Assembly (NCBI GenBank): GCA_018780805.1
Contig: JADMJD010000026.1
Coordinates: 24,755 to 88,754 of the forward strand
Origin: Rubrivivax sp.
Lineage (GTDB): Bacteria > Pseudomonadota > Gammaproteobacteria > Burkholderiales > Burkholderiaceae_C
DNA: 64,000 nucleotides
Direction: 5' to 3'
Part shown: piece by piece, positions 1 through 64,000 of the stretch
Layout of the letters: each line of letters starts with the position of its first letter
How positions within the stretch are numbered: the stretch's first letter is position 1
Made by a program: the position numbers and the translations under genes
The notes under the pieces: generated by a model
Database searches by the model: none
The model's input: only the letters and a program-made list of their open reading frames with translations
What the model was told of the DNA's origin: nothing

Positions 1-14
1 TCCCCGCCCCTGCC

Positions 15-1148
15 GTGACACCTGAACAGGACTTTCCTCGCTGGGTCCAGGCCTTCGCCGCCACGGCGCGCGATGCCGGCATCAACGACACCACCTTGCG
101 CTCGGCCTTCGACGATGTGCGCTTCGTGCCCCGCGCCGTGGCGCTGGACCGCCGCCAACCCGAGTTCACGCAAACCGTGTGGGACTACCTGGACCGCGCG
201 GCATCGCCCAACCGCGTGGCAAGCGGGCGCGAGAAGCTGGCGCAGTTCAACGCCGAGGCCGAGGCCGCGGCGGCCCGCCACGGCGTGCCGGCCCCGGTGC
301 TGGTGGCGGTGTGGGGCCTGGAGAGCAGCTACGGCGCCAACTTCGGCGACATCCCGGTGATCGATGCGCTGGCCACGCTGGGCTTCGAGGGCCGGCGCGA
401 GGCCTGGGCGCGGCAGCAGCTGCTGGCCGCTTTGCAGATCCTGCAAAGCGGCGACATTCAACGTGCCCGCATGGTCGGCTCCTGGGCCGGTGCGATGGGG
501 CAGACGCAGTTCCTGCCGTCCAACTTCCTGGCCTACGCGGTGGACGCCGACGGCGATGGCCGGCGCGACATCTGGGGCAGCATGGCCGATGTGATGGGCT
601 CCACGGCGAACTTCCTGGCGCGCGCGGGCTGGGTGCCGGGCCAGCCCTGGGGCACCGAGGTGCGGCTGCCACCGGGCTTCGACCCCGGCCGCGCCGATGC
701 CAGCGTGCGCCAGACCAGCGCGGCCTGGGCGGCCGAGGGCCTGCAGCCGGCCACCGACGCGGCGCTGCCCGAGCTGGGCGATGCGATAGTGCTGCTGCCG
801 GCCGGGGCCAGCGGGCCGGCCTTCCTGGTCGGCACGAACTTCCGCGCGCTGCTGCGCTACAACAACGCCACATCCTACGCGCTGGCGGTGGGCCTGCTGT
901 CGCAGGGGATCGCCGGTGGGCCGGGCGTGGTGTCACCGTGGCCACGCGACCTGGTGGCCTTGTCACGTGCCCAGCTGCTGGTGCTGCAAACGGCGCTGAA
1001 CGAACGGGGTTTTGCCAGCGGCACACCCGACGGCGTGATGGGCCCGGCCACGCGGGCCGGCCTGCGCGCCTACCAGCGCAGCCTGGGCCTGCCGGCGGAC
1101 GGCTTCCCGACGCTGGACCTGCTGGCGCAACTGCAAAGCCGCCCATGA
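15..1148 (+). CDS. Lytic murein transglycosylase (MltB/SltB family) with C-terminal peptidoglycan-binding domain; start may lie upstream of window
   Basis: Motifs GLESSYGANFGDIPVIDALATLGFEGRR, MGQTQFLPSNFLAYAVDADGDGRRDIW; C-terminal PG-binding repeat. Confidence 0.88.
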   Translation: MTPEQDFPRWVQAFAATARDAGINDTTLRSAFDDVRFVPRAVALDRRQPEFTQTVWDYLDRAASPNRVASGREKLAQFNAEAEAAAARHGVPAPVLVAVWGLESSYGANFGDIPVIDALATLGFEGRREAWARQQLLAALQILQSGDIQRARMVGSWAGAMGQTQFLPSNFLAYAVDADGDGRRDIWGSMADVMGSTANFLARAGWVPGQPWGTEVRLPPGFDPGRADASVRQTSAAWAAEGLQPATDAALPELGDAIVLLPAGASGPAFLVGTNFRALLRYNNATSYALAVGLLSQGIAGGPGVVSPWPRDLVALSRAQLLVLQTALNERGFASGTPDGVMGPATRAGLRAYQRSLGLPADGFPTLDLLAQLQSRP

Positions 1149-2407
1149 GCAGCACCGACACCCCGTGGGACGTCGTCATCGTCGGCGCCGGCGCGGCCGG
1201 GCTGTTCTGCGCCGGCATCGCCGGGCAGCGCGGCCTGCGTGTGCTGGTGCTGGACCATGCCGAGAAGGTGGCCGAGAAGATCCGCATCTCGGGCGGCGGC
1301 CGCGCCAACTTCAGCAACCGCGACCTGGACCCGCACGCGCCGCACCGGCACTTCATCAGCGCCAACCCGGCTTTCTGCCGCTCGGCGCTGTCGCGCTACA
1401 CACCGGCGGACTTCATCGCGCTGGTCACGCGCCACGGCATCCCCTTCCACGAAAAACACAAGGGCCAGCTGTTCTGCGACCGATCCGCCGACGACCTGAT
1501 CCAGATGCTGCTGCGCGAGGCCGAGACCGGCGGCGTGCAGCGCTGGCAGCCCTGCCAGGTGGCCGCGGTGCGGCAGCAAGGCGATGCGCTCTATGTGCTG
1601 GACACCGACCGCGGCCCGGTGCGCAGCCGCGCGCTGGTGGTGGCCACCGGGGGCCTGTCGATCCCGAAGATCGGCGCCACCGACTTTGGCCACCGCCTGG
1701 CGCGGCAGTTCGGCCTGCGGCTGGTGGACACGCGTCCGGGCCTGGTGCCACTGACCTTCGACGGCGACGGCTGGGCGCCGTACGCTGGCCTGGCCGGGCT
1801 GGCGCTTCCGGTGGGCATCAGCACCGGCAGTGGCACATCGCGCGGCACATTCGCTGAAGACCTGCTGTTCACGCACCGCGGCCTGTCGGGCCCGGCCGTG
1901 TTGCAGATCTCCAGCTATTGGCAGCCGGGCACGCCGATCACGCTGGACCTGGCGCCCGGCACCGACCTGGCCAACACCTTGCTGCAGGCCAAGACCACGT
2001 CGCGCCGCAAGCTCGCCAATGAGCTGGCCACGTTCCTGCCCAGCCGCTTGGCCGAGGCCTGGCTGCAGGGCCTGGCCGAGGCCCAGCGGCCGGTGGCCGA
2101 GGTCTCGAACAAGGTGCTGGCGGCGCTGGCCGAGCGGCTGACACGCTGGGCCCTGGTGCCGACGGGCACCGAGGGCTACCGCAAGGCCGAGGTGACGCTG
2201 GGCGGCGTGGACACCCGCGACCTGTCGTCACGCACGATGGAATCCACCCAACAGCCCGGGCTGTACTTCATCGGCGAGGTGGTGGATATCACCGGCTGGC
2301 TGGGCGGCTACAACTTCCAGTGGGCCTGGTCCAGCGCGCATGCCTGTGCGATGGCTTTGCCCTTGCCGCCCACACAGGCCACCGCAGCGGCACCCGCCGC
2401 GGCCTGA
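1145..2407 (+). CDS. NAD(P)/FAD-dependent oxidoreductase (HI0933/BaiN-like flavoprotein)
   Basis: VVIVGAGAAGLFCAGIAGQRG dinucleotide-binding motif, KIRISGGGRANFSN, GGYNFQWAWSSA; ATGA overlap with upstream gene. Confidence 0.88.
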   Translation: MSSTDTPWDVVIVGAGAAGLFCAGIAGQRGLRVLVLDHAEKVAEKIRISGGGRANFSNRDLDPHAPHRHFISANPAFCRSALSRYTPADFIALVTRHGIPFHEKHKGQLFCDRSADDLIQMLLREAETGGVQRWQPCQVAAVRQQGDALYVLDTDRGPVRSRALVVATGGLSIPKIGATDFGHRLARQFGLRLVDTRPGLVPLTFDGDGWAPYAGLAGLALPVGISTGSGTSRGTFAEDLLFTHRGLSGPAVLQISSYWQPGTPITLDLAPGTDLANTLLQAKTTSRRKLANELATFLPSRLAEAWLQGLAEAQRPVAEVSNKVLAALAERLTRWALVPTGTEGYRKAEVTLGGVDTRDLSSRTMESTQQPGLYFIGEVVDITGWLGGYNFQWAWSSAHACAMALPLPPTQATAAAPAAA

Positions 2408-2413
2408 CCCTGC

Positions 2414-2803
2414 TCAGGCGTGCAGCAGCCGGCCCCCGGCGAAAGACCAGTTCTCCCACGCCGTCTCCTTGAACACCAGCATCAGCTGCTCGGGCTCCAG
2501 CTCCGATTCGCGCAGCCGATCGTTCAGCTGCTGCAGGAACTGGCGCTTGAGCTTCACGCTGCGGCCGACCGACCACAGCACCTCGGCCAGCACAAAGCGG
2601 TGGTCACGGGCGTGCGGGCTGCCGGGGGGCTCGGGGTAGTGCGCATCGACCACCAGATCGTCCGGCGCCAGCGCCAGCACACGCTGGAAGCGGTCCGCCT
2701 GCGGCACACCCACGGCCACCAGCGCCTGGTGGATGGCGTCCAGCCACTGCCGGCGTTGTGCGGCGGGCAGGGCCTGGTGCACCGTCAAGGTCACGAGTGG
2801 CAT
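2414..2803 (-). CDS. Tautomerase/MIF-like family protein
   Basis: MPLVTLTVHQALPAAQRRQWLDAIHQALV..., 129 aa, tautomerase-like N-terminus and layout. Confidence 0.65.
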   Translation of the reverse strand: MPLVTLTVHQALPAAQRRQWLDAIHQALVAVGVPQADRFQRVLALAPDDLVVDAHYPEPPGSPHARDHRFVLAEVLWSVGRSVKLKRQFLQQLNDRLRESELEPEQLMLVFKETAWENWSFAGGRLLHA

Positions 2804-3021
2804 GGCTGCTCCTGCACCACCGCCAGCGGCCGGCGGACAGCGGTCAGTCTGTGCCAGGCGGCGAGCAGCGCTGTGCGGGCCCAGCCGGCGACGGCGTCCG
2901 TCATGTCGGCGATCGCCTGCCGCCGCAAGTCGTGGGCATGCCGGGTGGCGGCCGGCACCCAGCCGGCGGGCAGGTGCGGCAATGCGTGGTGGGTCGCTGG
3001 GGTGCGGGGTGTGGGGTTCAT
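2791..3021 (-). CDS. Small hypothetical protein
   Basis: 76-aa ORF internal to a longer ORF; overlaps the start of the tautomerase gene, suggesting coupling. Confidence 0.45.
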   Translation of the reverse strand: MNPTPRTPATHHALPHLPAGWVPAATRHAHDLRRQAIADMTDAVAGWARTALLAAWHRLTAVRRPLAVVQEQPCHS

Positions 3022-3137
3022 CGCAGAGGTCCTCGGGTTGGGCGTGCGGCCAATGTAGGCAGCGCACGCGGCGCCCGACACCCCACGCCAGCCACAAGCG
3101 TTTTGCGGCGCGCGCACAGGCGCTGCCGCAAGTGGCC

Positions 3138-4067
3138 ATGCCATCATCGGCCATGGCCCCGATGGCAGCGCTCTCGCTGGACGACTTCGCGCTCTTCGCC
3201 CGCGTGGCGGAGTTGCGCAACCTCTCGGCCGTGGCACGGGAGCGCGATGTGCCGCCGTCCCAGGTGTCGCGCGCGCTGGCGCGCATCGAGCGGCTGTGCG
3301 GCACGCGCCTGGTGCACCGCAGCACCCATGGGCTGAGCCTGAGCGACGAGGGCGAGAGCCTGGCGGCACATGGCGCGCAGTTGCTGTCGGTGGCGCAGGC
3401 GCTGGAAGGCGCGCTCGACGAGCGCCGCGCCGACCCCAGCGGCCTGGTGCGCCTGGCCACCAGCCCGGTGCTGGCCCTGCACCTGCTGCCGGCGCTGACG
3501 CCGCTGCTGGAGCGTCACCCGCGCTTGCGCGTGGAGATCGCCGCCGACGACCGCCTGGTGGACATGGCCCGCGAAGGCATCGACGTGGCCATCCGCACCG
3601 GCGAGCCGCAGCAGGACGGCCTGGTGGCCCGCCCGATCGGCGAGCACAGCCGGGCCCTGTTTGCCGCGCCCGCCTACCTGGCACAGCACGGCACACCGCA
3701 GCACCCGGACGATCTGGCGCAGCACCGCCTGATCGCCAACAGCGCCAACCCCCTGCTCAACCGCTGGCCCTTCCGCGGCGCCGGCCGCGCGGCGGACGAA
3801 GTGCAAGAAATGAAGGTGGCCGGCACGCTGCGCAGCGACAATACGGCCATCCTGCTGGCCATGGTGCTGGCCGGCCTGGGCATCGCACGGCTGAACCGCG
3901 TGATCGTCGCGCCACACGTCGCCGCCGGCCGGCTGCTGCCGGTGCTGCAGGACCACGTGGTGGTGCAGACCAGCCCGATCTACGCCGTGATGCTGCCCGA
4001 CCGTCAGCGCCTGCCCAAGGTGCGCGCCTGCGTGGACCATCTGGCGGCGTGGCTGGCTGACAAATGA
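3138..4067 (+). CDS. LysR family transcriptional regulator
   Basis: N-terminal LysR HTH (LDDFALFARVAELRNLSAVARERDVPPSQVSRALARIERLCGTRLVHRST) and substrate-binding domain. Confidence 0.92.
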   Translation: MPSSAMAPMAALSLDDFALFARVAELRNLSAVARERDVPPSQVSRALARIERLCGTRLVHRSTHGLSLSDEGESLAAHGAQLLSVAQALEGALDERRADPSGLVRLATSPVLALHLLPALTPLLERHPRLRVEIAADDRLVDMAREGIDVAIRTGEPQQDGLVARPIGEHSRALFAAPAYLAQHGTPQHPDDLAQHRLIANSANPLLNRWPFRGAGRAADEVQEMKVAGTLRSDNTAILLAMVLAGLGIARLNRVIVAPHVAAGRLLPVLQDHVVVQTSPIYAVMLPDRQRLPKVRACVDHLAAWLADK

Positions 4068-4129
4068 ACACGGCCCCTTGCGGGGCCTGCTCAACCGGCT
4101 CAGCTTGCCCGCATGCGTGCGAAGCGCCC

Positions 4130-4978
4130 TCAGCGCCGCACGGGCTGCGCTGCGCCTGCCTCGCCAAACGGGCCGGCGGCGACGAGGGCGTCCTGCATCA
4201 ACCCCGCGATCCAGCGCTGGCGCTGCTTGGTCATGCGTTCGGTGCTGGCCGCCACGCTGATGCCGGCGATCGGCCGGCCTTCGGCGTCGCGCACCGCGCG
4301 GCCAACTCCAAGGGCGCCCTGCACCGCGTGGTTGCCCACCACGGCCCAGCCGCGTTCGCGCGTGCTGCGCACCAGCAGCCACAGGCGCTCGGGCGTCATG
4401 CCGCCGTAGCGCGTGAGCACCACGCCGTGTGCGTTGATGGCCGCTTCGGCCTCGTCGTCGGGCAGCGCCGCCAGCAGCGCCAGCCCCGAGGCCCCGACGC
4501 CCAGCGGCTGGCGCGCACCAACCTGCACCGACAGGATCTGGACCGGGTAGGTGCCGACCTGCCGCGCGATGCACCAGGAACTGTGGCCCTCGCGCACGAC
4601 CGCGAAGGCCGCGTCGCCGCAGCCCTTGCTCACCCGGGCCAGCACAGGCGCGATGCGCCGCGCCAGGTCCGAGGGCGCGGCGGGCGCCGGCTCGCGCCGC
4701 GCCGCGGCGGTGTAGTGGAAACGGCCGGCGCGCTGCACGTGGCCGGTCTCCAGCAGCGTGCCCAGCAGGCGGTGCACGGTGGCGCGCTGCAGGCCGCTGG
4801 CCTGGCACAGATCGACCACGCGCAACCCGGCGTCACCGGCACGCAGCAGCGTGTCCAGCAGCGCCAGGCCGCGGCGCAGCGCACGCCCATCGCCGTCTGC
4901 CACGGTTGCCTGCGCGACCGGACTTACCCTAGGTTCGTCCGCCAGGCGGACGTTTGAAAGCGACACACGAGAGGCCAT
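4130..4978 (-). CDS. IclR family transcriptional regulator
   Basis: GLALLDTLLRAGDAGLRVVDLCQASGLQRATVHRLLGTLLETGHV HTH; divergent from catabolic operon. Confidence 0.9.
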   Translation of the reverse strand: MASRVSLSNVRLADEPRVSPVAQATVADGDGRALRRGLALLDTLLRAGDAGLRVVDLCQASGLQRATVHRLLGTLLETGHVQRAGRFHYTAAARREPAPAAPSDLARRIAPVLARVSKGCGDAAFAVVREGHSSWCIARQVGTYPVQILSVQVGARQPLGVGASGLALLAALPDDEAEAAINAHGVVLTRYGGMTPERLWLLVRSTRERGWAVVGNHAVQGALGVGRAVRDAEGRPIAGISVAASTERMTKQRQRWIAGLMQDALVAAGPFGEAGAAQPVRR

Positions 4979-5043
4979 CGCCAAGAATTTTCGCAGGTTG
5001 GAGGCCGTGTTCCTCCGGACCTGCACATCCAGGAGACACCGTG

Positions 5044-6048
5044 ATGCCCTCGTCCAAGCCATCTTTCATTGCCACCCGCCGCACCCTGCTGGCCGCCACG
5101 GCCGCCGTGCTGTGGACCACCGCCACCCTGCCGGCGCTGGCCCAGCAGACCAACTACCCCAACAAGCCTGTCAAGCTGTTGGTGGGCTACGCCGCCGGCG
5201 GGGCCACGGATGTGATTGCGCGCCTGGTGGGCCAGAAGCTGGCCGAGGGCCTGGGGCAGACGGTGGTGATCGAAAACCGTGCCGGTGCCAACAGCAACGT
5301 CGGTGCCGAAGCCGTGGCGCGGTCGCCGGCAGACGGCTACACCGTCTTTGTGTTCACGATTGCCAACACCATCAACGCGACGCTGTACGACAAGCTGGGC
5401 TACGACCCGCAGAAGGACTTCGAGCCGGTCGGCCTGATCGCCAAGGTGCCCAACATCCTGGTCGTCAACAACGACGTGCCGGCCAAGACGCTGGCCGAGT
5501 ACGTGGCCTATGCGAAGGCGCAGCCGCAGGGTGTGACCTTCGCGTCATCGGGCAGCGGCTCGTCGATCCATCTCTCGGGCGAGATGTTCAAGATGGTGGC
5601 CAAGCTCAACCTGCTGCACGTGCCCTACCGCGGCAGCGCACCGGCCGTGACCGACCTGATCGGCGGCCAGGTGCAGAGCATGTTCGACAACGCGCCTTCG
5701 GCCATGCCGCACATCCTCGGCGGCCGGCTGCGGCCCCTGGCCATCACCAGCGCGCAACGCTCCCCGCTGCTGCCCGACGTGCCGACGGTGGCCGAGTCGG
5801 GCTATGCTGGCTTTGACGTGCAGAGCTGGTTCGGCCTGGCGCTGCCGCGCGGCACGCCGCAGCCCATCGTCGACCGGCTCAACGCCGAGCTCACCAAGGT
5901 GCTGGCAATGCCCGATGTGAAGAAGCGCCTGGGCGAACTGGGCGCCACGCCCGCGGGCGGCACGCCAGCCGACATGCGCGGTTTTGTCGACGCCGAGATC
6001 AAGCGCTGGAACGCCGTGGTCAAGGCGTCGGGCGCGAAGGCCGAGTGA
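5044..6048 (+). CDS. Bug family tripartite tricarboxylate transporter substrate-binding protein (TctC-like)
   Basis: Signal peptide, YPNKPVKLLVGYAAGGATDVIARLVGQKL, VPYRGSAPAVTDLIGGQVQSMFDN. Confidence 0.93.
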   Translation: MPSSKPSFIATRRTLLAATAAVLWTTATLPALAQQTNYPNKPVKLLVGYAAGGATDVIARLVGQKLAEGLGQTVVIENRAGANSNVGAEAVARSPADGYTVFVFTIANTINATLYDKLGYDPQKDFEPVGLIAKVPNILVVNNDVPAKTLAEYVAYAKAQPQGVTFASSGSGSSIHLSGEMFKMVAKLNLLHVPYRGSAPAVTDLIGGQVQSMFDNAPSAMPHILGGRLRPLAITSAQRSPLLPDVPTVAESGYAGFDVQSWFGLALPRGTPQPIVDRLNAELTKVLAMPDVKKRLGELGATPAGGTPADMRGFVDAEIKRWNAVVKASGAKAE

Positions 6049-6062
6049 CAGAGAAGGCCTCC

Positions 6063-7592
6063 ATGTTCCCCATCGACTTCTTCTGGCGCGCCGCGGCGCG
6101 CTGGCCCGAACGCACGGCAATCGACGCGCCCGAGGGCTTCACCACCTACGCCACGCTGGCCGGCGAGGTGGCGGCGTTGGCGGCCGGCTTGTGCGCGCTG
6201 GACCCGCAGCCCGGCAGCCGCGTCGGCATCCTGGCCTCGAACTCGCGCGAGCACCTCGTCGCGCTGCTGGCCACGCTGGCCGCGGGCAAGGTGTGGTTGC
6301 CACTGAACGTCAAGAGCACGGCCAGCGAGATCCAGCGCATCCTCGGCGTCACCGAACCCGGCATCGTCGTGGTCGACCCGGGCAGCGCGGCGCTGATGGC
6401 GACCGCGAGCACCCCGCGTGTGTGGACCGGTGCGCACAGCCCCGATGCGCAGCCCACGGTGTCGGCGCTGATCGCGCAACATGCTGGCGCCGCGCGTCTG
6501 GACCTCGCTGCGTTGGGCCTGAAGGACAGCGACACCCAGGCCATCAAATTCACCGGCGGCACCACCGGCGCGCCCAAGGGCGTGATGCAACCCTACCGTG
6601 CCTGGCTGGCGAACATCAGCAACCAGATCCACGGCTGGGGGTTCGACGAACACGAGCGCTACGTGCTGGCCGCGCCCATCACCCACGGCACCGGCACCTA
6701 CGTGCTGCCCATCCTGGCGCAGGGTGGCTGCCACGTGGGGCTGGCCGAAGCCGGAGCCGAGGCTGTGCGTGCGGCCTTCCGCGACCGCGATGGCACTTGC
6801 TGCTTCATGCCGCCGACGCTGGTCTACATGCTGATGGCCTTGCCCGGCAGTTCGCGCGACGACTATCCGCGCCTGCGGCGCCTGATCTACGGCGGCGCAC
6901 CCATGCCGCCGGAAAAGATCCGCCAGGTGCGCGGGTTCTTCGGCCCGGTGCTGGGCACCACCTACGGCCAGACCGAAGCGCCGCAGATCCTGACGCTGAT
7001 GCGGCCGGAAGACTTCGAGGACGAGCGCAACTGGGCCAGCGTGGGCCGGCGCAGCTGGTTCAGCGACGTCGAGATCATGGCGCCCGACGGCACGCTGCTG
7101 CCCAACGGCGAAGTGGGCGAAGTGGTCGCGCGTGGCGACCTGCTGATGAGCGGCTACTGGCGCCTGCCCGAAAAAACCGCCGAGACCCTGGTGGACGGCT
7201 GGCTGCACACCGGCGACCGCGGCCTGATCGATGAACGCGGCTACCTGTACCTGAAGGACAGGCTCAAGGAGCTGGTGATCACTGGCGGCTTCAACGTCTA
7301 CCCGATCGACGTCGAAAACGCGCTCGGCCAGCACCCCGCCGTGCACGAGTGCGCCGTCTTCGGCATCCCCGACGACAAGTGGGGCGAGGCCGTGCAGGCG
7401 GCCGTGCAGCTGCGCGCCGGTCAGCAGGCCAGCGAAGCCGAACTGATTGCCTGGGTGCGCGCAAGACTGGGCCCTGTGCAGACGCCCAAGCGCATCCACT
7501 TCCGGGCCAGCCTGCCCCGCTCGCCCGTGGGCAAGGTGTTGAAGAACGAGGTCCGCCAGGCGGTGCTGGCCTCCCAAGGAGACCCGTCATGA
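6063..7592 (+). CDS. AMP-binding acyl-CoA synthetase/ligase
   Basis: IKFTGGTTGAPKGVMQ, TYGQTEAPQI, GWLHTGDRGLIDERGYLYLKDRLKELVITGGFNVYP; alternative GTG start at 6045. Confidence 0.93.
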   Translation: MFPIDFFWRAAARWPERTAIDAPEGFTTYATLAGEVAALAAGLCALDPQPGSRVGILASNSREHLVALLATLAAGKVWLPLNVKSTASEIQRILGVTEPGIVVVDPGSAALMATASTPRVWTGAHSPDAQPTVSALIAQHAGAARLDLAALGLKDSDTQAIKFTGGTTGAPKGVMQPYRAWLANISNQIHGWGFDEHERYVLAAPITHGTGTYVLPILAQGGCHVGLAEAGAEAVRAAFRDRDGTCCFMPPTLVYMLMALPGSSRDDYPRLRRLIYGGAPMPPEKIRQVRGFFGPVLGTTYGQTEAPQILTLMRPEDFEDERNWASVGRRSWFSDVEIMAPDGTLLPNGEVGEVVARGDLLMSGYWRLPEKTAETLVDGWLHTGDRGLIDERGYLYLKDRLKELVITGGFNVYPIDVENALGQHPAVHECAVFGIPDDKWGEAVQAAVQLRAGQQASEAELIAWVRARLGPVQTPKRIHFRASLPRSPVGKVLKNEVRQAVLASQGDPS

Positions 7593-8371
7593 GCACTGCC
7601 GGCCCCATCCCCGAGACCCGTTTGTGCAGCCACACGCTGACCAGCCTGCACTACCGCGACAAGAACCTGGTGGAGGACCTGCTCGGAAAGTGCAGCTTCA
7701 CCGAAGTGATGCTGATGCAGATCCTGGCGCGCCAGCCGAGACCGGTGGACATGCGCATCGTCGACGCCGTGCTGATCGTGCTGATGGAACATGGTCTGAC
7801 GCCCAGCGCCATTGCCACACGGCTGATCTACATGAGCGCGCCCGAGAACCTGCAGGGCGCCGTCGCGGCCGGCCTGCTGGCGGTGGGCAGCAGCTTCGTC
7901 GGCACGATGGAAAACTGCGCGCGCCTGCTCGACCGCATCCTGGCCGCGGGCGACCGGGGCGCGCAGGCGGCCGAGGCGCTGGCCATCGCACGCCACCACA
8001 AGGCCGAGCGCCTGGCGGTGCCGGGCTTCGGCCACCACCTGCACAAGCCGGTGGACCCGCGCGCCTACAGGCTGCTCGACCTGGGCCGGGCCGAGCCCGA
8101 CCTGACCGGCGACAAGATGCAGGCGCTGATGACGCTCTCCGCCGCGGTGGACGGGGTGGCCGGGCGGCCGATCACCATCAACGCCACCGGCGCGGTGGCC
8201 GCGCTGCTGGGCGAGATCGGTGTGCCCACCGGCGTGATGCGCGGCTTCGCGGTCATCTCGCGCGCCGCGGGGCTGGTCGCACACATCGTCGAAGAGCAGC
8301 AAAGCCCCTCGGGCCGGTTCATCTGGGACACCGTTGAGCAGGCGATGCCGACGGTGCGCGATCATGGCTGA
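7589..8371 (+). CDS. Citrate synthase-superfamily protein, citryl-CoA lyase-like
   Basis: GFGHHLHKPVDPRAYRLLDL and ISRAAGLVAHIVEEQQSP citrate-synthase-fold motifs; about 260 aa; ATGA overlap with ligase gene. Confidence 0.75.
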   Translation: MSTAGPIPETRLCSHTLTSLHYRDKNLVEDLLGKCSFTEVMLMQILARQPRPVDMRIVDAVLIVLMEHGLTPSAIATRLIYMSAPENLQGAVAAGLLAVGSSFVGTMENCARLLDRILAAGDRGAQAAEALAIARHHKAERLAVPGFGHHLHKPVDPRAYRLLDLGRAEPDLTGDKMQALMTLSAAVDGVAGRPITINATGAVAALLGEIGVPTGVMRGFAVISRAAGLVAHIVEEQQSPSGRFIWDTVEQAMPTVRDHG

Positions 8372-9086
8372 CCGGGTGCTCGTCACCGGCGGCAGCCACG
8401 GCCTGGGCCGCGCGATGGTGGAGAGGCTGCTGGCCGATGGTTACCGGGTGATCAACCTCGACCTGCAACCGCCCGCCGTGCCCGCCGGCCACGAGCTCTA
8501 TTGCGAAGCCGATGTGACCGACGAGCCGCAACTGCGCGCCGTGTTGGCCGCGCTGGTGGCGCGTGAGGGCCCGATCACACGCCTGGTCAACAACGCCGGC
8601 ATCGTGCGCCCGGCATCGTTCGAAGCCACCGACCTGGCCGATCTGCGGGCCGTGATGGCGCTCAACGTCGGCGGCGCCATCGTCTGCGCGCAGGCGCTGC
8701 TGCCGGGCATGAAGGCGGCGCAGTTCGGCCGCATCGTGCACATCAGCAGCCGCGCGGCGATCGGCAAGGCCACGCGCAGTGCGTATGCGGCCAGCAAGGC
8801 CGCGCTGCACGGCCTGGCCAAGACCATGGCACTGGAGCTCGGGCAGTTCGGCGTCACCGTCAACGCCATCGGACCAGGGCCGATCGCCTCGCCCTTGTTT
8901 GACCGCGTGAACCCGCCGGGTGCACCGGCCACGCAGGCCATCATTGACGCCATCCCGATGCGACGCATGGGCCAGCCCGGCGAGGTGGCGCACATGGTGG
9001 CGTCACTGCTGGACGCACGCGCCGGCTTCGTGACCGGCCAGGTGCTGTACGTGTGCGGCGGCATGACGGTGGGGCTGGCGGGATGA
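8364..9086 (+). CDS. SDR family oxidoreductase
   Basis: VLVTGGSHGLGRAM, NNAGIV, S-YAASK; overlaps upstream gene. Confidence 0.92.
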   Translation: MADRVLVTGGSHGLGRAMVERLLADGYRVINLDLQPPAVPAGHELYCEADVTDEPQLRAVLAALVAREGPITRLVNNAGIVRPASFEATDLADLRAVMALNVGGAIVCAQALLPGMKAAQFGRIVHISSRAAIGKATRSAYAASKAALHGLAKTMALELGQFGVTVNAIGPGPIASPLFDRVNPPGAPATQAIIDAIPMRRMGQPGEVAHMVASLLDARAGFVTGQVLYVCGGMTVGLAG

Positions 9087-9901
9087 ACACCCTGCCCGAA
9101 GGCTTGCCGCTGGGCCTGCAGGGCCGCGTCGTGTTCGTGGCCGGCGGCGGCTCAGCTGGGCCCGGCTACAGCATCGGCCGCGCTTCGTGCATCACCTACG
9201 CACGCCTGGGCGCGAAGGTCTGCGTGGCCGACCGCGACCGCGCCTCGGCCGACGAGACCACCGCGCTGATCCGCGCCGAGGGTGGCAGCGCCCAAACCTT
9301 CGTCGGCGACATGGCGGTGGAGGCCGACATCGTGCGCATCTTCGCCGAGGCCGCTGAACACTTCGGCCCGGTCGATGCGCTGCACCACAACGTCGGCATC
9401 GGCAAGACGGGCGGGCCGATGGAAACCAGCACGGCCGACCTCGACCGCATCTACGCCGTCAACGTGCGCAGCCTGCTCACCGCGTCGCAGCAGGTGCTGC
9501 CGGGCATGGCACAACGCCGGCGCGGTGCCATCGTCACGATCTCGTCGGTGGCAGGCCAGCGTTACCTGGGCTACCCGCACCTGGCCTACGGTGTGACCAA
9601 GGCCGCACTGTCGCACTTCACCCGGCTGATCGCGCTCGAGTACGCCAACCGCGGCGTACGCGCCAACTGTGTGGTGCCGGGGCTGATCGACACCCCACGC
9701 ATCACCCAGACCGTGGCCGACCGCTTCGCCGCCAACCTGGCCGAAGCCAAGGCCGCGCGCGACCGACAGGTGCCGATGGGGCGCATGGGCACGGCCTGGG
9801 AAGTCGCGCACGCCTGCGCCTTCTTGCTGAGCGACGCCGCGGCCTACATCACCGGCACCGAGCTGGTGGTGGACGGCGGGCTGGTGGGCAAGTACACCTG
9901 A
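9083..9901 (+). CDS. SDR family oxidoreductase
   Basis: VVFVAGGGSAGPGYSIGRAS, HHNVGIGKTG, YGVTKAALSH; ATGA overlap. Confidence 0.92.
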   Translation: MNTLPEGLPLGLQGRVVFVAGGGSAGPGYSIGRASCITYARLGAKVCVADRDRASADETTALIRAEGGSAQTFVGDMAVEADIVRIFAEAAEHFGPVDALHHNVGIGKTGGPMETSTADLDRIYAVNVRSLLTASQQVLPGMAQRRRGAIVTISSVAGQRYLGYPHLAYGVTKAALSHFTRLIALEYANRGVRANCVVPGLIDTPRITQTVADRFAANLAEAKAARDRQVPMGRMGTAWEVAHACAFLLSDAAAYITGTELVVDGGLVGKYT

Positions 9902-9989
9902 GTGCACGGGGAACCAGGGCGAGGCATCAGCGGATGCCCAACCAAAAAACGGGCCTGCATGGGCGTCCGGGCCTGCACGCCCTGCTCTC

Positions 9990-11372
9990 TCAGCCCATCC
10001 GGCCCAGCACCTCTGCGTTGGCCGCACAGACCGCACGGAACCCGGAACTGATGCGTGCATCGGCAGCGGCTGCCATCCAGAACGCGTCGGCGGCCTGCGC
10101 TGCCGGCGCCCAGAGTTCGCGCTCGGCTGGCAGCGGCAACCGAGGGCGGAATTCGCGGGGCGGCAGCTCGACGCCCCGCGAAGGCGCATACAGCATGGGC
10201 AGCATGTCGTACGCCGGCGCCAGCTGCAGCCCCGGCCTGCCATCGGCGGCCCTGGGTTGGAACGACAAGTTTCCGTCGTGCATGTCGTTGTTGCCGATGA
10301 GCTGCCCGAAGTGCCACAAGAGTGCGGTCAGTCGCACGTCATCGGCAGACAGCCAACCTCGGGCGCCAAGCCGGCGCGCTGCCTCGACCCAAGGGGCGCC
10401 TGCCAGACCGAACAGGGCACCGTTCAGCGACGCCCACGACGTCACCCCGGAACGACCGTACAGACCGTGGCGGTCGAATCGCTCGACCTCCAGGAAAGTT
10501 CGGCCGCCGCCGCGGTGGATGCGTGACGTGGTGGCCTGGATGCCCAGGTGGGTCGTCAACACCTGGCTGGCGAGGTGCTCGCACACCAGCAGGTCGGACC
10601 AGCGTTGCGTCCCCGGCGAGTCGTCCGAGCCGGAGAACTTGACGAGCATGTGCTGGATGCGGCCATCGTGATTTCGTCGAACCGCCTCGAACTTCGGGAA
10701 CTCGCCGCCGGCTGAGTAGCCGACGAGGCCTTGGGCCATGGCACTGGCGGCCAGGCGCTCGTAGCTCTGCGGGACCATGGCATCGTCCACGAGCGGCTCG
10801 TCCCGCCCAAGACGCCCGGCCTGGACCCGCTCGAGCCACTGGCGGCAGGCCGGCTCACCCAGGATGAGGTCACCCAGCAGGTCGGTTCCCAGCAGCGACA
10901 TCGCATGCAGGGCGTGGTCGTCGGACCAGACATTCGGGTCTTCGGGAACCTGCAGCAAGGCCGCGTGGTGGCGGGCGAAGTTGCGACCCAGGAAGCCCTG
11001 CGGGCGCATGTCCTGGAGCGGATACGGCAGCCCGTCGAACCAGCCCGCCTGCCTCTCTTCATCCAGGGGCCAGCCGAAGTCGGCGAGGAATTCGGCAGCG
11101 CATCCGTCCGGGTAGGTCAAGTCCAGACGAGCGACTTCCTGGATGCCCCCTTGTTCGTCGACGCGATACAGCGGAAGTGCCGCCTTCGACCCGCGAAGCG
11201 CACGCCGCGCGGCGTACGTCGTGCGGCGCGCACTGCCGCGCGCAATGACGTCGTCACCGGCGGCGCGCACCTGACGCATCAGCGTCGCGCGGCTGACGTC
11301 CAGGGCCTTGAGCAACCTACCTGCCTGCAGGCGGCCGCGAAGGCGCAGAATTGTGACGAGGTCGGGGCTCAT
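9990..11372 (-). CDS. HipA family kinase-like protein with N-terminal winged HTH (YjjJ-like)
   Basis: KFSGSDDSPGTQRWSDLLVCEHLA, IHRGGGRTFLEVERFDRHG, HFGQLIGNNDMHDGNLSF kinase motifs; N-terminal HTH. Confidence 0.85.
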   Translation of the reverse strand: MSPDLVTILRLRGRLQAGRLLKALDVSRATLMRQVRAAGDDVIARGSARRTTYAARRALRGSKAALPLYRVDEQGGIQEVARLDLTYPDGCAAEFLADFGWPLDEERQAGWFDGLPYPLQDMRPQGFLGRNFARHHAALLQVPEDPNVWSDDHALHAMSLLGTDLLGDLILGEPACRQWLERVQAGRLGRDEPLVDDAMVPQSYERLAASAMAQGLVGYSAGGEFPKFEAVRRNHDGRIQHMLVKFSGSDDSPGTQRWSDLLVCEHLASQVLTTHLGIQATTSRIHRGGGRTFLEVERFDRHGLYGRSGVTSWASLNGALFGLAGAPWVEAARRLGARGWLSADDVRLTALLWHFGQLIGNNDMHDGNLSFQPRAADGRPGLQLAPAYDMLPMLYAPSRGVELPPREFRPRLPLPAERELWAPAAQAADAFWMAAAADARISSGFRAVCAANAEVLGRMG

Positions 11373-11374
11373 CT

Positions 11375-11462
11375 TGAAACGATTGGAGGCTGAAACTCGG
11401 ACATTGAACTGCTCGCAGTGGTGAATCCACCGGAGATGTGGTGAAACGATATTTGAAACGAT
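11375..11462 (-). promoter_or_regulatory. Three exact TGAAACGAT repeats upstream of HipA/YjjJ-like gene (candidate autoregulatory operators)
   Basis: Exact copies at 11375-11383, 11442-11450, 11454-11462; partial TGAAACTC at 11391. Confidence 0.55.
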
Positions 11463-11756
11463 TTTAGCCTGGCGGCTATGCGCTTGCGCCGGCAGTACTC
11501 GAGCGGGCGGCAGACTGGAAGGCGTGTCCTGGCGAGCCATCACCAGTTGGGCGGCACCGAACGACCACCAGCCAAGGTGAAGCGCAAAGCACCTCAAGCA
11601 CCTCGGCAACGTCCAGGGCACGCACAACTGGAACCAGCAGCTGCCGTGGTGCAGTTGGACGTATCGCAGGAGAGCTTCTCAGGTGACGTTGTGGATCCGT
11701 CACGGGCGTGCTCTGGCGCTCAGATGTACACCATTTTTGCGCCACCCAGAAAGACG

Positions 11757-11797
11757 AAGCCCCTGACTGCAAGATCTCTCTTGCGAATCAAGGGCTT
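11757..11797 (-). terminator. Intrinsic terminator-like hairpin, probably the original terminator of the tRNA-Ser
   Basis: AAGCCCCTGA...TCAAGGGCTT outer arms and GCAAGA-TCTC-TCTTGC inner arms; lies just outside the att repeat. Confidence 0.6.
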
Positions 11798-11807
11798 GGC
11801 TTTTGGT

Positions 11808-11821
11808 TGGCGGAGTCGAAG
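11808..11821 (+). repeat. Distal att site, copy of tRNA-Ser 3' end
   Basis: TGGCGGAGTCGAAG identical to 20338-20351. Confidence 0.8.
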
Positions 11822-11867
11822 TCTGTCAAGACCCGCATGGATGCTCGCTCTCCGGGCCGTGGCGTCT

Positions 11868-11888
11868 TCTACCCACGCGCCACCCACA
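11868..11888 (+). repeat. Candidate integrase arm-type site (distal end)
   Basis: TCTACCCACGCGCCACCCACA, 19/21 identical and same orientation as 20168-20188. Confidence 0.45.
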
Positions 11889-11896
11889 CGGAAAGA

Positions 11897-12241
11897 TCAG
11901 GCGTCGGACGCTGCCGGCGCGGCCCCATCATCCGGCCCCGCGTAGGTCCGATTCGAATCCTCCGGTCGCATCCGAACCGAACCGCCCCAGGCCGTAAGCA
12001 CACTGGCCAGCTCGACGGGGGCGGGGGAGTCTTGTGCGGGCATGGCCAGCGCCAACACGGCGGGCCGCTTGGCGGTGTCACCGAGGCGCAGCAACTCGCC
12101 ACGACTGAGCATGCGGCTCGCGGTCATGCGGGCCAGCGCGTAGCCTACGCGGGCCCGCCTGGCCAGTTCCTTGACCGTGCAAGGGCCGTCTGCAGCCGCA
12201 GCTCGCAGTGCCAGAGTGATTTCGCCACAAGGTCGTGCCAC
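11897..12241 (-). CDS. Winged-HTH-like hypothetical protein of the island
   Basis: ITLALRAAAADGPCTVKELARRARVGYALARMTASRMLSRGELLRLGDTAKRP resembles a wHTH. Confidence 0.55.
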   Translation of the reverse strand: MARPCGEITLALRAAAADGPCTVKELARRARVGYALARMTASRMLSRGELLRLGDTAKRPAVLALAMPAQDSPAPVELASVLTAWGGSVRMRPEDSNRTYAGPDDGAAPAASDA

Positions 12242-12429
12242 AGGGCCAGTTTACGGCTGGCACGACAGGCAGAGAGTGGTGTGGGTGAGGCAGTACGCAC
12301 AGCCCCTTCGTAGCTGCACCCGATGCCCCTCGCCGCGCATCTTGCGTGGCCGGTGCCCGTCATGGGTTGGAAGCGCTCGCGCCAGGCTATGGCGGGCTGT
12401 CTCGCCTAGCGCGGTCCCGTGACATGGAC

Positions 12430-12894
12430 TCAGCTGAAGTACAGCTCCAAGCGGGCCGCTGCGTCGCTCAGCACGGCAAAGCAGCCTACTTCGATCAGTC
12501 GGCCCGGGATACCGAGGTCGGACCGGCCAACGGACAACTCGAATTCTTCGACTGCAACGGTGCCGCTCGCCGCCGTGTTGTCGTAGATCCTCAAAGTGCC
12601 GGCAGCCGTACCGCAGAAGATGGATTCGAGGCGGCGGCCGACCGCCCCACCCACCAAGCCCGAAGACGACACAAGCAATTTCAAGCCCGGCGCCATCAAC
12701 TGCTGAATCTTTCCGTCCTGCCGACGCACTTCACCGCGATTCAGCGCCAGCACCTGTGTATAGCTCAGGACCGGCACTTCGCTGTACATGGCGCGCGCCT
12801 GGCCTGAGCAAATGAGCCGGAGTTCTTCATCCGGCAGGAAGTGGCTGTAGCAGCCTGGCGCCAGGCCCTCGTGAGGGTAGAGCAGCTGGATCAT
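12430..12894 (-). CDS. Hypothetical protein, possible structural/decoration-like beta protein
   Basis: Immediately downstream of the capsid gene on the same strand; GTLRIYDNTAASGTVAVEEFE...LSDAAARLELYFS. Confidence 0.55.
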   Translation of the reverse strand: MIQLLYPHEGLAPGCYSHFLPDEELRLICSGQARAMYSEVPVLSYTQVLALNRGEVRRQDGKIQQLMAPGLKLLVSSSGLVGGAVGRRLESIFCGTAAGTLRIYDNTAASGTVAVEEFELSVGRSDLGIPGRLIEVGCFAVLSDAAARLELYFS

Positions 12895-12900
12895 GGCGGT

Positions 12901-14181
12901 TCACCGCAGCCCGGTGACGACGGCAAAGGCCGACGGATACCACACGCACACATCGGCACGAAGGTGGCCAATGAAACCGATTTGGCCGGTCTCGGCATAC
13001 AGCTCGTCCAGCTTCTGCAGGCTCAGGGTCTCACGGATCATCAGAGACATCTTCGTGAAGTCACCGACGTACAACTCCGAACAGTCATTGGACGTGCCTA
13101 CAGTCAAGCTGATGGGCACCTGCGAAGAGTGAACCATCTGCAAGGCCTCCAAGGCCTTGGGCATTTGCTTGGGCTGGCCGGCGGTATCTGTCGCGGACAT
13201 CAGGCGGACCCAGGAGCGCGGCGCCATCACCGCTGCCGTGGGCATGGGGGCATTGGCCTGCAGGATGTCGTCGAAGACCGACAAGATCGTGTCGTAGCCA
13301 GGACCAGCAGAGCCGTTCGGACCGCTGCCGATTGTGTAGACGCCTGCAGTGTTGAGCAGGCCGCGCGGCTCGGGCAATGTGCCACTGCCGCGAAGGCCCG
13401 TGCGGTCCAGTTCTTTAGCCAGTGCCTGGGCAATCACCAGCTCTAGCGCCGGCAGCATGTTCGGCGCATCGGCCAGCAGCTCACGCGACACCTTGAATCG
13501 GAAGCTCAGGCTCTGCGGCGTAGCAACCACGGAACGGAACGTCGGATCGCTCTCGGCAATTGCGCCCGCCTCCTGACGCCAGGCCGCCGTGGGGATCGCG
13601 TTGACAATCGCGGTCGTGATGCTCTTGGCATCGCCCACCGGATCGACAGACGCACCGGCCTGCAGGAGCGCCGAATTGGGGACCAGCGCGGCCATGATGT
13701 CGCCGAAGGTGGCACGGGGCACCGCGTGCCCACCGGCCGTGTCGGTGCCGACGCTCAAGGCCTTGGTCGCACGCTCAGTGGTCTTCATGCCAGCAATGCC
13801 CCGCAGCAGCTCATCGACGCCAATGCGGGCTTCCTCGCCCTTGCGGTAGTACGCCTTGAAGTCGGCGGCCGAACGCAGTTGAAGCACGGGCCCGTCTTGA
13901 TCGGCGGGCTTGGTGTGCATGGGAACAACCGGACCCGCGCTGGCCTTCTGTTCCAGCGTCAGCACTCGGTCGGCCAGCTCCGGCAGCTGGTGTAGCTTGT
14001 CCTCGATCTTGTCCAGGCCCTTCATCACCGTAGCCCAGTCCACGGCGCCAGCGCTGGCCATCATCAAGGGCACGGAAGGGTCCAGGCCAGCGGACAGCCA
14101 CACTGCGGACAAGAGTGCGGCGGTCAGGATCAACAGGCACACGCGGGTGTGCGTCAGATGTTGTTTCATACGGTCTTTCAT
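12901..14181 (-). CDS. HK97-type phage major capsid protein with N-terminal hydrophobic segment
   Basis: Delta-domain-like coiled coil, ATFGDIMAALVPNSALLQAGASV, FRFKVSRELLADAPNMLPALELVIAQALAKELDRTGLRGSGTLPEPRGLLNTAGV; N-terminus MKDRMKQHLTHTRVCLLILTAALLSAVWLSAG. Confidence 0.8.
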   Translation of the reverse strand: MKDRMKQHLTHTRVCLLILTAALLSAVWLSAGLDPSVPLMMASAGAVDWATVMKGLDKIEDKLHQLPELADRVLTLEQKASAGPVVPMHTKPADQDGPVLQLRSAADFKAYYRKGEEARIGVDELLRGIAGMKTTERATKALSVGTDTAGGHAVPRATFGDIMAALVPNSALLQAGASVDPVGDAKSITTAIVNAIPTAAWRQEAGAIAESDPTFRSVVATPQSLSFRFKVSRELLADAPNMLPALELVIAQALAKELDRTGLRGSGTLPEPRGLLNTAGVYTIGSGPNGSAGPGYDTILSVFDDILQANAPMPTAAVMAPRSWVRLMSATDTAGQPKQMPKALEALQMVHSSQVPISLTVGTSNDCSELYVGDFTKMSLMIRETLSLQKLDELYAETGQIGFIGHLRADVCVWYPSAFAVVTGLR

Positions 14182-14507
14182 GTTGAGTGGTTGATGCTGC
14201 CCACGGGCAGCGCTTGACCGTCTCCGCGGTTGCAGTCGCTGCCAGCATCCCGCCGGCCGCCGTCGCATCCCCGCATCTCGGGCTCGGGCTCAGGGCAGCT
14301 GCACGCGTTGACGGCTCCCCCGTCAATGGCACCCACTTGCCCCTCGCCCGCTGACCGAAGCGACTGCACCAGCAGCTCGAATCGATCGACTATTGCCAGC
14401 ATCCCACCGATGCGCGCAAGGACCAAATTTCGCTCACTTTCGAGCGTGGCCCGCCGCAGCTTGCGCGCCTGCACCTGGCGGCCGTCGCGGATGCGTCGGC
14501 GTATCAC
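14178..14507 (-). CDS. Hypothetical protein of the capsid module
   Basis: 109-aa ORF with 4-bp ATGA overlaps to both neighbours. Confidence 0.5.
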   Translation of the reverse strand: MIRRRIRDGRQVQARKLRRATLESERNLVLARIGGMLAIVDRFELLVQSLRSAGEGQVGAIDGGAVNACSCPEPEPEMRGCDGGRRDAGSDCNRGDGQALPVGSINHST

Positions 14508-14755
14508 GGGCCCGCCGGCCCTGGCCGGGGCTGCAACGTGGAGATGATGGACCGCGCGCCCTCACGCTCGACCAGCACGAGGCGCACGGCCTCGAACTCC
14601 GGGATGGGACCGAATTCCAGGACCAGGCGCGCACCACGGCGCAACGCATAGTCAACGCTGGCCATCTGTGCCGGCTCCAGGCTGGTGGCCATGATCGTGC
14701 CGCAGCGCAAGGCGGATTCGGCCAGGTTGCGGAAGCAGCTTTCCAATTCACTCAT
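14504..14755 (-). CDS. Small hypothetical protein of the capsid module
   Basis: MSELESCFRNLAESALRCGTIM..., 83 aa; ATGA overlap with next gene. Confidence 0.5.
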   Translation of the reverse strand: MSELESCFRNLAESALRCGTIMATSLEPAQMASVDYALRRGARLVLEFGPIPEFEAVRLVLVEREGARSIISTLQPRPGPAGP

Positions 14756-14891
14756 TGCATGTACCTCTCGGTGTTGTTCCTGCAGACAGGCAGGCGTCTG
14801 CACACGTCCGTGTCGCGGCCTCGACTGAGAGGCCGCGACGGCTCGTCGTCGTCGGCATCGCCGCCAGCGCCCCTACGCGCCGACGCCCCCG

Positions 14892-14990
14892 CATCGTTTG
14901 CATTGATTCAAGGGACCACTCCCCCTCATGCATGCGCAGGCGCGCGCCATGCGCATACGCATGAGGGGGGAGTGGTCCCGTGAAACGATG
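14892..14990. repeat. Long quasi-palindrome A
   Basis: GGGACCACTCCCCCTCATGC (14912-14931) pairs with GCATGAGGGGGGAGTGGTCCC (14959-14979); outer CATCGTTT / AAACGATG. Confidence 0.85.
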
Positions 14991-15148
14991 AAATGCATGT
15001 GGAGTCAGGCCAGCCCCGGCCGACCTCAACCCCAGGGGGGGTAGTTCTTTCGCCTCGCAAAAGAAAGCCTGGCGTCCGGTTTCCCTAGAACAGACCCCAG
15101 ACTTTTCACCCCCCCTCACACGCCCACGTACCGCTCGCAAGCGCCCCA

Positions 15149-15250
15149 CATCGTTCTCATCGATTCGCGCCACCACTCCCCCCTCATGCATGCGCGTGTG
15201 CGCGTGACGCGCGCACGCGCATGAGGGGGAGTGGTCCCTTGAAAGAACGA
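15149..15250. repeat. Long quasi-palindrome B
   Basis: CCACTCCCCCCTCATGC / GCATGAGGGGGAGTGG with GC-rich centre; shares an exact inverted 25-mer with palindrome A. Confidence 0.85.
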
Positions 15251-15262
15251 AAACCATGCGAG

Positions 15263-16654
15263 TCACGGCAGGTCCCGATGCACCAGGCGCAACCCGGCGA
15301 CGACGTTCTTGGTACCGATCCGCTTGATGACGACACCACGGGCGGCGCCCGTCGCATCGAGCAACTCAAGGAAGTGGTTTCGGCCGAACGGGTTGCGGAA
15401 GCCGCAGGCCGACGACCAGCGGCGGTAGCTCTCGTACACCGTGGGTGTGGTGTGCTCTGCTGCAGTGGGATCGATCTCGACCCACTCCGCATCGGTCAGG
15501 AACTGCTGCAGGGGATTGGCGGCCAGGCGCCATCTATCGAGCACGGCCGCGTGTGCCGCAGTGGTGGGCAGCGCACCAGCCTGAGCAACGCGCTCAGCAC
15601 CCAGAAACGCGCTGGCCAACACGGCCGGCATCTCCCGCGCCATGATCTTCTCGAACAGCCCGGGGTCCACCCGATCAGCCGGCACGGTGTTGGCAAACCT
15701 CAGCACGCGCCAGCGCCGATAGAAGGCCTCGCTCCGATCTGTTGTGGGTGGCAGCACGTTCGATGCGAACCAGTGCGCGGCGTGGCATCTGAAGCTGAAG
15801 GGCCGGTGTGTCGGGTGCCGGCCTGCCACGAGGTTCTGCCCGGTCACGTTCTTGAACGGCGCGGCCGGGATCGGCGCATCGTCGGACAGCTCGCCCACGA
15901 CGTTGATGCGCTTTCCACCCAGCGCGGCTACGTGGTACTCATGACCCCAGCTGGCAGGAGACACGGCACTTACAGCCTCAGGCGGGAAGGTGTGTTCCAG
16001 CACGCGCTGCAACAGACTCTTGCCACTGCGCTCTCTGCCAAGCATCAGCAGCACCGTCTGTAGCCGGGGCATCAGACCGAACAGTGACGCCCCAACGGCC
16101 TGCCACCACAGGTCTGTCTGCCCTGCCGGATCGTCGCCCTCGAACGCCTGCGACAACACGCCGTCCAGCAATGTGGCCTCGGCCTCGAAGTCCGGTGCGA
16201 ACGGGAGTGCAAACGTCTGCCGATAGTCGAGCGCCAACGGGACAACCTCGACATGCCCGGCAGCGGTCAGCCGATGGAACCCACCAGGCGAGACAACGCC
16301 CAACGGCGCATCATCAAAGAACCCCTCGACTTCACTCAGCGCGGCCAGGTGCTCGACTATTTGCTTGAAGTCCGAATGCTTCTTGCACAGCTTTTTGCCG
16401 CCGTGCAATTCAGCCACCAGGACCTGCATGCGCTCATGGCTCATCTGTCGCCATAGGCCGTCCCCACCAGGCGCGAAGAAGGCGCCATTCGCGTAGACAG
16501 GCTCATGGATGCCTTCAGCCAGGTAGGCACGCACCGCAAGGGCAATGGTGTGGTGCGTTGCGCTGTCCCCGTCCGCCTTCGTCTCGGCATCGGCCTGGCG
16601 CTGCCGCTGGCGGGCTACCGCCAGGTCGGCCACCTTGTCAGTGTCAGCGGGCAA
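15263..16654 (-). CDS. P4/D5-type phage or plasmid primase-helicase
   Basis: LLMLGRERSGKSLLQRVLEHTF Walker A, LGGKRINVVGELSDDAPI, FKNVTGQNLVAGRHPTHRPFSFRCHAAHWFASNVLPPTTDRSEAFYRRWRVLRFANTVP. Confidence 0.88.
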   Translation of the reverse strand: MPADTDKVADLAVARQRQRQADAETKADGDSATHHTIALAVRAYLAEGIHEPVYANGAFFAPGGDGLWRQMSHERMQVLVAELHGGKKLCKKHSDFKQIVEHLAALSEVEGFFDDAPLGVVSPGGFHRLTAAGHVEVVPLALDYRQTFALPFAPDFEAEATLLDGVLSQAFEGDDPAGQTDLWWQAVGASLFGLMPRLQTVLLMLGRERSGKSLLQRVLEHTFPPEAVSAVSPASWGHEYHVAALGGKRINVVGELSDDAPIPAAPFKNVTGQNLVAGRHPTHRPFSFRCHAAHWFASNVLPPTTDRSEAFYRRWRVLRFANTVPADRVDPGLFEKIMAREMPAVLASAFLGAERVAQAGALPTTAAHAAVLDRWRLAANPLQQFLTDAEWVEIDPTAAEHTTPTVYESYRRWSSACGFRNPFGRNHFLELLDATGAARGVVIKRIGTKNVVAGLRLVHRDLP

Positions 16655-17072
16655 GGCGCAGCTCCTCCATCAACGCGACGCAGCGGGCCTTTGCCAGCCC
16701 TGCGCGGCGCCGGTCGGCATCGGTGGGGGGCTTGCCTGCCTCCAGGTCCGTCAAGAGCACCCAGGCCACGCCCAGCTCGGCCTGCAGGGCTTCGATGACC
16801 TCGCGCGCAGTGAACGGCTTACGCTCAGCCGGCCGGCCTTGCCCGGGGCCCTGGCCTGGCGGGAACAGGTCTTCCATCGTCAAGCCCAGCGCGCGCACGA
16901 TTTCCTCAACCTCGCACTGTGCAAAGCAGTGGAGCAGCACCACCCCGTTGTCCAGCTCGCGCACACTCAAAGATGCGCGCCGGTCACGGTGCGCTGGGCA
17001 CTTGCACATCCACCGGCCGGGGCCCCTGACGCGCGGTTTCTCCAGTCGCGCAAACACGGCTTCGATGGTCAT
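16644..17072 (-). CDS. CHC2-type zinc-finger primase domain protein
   Basis: CKCPAHRDRRASLSVRELDNGVVLLHCFAQCEVEEIVRALGLTMEDLFP. Confidence 0.75.
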   Translation of the reverse strand: MTIEAVFARLEKPRVRGPGRWMCKCPAHRDRRASLSVRELDNGVVLLHCFAQCEVEEIVRALGLTMEDLFPPGQGPGQGRPAERKPFTAREVIEALQAELGVAWVLLTDLEAGKPPTDADRRRAGLAKARCVALMEELRLAR

Positions 17073-17118
17073 GTGCAGACGCCCGCACAGCCACACGGCA
17101 CGATCAAAGACCGAAGGA

Positions 17119-17280
17119 TCACTTGACCCCCTTCGATGCTGTGCGCTGCGCGCTGGCCTGCAGGCGCTTCAACTGCCTGCGCTGCGCCCTGTTCTGCGGC
17201 TCGACCACGTAGGACAGCGGGCCAGGCCGACGCATCAACTCGACCAGCTCGACGCGGCGCGTTGAACGGCTGCGGCTCAT
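17119..17280 (-). CDS. Small hypothetical protein (53 aa; below ORF-track cutoff)
   Basis: Manual translation MSRSRSTRRVELVELMRRPGPLSYVVEPQNRAQRRQLKRLQASAQRTASKGVK; ATGA overlap with the AlpA-like gene. Confidence 0.45.
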   Translation of the reverse strand: MSRSRSTRRVELVELMRRPGPLSYVVEPQNRAQRRQLKRLQASAQRTASKGVK

Positions 17281-17609
17281 GCGCGGCCCCCTCCACGCAG
17301 CTCATTGATTCGCCGACGCAACTGCGTCGGCTCGGGGTTCGGCTGCGCCTGGCGCGGCATGTTCAACACTGCGGTTTCCAGCTCAGACCGAACCCATCGC
17401 AGGATGCGCGGACCACACACCACGGGGCGCGGCATCCAGGGCGCCAGGCGCAGCTTGTGGAAGGTCCGCTCGCTGACGCCGAACACCTCGCGCGCCGCTT
17501 GTTCTGCGGTCAGCAGGGCCGTCGGCTTGCCTCGGCTCTCGATGGCAGCCAGGCGGGCCGGGTTGACTGGGCCCGCGCCGTTGGTCTTCGATTCGTCGGA
17601 TAGGTGCAT
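17277..17609 (-). CDS. AlpA/excisionase-like HTH regulator
   Basis: ALLTAEQAAREVFGVSERTFHKLRLAPWMPRPVVCGPRILRWVRSEL. Confidence 0.7.
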   Translation of the reverse strand: MHLSDESKTNGAGPVNPARLAAIESRGKPTALLTAEQAAREVFGVSERTFHKLRLAPWMPRPVVCGPRILRWVRSELETAVLNMPRQAQPNPEPTQLRRRINELRGGGRA

Positions 17610-17718
17610 CTGGCTTCCTCAAAGCGGCATCTAGCCGCGTTGAGGCAACCTTAGGGGGCGCCCGGCCCTTCGTTTGTGCGGGAAATTCGGCGCGGCCCGC
17701 GCCGTCTGTGCGGGAAAT

Positions 17719-18249
17719 TCAGCGGCGGTTGCGGCGCGGCTTTGGCATCGCGCCGGCACCCTCACGGGCTTTGATCGCCGCAGCGTTGCACTCGTCGTTC
17801 GACTCGACCAGGCCGCCCCTTCCACTGCGTACATGAGACTTCAGCACAAACCCGGCGGCCAACGCGCCAGCCCGGCTGGCGAAGCGGGCTGGCGCCTGCA
17901 TCTCCCACCTCGAACACCAGGCGCCAAACTCAGCGCTGCTGCTGCGCGCCTTTTCTGCGCTCACGTACCACTGCCGCAGGGTTTCAGGGTCCGTCAGCCG
18001 CGCCAGCACGGTGCCCTGGCTGTCTGCGATGGTGATGCCTCGCTCGCGCGTCCATCGGCCATCAGGGGTGCGCAGCTGGTGGCGCTCAATGATGGCGCGG
18101 CAGGCCGACAGCACACCACTGGCGCCCCGGTAGGCGATCTCCTCCCGCACGACGCGCCAGGCGTGGAACATCAAGGCCGGCCGGCTGCGCGTTGTACCGC
18201 TGCCAGCCGGCCGGCCTCTCTTCTTGGGCGAGTCCTCAGACACGGCCAT
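17719..18249 (-). CDS. Hypothetical protein with AT-hook-like N-terminus
   Basis: KKRGRPAGSG; intact 176-aa ORF collinear with the island genes. Confidence 0.5.
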   Translation of the reverse strand: MAVSEDSPKKRGRPAGSGTTRSRPALMFHAWRVVREEIAYRGASGVLSACRAIIERHQLRTPDGRWTRERGITIADSQGTVLARLTDPETLRQWYVSAEKARSSSAEFGAWCSRWEMQAPARFASRAGALAAGFVLKSHVRSGRGGLVESNDECNAAAIKAREGAGAMPKPRRNRR

Positions 18250-18257
18250 GCCCTCTG

Positions 18258-18692
18258 TTATCCGTGTCGAAGACCACGAATCAATTTCTCCTCTTCTGCC
18301 GCACCGGCAACCTCCAACAGCCCCCGCGCGTGCTGCGCCATGTTCATCACAATGAACAGCATATCCGCCACCTCCCCGGGTGTGCCCAGCAGCCCTGACG
18401 GGTGCTCACCAAGTTTTGTGGCGTGGCTCGCCTCGTAGTTGAGCAGACACCCCAGCGTCTCGCACAGGTGGTCAATGCCGCCAAGGACTACTTCCGCCGA
18501 CTCGCGCTGCATGCTCAACGTATACAGGTCGTCATCGGACATGTTCGCCTTGCCTCGCTCAAACAGACCCGACATCAGATCCTGTGTCTTCGGTCCCAGG
18601 CTCCCGAACGCAGCCCCTGTGCAGACGCCTGCGTCGGCAGCGGGCACGGTACGCGACACAATAGTTTCAGCCTTCATCGTTGATCCAGTCAT
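18258..18692 (-). CDS. Hypothetical protein
   Basis: Intact 144-aa ORF collinear with the island genes; alternative internal start MKAET. Confidence 0.5.
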   Translation of the reverse strand: MTGSTMKAETIVSRTVPAADAGVCTGAAFGSLGPKTQDLMSGLFERGKANMSDDDLYTLSMQRESAEVVLGGIDHLCETLGCLLNYEASHATKLGEHPSGLLGTPGEVADMLFIVMNMAQHARGLLEVAGAAEEEKLIRGLRHG

Positions 18693-18794
18693 CGTTGATG
18701 GTCAGGGCCGGTGCATTGCTTCATCAATGCACCGGCCCGCCTTGCCGCTGGAACGCAGCGGCCACGCTTGCCGGCGACCGGCCGGCACGGTTCA

Positions 18795-20126
18795 TCAGGC
18801 CGCCACCAGCGCAAGCGCAGGCCTGGCCAGGTAGTCGGACCAGGCGGACAGCACGGCCCGCCGCTCAGCGTTGAACTGCGCACGCATGTAGGCCTTGCGC
18901 ACGCGGTCGCCTTCTTGGTGCGCAAGACACGCCTCGATCACATCGGGCCTGGCGGCGCCGGTTTCATTGGCCCAGGTGCTGAAGGTCGCGCGACACAGGC
19001 CGTGCACGGTCGTGCGGCCCTTCAGGCCCATGCGGTCGCGCAGGGTCAACATGGCCATGTTGCTCATGGTGGCGTCAGCCTTCCAGGCACTCGGGAAGAC
19101 CCACCGCGCGTGCTGCCCGGCCTGGCCCTTCACAACCTCCAGCGCCCTGGCCGACAGGTAGACCAGGTGATCTTCGCCGGCCTTCATCTTTGCCCCTGGC
19201 ACCAGCCACGTGCCGGCGGTCAGGTCGAACTCTGACCACTCAGCGGTCAGTGCTTCGCTGGTGCGGGCCACGGTCAGGATGGCGAACTCGAAACACCGTG
19301 CGGCCGTGCCTGGCCAGGAACGCAACCGCAGCACCACAGCAGGCGCCTCGGTGTAGGCCGACGCTGCCAGGCTCCCGGCCTCTTTGGCCGGGGCCTCCTC
19401 GCGCATCTTGCGGCGGATCGCGGCGGCCGGGTTGCTGGTGGCATGCCCGTGGAACATCGCATCTTCAAAAATGGAGTCCAAGCGCTGGCGAATGCGCCGC
19501 AGCGTTTCCGGCACGCGGTCGCCCTTCAGGTTGCGCGCCCGCTCATGCGGACGCACCTTGAGCAACGCGGACAGCAGGGCGGGCGGCGTGATGCTGTCCA
19601 CAGGCGCATGCCAGACCTCGGGGGCAATGTGGTTCTCCAAGCTGGCGATCCATTGCGCGGCGTGCTTGGTCGTGCGGGTGGGCTCGATGACGCGCCCGTG
19701 GTAGTCCCTGGCTACCCTGGCAAGGGTGCGGGCCTGTTCGGCCTGCAGGCGGGCCACCAGTTGCGTTTGCTGGGCATCGGCCAGGCGCTCAGCGTCGCGC
19801 CGCTTGTCGCGCTCCGCCAGCGGGTCGAGGCCGCGCCTGACCAGCTCGCGGTGCTGCGCCGCCAGGTCGCGCGCCAGGCGCATGCCCTCGCCTGCAGTCT
19901 TGATCGAATCGGCCAGCGCCGGTCCCAGGCCCATTTCTCGCCGGCGGCCGGTGGTGGCCACCGTGTACCGATAGACCCAGGACCGGGAGACCCGGCCGGT
20001 GTCGGCATCCTTGCGCACCGCCAGCAGCAGCCCGCCACCGTCTACGTGGTTGCCGGGCGGTGCCGCCATCACCTCGCGCGCCGTCAACAGGTGCAGCGCC
20101 CCGGCTGCTGCCTTCTTGCCCATCAT
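18795..20126 (-). CDS. Tyrosine-type site-specific integrase (P4/DUF4102 type)
   Basis: LTVARTSEALTAEWSEFDL, TVHGLCRATFSTWANE, R-H-R-Y layout; adjacent to tRNA att site. Confidence 0.92.
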   Translation of the reverse strand: MMGKKAAAGALHLLTAREVMAAPPGNHVDGGGLLLAVRKDADTGRVSRSWVYRYTVATTGRRREMGLGPALADSIKTAGEGMRLARDLAAQHRELVRRGLDPLAERDKRRDAERLADAQQTQLVARLQAEQARTLARVARDYHGRVIEPTRTTKHAAQWIASLENHIAPEVWHAPVDSITPPALLSALLKVRPHERARNLKGDRVPETLRRIRQRLDSIFEDAMFHGHATSNPAAAIRRKMREEAPAKEAGSLAASAYTEAPAVVLRLRSWPGTAARCFEFAILTVARTSEALTAEWSEFDLTAGTWLVPGAKMKAGEDHLVYLSARALEVVKGQAGQHARWVFPSAWKADATMSNMAMLTLRDRMGLKGRTTVHGLCRATFSTWANETGAARPDVIEACLAHQEGDRVRKAYMRAQFNAERRAVLSAWSDYLARPALALVAA

Positions 20127-20167
20127 CGCCCCCCCTGCGCGTGGGGGGAGCCGGCTGGCGCCGAACC

Positions 20168-20188
20168 TCTACCCACGCTCTACCCACA
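20168..20188 (+). repeat. Candidate integrase arm-type site (tRNA-proximal end)
   Basis: TCTACCCACGCTCTACCCACA; internal tandem TCTACCCAC; matches 11868-11888. Confidence 0.45.
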
Positions 20189-20289
20189 GAAACCGGCGCA
20201 GAGTGCGTGCACTCAAACGCGGACCAGTTGCACCGTAGGCAGTATGTGAGGAGGGAAAACAGCCGTCAAATCAACGACTTACAAAGAAA

Positions 20290-20333
20290 AATCCCTCACT
20301 GACATGCACCTTGATGCACCTCAGTGAGGGATT
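20290..20333 (-). terminator. Intrinsic terminator carried by the island just downstream of tRNA-Ser
   Basis: AATCCCTCACTGA / TCAGTGAGGGATT 13-bp perfect arms, followed on the minus strand by a TTTTTC run. Confidence 0.75.
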
Positions 20334-20337
20334 AGAC

Positions 20338-20430
20338 TGGCGGAGTCGAAGGGATTCGAACCCTTGATGCAGGTTTTGCCCACATACTCCCTTAGCAGGG
20401 GAGCACCTTCGGCCACTCGGTCACGACTCC
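20338..20430 (-). tRNA. tRNA-Ser (GCT anticodon)
   Basis: Reverse complement GGAGTCGTGACCGAGTGGCCGAAGGTGCTCCCCTGCTAAGGGAGTATGTGG...GGGTTCGAATCCCTTCGACTCCGCCA. Confidence 0.95.
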
Positions 20431-20485
20431 AGCACGAAGACTATGATTCTAGCCCGAACTTCGGGCTGTTTTCATGGCCGCGCGA

Positions 20486-21757
20486 TCACGCGGTGGCGGC
20501 AGCGTCCAGGCCGAAGGCCTTGTGCAGCGCACGCACCGCCAGTTCCATGTACTTCTCGTCGATCACGACGCTGGTCTTGATCTCGCTGGTGCTGATCATC
20601 TGGATGTTGATGCCCTCTTCCGACAGCGTGCGGAACATCGTGCTGGCCACGCCCACGTGGCTGCGCATGCCGATGCCAACGATGGACACCTTGCAGATCT
20701 TGGGGTCGCCCAGCACCTGCAAAGCACCGGTGGCCGGGGCCACGGTGTTCGTCAGCAGGTCCAGCGTCTTGGCGTAGTCGTTGCGGTGCACGGTGAACGA
20801 AAAGTCGGTCTTGCCGTCGTGCGAGACGTTCTGGATGATGACGTCGATGTCGATGTTGGCATCGGCCACCGGGCCCAGGATCTGGTACGCGATGCCCGGT
20901 TTGTCGGGCACGCCCATCACGGTGATCTTGGCTTCGTCGCGGTTGAACGCGATGCCGGACACGACGGCTTGTTCCATCTTTTCGTCTTCCTCAAAAGTGA
21001 TCAGCGTGCCCGAGCGCGCTTCTTCAATGATGTCGATGTCCCAGGGCGTGAAGCTCGACAGCACACGCAGCGGCACGCGGTACTTGCCAGCGAATTCCAC
21101 CGAGCGGATCTGCAGCACCTTGCTGCCCAGGCTGGCCATCTCCAGCATCTCTTCGAAGCTGATGGTGGACAGGCGCTGCGCCTCGGGCACGATGCGTGGG
21201 TCGGTGGTGTAGACACCGTCCACGTCGGTGTAGATCAGGCATTCGTGCGCCTTCATCGCGGCGGCCACGGCCACGGCTGACGTGTCGCTGCCGCCGCGGC
21301 CCAGCGTGGTGACGTGGCCGTCCGGGTCGATGCCCTGGAAGCCGGTGATGATGACCACCTTGCCGGCCGCCAGATCGGCCCGCACACGGGTATCGTCGAT
21401 GCTGGCGATGCGGGCCTTGGTGAAGGCCGAGTCGGTCTGGATCGGCACCTGCCAGCCGCCGTAGCTCACCGCGCCCAGGCCCTCGGCCTGCAGCGCCAGC
21501 GCCAGCAGGCCCACCGACACCTGCTCGCCAGTGGCCGCAATGGCGTCCAGCTCGCGCAGGGCATCAGGGCCCAGTTTCTCGGGCGATAGTTCCTTGGCCA
21601 GGCCCAGCAGCCGGTTGGTCTCGCCGCTCATCGCCGAAGGCACGACGACGAGCTGGTGGCCGGCGCGCACCCATTTGGCCACACGCTTGGCCACGTTGCG
21701 GATGCGTTCGGTCGACCCCATCGAGGTGCCGCCGTACTTGTGAACAATGAGTGCCAT
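20486..21757 (-). CDS. lysC: Aspartate kinase
   Basis: [23 protein letters not shown], tandem ACT domains. Confidence 0.96.
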
Positions 21758-21814
21758 GGCTGCTGTTGACGTTGACGCCGCGCCGCACGGCGCGTGCGGG
21801 CAAACCCGCGGATT

Positions 21815-22774
21815 CTAGTCGGTCGCCGACCGTACAAAACCCAGGCGCCCGCGGCGCAGCAGCAACTGCCCACCCGGCGCCGGCCAGCGGCCCGACGGGC
21901 AGCGTGGCAACTCTTCGGCCAGGCGTTGCACCAGGGTCTCGGGCGCGCCCTGGCCGGTCCAGCCGGCGATGGCTTCACGCAGCTGCAATACACGGCGCGC
22001 CGGGCTGAGCGACAGCCACGCGGTCTTCAGCAGCGCCTCGCCTTCGCGCACTGCGGCCGCGTCCAGCGCTGCGAGTTCGCGCAGCGCCTGCGCTTCGTCG
22101 GCCGCACGCCGGGCCGCGGTGGCCAGCGCCGGCTCGGCCTGCGGAAAGGCCTGGGCCAGTGCCGGCCACACGGCCAGGCGGATGCGGTTGCGTGCAAATC
22201 GCGGGTCGGCGTTGCTGGTGTCGTCGACGAAGGTCAGGCGGTGCTGGCGCAGGTAGGACTCAATGGCCTCGCGCGGATGGTCGCGCCAGGGACGACACCA
22301 GATGATGCCGTCCCGCACCACCTTGGATGGCATGGCCGCCAGGCCCCGCGCACCGGCGCCGCGCAGCAGCTGCAGCAGCACGGTCTCGGCCTGGTCGCGC
22401 CGGTGCTGGGCCAGCAGCACGTGCCGGCAGCCGGCCACACGGGCCATGGCGCCCAGCGCCGCGTAACGTTCACGCCGGGCCCAGGCCTCGATGCTCTCCC
22501 CGCCCGCTGGCCGGCCCGTCAGCCGCGCCAGGTGGAAACTCGCGCCCCAGCGCCGGCATTGGCCACGCACGTGGGCCGCCCAAGCATCGGCTGCGGTCTG
22601 CAAACCGTGGTGCACGTGCAGTGCGTGAACGGTGACACCGGCGGCGCGGGCCGCGCGGCAGGTGGCATGCAACAAGGCCGTGGAGTCGCGGCCACCGCTG
22701 GCAGCGACCGCCAGCGCGTCAGGTCCAGCAGGCCCAGCGGGCTCAGCGCGCCGTGGTGTCGCTGAAGCGCCCAT
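21815..22774 (-). CDS. tilS: tRNA(Ile)-lysidine synthase
   Basis: [16 protein letters not shown] (SGGxDS PP-loop), [22 protein letters not shown]. Confidence 0.88.
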
Positions 22775-23714
22775 AGGATTGCAGGCGCTCGTAGCGGCGC
22801 TCCAGCAGCTCCTTGGGCTTGAGGTCTGACACCTGGCGCAGCGCGTCGTTGAGCGCACGTTTCAGGGCCGAGGCCATCCACTTCGGGTCGCGGTGCGCGC
22901 CGCCGACCGGCTCGTTGACGATCTTGTCGATCAGGCCCAGGGCCTTGAGCCGGTGTGCCGTGATGCCCAGTGCGTCGGCCGCGTCAGAAGCACGCTCGGC
23001 CGTCTTCCAGAGGATGCTGGCGCAGCCTTCGGGTGAGATCACCGAATAGACCGAAAACTGCAGCATCAGCACCTGGTCACCGACGCTGATGGCCAGCGCG
23101 CCGCCGGAGCCGCCCTCGCCGATGATGGTGGTGACGATGGGCACCTCGAGCTGCGCCATCTCGAAGATGTTGCGGCCGATGGCCTCGGACTGGCCACGTT
23201 CCTCGGCGCCGATGCCGGGGTAGGCACCGGGTGTGTCGACGAAGGTGAAGACCGGCAGGCCGAATTTCTCGGCCAGCTTCATCAGCCGCAGCGCCTTGCG
23301 GTAACCCTCGGGGCGGCTCATGCCGAAGTTGCGCGCGGTGCGCTCCTTCGTATCACGGCCCTTCTGGTGGCCCAGCACCATGCAGGCCTGGCCATTGAAA
23401 CGTGCCAGGCCACCGACGATGCTCAGGTCGTCGGCGTAATGCCGGTCGCCGTGCAGCTCCTGGAAGTCGGTGAAGATCTCGTTGACGTAATCCAGCGTGT
23501 AGGGGCGCTGCGCGTGGCGCGCAATCTGCGTCACCTGCCAGGGTGTCAGCGTGCCGTAGATGTCCTTGGTGAGCTGCAGGCTCTTCTTGGACAGGCGGTC
23601 GATCTCGTCGGAGATGTCGACGGCAGACTCGTTCTGCACGTAACGCAGTTCATCGATCTTGGACTCCAGCTCGGCGATCGGCTGCTCAAAATCCAGGAAA
23701 TGTCGTTTGCTCAT
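22743..23714 (-). CDS. accA: Acetyl-CoA carboxylase carboxyltransferase subunit alpha
   Basis: [41 protein letters not shown]. Confidence 0.97.
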
Positions 23715-24373
23715 CAGTAGTCCACGGGTAGCGGATCCAGGCTGCGCCAAAGATACCATGTTGCCACTGAGCGGAAAGGGGCCCAGCCCTCCCCCACTTC
23801 GCGGGCCTCGGCGCGCGACACCGGCTCGCCGCTGAAGTAGTTGACGCTGATGCCCTTGAGCAGGCCCAGGTCGTCCAGCGGCAGCACATCGGGGCGCATC
23901 AGGTGGAAGATCAGGAACATCTCTGCCGTCCAGCGGCCGATGCCGCGGATGGCCACCAGCTCGTCGATGATGGCCTCGTCGTCCATGCCCTTCCACTGGG
24001 TCACGTGCACCAGGCCGGCGTCGAAGTGGCGCGCCAGGTCCTGCAGGTACTCGGCCTTGCGGGCCGAGAGGCCGGCCTCGCGCAGGCTGGGCACCGACAA
24101 CTTCAGCACATCGGGCGGCGCCAGGCGGGTCGGGGGGCCACCGACGGTGGCCGCAAAACGGTCCCAGACCGACTGCGCGGCCTTGACCGAGATCTGCTGG
24201 CCGACGATGGAGCGCGCCAGCGTGGTGAAGGCGTCACCGCGGCTTTGCAGCCGTGCTTCGCCGAACTTCGGGATCAACTTCTTCAGCACACGGTCGCGCC
24301 GTGCCAGGTGGCGGCAGGCTTCGTCCCAATACGCGGGCGTGGCCTCGGCGGCCGCTGGGCTGCGCGACGGCAT
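23714..24373 (-). CDS. DNA-3-methyladenine glycosylase II family protein
   Basis: [50 protein letters not shown] HhH-GPD. Confidence 0.9.
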
Positions 24374-25761
24374 CAGGGGCGCGCGCCTGCGGTGGTGGTC
24401 CAGGTCGTGCCCTGGGGGGAGTCCTGCAACTCGATGCCCTGCGCCAGCAGCTCGGCGCGGATGCGGTCGGCGGCCGCGAAGTCGCGTGCCTTCTTCGCCG
24501 CGGCACGGGCGTCGATCTGCGCCTGGATGGCGGCTTCGTCCAGCCCGGCACCGGTCTGAAGAAAACTGCGTGGCACCTGTTGCAGGATGCCCAGCACCGC
24601 GCCCAGGCGCTTGAGCAGCGCGGCGGCGCCGGCATCGCCACTGCGGTTGACCTCGGCCGCCAGTTCGAACAATACGGCCAGGGCTTCCGGCGTGCGGAAG
24701 TCTTCGTCCATCGCGGCACGGAAGGCAGCCGCACGCGGCTCGGCCCAGTCCACCTCACCGTCGGGCACGGCCACACCGTCCAGCGCAGTGTAAAGCCGGC
24801 GCAGCGCACCGCGGGCGTCGTCGAGGTTGGCGTCGCTGAAGTTGATCGGGCTGCGGTAGTGTGTGCGCAGCATGAAAAAACGCAGCGTCTCGCCGTCGTA
24901 GCGCTTCAGCACGTCGGCGATGGTGAAGAAGTTGCCCAGGGATTTGGACATCTTCTCGTTGTCGACGTTCAGGAAGCCGTTGTGCATCCACAGCCGCGCA
25001 AACCCCGGGCCGTTGGCACCTTCGCTCTGCGCGATCTCGTTTTCGTGGTGCGGGAACTGCAGGTCCAGGCCACCGCCGTGGATGTCGAAGGTCTCGCCCA
25101 GCACCGCGCAGGCCATCGCCGAGCACTCGATGTGCCAGCCCGGGCGGCCGGGGCCGAAGGGGCTGTCCCACTTGGCATCGGCCGGTTCCTCGGGCTTGGC
25201 GGCCTTCCACATCACGAAGTCGAGCGGGTCGTCCTTGCCATCCAGCACCGCCACCCGTTCCCCGGCACGCAACTCGTCCAGCGACTTGCCCGACAACTTG
25301 CCGTAACCCGGCAACTTGCGCACCGAAAAATTCATGTCGCCGCTGCTGCCTTGATAAGCCAGGCCGCGCTGCTGCAGACGGCCGATCATGTCCAGCATCT
25401 GCGGCACGTACTCGGTGGCACGTGGCTCCAGCGTGGGGCGCAGCACACCGAGCGCGCCGATGTCGCGGTGCATCGCGGCGATCATCTGGTCGGTCAGCGC
25501 GCGGATGGCCATGCCACGCTCAAGCGCACGACGAATGATCTTGTCGTCGATGTCGGTGATGTTCTGGACGTAGCTGACCTGGTAGCCACTGGCCTGCAGC
25601 CAGCGGTAGACCACGTCGAAGGCCATCATCATGCGGGCGTGGCCCACGTGGCACAGGTCGTAGACCGTGATGCCGCAGACGTACATGCCCACCTGGCCCG
25701 GCACGAGCGGGCGGAAGTCTTCCAGGCGGCGGGTCAGGCTGTTGTGGATGCGCAGGGACAT
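24373..25761 (-). CDS. cysS: Cysteine--tRNA ligase
   Basis: [40 protein letters not shown]. Confidence 0.97.
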
Positions 25762-25862
25762 GGGCAGAACAGGGGCCACTGGCAGGGCCACACAAGGGCG
25801 CTTCAGTATAGCGGCGGCGCCCGGCTAGACTTATGGGCTGACCCGTTGACGCTGGAGCCTGC

Positions 25863-26429
25863 ATGACTCGAATTTCTGGTTGGTCCCCCTGGTTGGTCGC
25901 GCTGTGCCTGGCCGCTGCCTTGCCGGTGGCCGCGCAGCAGGTGAAGCTCAGCACCAGCGCTGGCGACATCGTGATCGAACTCGATGCTGCCAAGGCCCCC
26001 AAGACGGTGGAGAACTTCCTGGGCTACGTGAAGGCCGGCCACTACAACGGCACGATCTTCCACCGCGTGATCCCCGACTTCATGGTGCAGGGCGGCGGTT
26101 TCGAGCCCGGCCTGAAGGAAAAGCCCACGCGCGCGCCGATCCCGCTGGAGGCCCGCAACGGCCTGTCCAACCAGCGCGGCACGGTGGCCATGGCGCGCAC
26201 CATGGTGCCCGATTCGGCCACCGCGCAGTTCTTCATCAACCTGAAGGACAACAGCTTCCTCGACGCCGCCAATTCACGCGATGGCCACGGTTATGCCGTG
26301 TTCGGTCGTGTGGTCGCCGGCATGGACGTGGTCGACAAGATCCGCGCCGTGCCCACCGGCAACAGTGGCCCGTACCAGAACGTGCCACTGCAACCCATCC
26401 TGATCAAACAAGCTTCCCTGGAGAAATGA
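25863..26429 (+). CDS. Periplasmic peptidylprolyl cis-trans isomerase (cyclophilin)
   Basis: Signal peptide; [19 protein letters not shown], cyclophilin fold. Confidence 0.93.
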
Positions 26430-26430
26430 C

Positions 26431-26934
26431 ATGAACCCCTTCGTTGAACTCGACACCAGCGCGGGCACCATCCGCATCGAACTCGACACCCAAAAGGCGC
26501 CGCTGTCAGCGCAGAACTTCGTCGAGCACGTGAAGGCCGGCCACTACGACAACACCGTGTTCCACCGCGTGATCCCGGGCTTCATGGTCCAGGGTGGCGG
26601 CTTCGAGCCCGGCATGAAACAAAAGCCCACCGGCGCGCCCATCACCAACGAAGCCGACAACGGCCTGAAGAACGACAAGTACACGCTGGCGATGGCCCGC
26701 ACGTCCGACCCGCATTCGGCCACCGCGCAGTTTTTCATCAACGCCACGAACAACGAGTTCCTGAACTTCAAGTCCAAGTCGCCGCAGGGCTGGGGCTACG
26801 CGGTGTTCGGCCGCGTGGTGGCCGGCATCGAGGTGGTGGACGCGATCGAGCGTGTGAAAACCGGCCGCAAGGGCTTCCACGACGACGTGCCGCTGGAAGA
26901 CGTGCTGATCCGCCGCGCCAGCCTCGTCGACTGA
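26431..26934 (+). CDS. ppiB: Cytoplasmic peptidylprolyl cis-trans isomerase (cyclophilin B)
   Basis: [29 protein letters not shown]. Confidence 0.93.
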
Positions 26935-26936
26935 CG

Positions 26937-27764
26937 ATGGCGCCACAGGGCCGCGCACTGCCGGCCCTGCCGCCGCTGTACCAATGGTCGGCGCCGGCAA
27001 GCTGGCGGCGCATCGACTTCATTTCCGACCTGCACCTCTCGCCCGCGCTGCCGCGCACCTTTGCGGCCTGGGCGGCACACCTGCTGCACACGCCGGCGGA
27101 TGCCGTGCTGATGCTGGGCGATCTGTTCGAGGTCTGGGTCGGTGACGACCAGCGCAGCCGCAGCTTCGAGCGGCAATGTGTGGAGGTGATGACCGAGGCC
27201 GCGAGCCGGCGCAGCATCGGCTTCATGCCGGGCAACCGCGATTTCCTGCTCGGCCAGGCCATGCGCTCGGCCTGCGGGCTGCTGGCCCTGCCCGACCCCA
27301 CAGCGCTGGACGCCTGGGGCCAGCGCCTGCTGCTGAGCCATGGCGACGTGCTGTGCCTGGACGACGAGCCTTACCAGCGCTTCCGCGCCGAAGCGCGCAG
27401 CGCCGCCTGGCAGCGCGGCTTCCTGGCGCAGCCGCTGGATGAACGTCTGCGCCAGGCCGGTGTTGCCCGCGCCGCCAGCCAGGCACGCAAACAGGCCAAC
27501 GGCTTCGATACGGATCTGTGGGCCGATGTGGACACCGCCGCTGCGGTGGCGTGGATGCATGCCACCGGCTGCGCCCACCTGGTACACGGGCACACCCACC
27601 GGCCGGGTGATCAAACCCTGGCGCCTGGGCTGCAGCGCCATGTGCTGAGCGATTGGGATCTGGACCAAGGCCAGCGCGCCGAGGTGCTGCGGCTCACGCG
27701 CGACGGCTTGACGCGCGTGGCGCCGTCTGCCTCCCTGTCTGCCTCCCCGTCTGCCGCCCCGTGA
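26937..27764 (+). CDS. lpxH: UDP-2,3-diacylglucosamine diphosphatase
   Basis: FISDLHLSPALPRT, LGDLFEVWVGDD, GNRDFLLG, HGHTHRPG. Confidence 0.93.
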   Translation: MAPQGRALPALPPLYQWSAPASWRRIDFISDLHLSPALPRTFAAWAAHLLHTPADAVLMLGDLFEVWVGDDQRSRSFERQCVEVMTEAASRRSIGFMPGNRDFLLGQAMRSACGLLALPDPTALDAWGQRLLLSHGDVLCLDDEPYQRFRAEARSAAWQRGFLAQPLDERLRQAGVARAASQARKQANGFDTDLWADVDTAAAVAWMHATGCAHLVHGHTHRPGDQTLAPGLQRHVLSDWDLDQGQRAEVLRLTRDGLTRVAPSASLSASPSAAP

Positions 27765-28549
27765 TCGCGCAGCTGTGGAAGGCCTGGCAACGGCGTGCCG
27801 AGGCCCGTGCCGTTGCCCGGCGCCCGATCCCGGACGACCTGTGGAAGCGCACGTTGGTGCGCTACCCGTTCCTGAAACGGCGCGACCCTGCTGACCAGGC
27901 CGAGCTGCGCCGGCTGACCAGCCTGTTCCTGGACCGCAAGGAGTTCAGCGCGGCTGGCGGTTTGCGCATGACCAACGATGTGGTGGTGGCCATCGCTGCG
28001 CAGGCCGTGCTGCCGGTGTTGACGCTGGGCCTGGCCCGCTACGACGGTTTTGTCGGCATCGTCGTGCACCCGCACCCGGTGCGTGTGCGGCGCCAGCATG
28101 TCGACGATGACGGCGTACATCACGAGTACGACGAAGAACTGGCCGGTGAAGCCATGGAGGGCGGCCCGGTGATGCTGTCGTGGACGGACGTGCGCAGCGC
28201 CGGCCGCCACCCGGGCCCGGCCTACAACGTGGTGATCCACGAGTTTGCGCATGTGCTGGATCTGGCCGACGGCGTCTCGGACGGCGTGCCACTGCTGCCG
28301 CTCGGGCTGGCGCGCAGCGAATGGCTCCAAATCCTGCGGGAGGCCTATGCCAACTTCGTGGCGCGTGTGGACCGAGAAGAAACGACCGCCCTTGACCCTT
28401 ACGGGGCTCAGGGCGAAGACGAGTTTTTCTGCGTGGCCAGCGAGGCCTTCTTTGTGACGCCGGCTGCCATGAAAGCAGAACACCCCGCGTTGTACGGGGT
28501 GTTCACGAGGTTCTACCGCCAGGACCCGCTGACGAACGCAGAGCCTTGA
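27761..28549 (+). CDS. M90 family zinc peptidase (MtfA-like); GTG start
   Basis: YNVVIHEFAHVLDLADG HExxH motif; overlap with lpxH stop. Confidence 0.85.
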   Translation: MIAQLWKAWQRRAEARAVARRPIPDDLWKRTLVRYPFLKRRDPADQAELRRLTSLFLDRKEFSAAGGLRMTNDVVVAIAAQAVLPVLTLGLARYDGFVGIVVHPHPVRVRRQHVDDDGVHHEYDEELAGEAMEGGPVMLSWTDVRSAGRHPGPAYNVVIHEFAHVLDLADGVSDGVPLLPLGLARSEWLQILREAYANFVARVDREETTALDPYGAQGEDEFFCVASEAFFVTPAAMKAEHPALYGVFTRFYRQDPLTNAEP

Positions 28550-28552
28550 CGC

Positions 28553-30862
28553 TCAGGCCGGCGTGGTCTCGGCCTTGGGTTTGTCGCTCTTCTTCGGCGG
28601 CTGAATGTCCAGCACCACCTCGTCCTTGTCGTCCAGGCTCACCGTCAGGCGGCCACCGTCGACCAGGCGGCCGAACAGCAACTCGTCGGCCAGAGCGCGG
28701 CGGATCATGTCCTGGATCAGGCGCTGCATCGGGCGCGCGCCCATCAGCGGGTCGAATCCCTTCTTGCCCAGGTGCTTGCGCAGGTCGTCACTGAAGGTGA
28801 CCTCGACCTTCTTCTCCGACAGCTGGCCTTCCAGTTGCAGCAGGAATTTGTCGACCACACGCAGGATGATCTCTTCATCCAGCGCACGGAAGGACACGGT
28901 GGCGTCCAGCCGGTTGCGGAACTCGGGCGTGAAAAGGCGCTTCAGGTCGGCCATCTCGTCGCCCTGCTCACGTTTGTTCGTGAAGCCGATGGTGGCCTTG
29001 TTCATGGTCTCGGCGCCCGCGTTGGTGGTCATCACGATGATCACGTTGCGGAAATCAGCCTTGCGCCCGTTGTTGTCGGTCAGCGTGCCGTGGTCCATCA
29101 CCTGGAGCAGCACGTTGAACACATCGGGGTGCGCCTTCTCGATCTCGTCCATCAGCAGCACGGAGTGCGGCTTCTTGGTCACGGCTTCGGTGAGCAAACC
29201 ACCCTGGTCAAAACCCACGTAGCCCGGGGGCGCGCCGATCAGGCGGCTGACGGCGTGGCGCTCCATGTACTCCGACATGTCGAAGCGGATCAGGTCGATG
29301 CCCAGGATGTAGGCCAGCTGTTTGGCGACCTCGGTCTTGCCCACGCCCGTGGGGCCGCTGAACAGGAAGCTGCCGATCGGCTTGTCGGGTTTGCCCAGGC
29401 CGGAGCGCGCCATCTTGATGGCGGCGGCCAGCGCGTCGATGGCCGGGTCCTGGCCGAAGACCACGCTCTTGAGGTCGCGGTCCAACGTCTTGAGCTTGCT
29501 GCGGTCGTCGCTGCTGACGCTGGCCGGCGGGATGCGCGCGATCTTGGCGACGATCTCCTCGACCTCGTTGCGCGTGATGGTCTTCTTCTGCTTGCTCTTG
29601 GGCAGGATGCGCTGCGCGGCACCGGCTTCATCGATGACGTCGATCGCCTTGTCCGGCAGATGACGGTCGTTGATGTACTTGGCCGAGAGCTCGGCGGCCG
29701 CCTGCAGCGCGCCGAGTGCGTACTTGACCTGGTGGTGGTCTTCGAAACGCGACTTCAGGCCCTTCAGGATCTCGATGGTCTGCTCGACCGAGGGCTCGAC
29801 CACGTCGACCTTCTGGAAGCGCCGCGACAGCGCCGCGTCCTTCTCGAAGATGCCGCGGTACTCGGTGAAGGTGGTGGCACCGATGCACTTCATCGCACCG
29901 GAGCTGAGCGCGGGCTTGAGCAGGTTGCTGGCGTCCAGCGTGCCGCCGCTGGCGGCACCGGCGCCAATCAGCGTATGGATCTCGTCGATGAACAGCACCG
30001 CGTTGGGCTGGTCCTTCAGCTGCTTGAGCACACCCTTCAGGCGCTGCTCAAAATCGCCGCGGTACTTGGTGCCGGCCAGCAGGGCGCCCATGTCCAGCGA
30101 ATAGACCGTGGCATCGGCCAGCACCTCGGGCACGTCGCCTTCGGTGATGCGCCAGGCCAGGCCTTCGGCGATGGCCGTCTTGCCGACACCGGCCTCGCCG
30201 ACCAGCAGCGGGTTGTTTTTGCGCCGGCGGCACAGCACCTGGATGACACGCTCGACCTCGTGTTCGCGGCCGATCAGCGGATCGATCTTGCCATCGCGGG
30301 CGAGCTGGTTCAGGTTCTGCGTGAACTGGTCCAGCGGCGAACCCTTGCCTTCTGGTGAGGCGGCTTCGTCCTTCTCGCCTTCATTGCCACTGCCCTCGCT
30401 GGGCTTGGCCGGCTCGGGCGGGTCGGACTTCTTGATGCCATGCGCGATGAAGTTCACCACGTCCAGGCGTGTCACACCCTGCTGGTGCAGGTAGTAAACG
30501 GCGTGGCTGTCCTTCTCGCCAAAGATCGCCACCAGCACGTTGGCGCCGGTCACTTCCTTCTTGCCGCTGCCCGTGGATTGCACGTGCATGATGGCCCGCT
30601 GGATCACACGCTGGAAACCCAGCGTGGGCTGCGTGTCCACCTCGTCACTGCCCGAGACCGTGGGTGTGTTCTCCTTGATGAAGGTGGACAGGCTCTTGCG
30701 CAGCTCGTCGATGTTGGCGGCGCAGGCACGCAGCACCTCGGCGGCGCTGGGGTTGTCCAGCAATGCCATCAGCAGGTGTTCGACGGTGATGAATTCGTGC
30801 CGCTGCTGGCGCGCCTCGACAAACGCCATGTGCAGGCTGACTTCCAGTTCTTGCGCAATCAT
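28553..30862 (-). CDS. clpA: ATP-dependent Clp protease ATP-binding subunit ClpA
   Basis: Two AAA+ domains, N-terminal Clp repeat ([31 protein letters not shown]). Confidence 0.97.
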
Positions 30863-31215
30863 GCGGCCTCCATAATGCACTGCAAGGGATGGCCGTCGCG
30901 ACGCGCGGCGGCCAGCACCAATTCAACCTTGGTCGAGGCAACGTCCTTGGTGTAGACGCCGCAGACCCCGCGACCTTCATGGTGGATCTTCAGCATGATG
31001 TGGGTGGCCGTGTCCGCATCACGCTGGAAATAGTGCTGCAACACCATCACGACAAACTCCATCGGCGTGTAGTCGTCGTTCAACAGCACCACCTGGTAGA
31101 GACCGGGTGGCTCGGTGCGCAGCGTCTGGCGCTCGGCCACGACCGCACCGTCTCCGGCGTCGCGCCGCGGCGTGGACGGGGGTGGTTCGGGGGGTTGGGA
31201 CGGCTCGTCAGGCAT
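30859..31215 (-). CDS. clpS: ATP-dependent Clp protease adaptor ClpS
   Basis: [28 protein letters not shown] overlap with clpA. Confidence 0.96.
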
Positions 31216-31490
31216 GGTTCATTCTATGCACAGCCAGGGCCCCCCGCGTGCCGCGGGAACAGGACCCTGCGTGGCATGTTGGCCGCTTCGCCGGGGTTTC
31301 AAGGGGCAGATGTGCAGCGCTGTCGCCGGCCTGTTCCCGCTTTTGCCCGCGGCAGGCCCCAACCTGGGGCAGCCCCCGGTTTGTTCAGGTTGTGTCGATG
31401 ACCGTCCGGCTTGCTTTGCAGTCGTTTCCTTGACAGCGGCAGGCAGCGCCCGCCAGAATTTTGGTCTTGTTGTGCAGTTGGGAGTGCGCC

Positions 31491-31724
31491 ATGCTCGCCG
31501 GTACCGTCAAGTGGTTCAACGACGCCAAGGGTTTTGGGTTCATCGAACCCGAGGGCGGTGGCGCCGACGTCTTCGCCCATTTTTCCGCGGTCAAGATGGA
31601 CGGCTTCCGGACGCTCAAGCAGGGCAGCCGCGTCACCTACGAGCTGGTCGAGGGCCCCAAGGGCAGCCTGGCCCAGAACATCCAGCCGGTGGACGTCGAC
31701 GTGGACGTCAAAACCGCCGGCTGA
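31491..31724 (+). CDS. Cold shock protein (CspA family)
   Basis: GTVKWFNDAKGFGFIEPEGGGADVFAHFSAV. Confidence 0.96.
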   Translation: MLAGTVKWFNDAKGFGFIEPEGGGADVFAHFSAVKMDGFRTLKQGSRVTYELVEGPKGSLAQNIQPVDVDVDVKTAG

Positions 31725-31838
31725 GCGGGCGGGCGGGGCCTGTTCCAGGGAGCCGCCCCCAATATTCAGCTTGCGGTGGACACTGGCGGGCCGGGATGAT
31801 GCGGCGGCAGGGCGCTGTGCCTTGCGGAGTTTCTGCCC

Positions 31839-33071
31839 ATGCCTGCGCCCGTTCCTGCCCCCGCCGCCCGTGCGGCCGCCACCCTGGCCGATGTGCTGGG
31901 CGTGCTGCGCCTGGGCAGCGACGCCACGGTGGGCGTGGCTCGCATCGCCGAAGCCCTGCACGCCACCATCCTGCACCGCATCGGCATCGCCGGCGCACCC
32001 AGGGGCGGGCGCGCATCGGGCCTGACCGGCGGCATCTACGACGCCGTGCGTGGTGTGGCGCGCCTCAGTGGCCGCGGTTTCGCGGCCTTGTCGGGCAGCG
32101 GGCTGACGCAATCTGCGTCTGTGCCCTCCAGCCCGGCCCGCGACGCCGCCCTGGCGGTGCTGAACGGCGTCTGGGGCGACCACCTCGTGGCCACGGGCAA
32201 CCCGCTGGCCATCCCGATGCAGTGGCGGCGTGGCGGCGAAGTGCTGGCCTCCAACCGCGCCGGCCTGGCACAGCAGCTGCCCCAGGCCACGGGCCACATC
32301 GCGGTGCTGGTGCACGGCCTGTGCATGAACGACCGCCAATGGCTGCGCGACGGCCATGACCACGGCGCTGAGCTGGCCCAGACCGCCGGTGTGACGCCGG
32401 TTTACCTGTTCTACAACAGCGGCCGCCATGTGTCGGAAAACGGGCGTGATCTGGCCACGGCACTCGGCGCCCTGCTGGCCGCCTGGCCGGTGCCGGTGAC
32501 GGACATTTCGCTGATTGGCCACAGCATGGGCGGGCTGGTCTTGCGCAGCGCCTGCCACGTTGCCGCGCAGGGTGATCAACCTTGGTTGGCTTTGGTCAAG
32601 CGGCTGGTCTGCCTGGGCACGCCGCACCATGGCGCGCCGCTGGAGCGTGGTGGGCGCGTGGTGGACGGCCTGTTCGGGCTGAGCCGCTACGCCGCGCCCT
32701 TTGTGCGCCTGGGCCAGGTGCGCAGCGCCGGCATCACCGACCTGCGCTGGGGCAACGTGCAGGACGCCGACTGGCAGGGCCGCGACCGCTTTGACCAGCA
32801 CCACGACGACCGCCAGCCCACGCCCTTGCCGGCTGGCGTGCCCACCTACCTGCTGGCAGCGACCACCGCCGCACACGCCAGCAGCCGGCGCAGCCGTTGG
32901 CTGGGCGACGGCCTGGTGCCGCTGGCCAGCGCCTGGGGCGAACACCCCCATCCGACGCTGGCCTTGGCTGTGCCCGCCGACCACCGGCGGCTCATCACAG
33001 CGGCGAACCACTGGGACCTGCTGTCCCACCCGCAGGCGGGTGAAGCCCTGCGGGACTGGTTCAGCCGCTGA
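31839..33071 (+). CDS. Alpha/beta hydrolase (PGAP1/lipase-like)
   Basis: AVLVHGLCMNDRQWLRDGHDHG, SLIGHSMGGLVLRSACH. Confidence 0.85.
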   Translation: MPAPVPAPAARAAATLADVLGVLRLGSDATVGVARIAEALHATILHRIGIAGAPRGGRASGLTGGIYDAVRGVARLSGRGFAALSGSGLTQSASVPSSPARDAALAVLNGVWGDHLVATGNPLAIPMQWRRGGEVLASNRAGLAQQLPQATGHIAVLVHGLCMNDRQWLRDGHDHGAELAQTAGVTPVYLFYNSGRHVSENGRDLATALGALLAAWPVPVTDISLIGHSMGGLVLRSACHVAAQGDQPWLALVKRLVCLGTPHHGAPLERGGRVVDGLFGLSRYAAPFVRLGQVRSAGITDLRWGNVQDADWQGRDRFDQHHDDRQPTPLPAGVPTYLLAATTAAHASSRRSRWLGDGLVPLASAWGEHPHPTLALAVPADHRRLITAANHWDLLSHPQAGEALRDWFSR

Positions 33072-33082
33072 TCAGGCGGTAT

Positions 33083-34147
33083 TCAGCGCACCACCAGCCG
33101 CGGCGCATCGCTGGCCGCACCGATCTGCCCGACCACGGCCGCCGCATCGAACCCATGCTGGCGGAACACCGCCAGCACCTCGTCCAGGCCCTCGGGTGCA
33201 CAGGACACCAGCAGTCCGCCGCTGGTCTGCGGGTCGGTCAGCAGGGCCTGGTCTTCGGCGGCAAAACCGGCCGGGATCAACACGTCGGCCCCATAGCCGG
33301 CCCAGTTGCGGCCGGACGCACCGGTGACAAAACCCTGCCCCGCCAGGCCGCGCACACCGGCCAGCAGCGGCACGTTCGACCAATCGAGCTGCACCTCGCA
33401 GCGTGCGCCGCGCGCCATCTCCAGCGCGTGGCCGGCCAGACCGAAGCCGGTGACATCGGTCAGCGCGTGCACGGCCGGCAATGCGGCCAGGTCCGGGCCT
33501 GGCGTGTTCAGCCGCGTGGTGGTGGCGATCATCCGGGCGTAACCCTCGTCACCCAGTTCGCCCTTCTTCAGCGCGGCCGACATCACACCCACACCCAGCG
33601 GCTTGCCCAGCACCAGCAGGTCGCCGGGGCGCGCATCGGCGTTGCGCTTCACGCGTTTCGGGTGCACCAGGCCCAGCGCCACCAGGCCATAGATGGCCTC
33701 GACGCTGTCGATGGTGTGGCCACCAGCGATCGGGATGCCGGCGCTGCGGCAGATGCTGGCGCCACCTTCGAGCACCCGGCCGATGGTCTGGGTGGACAAC
33801 ACATTGATCGGCATGCCCACCAGCGCCAGCGCCAGGATGGGCCGGCCGCCCATGGCGTAGACATCACTGATGGCGTTGGTGGCGGCGATGCGCCCGAAGT
33901 CGAAAGGGTCGTCGACGATGGGCATGAAAAAGTCGGTGGTGGCGATCAGCGCCTGCTCGTCGTTGAGCTGGTACACCGCGGCGTCGTCGGCCGTTTCGAT
34001 GCCAACCAGCAACTCCTTCGGGATCGGCATCGCCGCCGTGCCCTTGAGGATCTCGCTCAGCACGCCGGGGGCGATCTTGCAGCCGCAGCCCCCGCCGTGG
34101 GACAAGGAGGTCAGGCGTGGTTCGACGGGTTTTTCGGGGGCGTTCAT
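33083..34147 (-). CDS. selD: Selenophosphate synthetase (SelD/SenC-like)
   Basis: SLSHGGGCGCKIAPGVLSEIL, TTDFFMPIVDDPFDFGRIAATNAISDVYAMGG. Confidence 0.93.
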   Translation of the reverse strand: MNAPEKPVEPRLTSLSHGGGCGCKIAPGVLSEILKGTAAMPIPKELLVGIETADDAAVYQLNDEQALIATTDFFMPIVDDPFDFGRIAATNAISDVYAMGGRPILALALVGMPINVLSTQTIGRVLEGGASICRSAGIPIAGGHTIDSVEAIYGLVALGLVHPKRVKRNADARPGDLLVLGKPLGVGVMSAALKKGELGDEGYARMIATTTRLNTPGPDLAALPAVHALTDVTGFGLAGHALEMARGARCEVQLDWSNVPLLAGVRGLAGQGFVTGASGRNWAGYGADVLIPAGFAAEDQALLTDPQTSGGLLVSCAPEGLDEVLAVFRQHGFDAAAVVGQIGAASDAPRLVVR

Positions 34148-35157
34148 GGTGTCGGGGTCTCCGGTTCGGAAGGGGGCGTGGTGTCGGTCTGCAGTGTGGG
34201 AAGCAGCATGGCCAGCAGCCGGTGCAAGGTGGCAGATTCAGCCGCCGGGCTGAACAAGGGCGCACGCTCGGCACACCACGCGGCCAAGGTCGGCAGCATA
34301 GCGGCGTCGTCGCGGGCACGTGTGATCAGGGCCGTCAGCGCGGCGTCGTCGCCCACGGCAAAGGTGCCCGGGTAGCCGTGCCCCAGCAGGCCGAGGTTGC
34401 CGTCTATCTGCGAGGCGATCACCGGCGTGCCACTGCGCAGGGCCTCGGTCAGCACATGGGCCCCGCCTTCCATGCGGCTGGTGTGCACCAGCACATGCGC
34501 GGCCTGGATGCGGCGACGCACGGCGGCATGGGGCAAGGCGCCCAGCCAGCGATAGCTGGGCTGCCGCGCGGCCAAGGCCGCGGCAGCCGCGCCCAAGGCC
34601 GGGTCCAGCGCCGCGCCGATGTGGTCGAGCAGGATGTCGCGGCGGCCGGCCAGGCGCTCGGCCGCGCGCAGGTAGGTCAGCGGGTCCTTCTCGTCGCGCA
34701 AATGGCCCACCATCAGCGCGCGCAGGTGCCGCACCGGCTTGGCCAGCGGCTGGCGCGCCGCACACGACTGCAGCACCACATGGCAGCGCGGGCGCAGCGC
34801 CGGCGGCAGGCGCGCGGCCCCATCTTCGTTCAGCACCACCAGCGCGTCGGCAGCGGCAAGCGCCTGCTGTGCGTCGGCGTCATGGTGAATGTCGCGGTAC
34901 AGGTCGGTGCCGGTCAGCACCAGCAACAAGGCGCGGCTGGCCGACGCAGCGCGCCAGGCCCGCACCGAGCGCGCCGAGCGCCGGGCATGCAGGGCGATCA
35001 TCAGCTCTTCGTCACCGCCCTCCCACTGCGCACACAGCCGCACCGAATACGTGGGCGCCAGCAGGCGTGCCCAGCGCTGAGCCGTCTGCCAGTTGCCGTT
35101 GTTGGCATCGGCCAGCGCCGGCGTGACGAGCACGATGCGGCGGCGCCGCGGCTTCAT
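34144..35157 (-). CDS. senB: TIGR04348-type glycosyltransferase, probable selenosugar synthase SenB
   Basis: VLVTPALADANNGNWQTAQRWARLL, VHTSRMEGGAHVLTEALRSGTPVIAS; ATGA-coupled to selD and egtD. Confidence 0.82.
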   Translation of the reverse strand: MKPRRRRIVLVTPALADANNGNWQTAQRWARLLAPTYSVRLCAQWEGGDEELMIALHARRSARSVRAWRAASASRALLLVLTGTDLYRDIHHDADAQQALAAADALVVLNEDGAARLPPALRPRCHVVLQSCAARQPLAKPVRHLRALMVGHLRDEKDPLTYLRAAERLAGRRDILLDHIGAALDPALGAAAAALAARQPSYRWLGALPHAAVRRRIQAAHVLVHTSRMEGGAHVLTEALRSGTPVIASQIDGNLGLLGHGYPGTFAVGDDAALTALITRARDDAAMLPTLAAWCAERAPLFSPAAESATLHRLLAMLLPTLQTDTTPPSEPETPTP

Positions 35158-36128
35158 CCCGCGGCCAGGAACACGGCAAACCAGCCGGCGTCGTCGGTCC
35201 AGTGCTGCACCTGGCCGAAGCCGGCATCCCGCAGCAGGGCCGCAAACCCGCCGGGTGTCCACTTGTACGAGTTCTCCGTGTGCAGCCGTTCACCGGCGGC
35301 AAACGGCCGCAGCACCCCGGGCCAGGCCACCTGCAGCGCCTGGCGCGCCTGCAGGTGCATCTCGATGCGCGACTCGGCCGCGTTGAACACCGCCAGGTGC
35401 TGCCACTGGCGAGGATTGAAATCACTGCCCAGCAGCTGGTTCAGGTTGCGCAGCAGGTTGAGGTTGAAGGCCGCTGTGACGCCCAGCGCGTCGTCGTAGG
35501 CCGCCTCCAGCACCGGCACCGGCTTGACCAGGTCCACCCCGATCAACAAAGCGCCGCCAGCGGCCACAGCACGGGCTTCAGTCAACAGGCGCAGGGCCTC
35601 GTCCGGGCTGAAGTTGCCGATGCTGGAGCCGGGGTAGAACACCAGCGCCGGCCCGTCCAGCAGGCCGGCCGGCAGCGCCAGCCGGGCCGAAAAATCCAGG
35701 CCCAGCCCCGTCATCGGCAGCGCCGGGTGCAGGCGCTGCAGTTGGGTGAGCGATTCGCGCAGGAATTCCACAGAGATGTCGACCGCCACGTACTGGCGCG
35801 GCGCCAGCGCCGGGAACAAGCGCGCGGCCTTGGCGCAGTTGCCCGCACCCAGGTCCAGCAGGGCCGGCGCCAGCCCGGTGGCCTGCAGCACGGCCTGACG
35901 GATGGCCGCGCCGTGCTGGGACAGCAGCGCGGCTTCGGTTCGCGTGGGGTAGTACTCGTCGAGCTCGGTGATGGCGTCGAACAGCCGCGAGCCCAGCACG
36001 CCATACAAAAACTTGGGCGACACCGACGCTGCGGGCGCCAGCAGACCGGTGGCGGCCTCTTGTGCCAAGGCCCGGTGATCCGCCTGGTGCAACTGCAGGA
36101 AATGGGGCAAAAAAGGGGGGGACTGCAT
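35154..36128 (-). CDS. egtD: L-histidine N(alpha)-methyltransferase (EgtD)
   Basis: KFLYGVLGSRLFDAITELDEYYPTRTEAALL, DLGAGNCAKA, VFYPGSSIGNF. Confidence 0.93.
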   Translation of the reverse strand: MQSPPFLPHFLQLHQADHRALAQEAATGLLAPAASVSPKFLYGVLGSRLFDAITELDEYYPTRTEAALLSQHGAAIRQAVLQATGLAPALLDLGAGNCAKAARLFPALAPRQYVAVDISVEFLRESLTQLQRLHPALPMTGLGLDFSARLALPAGLLDGPALVFYPGSSIGNFSPDEALRLLTEARAVAAGGALLIGVDLVKPVPVLEAAYDDALGVTAAFNLNLLRNLNQLLGSDFNPRQWQHLAVFNAAESRIEMHLQARQALQVAWPGVLRPFAAGERLHTENSYKWTPGGFAALLRDAGFGQVQHWTDDAGWFAVFLAAG

Positions 36129-36171
36129 CGGGTGGCACCACAACTGCGTAAGGTCGAACGGGCTGCAAACG

Positions 36172-36198
36172 ACTCTAGCAGCCTTGGCACGCTAGAGT
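36172..36198. promoter_or_regulatory. Perfect inverted repeat in egtD / ABC transporter divergent promoter region
   Basis: ACTCTAGC-N11-GCTAGAGT between divergent start codons at 36128 and 36251. Confidence 0.6.
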
Positions 36199-36250
36199 GT
36201 CGGTTGAGACGCCGCTGCCCTTACAACACCACCCTACCCAGGTTTTCCCC

Positions 36251-37117
36251 ATGACCCACACCCTGCTCTCCGCCGGACGCCGCACCCTGCTGGCCACACT
36301 CCTGATGACCCTGGGCGGCCTTGCCCAGGCGCAAGCCGTCTTTCGCGTGACCACCATCCCCGAAGAGGCCGCCACCGAACAAACGCGCAAGTTCGCACCC
36401 ATCGCCGCCTACCTGGAAAAGCGCCTGGGCATGAAGGTGGAGTTCACGCCGGTCAGTGACTACCCGGCTGCCGTGGAGGCCCTGGTCAACAAGAAGGTGG
36501 ACCTGGTCTGGTTCGGCGGCTTCACGCATGTGCAGGCGCAGATCCGCTCGGGCGGCAAAATCGTGCCGCTGGCGCAGCGGGAAGAAGACGCCAAGTTCCA
36601 GTCGGTGTTCATCGCCAAGGTCAATTCCGGCATCAAGACCCTGGCCGACATGAAGGGCAAGCAGGTCAGCTTCGGCAGCCAGAGCAGCACTTCGGGCCAC
36701 CTGATGCCGCGCAGCAACCTGCTGGACGCCGGCATCAACCCGGAGAAGGACTTCCGCCGCATCGCCTACAGCGGCGCCCACGACGCCACCATCGCCAGCG
36801 TGGTCAGCGGCAAGGTCGACGCCGCGGCCCTGGACATCACCGTCTGGCGCAAGTTCGTGGCCGAGAACAAGGTGGACACGAAGGATGTGAACGTGTTCTT
36901 CACCACACCGCCGTTTTACAACTACAACTGGTCGATGCACGCCGATTCGCCGGCCGACCTGCGCGAGAAGGTCAAGAAGGCCCTGCTGGACCTGGACCCG
37001 GCCACCCCCGAAGGCAAGGAAATCCTGCAGCTCAACCGCGCCACGCGCTACATCCCCACCACGCCGGAGAACTACAAGGGCCTGGAGGCCGCCGGCCGCA
37101 GCGCCGGCCTGATCTGA
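36251..37117 (+). CDS. PhnD-like ABC transporter substrate-binding protein (putative selenium oxyanion uptake)
   Basis: Signal peptide, [59 protein letters not shown]; adjacent to selenium genes. Confidence 0.85.
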
Positions 37118-37127
37118 CGCGCCACCG

Positions 37128-37964
37128 GTGCGTCTGGATCTGAAGGGGCTGGCCGCGCGCCACCCCGCGGCACGTGCCGACGCCGCGCCTGCATTGCGCG
37201 CGCTGGATCTGCACATCGCCGAGGGTGAACAGGTCGCGGTGATCGGCCCCTCGGGTGCCGGCAAGACCACGTTGCTGCAGGCGCTGGCCTGTGCCCTGCC
37301 CCCGTCGGCGGGTGGCCTGGCCTTGTCGGGACAGGACCCCTGGGCCCTGCCGCGGCGCGACCTGCAGCGCCTGCGCGGCCAGCTCTTCCTGGCGCCGCAG
37401 ACACCGCCGCTGCCGCCGCGGCAGCGGGTGGTGACAGCCGTGCTGGCCGGGCGCCTGCCGGGGATGGGGCTGCTGGCCAGCCTGCGCTCGCTGTTCTACC
37501 CCAGCGACCTGGCCGCCGCGCACGCGGCCCTGTCGGCTTTTGACCTGGCCGACAAACTCTTCGAACGTGTGGACCGGCTCAGCGGCGGCGAACGCCAGCG
37601 TGTGGGCCTGGCCCGTGCGCTGCTGGCACCGGCCCGGCTGTGGCTGGTGGACGAGCCGCTGTCGGCACTGGACCCGACCCGCGCACGCCAGGCGCTGACG
37701 ACGCTGGTGGACGAGGCCCGCACCCGCGGTGTGACGCTGGTGGCCACGCTGCACCAGGTGGACATGGCGCTGGCCCACTTCCCGCGCATCCTGGGCCTGC
37801 GCGACGGTGCGCTGGCCTTCGACCTGCCGGCCGCGCAGGTGACGCCGGAGCGGCTGACCCGGCTGTATGCCCAGCACGAACACGAGTTGCTCGGCGCGCC
37901 CGCCGCCGCCCCGTTGGCCGAGCCCCCGACCGGCCCGGCGCCGGTGGTCATGCATTGCCGCTGA
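37128..37964 (+). CDS. PhnC-like ABC transporter ATP-binding protein; GTG start
   Basis: [41 protein letters not shown]. Confidence 0.92.
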
Positions 37965-37970
37965 CGCACC

Positions 37971-38801
37971 GTGGCGGCCATCCCAGCAGCGCCCACCCAC
38001 GACCCGGCCTGGGCCGGCCGCGTCTTTTGGCTCAGCCTGGCCTTTGTGCTGCTGTGGCCGCTGGCGGTGGCCACCGAGTTCCGGCCCTGGGTGCTGGTGG
38101 AACCGGCCAACCTGAAGGTCACCGGCCAGTTCCTGGCCAGCTTCTTGCCACCGGCGCACTCGGCCGAGTTCCTGGCCATGGTGGCGCGCGAGTCGTGGCG
38201 CACGGTGGCCATCGCCACCGCCGGGCTGAGCCTGGCCCTGGTGCTGGCGGTGCCGCTGACACTGCTGTCGGCGCGTGTGCTGTCGGTGTCGGCACTCTCC
38301 GGCCGCATGGCACGCGGGCCGTTCTGGGCCCGCCAGGTGGTGCGCTGGGGGCTGATCGTGCTGCGCAGCGTGCCCGAACTGGTCTGGGCCCTGGTTTTTG
38401 TGCGGGTGGTCGGGCTCGGGCCCACGGCCGGCGTGCTGGCCATCGCACTCACCTATGGCGGCATGCTGGGCAAGGTCTACGGCGAGATCCTGGACAGTGG
38501 TGAAACCCAGCCCACCGAAGCCTTGCTGCGCAACGGCAGCTCGCGCCTGCAGGCGTTTTTCTACGGCCTGTTGCCCCAGAACGCGGCCGAGCTGACCAGC
38601 TACACCGTCTACCGCTGGGAATGTGCGATCCGCAGCAGCGTGGTGCTGGGCTTCGTGGGCGCCGGTGGCCTGGGCCAGCAGATGGACAACAGCATGAAGA
38701 TGTTCAACGGTGGCGAGGTGTTGACCATGCTGGCCGTCTTCGTGGCCCTGGTCGCGCTGGCCGACCGCGTCAGCGCCAACCTGCGCCGGAGCCTGGGATG
38801 A
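37971..38801 (+). CDS. PhnE-like ABC transporter permease; GTG start
   Basis: LRSVPELVWALVFVRVVGLGPTAGVLAIALTYGGMLGKVYGEILD. Confidence 0.9.
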   Translation: MAAIPAAPTHDPAWAGRVFWLSLAFVLLWPLAVATEFRPWVLVEPANLKVTGQFLASFLPPAHSAEFLAMVARESWRTVAIATAGLSLALVLAVPLTLLSARVLSVSALSGRMARGPFWARQVVRWGLIVLRSVPELVWALVFVRVVGLGPTAGVLAIALTYGGMLGKVYGEILDSGETQPTEALLRNGSSRLQAFFYGLLPQNAAELTSYTVYRWECAIRSSVVLGFVGAGGLGQQMDNSMKMFNGGEVLTMLAVFVALVALADRVSANLRRSLG

Positions 38802-39619
38802 ACCGCCGCGCCGCCGTGCCGCCGCCCGTGCCCCGGCCCATCTTCGACGCCCGTTGCCAAGCCTGCTGGACCAGCCTGGCCGTGGTGGCGCTGGTGGTGG
38901 CCAGCTTCTGGTCGCTGGATCTGCAATGGGCGCAGTTCCTCAGCCTGGACGCCGCGCGCAGCATGGGCCGCTTCGTGGCCGAGTTCTTCCCGCCCGACAC
39001 GCAGCCCGAGTTCTTGCGCAAGGTGGCGCTGGGCACCTGGGAGACACTGGCGATGTCGGCCTTCGGCACGCTGCTGGCGGCCATCGGCGGCTTGCTTCTG
39101 GCCCTGCCCGCCAGCCGCACCCATGCCGATGACAACGCCAGAGGCCGCACCCCCACACGTTTGCTGCTGAACGCCTTGCGCGCCGTGCCTGAGCTGGTCT
39201 GGGCCGGCCTGTTGCTGATCGCCGCCGGCCTGGGCCCGTTTGCCGGCACGCTGGCGCTGGCGCTGCACACCACCGGGGTGCTGGGCCGGCTGTTTGCCGA
39301 GGCCATCGAAAACGCGCCTCCAGGGCCGGCCACCGCGCTGCGCACACAGGGTGTCGGTGCGTTGCGCGTGTTTGCCTACGCCACGCTGCCGCAGGTGCTG
39401 CCGCAGTTGCTGAGCTACACGCTGTACCGCTGGGAGAACAACATCCGCGCCGCCGCCGTGCTGGGTGTGGTGGGCGCCGGTGGCCTGGGCCAGTTGCTGA
39501 GTTTCCACATGGGCCTGTTCCACATGGGCAAGACGGCCACGATCCTGGGCGCCATGCTGGGGCTGGTGGCGCTGGTGGATGCCCTGAGCTACGGCGCCCG
39601 ACGCTGGTTGACACGTTGA
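38798..39619 (+). CDS. Second PhnE-like ABC transporter permease
   Basis: LRAVPELVWAGLLLIAAGLGPFAGTLALALHTTGVLGRLFAEAIE; ATGA overlap. Confidence 0.9.
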   Translation: MNRRAAVPPPVPRPIFDARCQACWTSLAVVALVVASFWSLDLQWAQFLSLDAARSMGRFVAEFFPPDTQPEFLRKVALGTWETLAMSAFGTLLAAIGGLLLALPASRTHADDNARGRTPTRLLLNALRAVPELVWAGLLLIAAGLGPFAGTLALALHTTGVLGRLFAEAIENAPPGPATALRTQGVGALRVFAYATLPQVLPQLLSYTLYRWENNIRAAAVLGVVGAGGLGQLLSFHMGLFHMGKTATILGAMLGLVALVDALSYGARRWLTR

Positions 39620-39632
39620 AGGACGGCCCGCG

Positions 39633-39986
39633 ATGAGCACCCTCACCTTGACCGTGCCCCAGGCCTGGGCCGTGCTGGCTGTTGCCATCGTGCTGGAGGT
39701 CGCGGGCACCACCTGCATGCGGCTGTCCGAAGGGTTTTCACGCCTGACACCGTCGGTGCTGATCTTTGTTTTCTACGCCGCGTCGTTTGCGCTCAACACC
39801 TTCATCGTGCGCACGCTGGGCCTGAGCGTGGTCTATGCCGTGTGGTCCGGTGTCGGCACGGTGCTGACGGCGCTGATCGGCTACTGGTACTTCAAGGAGC
39901 CGGCCACGGCGCTGAAGCTGGTCAGCGCCGGCTTGATCGTCATCGGCGTCATCGGCCTGCACAGCGCGTCACGGATGCCGGCATGA
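39633..39986 (+). CDS. SMR family small multidrug/metabolite exporter
   Basis: 117 aa, four hydrophobic segments; VAIVLEVAGTTCMRLSEGF, VYAVWSGVGTVLTALIGYWYFKEP. Confidence 0.9.
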   Translation: MSTLTLTVPQAWAVLAVAIVLEVAGTTCMRLSEGFSRLTPSVLIFVFYAASFALNTFIVRTLGLSVVYAVWSGVGTVLTALIGYWYFKEPATALKLVSAGLIVIGVIGLHSASRMPA

Positions 39987-40612
39987 ACAACCAGGCCTCG
40001 ATCGAACGCTACCGCCGCCACGCCGCGGGTTACGACGCTTCGGCGCAGCGCACCATGCCGCTGCGCCTGCGCGCGGTTGCCGGCCTGCGGCTGCAGCCCG
40101 GCCAGGTGGTGCTGGACGTCGGCGCCGGCACCGGCCTGAGCTACGCGCCGCTGCTGGCGGCCGTGGGCGCAGCCGGCCGGGTGCTGGCCTTCGAGCAAAG
40201 CCCGGAGATGTTTGCGCTGGCGGCGGCACGTGTGCAGCAAGCCGGCTGGACCCAGGTCTGGCACGTCAATGCCGCGGCCGAGACGGTGCAGTTGCCGCAG
40301 CCGGCCGATGCCGTGCTGTTCAACTACGTGCACGACATCACCCGCACGCCGTCCGCGGTGGCCAACATCCTGCGCCAGCTGCGGCCCGGTGCGCGCGTGG
40401 CGATGGCCGGCATGCAGTTCTTCCCGTGGTGGACAGGGCCGCTGAACCTGCTGCCCTGGCTGAAGAACCGGCCCTACAACACCCGTGCCGCGGAGCTCTG
40501 GCAGCCCTGGTGTGGGGTGGCGGCGCATTGCGACAGCTTTGTCTGCGAACGCACGCAGTGGGGCATGGGCTACATCGGCCACGGTGTGTTCCGCGGGCTG
40601 CCGGCAGCATGA
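39983..40612 (+). CDS. Class I SAM-dependent methyltransferase
   Basis: VVLDVGAGTGLSYAPLLAAVG; ATGA overlap. Confidence 0.88.
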   Translation: MNNQASIERYRRHAAGYDASAQRTMPLRLRAVAGLRLQPGQVVLDVGAGTGLSYAPLLAAVGAAGRVLAFEQSPEMFALAAARVQQAGWTQVWHVNAAAETVQLPQPADAVLFNYVHDITRTPSAVANILRQLRPGARVAMAGMQFFPWWTGPLNLLPWLKNRPYNTRAAELWQPWCGVAAHCDSFVCERTQWGMGYIGHGVFRGLPAA

Positions 40613-42030
40613 GCGCGCAGGGCCGTCCCAAGGGCGAATTCCGGAGTGCGCAGCACGAAAGTACGCCAGTGAGCACCGACCGCAACCGCCCCCGTCTGGG
40701 CCTGCTGTTCGCCCACGAGTGGGACGCCGAAGGCTATGCCCGCCAGCCGCAGCTGCAGTACGACGCGGCGGGCTTCGACCTGTTTTCCTTCCCCAGCAAC
40801 ATCGGCCTGCCGCTGTACGACCCCCTGCGTTTTGCCAAGCGCCAGGCGGCGCGTGGCCGGCACCGCGGCTGGGCCGGTGTGAGCTCGCAGCAGGAGCAGT
40901 TCGGCGCGCTGGCCGCAGCCCTGGTGGCCGAAGCGCTGGGCCTGCCTGGCACGCGGCCCGAGGCCATCCTGGCGGCCCAGCACAAGCTGTACGCACGCCA
41001 GGTGCTGCAACAGGTGGCGCCCGAGGCCAACCTGGGTTTTGCCGCCCTGGATGTGGCCTACGGCGACGACATCCCGCACGGGCTGGCCTACCCCCGCTTC
41101 GTGAAGCCGGTGAAAGCGGCGTTTTCGGTGCTGGCGCGGGCCGTGCGCTCACACGACGAGCTGCAGGCCCACACACGCTTCGGCCGCCGCGAGCTGTGGG
41201 TGATCCGGCGCCTGGTGGAGCCCTTCGAGCGGGTCTGCCGCGAACGCCTGCCGCAGGCCGGCACGGCCCACCGCATGATGCTGGAAGAGCCGGTGCCGCC
41301 CGACACCCCGCAGTACAACCTGGACGGCTGGGCCTGGGACGGCCAGGTGCACGCGCTCGGGGTGGTGGACGCGGTCATGTACCCGCGCACGCAGGCCTTC
41401 ATGCGCTGGGACCTGCCGGGCACCCTGCCATCGGGCACGGCGGCCCGGGCGCTGGACGTGGCGCGGCGTTTCCTGCAGGCCATCGGCTTCACGCACGGCT
41501 TCTTCAACATGGAGTTCTTCCACGACCCGGCAAGCGACCGCCTGGCCGTGATCGAGTTCAACCCGCGCCTGGCCTCTCAGTTCTCGGACCTGTACCTGCG
41601 GGTGCAAGGCGTGGACCCACACGCCATGGCGGTGGCGATGGCCCTGGGGCAGGACCCGGCCACCGTGCCCCGGCGCGCGCCGCTGGGCGGTGCGGCGGCC
41701 AGCCTGGTGTACCGCGCCTTCCAGCCCCAGGCGGTGCCGCCGCAGCCCAGCGCGGCGCAGCGGGCCCGGCTGCAGGCCGAGTTTCCGCACGCCGGTTTCT
41801 ACCCCTACCCCAAACAAGGCCACCCGCTGGCGCGTGACTTCAAGTGGCTGGGCTGCACCTGCTACGGCATCCTGCACATGCACGCCCGCGACGCTGCCGA
41901 GCTGCGTGAACACGCCCACCGCGCCAGCCGCATCCTGGGCTGGCCGCTGCCCTATGCCCCGCCGCTGTATGCCCCGCTGCACAGCGCCACACCGCCAGCT
42001 GCCATCCCCTTCCCGAGGCCATCGACATGA
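40609..42030 (+). CDS. ATP-grasp-like protein
   Basis: YPRFVKPVKAAFS, GFTHGFFNMEFFHDPASDRLAVIEFNPRLASQFSDLY ATP-grasp signature; ATGA overlaps on both sides. Confidence 0.78.
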   Translation: MSAQGRPKGEFRSAQHESTPVSTDRNRPRLGLLFAHEWDAEGYARQPQLQYDAAGFDLFSFPSNIGLPLYDPLRFAKRQAARGRHRGWAGVSSQQEQFGALAAALVAEALGLPGTRPEAILAAQHKLYARQVLQQVAPEANLGFAALDVAYGDDIPHGLAYPRFVKPVKAAFSVLARAVRSHDELQAHTRFGRRELWVIRRLVEPFERVCRERLPQAGTAHRMMLEEPVPPDTPQYNLDGWAWDGQVHALGVVDAVMYPRTQAFMRWDLPGTLPSGTAARALDVARRFLQAIGFTHGFFNMEFFHDPASDRLAVIEFNPRLASQFSDLYLRVQGVDPHAMAVAMALGQDPATVPRRAPLGGAAASLVYRAFQPQAVPPQPSAAQRARLQAEFPHAGFYPYPKQGHPLARDFKWLGCTCYGILHMHARDAAELREHAHRASRILGWPLPYAPPLYAPLHSATPPAAIPFPRPST

Positions 42031-42647
42031 AAAACCTGCCCACCGCCCGCTCGGCCCTGCGCCGCAGCGCGCTGCCCCTGTTGCTGACGGCCGCGCTGGC
42101 GCTGTCGGGCTGTTCGGCCCTGGTGGCGCAGAACCCCGGCGGCAAGCTCAGCCCGGTGAACGCCGTGGCCGATGACAACACCCCACGGCTGATGCTCAAG
42201 GGCCACGACGTGGTGGCCTATTTCACCCAGGGCCGGCATGCCGTAGGCCTGCCGCAGCACAGCGTGGAACACGAAGGTGTGAGCTTCCGCTTTGTCAGCG
42301 CCGAACACCGGGCCCTGTTTGTGGCGGACCCGGGCCGCTACCTGCCGCAGTACGGTGGTTATTGCGCCAACGGCATGGTCTACGGCATTCCCTGGGGCGG
42401 CGATGCCGACACCTGGCGCATCGTGGACGGCCGGCTCTACATCTTTGGTGGTGCCCAGTCGAAAGCCGGTTTCGAGCTGGACCTGCCCGGCAACATCCGC
42501 CTGGCCGACCACTACTGGACGACCGAAGCCCAGGGCAGCAACAGCTTCTGGCAACGCAGCAAACGCCTGGTGTTCCGCGTGCCGCACTACAAGAGCGGCG
42601 AAGAACTGGACCGCGCCATCGCAGCGCGTCGCAGCACCCCACCCTGA
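42027..42647 (+). CDS. YHS domain-containing lipoprotein (Cys form of a YHS (seleno)protein-like family)
   Basis: Lipobox LALSGCS; GHDVVAYF, YLPQYGGYCANGMVYG. Confidence 0.85.
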   Translation: MKNLPTARSALRRSALPLLLTAALALSGCSALVAQNPGGKLSPVNAVADDNTPRLMLKGHDVVAYFTQGRHAVGLPQHSVEHEGVSFRFVSAEHRALFVADPGRYLPQYGGYCANGMVYGIPWGGDADTWRIVDGRLYIFGGAQSKAGFELDLPGNIRLADHYWTTEAQGSNSFWQRSKRLVFRVPHYKSGEELDRAIAARRSTPP

Positions 42648-42654
42648 CCCAAGG

Positions 42655-43293
42655 TCAACGGCGCGCCAGCAGCGCCACCGCTTCGGCCAGCTGCCACAGC
42701 ACCTCGCGGTGGGCCTGGGCCAGTGCATCGGCGCTGCCGCCAGCAGCCGGCGCTTCAGCCCGCAGCAGCTGCACCACGGCCGGCGCGGCACCGGCGGCCG
42801 GCAGCAGGGTCACACGCGCCTGCAGCAGCACGCGGGTCTGGTCGGCGCTGGCCAGCAGCGTCAGCAGCTCCACCCGCAGCAGGCGCTGGACGGCCACGCC
42901 GGGGGGCAGCGGCGTGGCCCACACCTGGTCGGCGCCCAGCAACAACGACAGGTCGTGCCGCAGCAGCCGGGGCACGGCGTCGCGCAGCGGCTCGGCCCAG
43001 CGGTGGCCGGACAGCGGCTGCACACCGGCGGCACCGGCAGGCACCAGCAGGGCCTCTCGGTCCAGCAGCTCGGGCAAGGTCACGGCCTGCAACAGCAGCA
43101 CCGGACCCGGCGTGGCGGGCGGCAGTGGCGCCCCGCCCGGCCGCTCGGTGCGCAAGGCGTAGAGCCGCGGCGGCAGCGTGCTGGCGCAACCCGCCAGGCC
43201 CGCAGCACTCACGAGCGCCAGCGCACGCAGGCCCCACAGGCGACCCCACTGGCGACGTTGGAGATGAGGCAGGTGGTGCATCGGCACTTTCAT
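42655..43293 (-). CDS. ABC-type transport auxiliary lipoprotein (PqiC/YmbA-like)
   Basis: Lipobox SAAGLAGCAS; PPRLYALRTERPGG...; downstream of MlaD-like gene; alternative start at 43281. Confidence 0.8.
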   Translation of the reverse strand: MKVPMHHLPHLQRRQWGRLWGLRALALVSAAGLAGCASTLPPRLYALRTERPGGAPLPPATPGPVLLLQAVTLPELLDREALLVPAGAAGVQPLSGHRWAEPLRDAVPRLLRHDLSLLLGADQVWATPLPPGVAVQRLLRVELLTLLASADQTRVLLQARVTLLPAAGAAPAVVQLLRAEAPAAGGSADALAQAHREVLWQLAEAVALLARR

Positions 43294-44279
43294 GGCACAG
43301 CCTTGCCGCGGATCAGCGACTGCGGCTGTTCTTCGATCTGTTCGGCCAGCGCACGCACCGCACGGGCGGCGCGGGAGACATCGCCGATGGCACGCTGCAG
43401 GCCTTGCACGGTGGGCGCCTCACTGGCCGTGGCGTCGCGCAAGGCCGCTGCGCTGCGCGCCAGTTCATCGGCCGCCACACGCACACTGCCCACCAGGGTG
43501 GAATCTGGCGCCAGCAGGCGCTCGGCCTGCAAGGCCGCGGCGCCCACCCGGTCCGCCGCCACGGCCACGCGGCGCGACGCATCGCCGGCATCCCGCAGGC
43601 TGCCCTGGGCCGCATCGGCCAGCGGCGGCAGGCGCTGCTGCAGCGTCTGCGCCAGCTGGGTCAGGGCCGCGGCCGCGCGGCTCAACTCGGCCAGGGGTGG
43701 CTGCAGGCTGGCGCCGGCCACCAAGGCGCGGGTGGCGGCCAGGGTCTGGCTGAGCTCGGCGGCCAGGCGGGCCAGGTCGATGCCGGCCAACTGCGCGCGC
43801 AAGGCGTCCAGCGGTGCCGTACGGGTGGGAATCACTGGCAGGTTGCTGGCCACCGCAGTGGCCGGCGTCGCAGCCGCGACGTCGAGGTCCAGGTCGACGT
43901 ACAACTGCCCGGTGAGCAGGCTCTGGGTGGCCAGCTGCGCCACCAGGCCCTGGCGCAACAAACGCTGCAGCGGATCGGCCTCGTCCGGCCCGGCCAGCGC
44001 CTGCAGCGCCTGGCGGTCCAGGTTCACCCGCACCGGCACCGCGGGCTGGCCGGCCACCAGCGCTACTTCGATCTGCTGCACACCCCCCAGCCGCACGCCG
44101 CGGAACACCACCGGCGCACCGATCTGCAGGCCATGTACCGAACCTGCAAAGTGCAGCACGGCGCCCTGCTGCGGCTGGAACACACGCAGGCCGAACACAG
44201 CGACCACCGCCGCCGCCAGCAGGCCCAGCCCGCCCATCGCAAACAGCCCGGTGCGCCAGGCCTGCGCATGGGTCTTCAT
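43290..44279 (-). CDS. MlaD/MCE family protein
   Basis: TM N-terminus, VHGLQIGAPVVFRGVRLGGVQQIEV MCE motif. Confidence 0.92.
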   Translation of the reverse strand: MKTHAQAWRTGLFAMGGLGLLAAAVVAVFGLRVFQPQQGAVLHFAGSVHGLQIGAPVVFRGVRLGGVQQIEVALVAGQPAVPVRVNLDRQALQALAGPDEADPLQRLLRQGLVAQLATQSLLTGQLYVDLDLDVAAATPATAVASNLPVIPTRTAPLDALRAQLAGIDLARLAAELSQTLAATRALVAGASLQPPLAELSRAAAALTQLAQTLQQRLPPLADAAQGSLRDAGDASRRVAVAADRVGAAALQAERLLAPDSTLVGSVRVAADELARSAAALRDATASEAPTVQGLQRAIGDVSRAARAVRALAEQIEEQPQSLIRGKAVP

Positions 44280-45043
44280 GCCAGCGCCTCCTGCCCGCGG
44301 TGCAGGAACCGGCGCACCGCGGCCGGCCCGTGGCTGAGCAGGCGCGCCGGGCTGTCCAGGGCCGTCATCGTGCGCGTGTCTTCATCCAGAAAGAGCACCC
44401 GGTCGGCCACCGCCAGGGCGCTCTGGATGTCGTGTGTGACCAGCACGACCGTGGTGCCCAGGTGCTGGCGCAACTGCAGCACCAGCTCGTCCAGGCGCGC
44501 AGCGTTCAGCGGGTCCAGGCCGGAGCCGGGTTCGTCCAGGTACAGCAGCGGCGGGTCCAGCACCAGGGCGCGCGCCAGCGCCGCACGCTTGCGCATGCCA
44601 CCACTCAGCTGCGCGGGCATCAGGTCGAAACTGCCGTCCAGGCCGACCAGCGCCAGCTTCAGCCGCGCTTGGCGCGCCTGCGCGGCCGGCGGCAGGCCGC
44701 TGAGCAGGCGCAGCGGCAACATCAGGTTCTGGCCGACGCTGAGCGCACTCCACAGCGCCCCGGCCTGGAACATCACGCCAAACCGCTGGCGCAACTGCCG
44801 GCCCTGGGCGGCGGACGCGGCGTGCAGGTCCTGCCCGTCCAGCAGCACCTGCCCGGCATGCGGCCGGCCCAGGCCGACCAGATCGCGCAGCAACGAGCTC
44901 TTGCCGCAGCCGCTGGCGCCCAGGATGACCAACACCTCGCCGGCGCGGATGTCGAAATCCAGCCCGTGCAGCACCACCTGATCACCATGTGCCACCTGCA
45001 GGCCGATGGCCTGCACCAAGACAGGTTGAGTGCCAGCCGCCAT
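44276..45043 (-). CDS. Mla-type ABC transporter ATP-binding protein
   Basis: ILGASGCGKSSLLRDLVGL, LSGGMRKRAALARALVLDPPLLYLDEPGSGLDP. Confidence 0.94.
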   Translation of the reverse strand: MAAGTQPVLVQAIGLQVAHGDQVVLHGLDFDIRAGEVLVILGASGCGKSSLLRDLVGLGRPHAGQVLLDGQDLHAASAAQGRQLRQRFGVMFQAGALWSALSVGQNLMLPLRLLSGLPPAAQARQARLKLALVGLDGSFDLMPAQLSGGMRKRAALARALVLDPPLLYLDEPGSGLDPLNAARLDELVLQLRQHLGTTVVLVTHDIQSALAVADRVLFLDEDTRTMTALDSPARLLSHGPAAVRRFLHRGQEALA

Positions 45044-46200
45044 CAGAACCCCAGGCTCTGCAGCACCACGGTGCTGCCGGCCGCCGCCGCGATGATCCAG
45101 ACCAGGCCCTTGACCACCGCCGTGGTGGTGGCCTGGCCCACGGCCTGCGCGTTGCGCCCGGCATGCAGGCCTTCGCGGCAGCCGGCCAGCGACAGCAGCG
45201 CGGCGTACAGCACACACTTGAAAACCCCGATCCAGAGGTGGGTCCAGGTCAGCGCAGCCAGGCATTTGTGCAGGTACTCCGACAGCGTCAGGCCAAACGC
45301 CAGCGTGGCCGGCACGGCGCCGGCCAGCACCCCGGCCAGCGCACCGAAGGCCATGAGGGGCGGCGCCACCAGCACCAGGGCCAGCAGGCGCGGCAGCACC
45401 AGGTGATCGATCGGGTCCACCCCCAGCACCCGCAGCGCGTCGATCTCCTCGCCGGCCTGCATCGTGGCCAGCTCGGCCGCAAAGGCGGCCCCCACGCGGC
45501 CGGCCAGGATGACGCCGGTCATCAGGCCTGCCAACTCGCGCACCATGCCCACGGTGACGATGTCGGCCACGTAGGTCTGGCCGCCCATGCGGTCGAGCTG
45601 GGCACCACCCATGTAGGCCAGCATCAGCCCGACCAGGCCACAGGTGAGCGCCACCACCGGCAAGGACATTGCACCGCAGCGGTCGACCTGGCGCCACACC
45701 TCGGCTCCCGCAAAACCGCGCGCGGCGCTGCGCCCTGCCAGCCACCGGCCGGTGGCGAGCAGGGTCTCGCCGATGAAGGTGATGGTCAGGGCTGCCTGGT
45801 GTGCGGCCTGGTGCGCGTGCCGGCGTGCGGCCTGCCGTGCGGCCCCTCCACCCGGGCCTGGCGGCACCATGATCGACGGGTCCGTGCTGGTTGCCGGCCC
45901 GTGCAGGCGCAGCGCCATCTGCAGCAGCGCCCGCACATCGGGTGGCAGGCCGTCCAGCTGCAGCAGCACGCCGCGCCGGGCGAGCGGGGCCAGCTGCTCG
46001 CGCAGGCACGCGGCCAGCTGTGTGTCCCAGGCCGTCAGCTGGCTGGCGTCCACCCGCAGCGGCCCGGTGAAGGGGTGCGGTGGCGGCGGCAGGCCCTGCA
46101 CCGCGTGCCGCCAGTCGCCGGCCAGCCGCAGGCATCCACCACCGGCCGGCGCGCCGCCAGGCGGCAGCAGCCATTCATGGGAGGGAGCCGGGTTGTCCAT
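45043..46200 (-). CDS. MlaE family ABC permease with N-terminal STAS-like domain
   Basis: Permease motifs MVRELAGLMTGVILAGRVGAAFAAELATMQAGEEIDALRVLGVDP; N-terminal about 100 aa MlaB-like. Confidence 0.88.
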   Translation of the reverse strand: MDNPAPSHEWLLPPGGAPAGGGCLRLAGDWRHAVQGLPPPPHPFTGPLRVDASQLTAWDTQLAACLREQLAPLARRGVLLQLDGLPPDVRALLQMALRLHGPATSTDPSIMVPPGPGGGAARQAARRHAHQAAHQAALTITFIGETLLATGRWLAGRSAARGFAGAEVWRQVDRCGAMSLPVVALTCGLVGLMLAYMGGAQLDRMGGQTYVADIVTVGMVRELAGLMTGVILAGRVGAAFAAELATMQAGEEIDALRVLGVDPIDHLVLPRLLALVLVAPPLMAFGALAGVLAGAVPATLAFGLTLSEYLHKCLAALTWTHLWIGVFKCVLYAALLSLAGCREGLHAGRNAQAVGQATTTAVVKGLVWIIAAAAGSTVVLQSLGF

Positions 46201-46246
46201 GCAGGCGGCGACTGTACCCGGCAGGCTGCAGCGCACGGCGCAGCGA

Positions 46247-47071
46247 TCAGCGTGCGTCGTTCAAGGCCCAGTCGTAGTCCAGGAAGCTGATGTCGAACTT
46301 CTCGCTGCGCAGGCGCGCACGGTCGGCGGCGGTGTCGGCCAGCGCATCGGCGTGGCGCGCCGCAAAGCCGGCCAGCGACTGGATGCCCTGGTGGCCACGC
46401 TGGAAGTCCCCGCCGTACCAGTCGAAGATCTTCGACAGCTCCAGCCGCCCCTGCGCCGCGCTCCAGCGGTTGCGGCTGCGGTCGGCCATGAAACGCTGAG
46501 CCTGCTGGGCCAGCTGAGCCTCCAGCCGGTCGGCCACGAAGGCCTCTTCACGCAGCATCGGGCAGCCCACGGACGCACAGTTGACCGCGAAGTGCACCCG
46601 GGGTTCGTCGTACGCGCCGGGCTTGCGCAGCATCTGGTGCTCGATGTCGTCCAGCGACACGGTGCTGCCCAGCAGCGGTATCCACTTCGGCTTCCAGGGG
46701 CTGGCAAACAGGCTGCCCAGGTCCTTGATGGACTTCAGGTCCGGGTAGCGTCCGAGGATCAGCTCCACCGTGAAGGCGTTGTACGCGTTGATCAAAAAGG
46801 CCTGCTGCTGCGGCTTGGAAAAGCCCGCAAAGGCGGCGGCCGACACGGCCGACAAGACACCCAGATAAGCCTTCAAGGCAGCGCGGTCGGCCACAAAACC
46901 GGCATAACGCACCTGCGAGGCCTGGCCGCCCCGCAGCAGCACCACATGGCGCGCCAGCAGCGCAGTCCAGGCGCCGTGGCCGTGGTCGAAGGCCTGGGCT
47001 CGCACCGGCCAGGCCCACGCGGCCAGCATGCTGCCGGTGGCCTGCAGCAGTTGGCGTCGTTGCATCGGCAT
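46247..47071 (-). CDS. DUF547 domain-containing exported protein
   Basis: FLINAYNAFTVELILGRYPDLKSIKDLGSLFASPWK, HFAVNCASVGCPML; signal peptide. Confidence 0.88.
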   Translation of the reverse strand: MPMQRRQLLQATGSMLAAWAWPVRAQAFDHGHGAWTALLARHVVLLRGGQASQVRYAGFVADRAALKAYLGVLSAVSAAAFAGFSKPQQQAFLINAYNAFTVELILGRYPDLKSIKDLGSLFASPWKPKWIPLLGSTVSLDDIEHQMLRKPGAYDEPRVHFAVNCASVGCPMLREEAFVADRLEAQLAQQAQRFMADRSRNRWSAAQGRLELSKIFDWYGGDFQRGHQGIQSLAGFAARHADALADTAADRARLRSEKFDISFLDYDWALNDAR

Positions 47072-47219
47072 GGTGGCTGGTTCTCCTGTGGACTGGCCCT
47101 GGGTCGGGCCAGGGCTGGCTGAGCTTACAGCGGGCCGGTACAGCCCGGACGCGCCAAGTCGTTGGTAGCTGAGATGTTCAACCCGGGCCTGCTGCTCGGC
47201 GGCGGACCAGGCCGCGGCC

Positions 47220-47720
47220 TGAGCGCCGCACCGGCGACGCCACGCGGCTGGCCGCAATGTTCGGCGACACCCACGCCTCAGGCCACCGCAGGCTGGCCCT
47301 GGTGCGGGACCTGCCCGACTTGCCTGCCACGGCCCACGGGGACCGGCGCGCTGCCAGCCGGTGGTGCACAACGTGCTGACCAACGCCACCTGCTTCTCGC
47401 CGCCAGGCGGCCAGATCGACGTGACCACCGGCAGCAGCGACAGCGGCAGCTGGCGGCTGCAGGTCACCGGCCGCGGCCCAGGCATCCCGGAGGCCGGGCT
47501 GGAGATGGACTTGGAGGCGTTTGTGCACAGCAGCCACAGCAAGGACGGCCCGGCCGGCGCCGGGATGGGCCTGGCCAGCCGCCGCACCATCCTGCAGTCC
47601 CGCGGCAGGCACACCAGCGCCCACCACCGCGACGGCGGCGGCTCGGTGTTTCAGATCGAGCTGCCGATGCGCGGCAATGGCGCGACGAGGCCGGCCCTGC
47701 GGGTGTCCTCCAGCACCTGA
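47220..47720 (+). pseudogene. Remnant of a sensor histidine kinase (C-terminal HATPase part)
   Basis: MVHNVLTNATCFSPPGGQ (N box), VTGRGPGIPEAGLEMD (G1), GAGMGLASRRTI (G2); upstream DLPDLPATAHGDRR in another frame. Confidence 0.65.
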
Positions 47721-47786
47721 CCGCCGCCTCCCGGGCCGGCGCGACCGGCGGCAGCGCCAGTGCAGCGGCGCAGCGCAAACGAACCG

Positions 47787-48101
47787 CTACTTGCGCGGCG
47801 TGGGCTTGCGGATCAGGGTGCGCTGGAACCAGGCTTCGTTCATGCGGGCCAGGAACTGCGCACTCAGCGGCACGCCGGACTTGTCGCCCAGCACGGCCTC
47901 CATGCCGCAGCGCGGGCACAGGGCGGTCTGGTTGGCGATGGCCTTGGGGTCGTCCAGGTTGTCCATGGTCAGGCCCGTCCAGGCCACCACTTCTTCGGCT
48001 GGGAACAGCTGCACGCAGCTGCAGCAGCCGCACCAGGTGCTGGCCCCGATCTGCACGTGGTTGTTGGTCGTGTAGCGGTAGGCGGCGAGCAGGTCGTTCA
48101 T
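47787..48101 (-). CDS. Small Cys-rich hypothetical protein
   Basis: CGCCSC and CPRCG Cys pairs; 104 aa. Confidence 0.6.
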   Translation of the reverse strand: MNDLLAAYRYTTNNHVQIGASTWCGCCSCVQLFPAEEVVAWTGLTMDNLDDPKAIANQTALCPRCGMEAVLGDKSGVPLSAQFLARMNEAWFQRTLIRKPTPRK

Positions 48102-48134
48102 GGTGGCGGGTCCGTGGTCGGGTGCAAGGGGCTC

Positions 48135-48527
48135 TCAGCCAGGGCGGTGCAAGGCGCACAGCTTGTGGTTGTCCGGATCGCGCACGCAGGCCAGGTGCAG
48201 CGCACCGGGTGCGTCACCACGCGGACCAGGGGGTTCTTCGATGGCCGTGCCGCCATGGGCCAGCGCCACCGCATGGCACTGCCGCACCTGCTCCGGCGAA
48301 CTGCACCTGAAGCCCAGCGTGCCGCCGTTGGCAATGCTGGCCGGCTCGCCGTTGATGGGCTGGGTCAGGCAGAAGCTGGCGCCGTCGTGGCGGTAGAACA
48401 GCCGCACACGCCCGGTCTTGGCCACGTTGCGCACGGGCGCAGCCGCCCCCAGCACACCGAGCACGGCGTCGTCAAAGCGCTGGGCGCGTTCAATGTCGTC
48501 GGTGCCGAGCATCACGTGGCTGAACAT
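48135..48527 (-). CDS. VOC family (glyoxalase-like) protein
   Basis: MFSHVMLGTDDIERAQRFDDAVLGVLG...ACVRDPDNHKLCALHR. Confidence 0.9.
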   Translation of the reverse strand: MFSHVMLGTDDIERAQRFDDAVLGVLGAAAPVRNVAKTGRVRLFYRHDGASFCLTQPINGEPASIANGGTLGFRCSSPEQVRQCHAVALAHGGTAIEEPPGPRGDAPGALHLACVRDPDNHKLCALHRPG

Positions 48528-48700
48528 GGCGGGGCTCCTGGTGTGCAGTGCGCATTTGTGGGCCTGGATCATGCCCGAAAGGACTTGATGGGCCTGCAGG
48601 TTTCGGCCGCGGCCAGACTGTGCAATGCCTTTTGCGACATCGCGCCACGGTTCGAGGCCGCGCAGCTGGGCAACAGCGTGAGCAGCTCGGTCGTGAGCCC

Positions 48701-49690
48701 TCAACCCGCCCCACCCGCCTGCATCGCTCTGCGAAACGCCCCCGGCGGCCGCCCCAGCAGGCGCTGAAACGAGCGGCGCATGCGCTCGGTGTGGCCAAAG
48801 CCGCAGTCCGTGGCAATGCGCTGCACCGAGGGCAGGCCACTTTCGAGCGCGGTACGCGCCGCTTCCACACGCAGGCGTTCGACAGCGTGGGCCGGTGTGG
48901 CGCCGGTTTCGGCACGGAAACACCGTGCAAAGTGGCGCGGGCTCATGCAGGCACGGGCCGCCAGTGCGTCCACGCTGTGGTCCTCGCGCAGGTGGCTGCG
49001 CACGTGCTCCAGCAGCGGGCCGAAACGCCCTTCCGGCCGTTGCAGGTCCAGCAACGGCGAGAACTGCGATTGCCCGCCTGGGCGGCGGCGCTCCACCACC
49101 AGCTGGCGCGCGGCCTCGCGGGCCAACGCCTCGCCATGGTCGTGCGCCACCAGGGCCAGGCACAGGTCGATGCCGGCCGTCATGCCGGCGCTGGTCCACA
49201 GCTCGGGCAGCGCCTGCGCGCCGCGGCCGGCGGCGGGCTCGCGCACATAGATGCGGTCCGGCTGCAGGCGCACGGCTGGATAGTCCCGCGCAAACTGGCC
49301 GCTGCGAGACCAGTGCGTGGTGGCGGTGCGCTGGTCCAGCAGGCCGGCGGCCGCCAGCACCAGGCTGCCGCTGCAGATGCTGGCGATGCGCAGCCCGGCG
49401 CGGCTGGCGCGCTGCAGCCAGGCGATGAGCGCGGTGTCGCGGCAAGCGGCGTCCACGCCGTCGCCGCCGATCACCATCACCAGGTCGATGCTGCCCAGCC
49501 GCTGCGGCAGCGGCTGCACCGGCCAGTGCACACCGGCCGAGCTGCGCACCGCGGGCGCCTTGCTCGCCACCAGGCGCCAGTCGTAACTGCCCGGCTGCGC
49601 CAGCCGCACGACTTCAAAGACGGCCATGGGCCCGGCCAGGTCCAGCTGCTGGAACCCGGGGAACACCACAAAGGCAATGCGGCAGGTCAT
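48701..49690 (-). CDS. GlxA/AraC family transcriptional regulator with DJ-1/PfpI domain
   Basis: IAFVVFPGFQQLDLAGPMAVFEVV, ASICSGSLVLAAAGLLDQRTATTHW, C-terminal AraC HTH. Confidence 0.93.
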   Translation of the reverse strand: MTCRIAFVVFPGFQQLDLAGPMAVFEVVRLAQPGSYDWRLVASKAPAVRSSAGVHWPVQPLPQRLGSIDLVMVIGGDGVDAACRDTALIAWLQRASRAGLRIASICSGSLVLAAAGLLDQRTATTHWSRSGQFARDYPAVRLQPDRIYVREPAAGRGAQALPELWTSAGMTAGIDLCLALVAHDHGEALAREAARQLVVERRRPGGQSQFSPLLDLQRPEGRFGPLLEHVRSHLREDHSVDALAARACMSPRHFARCFRAETGATPAHAVERLRVEAARTALESGLPSVQRIATDCGFGHTERMRRSFQRLLGRPPGAFRRAMQAGGAG

Positions 49691-49816
49691 GGCTGCATCA
49701 TGGCCTGAAACAGTGCCAGGTGGCTTGGCAGAAAAGGTGGCATCCGCGTCATGGCAGCCACGACCGCTTGCACCCATGCTGCGCCACTTCTGCAACCACA
49801 GGGAGGGCGCGCCGTG

Positions 49817-50419
49817 ATGAACGTGGGCATCCTGGTCTTCGACGAGGTCGAGCTGCTGGACATGGCGGGACCGTACGAGGTCTTCACCACCGCCGCGCGT
49901 GTGCTGGCGCGCTCAGCGCCGCCGGACACGCCGCCGCACTTTGCCGTCTGCACGCTGGCGCGGCGGCCGGGCCCGGTGCGCGCTCGCGCCGGCCTGCGGC
50001 TGTGGCCCGATCACACGCTGGCCGATCACCCGCCGCTGGCCTGCGCCATCGTGCCCGGCGGCGTGGTGGATGCCGAGCTGGGCCACCCCGATCTGATGGC
50101 CTGGATCAGGGCGCAGGCCCGCAGCGCGCAAGTGCTGGCCTCGGTGTGCACCGGCGCGCTGCTGCTGGCAGAAACCGGCGTGCTGGACGGCCTGGACGCC
50201 ACCACCCACTGGGAGGACCTGGACGCCTTGCGCAGCCTGCGGCCGGCGGTACGCGTGCAGGCCGGCGTGCGCTGGGCGGACCAGGGCCGCATCGTCACTT
50301 CGGCCGGCATTGCCGCCGGCATCGACATGAGCCTGCACCTGGTGCAGCGGCTGCACAGCCGCGAACTGGCGCTGCGCACCGCGCGGCAGATGGACGTGGC
50401 CTGGACACCCGCCCCGTGA
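49817..50419 (+). CDS. DJ-1/PfpI family protein
   Basis: VGILVFDEVELLDMAGPYEVF, ASVCTGALLLAETGVLDGLDATTHW. Confidence 0.92.
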   Translation: MNVGILVFDEVELLDMAGPYEVFTTAARVLARSAPPDTPPHFAVCTLARRPGPVRARAGLRLWPDHTLADHPPLACAIVPGGVVDAELGHPDLMAWIRAQARSAQVLASVCTGALLLAETGVLDGLDATTHWEDLDALRSLRPAVRVQAGVRWADQGRIVTSAGIAAGIDMSLHLVQRLHSRELALRTARQMDVAWTPAP

Positions 50420-51618
50420 GCCCGCGGCAAACTTCTCCTGCCACGGCGGGGCCCGGCCATGCGCTGATCGACATCACCACCCGCCCGCCCACCGTGTTTG
50501 TCGAAGGGCAGGGCTCCTGGCTCACCGACGAGAGCGGCAAGTGTTACCTGGACCTGGTGCAGGGCTGGGCCGTCAACAGCCTGGGCCACAGCCCGCCGGT
50601 GATCGCCCAGGCGCTGGCGCGGCAGGCCGGGCGGCTGCTGAACGCGAGCCCGGCCTTCCACAACCGGCCGATGCTGGACCTGGCCCAGCGGCTGGTGGGG
50701 CTGAGCTGTTTCGATCGTGTGTGGTTTGGCAGCTCTGGGTCCGAGGTGAACGAAGCCGCGTTGAAGCTGGCGCGGCGCTGGGGCCGCCGCATGCGCGGCG
50801 GTGCACACGAGGTGATAGCCTTCGACAGCGCCTTCCACGGCCGCACGCTGGCGATGATGAGCGCCTCCGGCAAACCGGGCTGGGACAGCCTGTTCGCGCC
50901 CATGCCCACGGGATTTGCGAAGGCCCGGTACAACGACATCACCTCGGTCGAACGTGCCATCACCCCGGCCAGCGTGGCCGTGATGATCGAGCTGGTGCAG
51001 GGCGAAGCCGGCGTCAACCTGGCCGACCCGGGTTTTGTGCGCGAGCTGCGCGCGCTCACCACCGAGCGCCAGCTGCTGCTGATCGCAGACGAGGTGCAGA
51101 CCGGCATCGGCCGCTGCGGCGAAGCCTTCGCCTACGAACTTTTCGGCATCGAGCCGGACGTGATGACGCTGACCAAGGGCATCGGCGGCGGCGTGCCGCT
51201 GGCGGCGCTGTTGTGCAAGGAGAGCTTCAACTGCTTCGAGCCTGGGGACCAGGGCGGCACCTATGGCGGCAACCCGCTGATGGCCGCCGTGGGGTTGGCG
51301 GTGGTGGACACCGTCTGCCAGCCCGTCTTCCTGGCACAGGTGCGCCAGCGCGCCGCGTTTCTGGCCCGCGGGCTGCAGGCCATCGTGCACGAGCACGGCC
51401 TGGTGGCCGAACGTGGGGTGGGCCTGCTGCGCGCCTTGGCGCTGCCCGGCGACACGGCCGCGCAGGTGGTGGCCGCCGCGCGCGAGCTGCAGCCCACCGG
51501 CCTGCTGCTCAACGCGCCCCGCCCCCACCTGCTGCGGCTGATGCCGGCACTGACGATCACCGAAGCCGAGATCGGCCAGGCCTTGGCGTTGCTGCGGCAG
51601 GCGCTGCGGGTGGTCTAA
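50416..51618 (+). CDS. Class III aminotransferase (acetylornithine/GABA-type); GTG start
   Basis: FHGRTLAMMSASGKPGWD, LIADEVQTGIGRCGEAFAYELFGIEPDVMTLTKGIGGGVPLAALL PLP Lys motif. Confidence 0.92.
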   Translation: MSPRQTSPATAGPGHALIDITTRPPTVFVEGQGSWLTDESGKCYLDLVQGWAVNSLGHSPPVIAQALARQAGRLLNASPAFHNRPMLDLAQRLVGLSCFDRVWFGSSGSEVNEAALKLARRWGRRMRGGAHEVIAFDSAFHGRTLAMMSASGKPGWDSLFAPMPTGFAKARYNDITSVERAITPASVAVMIELVQGEAGVNLADPGFVRELRALTTERQLLLIADEVQTGIGRCGEAFAYELFGIEPDVMTLTKGIGGGVPLAALLCKESFNCFEPGDQGGTYGGNPLMAAVGLAVVDTVCQPVFLAQVRQRAAFLARGLQAIVHEHGLVAERGVGLLRALALPGDTAAQVVAAARELQPTGLLLNAPRPHLLRLMPALTITEAEIGQALALLRQALRVV

Positions 51619-52499
51619 GCCCCTGCAGGGCGCGGCCACCGCAGCAGGTTCAGCAGGTTCCCCGCCAGGATCAGGCCGACGCCCAGGGCCGTGAAGACGT
51701 CCAGCCGTTCGGCGTAAACCAGCCAGCCCACCAGCGCCGTCAGCGGCACGCGCAGAAAGTCCATGGGCACGACCACGGTGGCGTCGGCGTGTGCCATCGC
51801 CCGCGCAAAGCAGTAGTGCGAGTAGGTGCCGCAGAAGGCCACCACCACCACCCAGGCCCAGGCGGTGGCCGACGGCCATTGCCAGACCAGCAGCGCCGGG
51901 ACGAGCCCGATCACGCTCTGCACCACCAGCATCCAGAAGCTGATGGCCACCGCCGCCTCGGTGCGGGTGAGTGATTTCACCAGCACGACCGACACCGCAA
52001 AGCCCAGCGCTGCGGCCAGCGCGATCAGCTGCCCGGCGTCCAGCTCGCCGGCGCGGGGCCGCACGATCACCGCCACGCCCACCAGGCCCAGCGCCACGGC
52101 GAACCACTTGCGCGCGCCCATGCGCTCGCCGAGGAAGGCCACCGCCAGCAAGGCCGACCAGATCGGCATCGTGAACTCGATGGACACCACCTGCGCCAGC
52201 GGGATCAGCGCCAGCGCCACGAACCAGCCGTACTGCGCGACGTAGTGAACCCCGTTGCGCAGGGTGTGCTGGGGCAGCCGCTGGGTGCGCATGGCGGCCA
52301 GGCCACCGGCGGCACGCACCAGCGGCCACAGCATCGCCAACCCCAGCGTGGAGCGCAGCAGCATCACCTGGAACACCGACAACTCGCGGGTGGCCTCGCG
52401 GCCTGCGACGGCGATGACGAGCATCAGCGTCAGCCAGCCGGCCATCCAGCCCGCGGCACGGGCGATCGAGTGCGGGGCAGCCAGCGAGGCACTTTGCAT
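51615..52499 (-). CDS. EamA/DMT family transporter
   Basis: Ten hydrophobic segments, duplicated EamA layout. Confidence 0.9.
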   Translation of the reverse strand: MQSASLAAPHSIARAAGWMAGWLTLMLVIAVAGREATRELSVFQVMLLRSTLGLAMLWPLVRAAGGLAAMRTQRLPQHTLRNGVHYVAQYGWFVALALIPLAQVVSIEFTMPIWSALLAVAFLGERMGARKWFAVALGLVGVAVIVRPRAGELDAGQLIALAAALGFAVSVVLVKSLTRTEAAVAISFWMLVVQSVIGLVPALLVWQWPSATAWAWVVVVAFCGTYSHYCFARAMAHADATVVVPMDFLRVPLTALVGWLVYAERLDVFTALGVGLILAGNLLNLLRWPRPAGA

Positions 52500-52825
52500 C
52501 GCCCGGAGGGTAACGGATGGTCCACGCACGGCGCCGGCATGAAGTAGACGATGGACAACCCCGCGTGGACCCGGCCACACCTGGCCAGCCGCCGATGCGC
52601 TCCAACGGCAAACGCGTGATGTTCAGCGGGTTCGGGGCGGTGATGGAATTGAAGGCTTGAGCGGCCGTGGGGCGGAGGCGCATGGGCAACCCGACGGGCG
52701 TTCGACGAGGTGCCGTGCATCGCGCGGTGCGGCTCAGCCGCCGCAGAGTGGGGCCGGCACGCCGAGCCCGGTGTCTCCCGTATGACGCCAGCGGCGCTGA
52801 CGTGCATGAGCTGCGCGGTAGCGCA

Positions 52826-53476
52826 TCAGCCTGGCGTGCGCCGGATGAAGGTCACGATGATGGTGCGGCCACCCCGCTCGGTCATGACGGTGCTGACACC
52901 GCCCACGGGCACCGCCCCCGAAGAACCGTCGCTGATCTTGTTGAGCCCCGCATTCCACCGGTTCCCAGAGTCCGGCAGGTTGCCGAAGGCAAACACGGCG
53001 CAGTGGGTGCGGCGGCACTCGATCAGGCTGAGCTCGAACTCGGGTGCCGGCCAGACCACGTCGGCCGCGGCCCGCAGCGCCAGCTCCATGCGGTGGGCCC
53101 ATTCGGGATCGCGGTCTTCCAGCGAAAACGCCTGGTGCTGTTCGGAAAGGGTCAGCGGCCGGCTCTCCCGGGGAAGAGGCCTGATCATCTCGGCATGCTC
53201 GGCGGACAAGCGCAGCGGGGGCAAGACGGCCGGGGCTTCCGCCGGCATCACCACCGGCGCGCGCGCGGCGGTGGCGGCTGCGCGGGCCCCCGGCGGACGC
53301 GCCTCCTTCGGCGCCAGCGGGGGCGGTGGTGGAACCCTGTCCGGGTGGGGCCCCGCGACCGCGGGCCGAGGCGTCGGCGCAGAGGGAACTGCGCCACGCT
53401 GCATGGCCAGATACGCGACCAGGCTGGCGGCCGCCGCGCCGGCCACAAAGCCCGAGACGAAGGTCAACAAACGCAT
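52826..53476 (-). CDS. Membrane-anchored hypothetical protein with Pro-rich linker
   Basis: N-terminal TM plus long Pro/Ala linker, intact 216 aa. Confidence 0.6.
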   Translation of the reverse strand: MRLLTFVSGFVAGAAAASLVAYLAMQRGAVPSAPTPRPAVAGPHPDRVPPPPPLAPKEARPPGARAAATAARAPVVMPAEAPAVLPPLRLSAEHAEMIRPLPRESRPLTLSEQHQAFSLEDRDPEWAHRMELALRAAADVVWPAPEFELSLIECRRTHCAVFAFGNLPDSGNRWNAGLNKISDGSSGAVPVGGVSTVMTERGGRTIIVTFIRRTPG

Positions 53477-53557
53477 GGCCACCGAGTATCCGCGACCTCC
53501 GACAGCCACGGCGATCATCAGCTGCCCTGACGTGGGTGACCAGGCTGAAAGGACGAA

Positions 53558-53587
53558 GCCCCTGGTCTGCTCAGCAGGACCCGGGGC
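53558..53587 (-). terminator. Orphan terminator-like hairpin (minus-strand polarity)
   Basis: GCCCC...GGGGC hairpin followed on minus strand by CTTCGTCCTTTC; no minus-strand gene recognised upstream. Confidence 0.45.
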
Positions 53588-54013
53588 CGGGTGAACATCC
53601 CGCGGCGTCAGCGGACGCCGCAAGACGGCTTCACATGGGGTCGATCAGCACATGGAAATCGCATCTAAGTCCGCGTCGCACAACGCCCCGGCCCCTCTGG
53701 CACCCTCCATCTCCCGTCAAAGGACCCTCCACAAGGAAGTCCTCCAACTTTCATAGGTGGGGCCAGATGCACGTTTGTCACTTGGCCGAACACTGAGCAG
53801 GATCGCCGCCAATGTGGCAGCGTGGACCCTGCAGTCAACTCTCTGCAGTTGCTCAGGCCGTTGGTGAGGTCAGTCCCAAGTCCGAAGTTTGGAACCCTCG
53901 TCCGCTTGGCGGGCAGTCAGGTGCGCCGTGCGCGCTTCCGGCACGCTGCGGGGTTGGCACCCACAGGCCGCGGTCGCACACTCTGAGCGCCTTGGTCTCG
54001 CAGCGTCCACAAA

Positions 54014-54035
54014 ATGATAGCACCGGCGCTATCAT
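54014..54035. promoter_or_regulatory. Operator-like palindrome upstream of PIN toxin gene
   Basis: ATGATAGC-ACCGGC-GCTATCAT, ends 5 nt before the start codon. Confidence 0.6.
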
Positions 54036-54040
54036 CTAGC

Positions 54041-54475
54041 ATGGTCACGGTCGTGCTGGATACCAATGTGCTGGTCGCCGCGCTCTTGCGAGGTGGTGGC
54101 ACTGGGCGAGCCGTACTTCGGGCATGTCTGCAGGGCCAGTACCAGCCCGTGCTTGGGCCTGCGTTGCTGGCGGAGTACGAAGACGTTCTGGGCCGCTCCG
54201 AGTTGTTCGCCGACTCCGCTCTGTCAACCAAGGAACGTGGCGAGGTGTTCGATGGCCTGATGAACCGCTGTCGCTGGGTCGAGGTGTTCTATGCCTGGCG
54301 GCCGAATCTGCCGGATGAAGCCGGCAACCACTTGATCGAGTTGGCAGTGGCCGCGCAGGCCGATGCCATCGTTACGCGCAATCTGCGGGATGTTGCGCGT
54401 GGCGAACTGAAGTTCCCGACGCTGCGGGTGCTCACGCCCGAGCAATGCCTGGAGGCCTTCCCATGTCGACCTTGA
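54041..54475 (+). CDS. Putative PIN-domain toxin (toxin-antitoxin component)
   Basis: VVLDTNVLVAALLRGGGTGRAVLRA...LLAEYEDVLGR, AQADAIVTRNLRD acidic PIN residues. Confidence 0.88.
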   Translation: MVTVVLDTNVLVAALLRGGGTGRAVLRACLQGQYQPVLGPALLAEYEDVLGRSELFADSALSTKERGEVFDGLMNRCRWVEVFYAWRPNLPDEAGNHLIELAVAAQADAIVTRNLRDVARGELKFPTLRVLTPEQCLEAFPCRP

Positions 54476-54678
54476 CAATTCGTTTGCCGGATGACAAGCA
54501 CGAGCGCCTGAAGGCACTCGCGAAGTCGAACTCGATCAGCATCAACAAGCTGATGGACGAGTTGGCAACGGTGGCGCTCGCCAATTACGACGCCCGCGTG
54601 CGCTTCGAAACGCGTGCGGCGCGTGGCAACCCCAAGCGCGCACTGACGTTGCTGGACAAGGCGGATCGAGCCGAGTGA
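54463..54678 (+). CDS. Ribbon-helix-helix-like antitoxin
   Basis: MSTLTIRLPDDKHERLKALAKSNSISINKLMDELATVAL; overlaps toxin 3' end by 13 bp. Confidence 0.8.
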   Translation: MSTLTIRLPDDKHERLKALAKSNSISINKLMDELATVALANYDARVRFETRAARGNPKRALTLLDKADRAE

Positions 54679-54693
54679 GCCGAGGGCATCGCC

Positions 54694-54800
54694 GTGACAG
54701 TCGAACCGACTCACGATGATCTGACGATCCAGGATGCGGCGGATCTGCTGAGGCTTTCGCGCCTACAGCTGAACAAGCTGATTGAGACCGGGCTTGAAGC
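54694..54800 (+). pseudogene. Truncated excisionase-type HTH remnant
   Basis: DDLTIQDAADLLRLSRLQLNKLIETG HTH followed by unrelated low-complexity translation. Confidence 0.4.
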
Positions 54801-55084
54801 TGAAGCCGAAAACTGTCCCGCTCCGCAGCGAGGTGACGGATGGGCTGCCGGGCGCTCGGCGCCAGCGCGGCCGCTTCGCGTGCGTCCGACAGCAGGGTGC
54901 ATTGACCCTGCATGGGCATGCCGCTGCACGGCACGCGGTTGCTCAGGGCCAGGCGGCGACTCAGGTGTTGGCGGCCCCCTCCAAATGGAGGAATTTGGAG
55001 GGCTTTTCTACTCGCCACCCGCCTTCAGGTACGCCAAAAGGGCGGGGTTTCGTGGTCTGCGGTGAGACGTTCTGAAAATACGAA

Positions 55085-55115
55085 GCCCCTGATTTTTTTC
55101 AACAAAATCAGGGGC
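55085..55115 (-). terminator. Intrinsic terminator downstream of icd
   Basis: GCCCCTGATTTT / AAAATCAGGGGC. Confidence 0.8.
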
Positions 55116-55147
55116 CTAGGGGCATCAAGAGACGCTGTGGAGCGAGC

Positions 55148-56401
55148 TCACATGTGGTCGATCATCACCTGCCCGAAGCCCGAGCAGCTGACCTGCGTCG
55201 CACCTTCCATCAGGCGCGCGAAGTCGTAGGTGACCTTCTTGCTGGCGATGGAGCGTTCCATGCTGGCGATGATCAGGTCGGCGGCTTCGACCCAGCCCAT
55301 GTGGCGCAGCATCATCTCGGCGCTCAGGATCTCGGAACCCGGGTTCACGTAGTCCTTGCCGGCGTACTTGGGCGCGGTGCCGTGCGTGGCTTCGAACATC
55401 GCGACGCTGTCGCTCAGGTTGGCACCCGGGGCGATGCCGATGCCACCCACCTGCGCGGCCAGCGCGTCAGAGACGTAGTCGCCGTTCAGGTTCAGCGTGG
55501 CCACCACCGAGTACTCGGCCGGGCGCAGCAGGATCTGCTGCAGGAAGGCGTCGGCGATGCTGTCCTTGACGATGATGTCCTTGCCGGTGCGCGGGTTCTT
55601 GAACTTGCACCACGGGCCGCCGTCGATCAGCTCGGCGCCGAACTCACGCTGGGCCAGCGCGTAGCTCCAGTCGCGGAAGCCACCTTCGGTGAACTTCATG
55701 ATGTTGCCCTTGTGCACGATGGTCACGCTGGGCTTGTCGTTGTCGATGGCGTACTGCAGCGCCTTGCGCACCAGGCGCTCGGTGCCTTCGCGGCTGACCG
55801 GCTTGATGCCGATGCCCGAGGTGTTGGGGAAGCGGATCTTCTTGACGCCCATCTCGTCGATGAGGAACTTGATCAGCTTCTTGGCCTTGTCGCTCTCGGC
55901 TTCGTATTCGATGCCGGCGTAGATGTCCTCGCTGTTCTCGCGGAAGATGACCATGTGGGTCTTCTCCGGCTCCTTCAGCGGGCTGGGCACACCCTTGAAG
56001 TACTGGATGGGGCGCAGGCAGACGTACAGGTCCAGCTCCTGGCGCAGCGCGACGTTCAGGCTGCGGATGCCACCGCCCACGGGCGTGGTCAGCGGGCCCT
56101 TGATGGACACGGCGTACTCGCGCACGGCGGCCAGGGTTTCTTCGGGCAGCCAGACGTCCGGGCCGTAGATCTTGGTGCTCTTCTCGCCGGCGTAGACCTC
56201 CATCCAGTGGATCTTGCGCTTGCCGCCGTAGCTCTTGGCCACAGCTGCATCCACCACCTTCAGCATCACGGGCGTGATGTCGACGCCGGTGCCGTCACCC
56301 TCGATGTACGGAATGATGGGCTGGTCGGGCACGTTCAACGAGTAGTCGGCGTTGACGGTGATCTTCTGCCCATCGGCGGGCACCTTGATGTGCTGGTACA
56401 T
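55148..56401 (-). CDS. icd: NADP-dependent isocitrate dehydrogenase
   Basis: [80 protein letters not shown]. Confidence 0.97.
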
Positions 56402-56553
56402 GGAATCGCATCTCCAGGTGGCGAGGGGGTCTCGCCGGACGGCCATCATTCTAAGGCCGCGCTCTGTCAACCAACTGACGGGCAGCGCCGTTGCGGGGGG
56501 GCCTGCCCGTTGGGACAGGCGGATTCCATAACATTCCTGAGAAGGTACTTAGC

Positions 56554-56769
56554 ATGAACAAGATCCTCGTCGCCCTGATCGCCTCCGCTTTCTCGTTCGC
56601 CGTCTACGCCCAGGCGCCTGCCGCCAAGCCGGCCGCTCCGGCCACCGCCGCCGCCCCGGCTGCTTCCGCTGCCAAGAAGGAAGAGAAGAAGGAAATGAAG
56701 AAGGAAGAGAAGAAGGAAATGAAGAAGGAAGAGAAGAAGGAAATGAAGAAGGAAGAAGCCAAGAAGTAA
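56554..56769 (+). CDS. Small exported Ala/Lys/Glu-rich repeat protein
   Basis: Signal peptide MNKILVALIASAFSFAVYAQA then KKEEKKEM repeats. Confidence 0.75.
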   Translation: MNKILVALIASAFSFAVYAQAPAAKPAAPATAAAPAASAAKKEEKKEMKKEEKKEMKKEEKKEMKKEEAKK

Positions 56770-56797
56770 TTGGCTTGCGGGTTAACCCGCAGATCAG

Positions 56798-56822
56798 ACG
56801 CCCGGCACCGCCGGGCGTTTTT
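56798..56822 (+). terminator. Intrinsic terminator after the KKEEKKEM protein
   Basis: ACGCCCGGC-ACC-GCCGGGCGTTTTT. Confidence 0.85.
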
Positions 56823-56841
56823 GTTGGTGGGCCGGGTTTGG

Positions 56842-57531
56842 TCAGCCGAAGCAGTAGGCCCAGGCCTGTTCCCACAGGCCATGCGTGAGCGCCCAGCCTG
56901 ACGCCGCGGCCAGCATCGCACCGGACAGGCGCACGCCCCAGACCGCGACGCGCGACGCGGCCGCTGCGCCACCGAACCACGTCCACAGGCCCGGCCCGAC
57001 CACCAGGCCGGCCGCGGTGACAGCCGCAAAGCCCGCCATCACCAGCGCCCCACCCGCGGGCCCGTTGGCCATGGCCGCCAGCAGCAGCGCCGATTGCAGC
57101 AAGCCGCAGGGCCAGGCCACCCACAGGCTGCCCGCGGTGCCGGCCTTCAGCGGGCCCCGCATCCGTTGCCAGCCGGCCGCAGGCCCTGCCGCCCGCTCAC
57201 TGCCCCGTCCCAGTGATTCCAGCCAGACCGGCTGCCGGCCTTGCCACATCATCCACAGCCCGAGCGAAAAGGCGGCGGCGTGCAGCAGCGTCCACAGCGG
57301 GCGCAGCATCGGGCTCCACTGCGCCAAGGCCGCGAGTGCGCCGACACTGGCCGCGGCCACGGCGCCCGCCAGCGTATACGACAGCAAGCGGGCCCCGTGG
57401 AAGGCCCACGGCGTGGCCCCTCGCAACTGCCCGCTGGTGACGGCAGCACAGGGCGCGGCACACATCGCCGCGCAATGCGGGATGCCGGCCAGGCCCAGGG
57501 CCAGGGCGCTCAGAAGAAGAGCAAATTCCAC
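56842..57531 (-). CDS. Sulfite exporter TauE/SafE family membrane protein
   Basis: LGLAGIPHCAAMCAAPCAAV metal-binding-like motif, six TM layout, near cco cluster. Confidence 0.78.
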   Translation of the reverse strand: MEFALLLSALALGLAGIPHCAAMCAAPCAAVTSGQLRGATPWAFHGARLLSYTLAGAVAAASVGALAALAQWSPMLRPLWTLLHAAAFSLGLWMMWQGRQPVWLESLGRGSERAAGPAAGWQRMRGPLKAGTAGSLWVAWPCGLLQSALLLAAMANGPAGGALVMAGFAAVTAAGLVVGPGLWTWFGGAAAASRVAVWGVRLSGAMLAAASGWALTHGLWEQAWAYCFG

Positions 57532-57534
57532 GCT

Positions 57535-58947
57535 TTACACAATACGCGAGAAGCGCTCCCGGGTCTGGTCGGCGCGCAGGTGGCGGTCGAACACCATGGC
57601 CACCCCGCGCACGAAGTACCAGCCGGCGGCAGTGACCTGGATCGCGTCGCCATCCACTTCCACCAGGCCACCGGCCACCATGGGCTGCAGGGCCTCGAGT
57701 TCGGCGGCAAAGTAGTCCTCGAAGCGGATCAGGTGCGACAGCGCGATGGACTCGAACTCCACCCGCCCCTGGCACATCAGCGCCATGATGACGGCGCGGC
57801 GCACCACGTCGTCACGGCTCAGCGCCAGGCCGCGCACCGTGGGCAGTTGCCCCTGGCGCAGCGCGTCGTAGTACTCCGGCAGGGTCTTGGCGTTCTGGCT
57901 GTAGGTGGCGCCCATGCGGCCGATGGACGAGACGCCCAGGCCGATCAGGTCGGCATCGGGCTGGGTGCTGTAGCCCTGGAAGTTGCGGTGCAGGCGGCCC
58001 TGCCGCTTGGCCGCGGCCAGGCTGTCGCCTTCCAGCGCGAAGTGGTCCATGCCGATGTAGCTGTAGCCATGGCCGGTGAAGCCGCTGATGGCCGCACCCA
58101 GCATCTTCACGCGTGCGTCGGGCGGCGGCAGCTGGGCCGTCTCGATGCGCCGCTGCGGCTTGAAGCGTGCCGGCAGGTGGGCATAGGCGTACAGCGCGAT
58201 GCGGTCCGGCCGCAGCGCGATCACCTGCGCGATGGTGCGCTCGAACGACGCCGGGGTCTGCTGTGGCAGGCCGTAGATCAGGTCGGCGTTGATGGACTCG
58301 AAGCCCAGTGCCCGGGCGCTCAGGATCAACTCGCGCACGCTCTCGAAGCTCTGTACCCGGTGCACGGCCTGTTGCACGGCGGGGTCGAAGTCCTGGATGC
58401 CGAAGCTGATGCGGTTGAAACCCATCGCCGCCAGCGCCTGCAGGCGGGCCGGCGACGCCGTGCGCGGGTCGACCTCGATCGACACCTCGGCACCGGGCAC
58501 GATGCGGAAGGCCGCGCGCAGGCTGCCGAGCAGGCGCGCCAGTTCGGCATCGCTCAGGAAGGTGGGCGAACCGCCGCCCAGGTGCAACTGCGACACCGGC
58601 TGGCCAGCGCCGATCTGCGCCACGTGCAGCGCGATCTCGGTGTCCAGCGCGTCCAGGTACTCGGCCGCCTTGTCGTGGTGCTTCGTGATGACCTTGTTGC
58701 AGGCGCAGTAGTAACACACCGATTCGCAGAACGGCACGTGCACGTAGATCGACAAGGGCGACGAACCGCCCACCCGGGCTCCGTTGGCACGTTCGTGCAG
58801 GGCATGCAGGTAGTCGGTCGGGCCGAAGGCCTCGACAAAGCGGTCGGCCGTGGGGTACGAGGTGTAGCGCGGGCCCGGCACGTCCAGGCGGCGCAACAGG
58901 TCGTCGGAGATGACCCCGGTCGGGTCGGCGGTATGGGCAGCGTGCAT
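57535..58947 (-). CDS. hemN: Oxygen-independent coproporphyrinogen III oxidase
   Basis: YVHVPFCESVCYYCACNKVITK radical SAM motif; alternative start at 58980. Confidence 0.95.
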   Translation of the reverse strand: MHAAHTADPTGVISDDLLRRLDVPGPRYTSYPTADRFVEAFGPTDYLHALHERANGARVGGSSPLSIYVHVPFCESVCYYCACNKVITKHHDKAAEYLDALDTEIALHVAQIGAGQPVSQLHLGGGSPTFLSDAELARLLGSLRAAFRIVPGAEVSIEVDPRTASPARLQALAAMGFNRISFGIQDFDPAVQQAVHRVQSFESVRELILSARALGFESINADLIYGLPQQTPASFERTIAQVIALRPDRIALYAYAHLPARFKPQRRIETAQLPPPDARVKMLGAAISGFTGHGYSYIGMDHFALEGDSLAAAKRQGRLHRNFQGYSTQPDADLIGLGVSSIGRMGATYSQNAKTLPEYYDALRQGQLPTVRGLALSRDDVVRRAVIMALMCQGRVEFESIALSHLIRFEDYFAAELEALQPMVAGGLVEVDGDAIQVTAAGWYFVRGVAMVFDRHLRADQTRERFSRIV

Positions 58948-58981
58948 GCCCTGCAATGTGCCAAAGTGCGGCCGCGTCATC

Positions 58982-58995
58982 TTGATCTGGCTCAA
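58982..58995. promoter_or_regulatory. Candidate FNR box between hemN and fnr
   Basis: TTGATCTGGCTCAA, one mismatch to TTGAT-N4-ATCAA. Confidence 0.6.
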
Positions 58996-59064
58996 CTGCG
59001 GCGAGGTCGCAGCCGGCGCTTGACGCGCCACAATCGCCGCACTGCCCACGGAGTTTGAAACACC

Positions 59065-59802
59065 ATGACCACCGCCACGCCGCCCCTGCGCCTGGAGCCT
59101 TTCAAGGTTGCCTGCTCCAGCTGCAATCTGCGCGAACTGTGTCTGCCGGTGGGCATGTCGACCGAGCAGATGCTCAAGCTCGACAGCCTGGTCGCCACGC
59201 GCCGCACCGTGGCGCGCGGCGACACGCTGTTCCGCAGCGGCGAGGGTTTCCAGTCGCTCTACGCGGTGCGCACCGGCTTCTTCAAGACCTGCGTGGCCTC
59301 GGAGGACGGCCGCGACCAGGTGACCGGCTTCCAGATGGCGGGCGAGCTGCTGGGCCTGGACGGCATCGGCACCGAGCGCCACACCTGCGACGCCGTGGCG
59401 CTGGAAGATTCGCAGGTCTGCGTGATCCCTTTCCACCAGCTGGAAGACCTGTCGCGCGAGGTGTCTGACCTGCAGCGCCAGTTCCACCGCATCATGAGCC
59501 GCGAGATCGTGCGCGAACATGGTGTGATGCTGCTGCTGGGCAGCATGCGGGCCGAGGAGCGCCTGGCGGCGTTTTTGCTGAACCTGACGCAGCGGCTGCA
59601 GAGCCGCGGGTTTTCGGCCAGCGCGCTGGTGCTGCGCATGACCCGCGAGGAGATCGGCAGTTACCTGGGCCTGAAGCTGGAGACGGTGAGCCGCACTTTC
59701 TCGAAGTTCCAGGACGACGGCCTGCTGGAGGTGAAGCAGCGCCAGATCCGCATCATCGACCAGGACGGTCTGCAGCGCCTGGTGAACGGCGCCGCCTGCT
59801 GA
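59065..59802 (+). CDS. fnr: FNR-type Crp family transcriptional regulator
   Basis: CSSCNLRELC plus distal Cys (RHTCDAV), C-terminal LRMTREEIGSYLGLKLETVSRTFSKFQ. Confidence 0.94.
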   Translation: MTTATPPLRLEPFKVACSSCNLRELCLPVGMSTEQMLKLDSLVATRRTVARGDTLFRSGEGFQSLYAVRTGFFKTCVASEDGRDQVTGFQMAGELLGLDGIGTERHTCDAVALEDSQVCVIPFHQLEDLSREVSDLQRQFHRIMSREIVREHGVMLLLGSMRAEERLAAFLLNLTQRLQSRGFSASALVLRMTREEIGSYLGLKLETVSRTFSKFQDDGLLEVKQRQIRIIDQDGLQRLVNGAAC

Positions 59803-59817
59803 ACACCCACCGCGGGC

Positions 59818-60066
59818 TCAGCCGCGGTTGAGTTCTTCGGCGCCCACCTCCAGCAGCTCGGTCAGCGCCGAGGCGGCAGCAATCACACCCCAGAACAGAA
59901 AAAACGCCAGCGTGTAGACGGCCGTCGGCGACAAGTCGATGGGCCGGCCCCCGAACAGGTGCAGCTGGTCGGGGTCGACAAAGGCGAAGACCAGCATCTC
60001 CATCACGCCGGCCATCAGGAACGAAGGCCAGAGCACGGCCATCAGGCGTTCCCGGCGGCGGATCAT
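59818..60066 (-). CDS. Small membrane protein of the cco region
   Basis: 82 aa, two hydrophobic segments, ATGA overlap with next gene. Confidence 0.65.
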   Translation of the reverse strand: MIRRRERLMAVLWPSFLMAGVMEMLVFAFVDPDQLHLFGGRPIDLSPTAVYTLAFFLFWGVIAAASALTELLEVGAEELNRG

Positions 60067-60296
60067 GGCTTGGCCGGCACCGGTGCCGGCACCGTGGGGC
60101 TGGCCGCATGGTTGCGGGCCTGCACGGCGGGCGTGGCCACGCGGGTGTCGAGCACCGGGTCGGCCCCGCGGATGGCGATGACGGCGGTGACGATGGCGGC
60201 CACCACCACAGCCAGCGGCCCGCCGACCACCAGCCACATCATGGGTTCACGCCACCAGACACGGGCTTGGCGCTGAGGCAGGGTTGTTGTGTTCAT
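60063..60296 (-). CDS. Small FixH-like membrane protein
   Basis: WWREPMMWLVVGGPLAVVVAAIVTAVIAIRGADP; position downstream of ccoG. Confidence 0.65.
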   Translation of the reverse strand: MNTTTLPQRQARVWWREPMMWLVVGGPLAVVVAAIVTAVIAIRGADPVLDTRVATPAVQARNHAASPTVPAPVPAKP

Positions 60297-60326
60297 CGGG
60301 TCTCCTAGGGCTCGTGTGCGCTGCGC

Positions 60327-61754
60327 TCAGCGCGGCACCATGAAGGTGGTCTTTTCGTCCAGCGTGACACCGGCGTCGCCTTGCTGCCGCACCTGCAGGT
60401 TCAGCGTGTGGGCCCCCGCGCCGGCCTGGGCGGCCGACTCCGGCGGCACCCGCACCGACACCGGCACCCAGCGGTTCTCTGCTGGGCCGACGGCCACATC
60501 CTGCCCGCCCTCCACCACCAGCCCTGGCAGGCCCTGGGCCGTCACGTGGTACCGCTGGGGCTGCTCGGTGGTGTTCATCAGCTGCAGGCGGTAGACGTTT
60601 TCGATCCAGCCGTCGTCGACGATGCGGGCCAGCGATGCGCGGTCGCGCACCACGTCCACGCGGAAGGGGCTGCGCAGCCACAGGCTGGCGGCCAGGGCAC
60701 CGGTGATCACAAGCAGGATGGTGGTGTAGACCAGCACCCGCGGGCGCAGCACGTGGCGCAGCATCTGGCCGCGGGTCCAGTGGCCGGCCATGCCGTTGAG
60801 CGTGGCGTATCGGATCAGGCCGCGCGGGTACTGCATCTTGTCCATCACGCCGTCGCACACGTCGATGCAGGCGGCGCAGCCGATGCACTCGTACTGCAGG
60901 CCCTGGCGGATGTCGATGCCGGTGGGGCAGACCTGTACACACAAGCCGCAGTCGATGCAGCTGCCCAGGTTGGCGGCCTTCAGGTCGGTCTTGCGGCCCC
61001 GGGTGCCGCGTGGCTCGCCACGCTCTGCGTCGTAGCTGATGATCATCGTGTCCCGGTCGAACATCGCGCTCTGGAAGCGCGCATACGGGCACATGTACTT
61101 GCAGACCTGCTCGCGCATGTAGCCGGCGTTGCCGTAGGTGGCAAAACCGTAGAACAGGACCCAGAACCATTCCCACGGCCCGAAGCCCAGCACCATGGCC
61201 GAGGCCCAGAGGCTGTGGATCGGGGTGAAATAACCGACGAAGGTGAAGCCGGTCCACAGCGCCAGCGCGATCCACACGCCCTGCTTGGCCAGCGCACGCG
61301 CGCTGCGCTCCAGCGTCCAGCCGCCGGCGTCGCGTTTCATGCGCTGGGCGCGGTCACCTTCGATGTGCCGCTCCACCCACATGAAGACTTCCGTGTACAC
61401 CGTCTGCGGACAGGCGAAGCCGCACCACAGCCGCCCGGCCACCGCCGTGAACAGGAACAGCGCATAGGCGCTGATGATCAGCAGACCCGTCAGGTAGATG
61501 AAGTCCTGCGGGTAGAGCACCAGGCCGAAGATGTAGAAGCGCCGCGACGCCAGGTCGAACAGCACGGCCTGGCGGTCGTTCCAGGCCAGCCATGGCAGGC
61601 CGTAGAAGACCAGCTGCGTGGCCCACACCAGGGCCCAGCGCCAGCCGGCGAACCAGCCGCTGACGGCGCGGGCGTAGATCTTCTTCTGGCTCTGGTAGAG
61701 CGACACCACCTCGACGGCGGCGTCGTCCACACGGGCAGTGGTGGTGTCGGTCAC
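60327..61754 (-). CDS. ccoG: Cytochrome c oxidase accessory protein CcoG
   Basis: FACPQTVYTEVFMWVE, two 4Fe-4S motifs (CIDCGLCVQVCPTGID; CIGCAACIDVCD). Confidence 0.95.
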   Translation of the reverse strand: MTDTTTARVDDAAVEVVSLYQSQKKIYARAVSGWFAGWRWALVWATQLVFYGLPWLAWNDRQAVLFDLASRRFYIFGLVLYPQDFIYLTGLLIISAYALFLFTAVAGRLWCGFACPQTVYTEVFMWVERHIEGDRAQRMKRDAGGWTLERSARALAKQGVWIALALWTGFTFVGYFTPIHSLWASAMVLGFGPWEWFWVLFYGFATYGNAGYMREQVCKYMCPYARFQSAMFDRDTMIISYDAERGEPRGTRGRKTDLKAANLGSCIDCGLCVQVCPTGIDIRQGLQYECIGCAACIDVCDGVMDKMQYPRGLIRYATLNGMAGHWTRGQMLRHVLRPRVLVYTTILLVITGALAASLWLRSPFRVDVVRDRASLARIVDDGWIENVYRLQLMNTTEQPQRYHVTAQGLPGLVVEGGQDVAVGPAENRWVPVSVRVPPESAAQAGAGAHTLNLQVRQQGDAGVTLDEKTTFMVPR

Positions 61755-61767
61755 GGGCGGCCTGATC

Positions 61768-62685
61768 TCAGCGGCTGGCCACGGCCGTGGTGTTGCGCGA
61801 GAGCTGCCACACGTAGGCGCCCAGCACGTGGATCTGCTCTGGCGTGAGCAGCTTGTCCTGCGCCGGCATCACGTTGAGCTTGCCCTGGTTGACCATCGCG
61901 GCGATGGCGTTTTCGCCGTAACCGTGCAGCCAGGTCTTGTCGCTCAGGTTGGGCGCACCCAGGGCCTGGTTGCCCTTGCCGTCGGCGCCGTGGCAAGCTG
62001 CGCAGGCGGCGAACTTGGGTTTGCCCAGCTGCGCGTAGACCGGGTTGTTCGCGCTGTCGGACAGGCTGAGCACGTAGTGGGCCACGTTGCGCACATCCTC
62101 ACCCGTGCCCACCGCGGCCACCATCGGCGGCATGTTGCCCTGACGGCCCTTGGTGATGGTCTCGATGATCTTCTCGTGCGAGCCACCCCAGAGCCAGTCG
62201 TTGTCGGTCAGGTTCGGGAAGCCCTTGCTGCCGCGCGCGTCCGAGCCGTGGCACTGCGCGCAGTTGTTGATGAACAGGCGCTGGCCGATGCCCATCGCGT
62301 TCGCGTCCTTGGCCAGGTCTTCGGCGGACATCGCCAAGTACTTGGCGTACAGCGGCTGCATCGCGGCCTTGGCCTTGGCCTGTTCGGCCTCCCACTGGCC
62401 GGTGCTGCTCCATTTCAGCGTGCCGGGGGTGCTGCCCAGGCCCGGGTAGAGCGCCAGGTAAATGGCGGCAAACACCACCGTCAGCACGAACAGGTACATC
62501 CACCAGCGCGGCAGCGGGTTGTTCAGCTCGCGCAGGTCTTCATCCCACACGTGCCCGGTGGTGTTGTCGTTGGCCATCACCCTGCGGCGGCTGGCAATGA
62601 TCAGCAGCCCCAGGCAGGCCACCAGACCGATGATCGTGACGGCGGCGATGAAGATCGACCAGCCGCTGTTGAAAAAGTCGCTCAC
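61768..62685 (-). CDS. ccoP: cbb3-type cytochrome c oxidase subunit III
   Basis: Two CxxCH haem motifs (CAQCH, CAACH), N-terminal TM. Confidence 0.95.
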   Translation of the reverse strand: MSDFFNSGWSIFIAAVTIIGLVACLGLLIIASRRRVMANDNTTGHVWDEDLRELNNPLPRWWMYLFVLTVVFAAIYLALYPGLGSTPGTLKWSSTGQWEAEQAKAKAAMQPLYAKYLAMSAEDLAKDANAMGIGQRLFINNCAQCHGSDARGSKGFPNLTDNDWLWGGSHEKIIETITKGRQGNMPPMVAAVGTGEDVRNVAHYVLSLSDSANNPVYAQLGKPKFAACAACHGADGKGNQALGAPNLSDKTWLHGYGENAIAAMVNQGKLNVMPAQDKLLTPEQIHVLGAYVWQLSRNTTAVASR

Positions 62686-62858
62686 GCCACCCTCCCATCC
62701 TTGTTGTCCGCGTCCCCGACCAGGCTGTCCTGGAACGGGATGTGTGCGGCTTCATCGAACGCAGCCTTGCGGCTGCGGCTCCAGGTCACACCCACCAGCG
62801 CCAGGAACAGGCCCAGGCTGATGACGGTGACCACGCTGCGAAGATCATTCACGTCCAT
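62682..62858 (-). CDS. ccoQ: cbb3-type cytochrome oxidase subunit CcoQ (58 aa; below ORF-track cutoff)
   Basis: Manual translation MDVNDLRSVVTVISLGLFLALVGVTWSRSRKAAFDEAAHIPFQ...; between ccoO and ccoP. Confidence 0.85.
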   Translation of the reverse strand: MDVNDLRSVVTVISLGLFLALVGVTWSRSRKAAFDEAAHIPFQDSLVGDADNKDGRVA

Positions 62859-62898
62859 GTCTGTGCTCCGGCTTCAGCTGCGCTGTCAATGGCCGCTG

Positions 62899-63522
62899 TC
62901 ATTTGCGTGTAGTGCCCATCACCTGCAGGTAGGCGATGACAGCGTCGAGTTCAGTCTTGCCTTTCACGTCTTCCGGCGCCTGCGCGATCTGGGCGTCGGT
63001 GTACGGCACGCCCACGGTGCGCAGGCCGCGCATGTGGGCCGAGATGCTGTCGGCCGGCACGGCCGCCTTGTCCAGCCAGGGGTAGGCCGGCATGTTGGAC
63101 TCGGGCACCAGATCCCGTGGGTTGATCAGGTGGATGCGGTGCCACTCGTCGCTGTACTTGCCGCCCACACGCGCCAGGTCGGGCCCGGTGCGTTTGCTGC
63201 CCCACTGGAAGGGGTGGTCGTAGACGAACTCGCCGGCCACCGAATACGGCCCGTAGCGCAGCGTCTCGGCCCGGAAGGGCCGGATCATCTGCGAGTGGCA
63301 GTTGTAGCAACCCTCGCGCACATAGACATCCCGGCCGGCCAGCTGCAGCGCGGTGTAAGGCTGGATGCCCTCGGCCGGCTGCGTGGTGCTGCGCTGGAAA
63401 AACAGCGGCACGATCTCGACGATGCCACCGACCGCGACGGCCAGCAGGATCAGCACGATCATCAGGAAGTTGCTGGTCTCGATGCGCTCGTGACCACGGG
63501 GTTGGGTGTGTGTGTTTGCCAT
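62899..63522 (-). CDS. ccoO: cbb3-type cytochrome c oxidase subunit II
   Basis: [25 protein letters not shown]. Confidence 0.96.
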
Positions 63523-63542
63523 GTTGTTCTAGCCTCCAGGGG

Positions 63543-64000
63543 TCAGGCGTGTGCCGCAACCATCGGCACCGGGGCAACGGCGGGTTTGTTGCTCTTGACC
63601 GTCATCACCACGTTCCAGGCCATGATCAACATGCCGCTCAGGTACAGCAGGCCGCCGAGCAGGCGGATCACGTAGAAGGGGTAGGTCGCCTTCACGCTTT
63701 CGACGAAGCTGTAGACCAGGGTGCCGTCGGGGTTGACCGCGCGCCACATCAGGCCCTGCATCACACCGGCGATCCACATCGCGGCGATGTACAGCACGAT
63801 GCCGATGGTGGCGATCCAGAAGTGCAGCTCGATCGCCTTGACGCTGAACATCTCCTTGCGGCCGTACATGCGCGGGATCAGGTAGTACAGGCTGCCCATG
63901 CTGATCAGGCCGACCCAGCCGAGGGCGCCGCTGTGCACGTGGCCCACGGTCCAGTCGGTGTAGTGGCTGAGCGCGTTGACGGTCTTGATCGACATCATCG
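63543..64000 (-). CDS. ccoN: cbb3-type cytochrome c oxidase subunit I (C-terminal part; continues beyond window)
   Basis: [44 protein letters not shown]. Confidence 0.95.

Follow-up and report, generated by a model that had tools for sequence, protein, structure and literature searches.

A tRNA-Ser-integrated element of Rubrivivax with a lone HK97-type capsid gene, a probable PICI-type phage satellite with relatives in Burkholderiales

Gram-negative PICIs such as EcCICFT073 and PmCI172 are phage satellites in which lone capsid homologues have been described (PMC6092414, PMC6893505). In Gram-negative PICIs, the replication gene is immediately followed on its 3' side by the replication origin, which comprises two sets of repeats around an AT-rich stretch (PMC6092414). 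In the staphylococcal island SaPIbov5, the capsid homologue Ccm shares only 24% identity with the capsid protein of the helper; it occupies the pentamers and imposes a small shell of T=4 (PMC8569155). Here we describe an element of 8.54 kb found in 64 kb of Rubrivivax sp. DNA, the whole stretch that was analysed and hereafter the window, on contig C88 of a genome of 5.18 Mb (246 contigs, estimated 92% complete). We read the element, with some reserve, as a helper-dependent phage satellite of the PICI type, whose only recognisable capsid protein would most likely mix with the capsid protein of a helper and force a small head.

The element lies between two exact copies of a 14-bp direct repeat, TGGCGGAGTCGAAG, the second of which is the 3' end of tRNA-Ser(GCT), the only tRNA in the window (Table 1). 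Both copies are where a preceding sequence-only reading had placed them. The repeat occurs exactly twice in the 64-kb window, where a first-order Markov estimate leads one to expect about 0.0003 exact chance copies on the plus strand. At 66.2%, the GC content of the element is below that of the DNA on either side (70.5% and 68.9%). The tRNA-Ser/lysC region served as query for a search of 60 genomes of the genus, and the empty site is present in one of them (G056, locus L008). There, the counterpart of the left flank of the window (11716-11821, 83% identity over 107 bp) meets tRNA-Ser directly at the repeat and the terminator hairpin of the tRNA is preserved. Since this flank is fused to tRNA-Ser at the repeat, the insertion took place exactly at the 14-bp sequence. 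The hairpin terminator brought by the element adjoins tRNA-Ser and would replace the displaced one. The only further islands observed at this tRNA-Ser site, in G052 and L076, are satellites. Together with the gene order of relatives described below, the empty site supports what had been claimed, namely a small, possibly helper-dependent mobile element with exact boundaries in tRNA-Ser.

Read from the tRNA on the minus strand, the element encodes an integrase, two proteins without family match, an AlpA-like regulator, a 53-aa protein, a CHC2-type protein and a D5/DUF5906 primase-helicase, followed by a non-coding stretch of 460 bp with palindromes, two small genes, the capsid gene, a gene for a 154-aa protein and a winged-helix gene. 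All element genes with homologues lie on the minus strand, as had been claimed, and the main reading frames are all intact. The integrase gene, said to abut the tRNA, starts at a distance of 212 bp and is read in the direction leading away from the tRNA; its product is 61% identical to the integrase found at the same tRNA-Ser in G052. The AlpA-like and CHC2 assignments fell below the Pfam cut-off (E=0.11 and 0.09, respectively) but were supported by PHROGs (phrog_66, 5e-4; phrog_6088, 3e-13), and the AlpA proteins of relatives match PF05930 clearly whereas the match of the window copy is weak. The D5/DUF5906 protein is 71% identical to that of L078. There was no PADLOC match, no defence cargo was detected, and no PICI-type repressor was identified in the window element.

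Table 1. Features of the element and of its target site (window coordinates).
Feature	Position	Strand	Evidence or remarks
Chromosomal flank, original tRNA-Ser terminator region, moved off the tRNA by the insertion	11716..11807	.	83% over 107 bp to tRNA-adjoining sequence of G056/L008
Distal att repeat TGGCGGAGTCGAAG	11808..11821	.	Exact copy of tRNA 3' end; junction is the empty-site junction
Winged-helix-like DNA-binding protein, 114 aa	11897..12241	-	45-47% to proteins at same post-capsid position in L078, L081; weak MarR_2 match
154-aa protein directly after capsid gene	12430..12894	-	Position of the EcCICFT073 head-decoration gene
HK97-fold major capsid protein, 426 aa	12901..14181	-	PF05065 E=1e-31; profile match to HK97 gp5
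Basic protein, 109 aa, translationally coupled to capsid gene	14178..14507	-	57% over 51 aa to same-position gene of L054; aligned with L078, L054
Small conserved protein, up to 99 aa	14504..14803	-	39% to same-position gene of L054
Long palindrome 2, core GACCACTCCCCC...GGGGGAGTGGTC, probable half of replication origin	14889..15002	.	Near-perfect inverted repeat
Long palindrome 1, probable half of replication origin	15146..15260	.	Inverted repeat; fold z = -14.3
D5/DUF5906 primase-helicase, 463 aa	15263..16654	-	PF19263 4e-7; phrog_6088 DNA primase 2e-33
CHC2-type primase zinc-finger protein, 150 aa	16644..17096	-	phrog_6088 N-terminus 3e-13; 49% in L160
Small conserved protein, 53 aa	17119..17280	-	50% over 36 aa at same position in L051/L078
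AlpA-like regulator/excisionase, 110 aa	17277..17609	-	phrog_66 5e-4; HTH_17 E=0.11, below cut-off; homologue at same position in L079
Protein without family match, 176 aa	17719..18249	-	Open frame in operon
Protein without family match, 144 aa	18258..18692	-	Open frame in operon
Tyrosine integrase, 443 aa	18795..20126	-	Phage_int_M 3e-17, Phage_integrase 2e-13, Arm-DNA-bind_3 4e-10
Hairpin terminator brought by the element	20280..20337	.	Inverted repeat 20290-20333; terminator-like hairpin fold
Proximal att repeat, last 14 nt of tRNA-Ser(GCT)	20338-20351
tRNA-Ser(GCT), integration target	20338..20430	-	ARAGORN; Rfam RF00005

The two long palindromes 3' of the D5 gene mirror each other across a spacer of 143 bp, which has 65% GC and is not AT-rich. 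The stretch folds far better than shuffled sequences (z = -14.3). The palindromes are found nowhere else in the host genome, which rules out a dispersed host repeat, and Rfam microRNA matches on the palindrome, all below gathering scores, are hairpin artefacts. The palindromes probably mark a replication origin just 3' of the D5 gene, although the match to the origin layout of the PICIs is partial because the spacer is not AT-rich. A virome contig, L160, whose D5 and CHC2 proteins are 65% and 49% identical to those of the window, also has this palindrome, in a single copy, at the corresponding position 3' of D5. Past it lie unrelated genes for a small and a large terminase and a capsid gene of a different clade. 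Because L160 shares D5 and the palindrome while its packaging genes are unrelated, the palindrome appears to be inherited with the replication genes rather than with the packaging genes. In L160 the palindrome directly precedes the small terminase gene, a usual position of cos, and a packaging (cos/pac) site in place of an origin is conceivable. We hold this to be the less probable function, as the palindrome travels with D5 while the packaging genes of the window and L160 differ completely, and as tested PICIs have their origin 3' of the initiation gene (PMC6092414), a likeness that the 65% GC of the spacer leaves partial.

Where a capsid module had been proposed, we find one recognisable capsid gene and no module. 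Its start codon overlaps the stop codon of the preceding gene (ATGA). A profile of 23 capsid relatives matches HK97 gp5 structures, and the AF2 model of the window protein (mean pLDDT 77.5), which includes an N-terminal helical region, has the HK97 prohead as its nearest structure; as modelled, the protein has the HK97 fold. Between the satellite capsid and those of known phages, identity does not exceed 30%. For the 154-aa protein encoded directly after the capsid gene, searches of protein families, phages, IMG/VR and PDB gave no match, and confidence in the AF2 model is too low (pLDDT 34) for it to be used. The winged-helix gene that follows occupies the place taken by a small terminase gene in some relatives. 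Pfam, PHROGs and home-made HMMs found no portal, large terminase, protease, connector, HNH or tail gene in the window element, which thus lacks the portal, large terminase and tail genes of a self-sufficient temperate phage; likewise, it has no recognisable small terminase or packaging factor, although relatives carry a small terminase.

Scans of genome and viral collections with the capsid protein as a single sequence gave no matches, while a capsid alignment used as query recovered 24 genomic loci and another 66 from IMG/VR. Peptides for the locus search were taken from satellite capsids, whereas the phage-collection search was done without such peptides. Because antisense frames in this GC-rich DNA are wrongly labelled by the simple gene caller used, homology and strand served as the basis of the family maps. 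Phylogenetic analysis of the capsids grouped the window copy and 19 portal-less loci in a satellite clade of 20 tips (SH-aLRT 100), with a portal-bearing group and known phages falling outside; the family comprises 20-plus loci, mostly from Burkholderiales. In relatives the genes follow the order integrase, AlpA, primase/helicase, small terminase where present, and capsid. The search for the same gene order suggested by the sequence-only reading thus yielded such relatives, bounded by repeats of tRNA 3' ends.

Elements with both ends defined measure 7.8-10.5 kb and all reside at tRNAs. They occupy tRNA-Ser(TGA) (8.9 kb), Ser(GGA) (8.9 kb), Ser(CGA) (9.3 kb) and Ser(GCT) (10.5 kb), the latter in Ramlibacter aurantiacus AW1 (L076) beside lysC like the window element, as well as tRNA-Lys (7.9 kb), Gly (8.9 and 9.8 kb), Leu (9.0 kb) and Val (8.5 kb), and a Streptomyces cousin of 9.8 kb sits at tRNA-Thr. 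A Polaromonas strain (L069) is, like R. aurantiacus AW1, a cultivated host of the family. All members at tRNA-Ser have a common repeat core of 14-15 bp with CCGCCA at its end. When 400 genomes of the family were searched without bias, this yielded further elements, with repeats at tRNA-Arg(CCG) (14 bp), tRNA-Leu (12 bp) and tRNA-Thr (52 bp), one element at tRNA-Arg(TCT) without detectable repeat and one decayed copy. Single repeats of 12-14 bp are weak evidence alone, the evidence being the pattern that recurs across elements.

HMMs built from six phages detected a portal, large terminase or free-standing protease in none of the satellite-clade loci, some of which are short contigs, while the same HMMs picked up a portal or a large terminase in all 20 sister-clade loci (L086 and L098-L116). 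An independent whole-genome set of satellite-clade loci likewise had none of the three. Pfam searches revealed no portal or large terminase in the ORFs of 10 bounded or near-complete elements, nor among the 25 best families for the large ORFs of 10 further loci. The neighbours of the capsid gene vary across the family and include a small terminase (before or after the capsid gene in L054, L068, L070, L071 and L075), a winged-helix protein, tail fibres and, after the capsid gene of L079, a SIR2-like gene. Such turnover suggests different ways of attaching to helpers. Three members encode a Peptidase_S78 domain, probably fused to the capsid, in ORFs of 590-640 aa. A literature search with few subscription papers in reach found no description of the family; this capsid family of satellites, which occurs in many related bacteria, appears to have been unlabelled so far.

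Under the reading that we favour, the integrase would insert the element into the 3'-terminal 14 nt of tRNA-Ser(GCT) without disrupting the tRNA, and an incoming phage would induce it. Integrase and AlpA-like factor would then excise it from tRNA-Ser(GCT), and the excised circle would be replicated by the CHC2 and D5/DUF5906 proteins from the putative origin marked by the palindromes. Because the element encodes a capsid protein without a portal, protease, large terminase, connectors or tail, a helper would have to supply these, and such a helper phage is the predicted source. The satellite capsid protein would most likely join that of the helper in the shell and force a small head with room for about 8.5 kb, in the manner of Ccm in SaPIbov5. 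A resident HK97-type helper prophage was sought with two families and none was found: the host genome, at 92% completeness, contains neither a further PF05065 capsid nor a PF04860 portal. Equipped with genes for its own integration and replication but, apart from one shell protein, without phage-particle machinery, the element probably hijacks an infecting phage in order to spread.

Alternatively, the element could build a complete shell from its own capsid protein and borrow only the portal, protease, packaging motor, connectors and tail. It would then represent a capsid-swapping intermediate between PICIs and their capsid-forming counterparts, in an unrecognised family of Burkholderiales and other Gammaproteobacteria with Actinobacterial cousins. 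Every intact family member keeps the capsid gene while the surrounding genes turn over, the capsid clade is distant from known phage capsids, and the prohead protease fused to the capsid in some relatives would make shell maturation self-contained in those. Still, we regard an independent shell as rather unlikely: the window copy has neither protease nor protease fusion, a foreign portal and connectors would have to fit the satellite shell, and the best-studied lone capsid homologue of a satellite forms mixed shells (PMC8569155).

We give even less credence to the idea that the capsid protein is an interference factor which poisons helper head assembly as a defence, the element itself travelling in normal helper heads. 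Although EcCICFT073 has a capsid homologue, its packaging with phage lambda seems to take place in heads of full size (PMC6893505), and the SIR2-like gene of L079 would suit a defensive role. However, the sizes of the elements cluster tightly between 7.8 and 10.5 kb, as if a small head were the limit, and the conserved capsid clade, with its intact fold and N-terminal helical region, suggests incorporation into a shell. Finally, we reject a decayed prophage that kept integrase, replication genes and capsid by chance: decay does occur, as shown by L177 with internal stops in its capsid gene, and small genes without known function are present, but the main frames of the window element are undamaged, this minimal gene set is found again, flanked by exact att repeats, at independent tRNA sites across many genera, and the members of the capsid clade form a monophyletic group in which none has a portal.

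If the element is a PICI-type satellite as we propose, PICI-type satellites with a lone capsid gene now extend to Burkholderiales. Portal-less satellites have retained a single capsid clade for so long that its members have diverged to about 50% identity across genera. The family consequently offers a natural set of variants for asking how the capsid protein of a satellite determines the head size of a foreign phage, and whether the helper shell is mixed with it or replaced by it.

Among known systems, P4-like satellites share with the window element a P4-type integrase, a tRNA target, AlpA and a primase-helicase (PMC8628076). The P4-type label given earlier is right for the integrase alone, and no P4 hallmark gene is present, as no element protein had a Pfam match for psu, sid, delta or epsilon, Sid having only a custom profile outside Pfam. 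PICMIs are also small and combine an integrase, AlpA and a DUF5906 primase, but they are located next to fis and have no capsid gene, whereas the window element has a tRNA-Ser site and a capsid gene (PMC10803314). Capsid-forming PICIs are integrated satellites with a PF05065 capsid protein as well. They carry genes for capsid, protease, portal, connectors, both terminases and HNH in about 14 kb (PMC10690885, PMC13230959); of this set, the capsid protein alone was found in the 8.5 kb of the window element. As a capsid-forming PICI needs the full head and packaging set, the window element is not one. By its description, SaPIbov5 with Ccm is a satellite that encodes one HK97-type capsid homologue and lacks its own portal, like the window element (PMC8569155, PMC6893505), but it is staphylococcal and has a Gram-positive genome organisation.

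The architecture of the window element appears to be that of a Gram-negative PICI satellite, in a lineage with a PF05065-type capsid, a likeness of layout that implies neither kinship nor phage induction. Indeed, sequence kinship with known PICIs and PICI-specific genes did not emerge from the comparison with EcCICFT073, in which the integrases are 25% identical over 153 aa, the D5 proteins 29% over 80 aa, both short stretches, and the capsids show no similarity, that of EcCICFT073 being of the PF03864 (lambda gpE) type and that of the window of the PF05065 (HK97 gp5) type. Gram-negative PICIs also differ in site from this tRNA-borne element, which encodes CHC2 and D5 separately and whose family has hosts mostly in Burkholderiales. 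Read directly, EcCICFT073 presents in order an integrase, AlpA, a DUF5906 primase, an origin region, a capsid protein and a decoration protein. Like it and PmCI172, the window element is a chromosomal island with its own integrase and a defined att (here 14 bp at tRNA-Ser), about 8.5-11 kb being the common size, and is transcribed in a single direction with the integrase first. The integrase has the same three Pfam domains and is followed by a putative AlpA-like protein, a DUF5906 primase-helicase, repeats 3' of the primase that resemble the origin in part and a lone capsid gene near the far end (PMC6092414).

The contig L160, an IMG/VR sequence at a tRNA-Val, carries the same replication module and palindrome as the window element. 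It also encodes a small terminase and a GpA-type large terminase, and its capsid protein comes from another clade than that of the window; judged by gene content, this is apparently a case of modules swapped between satellites. Over 90 bp, the terminator at the tRNA-side end of the window element resembles the native tRNA-Ser terminator of genome G018 at about 76%, as though the element had acquired it from a host like G018.

In its N-terminus the window capsid protein has a 19-residue stretch of strong hydrophobicity (Kyte-Doolittle 2.2) that its relatives do not have, and its true start may be Met-41. Peptidase_S78 matches were found among sets including three long capsid frames (590-640 aa), which are likely protease-capsid fusions.

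Genes located after the capsid gene differ among relatives. A Ramlibacter aurantiacus satellite in the same tRNA-Ser as the window element bears genes resembling those for tail fibres and virion structure, with a collagen repeat and an F5/8 type C domain; it would be notable for a satellite to carry its own receptor-binding parts. In L081, a 161-aa protein matches tape-measure proteins over no more than their first ~160 residues and could possibly interfere with tail length or tail assembly. The element of L079 holds, between capsid gene and att site, a SIR2-like gene (PADLOC SIR2, 3e-6; coordinates given on L052), possibly defence cargo. A HipA-like kinase gene (PF07804, 7e-17) lies outside the window element, immediately beyond the distal att repeat; it is not beside the empty tRNA-Ser site of the same-genus genome G056.

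Coordinates of the features discussed
Feature	Locus	Position
HipA-like kinase gene	window	9990-11627
Capsid N-terminus	window	14061-14181
SIR2-like gene	L052	8766-9731
Long capsid frame	L068	6070-7989
Long capsid frame	L095	5553-7322
Long capsid frame	L096	2149-3933
Post-capsid genes, R. aurantiacus	L076	11477-13313
Tape-measure-like protein	L081	10287-10772
IMG/VR contig	L160	1-9444
G018 terminator	L056	6784-6950

Capsid genes of the Streptomyces and Amycolatopsis loci (L082-L084, L087) are portal-less and split off close to the base of the sister group that bears portals. Actinobacteria, too, may have capsid-only satellites.

Follow-up and report, generated by a model that had tools for sequence, protein, structure and literature searches.

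The window, a 64,000-nucleotide stretch of a Rubrivivax sp. contig, contains an integrated element of 8.53 kb (positions 11808-20351) in a tRNA-Ser(gct) gene. The left attachment repeat, TGGCGGAGTCGAAG (11808..11821), duplicates the last 14 bp of tRNA-Ser, and its first base places the left boundary at 11808, a small correction to the earlier note on this DNA; the right repeat (20338..20351) lies inside the 3′ end of the tRNA gene itself (20338..20430, minus strand; ARAGORN and Rfam RF00005). In G056, which belongs to the same genus, the sequence is continuous across the junction, with 83% identity over 483 alignment columns, and the empty site adjoins the same tRNA and aspartokinase gene as in the window. 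The 14-bp repeats and this unbroken site together delimit the 8.53-kb element, which has the integrase, attachment repeats and empty site in a relative that define a tRNA-integrated satellite. Just outside its left end lies a HipA-family gene, YjjJ (NF007297; 9990-11627).

Inwards from the tRNA, and with every gene on the minus strand, the element encodes a tyrosine integrase (18795..20126; PF00589, PF22022 and PF13356; phrog_1), two proteins of unknown function—one of 144 amino acids (18258..18692) with coding-like codon use and no family match in Pfam, PHROGs or NCBIfam, the other of 176 amino acids (17719..18249)—an AlpA/excisionase-like DNA-binding protein (17277..17609; phrog_66, E = 5e-4) with a homologue in element L035, a primase zinc-ribbon protein (16644..17096; phrog_6088, E = 3e-13) that is 61% identical to its homologue in L044, and a P4-family primase C-terminal/helicase protein (15263..16654). 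The last scores 112.4 bits against TIGR01613 (cut-off 108.7) and is 69-71% identical to its counterparts in satellites L044 and L034. Just downstream of it, two large imperfect palindromes (14889-15002 and 15146-15260), a candidate replication origin, share the sequence GGGACCACTCCCCC, which also occurs just behind the helicase gene in L034 (position 7701) and L044 (position 12054). Two small genes precede the capsid gene: g99 (14504..14803), which is mainly satellite-borne, and g109 (14178..14507), which is 57-60% identical over about 50 residues to proteins of L059 and L046. An HMM of g99 matched eight elements that encode a major capsid protein (MCP) but no portal or terminase, gave weak matches in L050, which resembles a capsid-forming PICI (cfPICI), and in L170, and had no match in the complete prophages examined. 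Directly downstream of the capsid gene is a 154-residue ORFan (12430..12894) that matched nothing in phages or among 201 genomes from the family and whose single-sequence structure model reached a pLDDT of just 34; possibly it is a decoration protein, a guess from its position. A small probable regulator, g114 (11897..12241), closes the element and has homologues at the same end of L034, L036, L040, L046 and L059.

The capsid gene (12901..14181, minus strand) encodes a full HK97-fold MCP of 426 amino acids, in which a charged and hydrophobic start (residues 1-33) and a coil (49-81) precede the capsid body (about 95-426). The protein matches PF05065 (E = 1e-31, Pfam), the PHROGs major head protein family phrog_10 (E = 2e-37) and, over residues 55-423, TIGR01554 (E = 4e-39, NCBIfam). 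The AlphaFold2 model has a mean pLDDT of 85.9, with most of the body at about 90-97, and its top Foldseek matches among solved HK97-fold structures are the capsids of D3, a gene transfer agent and HK97; D3 aligns at E = 1e-15 and HK97 Head II at E = 3e-14, with a TM-score of 0.73 by target length, and encapsulins appear further down the list. Matches to PF05065/TIGR01554 above the curated cut-off, together with the fold, place the protein among HK97-fold phage MCPs, and the structure check thus upholds the HK97-type body proposed in the earlier note. The closest matches in phage records share only about 26-29% identity with it.

A charged start followed by a hydrophobic helix and then a coiled coil had been read from the letters of the sequence, and three lines of evidence agree with that description. 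The best 17-residue Kyte-Doolittle mean near the N terminus is 2.38, a value matched within the first 40 residues by 35 of 5,000 shuffles of the protein's own residues; by hydropathy, a charged n-region and a hydrophobic helix of 15-20 residues form a pattern of the membrane-anchor or signal type; and AlphaFold2 places helices at residues 2-31, 36-45 and 49-81 (the coil), followed by disorder at 82-92. The open reading frame continues upstream of the ATG as far as 14268. We favour 14181 because its ATG overlaps the TGA stop of g109 (ATGA). It is unlikely that the hydrophobic segment is an artefact of a wrong start and that translation truly begins at the internal MMASAGAVDW near 14063, even though no clear Shine-Dalgarno sequence precedes 14181 and the homologue in L059, which lacks the hydrophobic part, starts at the equivalent of that internal methionine behind an AGGAG. 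The homologues in satellites L046 (MKHTRTLAILAAAALASFAAFAGG...) and L040 (MKLTFPLVALAASLCALALMYFG...) open with a comparable hydrophobic segment directly 3′ of good Shine-Dalgarno sites, and the annotated starts of named phages likewise include the segment. Conservation of the segment among homologues, and of starts near MMASAGAVDW, is accordingly divided: L046 and L040 keep the segment and begin at it, whereas L059 and the rest of the window's MCP clade lack it, the latter having ordinary coils or a protease fusion instead.

Between the window and L046 or L059 the N-terminal module is 47-56% identical, whereas the capsid bodies are only about 25% identical, and g99 and g109 match these same two elements; a block comprising g99, g109 and the scaffold has therefore been exchanged between satellites, and the joint of the exchange lies near the disordered linker. 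In several MCPs with a hydrophobic start, another but weaker hydrophobic stretch follows some 15-25 residues further on, which would allow a hairpin that retains the capsid body in the cytoplasm. Weak N-terminal matches in G306, G330, G359, G460, G480 and G092:C6 proved to be unrelated proteins and were dropped.

The earlier note had offered a membrane-tethered shell among its readings, and the comparison with complete phages told against such a shell being peculiar to this element. Defining a hydrophobic start as a 17-residue mean of at least 1.5, we found one in about 7 of 30 sampled PF05065 loci of the host's bacterial family, the window included, and five of these loci, when examined, lay in complete terminase-portal-protease-MCP cassettes. 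Two more prophage regions, L173, whose MCP is that of sampled locus L182, and L174, have such a start, and in the complete prophages L206, L207, L208, L209, L210, L173 and L174 the signal-like or transmembrane MCP start comes directly after the maturation protease gene. Three named phages have it as well (Burkholderia phage Bcep176, Bradyrhizobium phage ppBeUSDA76-1 and Mesorhizobium phage vB_MseS-P1); no hydrophobic N terminus was seen in Azospirillum Cd, Caulobacter Kronos, ppBdUSDA122-1, D3, ST64B, phiL7, phiXacJX1, BUCT603 or VW-6S. The hydrophobic MCP N terminus is thus real, yet it is not a satellite invention, and we rejected the idea that it marks a satellite-specific membrane shell. 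Within a literature search of partial coverage we found no paper discussing hydrophobic N termini on MCPs, and the JBD30 and PBR31 papers contain nothing on membrane-linked capsids. An unrelated short MCP from IMG/VR (L129, 793-1797) also opens with a strongly hydrophobic helix.

No terminase, portal, protease or tail gene was recognized among the element's proteins with Pfam, PHROGs and NCBIfam, and local HMMs run over all of its open reading frames of at least 50 amino acids found no packaging genes, as had been claimed from the sequence alone. The same three databases yielded no Sid, Psu, Delta or Ash in the element, although very divergent versions could escape them. When we extended the Pfam scan to 112 proteins from 11 MCP-only elements (the window's and ten others), the only head or packaging families present were Phage_capsid (10), HK97-gp10 (2) and the Terminase_4 small subunit (1). 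The same tests recovered integrase, MCP, protease, portal and terminase from L045, L049 and L050, tRNA elements that come from the same bacterial family and measure 10.3-10.9 kb, indicating that the absence elsewhere is genuine rather than a matter of poor sensitivity. The host genome showed no portal by PF04860 and only a weak terminase fragment, and of 17 genomes or records from related hosts, 11 had no phrog_12 portal, so a helper is either absent from those assemblies or of another type.

Relatives of the window MCP were gathered from genomes and IMG/VR. The clade alignment A1 recovered them as a query; the window MCP as a single query against genome contigs gave no match, nor did searches of viral contigs with the L046 MCP, the L040 MCP or the N-terminal alignment. 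The resulting family comprises at least 12 tRNA-integrated elements of 7.8-10.5 kb, bounded by attachment repeats, that encode an MCP but no portal or large terminase: those of the window, L034, L035, L036, L040, L046, L059, L134, L136, L140, L141 and L048. Cultured carriers include Ramlibacter aurantiacus AW1 (L141), Polaromonas sp. AER18D-145 (L134) and Frateuria terrea CGMCC 1.7053 (L145). Gene order is kept, size is similar and the attachment repeats are intact in many species. Some copies are possibly broken, the MCP of L140 being called partially and L139 and L150 having no intact gene call. Charybdis elements, considered as relatives, are unrelated and lack an HK97 capsid protein.

A maximum-likelihood tree built from 57 MCP bodies places the window MCP in a 20-member clade with support of 100/100, whose hosts, where known, are all Pseudomonadota (Comamonadaceae, Rubrivivax, Frateuria, Lysobacterales and Nitrosospira). 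For twelve of the 20, the surrounding element or locus has no portal and terminase; the contigs of the other eight are too short for this to be judged, and a full head cassette was found beside none. Well-supported branches of the tree force at least seven changes, such that the state without portal and terminase arose several times. Within the clade, pairwise dN/dS values of about 0.10-0.39, with some dS near saturation, indicate that the MCP is maintained under purifying selection. With the element's boundaries, the empty site, the similar elements and a clade never seen beside a portal or terminase, the reading of the element as a minimal capsid-only satellite, one of those offered at the outset, is well supported.

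Known satellites and phages each share part of this organization. The element resembles cfPICIs in being small and tRNA-integrated and in having an integrase, an AlpA-like gene, a primase and its own MCP; but cfPICIs, which are defined by a full head and packaging set, carry MCP, protease, portal, connectors, TerS, TerL and HNH and lack only tails, whereas the window's element has the MCP alone (PMC10690885, PMC11389934). It has no portal, protease or large terminase of its own, and the cfPICI-like L045, L049 and L050 have the full set within the same bacterial family and at similar size, which bears out the contrast with cfPICIs drawn in the earlier note. Like P4-like satellites, it is integrated in a tRNA gene, has a P4-family primase-helicase (TIGR01613) and would rely on a helper; unlike it, P4 lacks an MCP and uses Sid to resize the shell of P2, and the window's element has an MCP and no recognized Sid, Psu or Delta. 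PICIs/SaPIs, PLE and PICMI are similar in size class and presumed helper dependence but encode size-determination proteins or no shell gene, rather than an MCP (PMC10803314, PMC10945586). The Streptomyces satellites MulchRoom and MiniFlayer also encode a shell, with the reverse of the window's arrangement: they add terminase, portal and scaffold and have no replication genes (PMC10690885). The MCP itself is of the HK97/D3 type, with the HK97 fold and an N-terminal coil (delta domain); the hydrophobic helix is absent from the HK97-group relatives D3, ST64B and phiL7, and Bcep176, ppBeUSDA76-1 and vB_MseS-P1 have one, as the window MCP does. We found no paper describing satellites that carry an MCP alone, in a literature search of partial coverage.

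We therefore consider it probable that the element is an integrated satellite that supplies its own HK97-fold MCP, with a helper phage furnishing the portal, maturation protease, terminase and tail. Both helper dependence and particle formation are here read from the genes. In D3, the N-terminal scaffold domain and the capsid domain suffice for correctly sized shells and a protease removes the scaffold; in HK97, likewise, an N-terminal scaffold guides assembly and is then cleaved off by the phage protease (PMC12749128). On this model, the satellite MCP would be expected to build a shell for itself, most likely a small one fitting the genome of about 8.5 kb. The hydrophobic helix and coiled coil would form a built-in scaffold (delta) domain, with the helix at its tip probably docking capsomers on the inner membrane or packing in the procapsid core, and the helper's protease would then cut off the whole N-terminal region, hydrophobic helix included. 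Besides the helper portals missing from the host genome and most related ones, three features count against this reading: the coil, at about 33 residues, is shorter than that of HK97 or D3; TerS is not recognizable in the element; and the signal-type charge pattern would send the capsid body to the periplasm unless a hairpin forms or the protein is not exported.

Satellites commonly act on the shells of their helpers: Sid of P4, CpmB of SaPI and TcaP of PLE redirect or disrupt them by other means. The satellite MCP could then be a size-redirecting or interfering subunit that co-assembles with the helper MCP into small or dead shells, an alternative that we regard as somewhat doubtful. That satellites often remodel helper shells (PMC10945586, PMC10690885), that the element has a single shell gene, and that N-terminal modules have been swapped between satellites (47-56% identity against about 25% in the body) would all suit such a subunit, but its body is modelled with confidence as an entire MCP, evolves under purifying selection and falls in a separate clade, and the close identity to a helper MCP that co-assembly leads one to expect is unseen, the best phage matches being at about 26-29%. 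Decay of a prophage or cfPICI, in which the other head genes were lost and the MCP was left by chance, would account for the repeated origin of the state without portal and terminase (at least seven forced changes on the MCP tree) and for the possibly broken copies (the partial MCP of L140, and L139 and L150 without an intact call). We think it quite unlikely given the constancy of gene order, of size (7.8-10.5 kb) and of intact attachment repeats across many species, the low dN/dS of the MCPs, the satellite gene g99 adjoining the MCP in eight elements, and a large MCP clade without any full-cassette member.

A hydrophobic N-terminal segment on a shell protein encoded alone, with a fold common to encapsulins, which stand lower in the Foldseek list, also brings to mind a membrane-anchored or encapsulin-like compartment with no role in DNA packaging. 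This is very unlikely: the best structure and family matches are phage capsids, the element's proteins gave no encapsulin family match and no recognized cargo enzyme in Pfam, PHROGs and NCBIfam, the gene sits in a mobile element with replication genes, and complete phages have the same kind of N terminus. Beyond the preferred reading of a satellite that combines its own MCP with helper-supplied packaging functions, we tentatively entertain a broader and possible proposition, namely that MCP-only satellites form a stable, widespread class and that some HK97-type scaffolds dock assembly at the inner membrane by a helix, to be freed by the protease.

Satellites known so far have either no capsid gene or the whole head and packaging set, and a clade of MCPs so far found only where other head genes are missing implies that a shell protein alone can be worth keeping. 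If the class is what it seems, MCP-only elements stand between P4/PICI, with no capsid gene, and cfPICIs, with a whole head, and they raise a testable question: whether a satellite can swap the shell alone around its helper's portal and motor. Triangulation numbers of about T = 2.3 to 3 have been predicted for tailed phages in about the 7.8-10.5 kb range, as yet unseen (PMC7762592). Hydrophobic N termini on ordinary phage MCPs would, for their part, offer an easy way to recognize from sequence that heads are assembled docked to the membrane in phages other than T4.

Other elements vary the arrangement. L044 likewise has an MCP without portal or large terminase, except that this MCP is joined to a protease-like portion, and prohead-protease-like N-terminal fusions occur on the element MCPs of L044, L067/L133 and L070. 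In a 45-kb viral contig (L069, 1-4536), a satellite integrase lies directly 3′ of an apparent prophage lysis cassette, in a record with no HK97-type portal. Single matches to F5/8 type C and collagen-repeat families occurred among the element proteins scanned, possibly in the long genes that follow the MCP in L141. This element, from Ramlibacter aurantiacus AW1 (L141, 3859-14357; 10.5 kb), occupies the same tRNA-Ser(gct)/aspartokinase site as that of the window and has an MCP without portal or terminase, and the same combination is present in a 9.8-kb element of Streptomyces anulatus (L149, 4297-14142) at a tRNA-Thr gene with a 46-bp attachment repeat.
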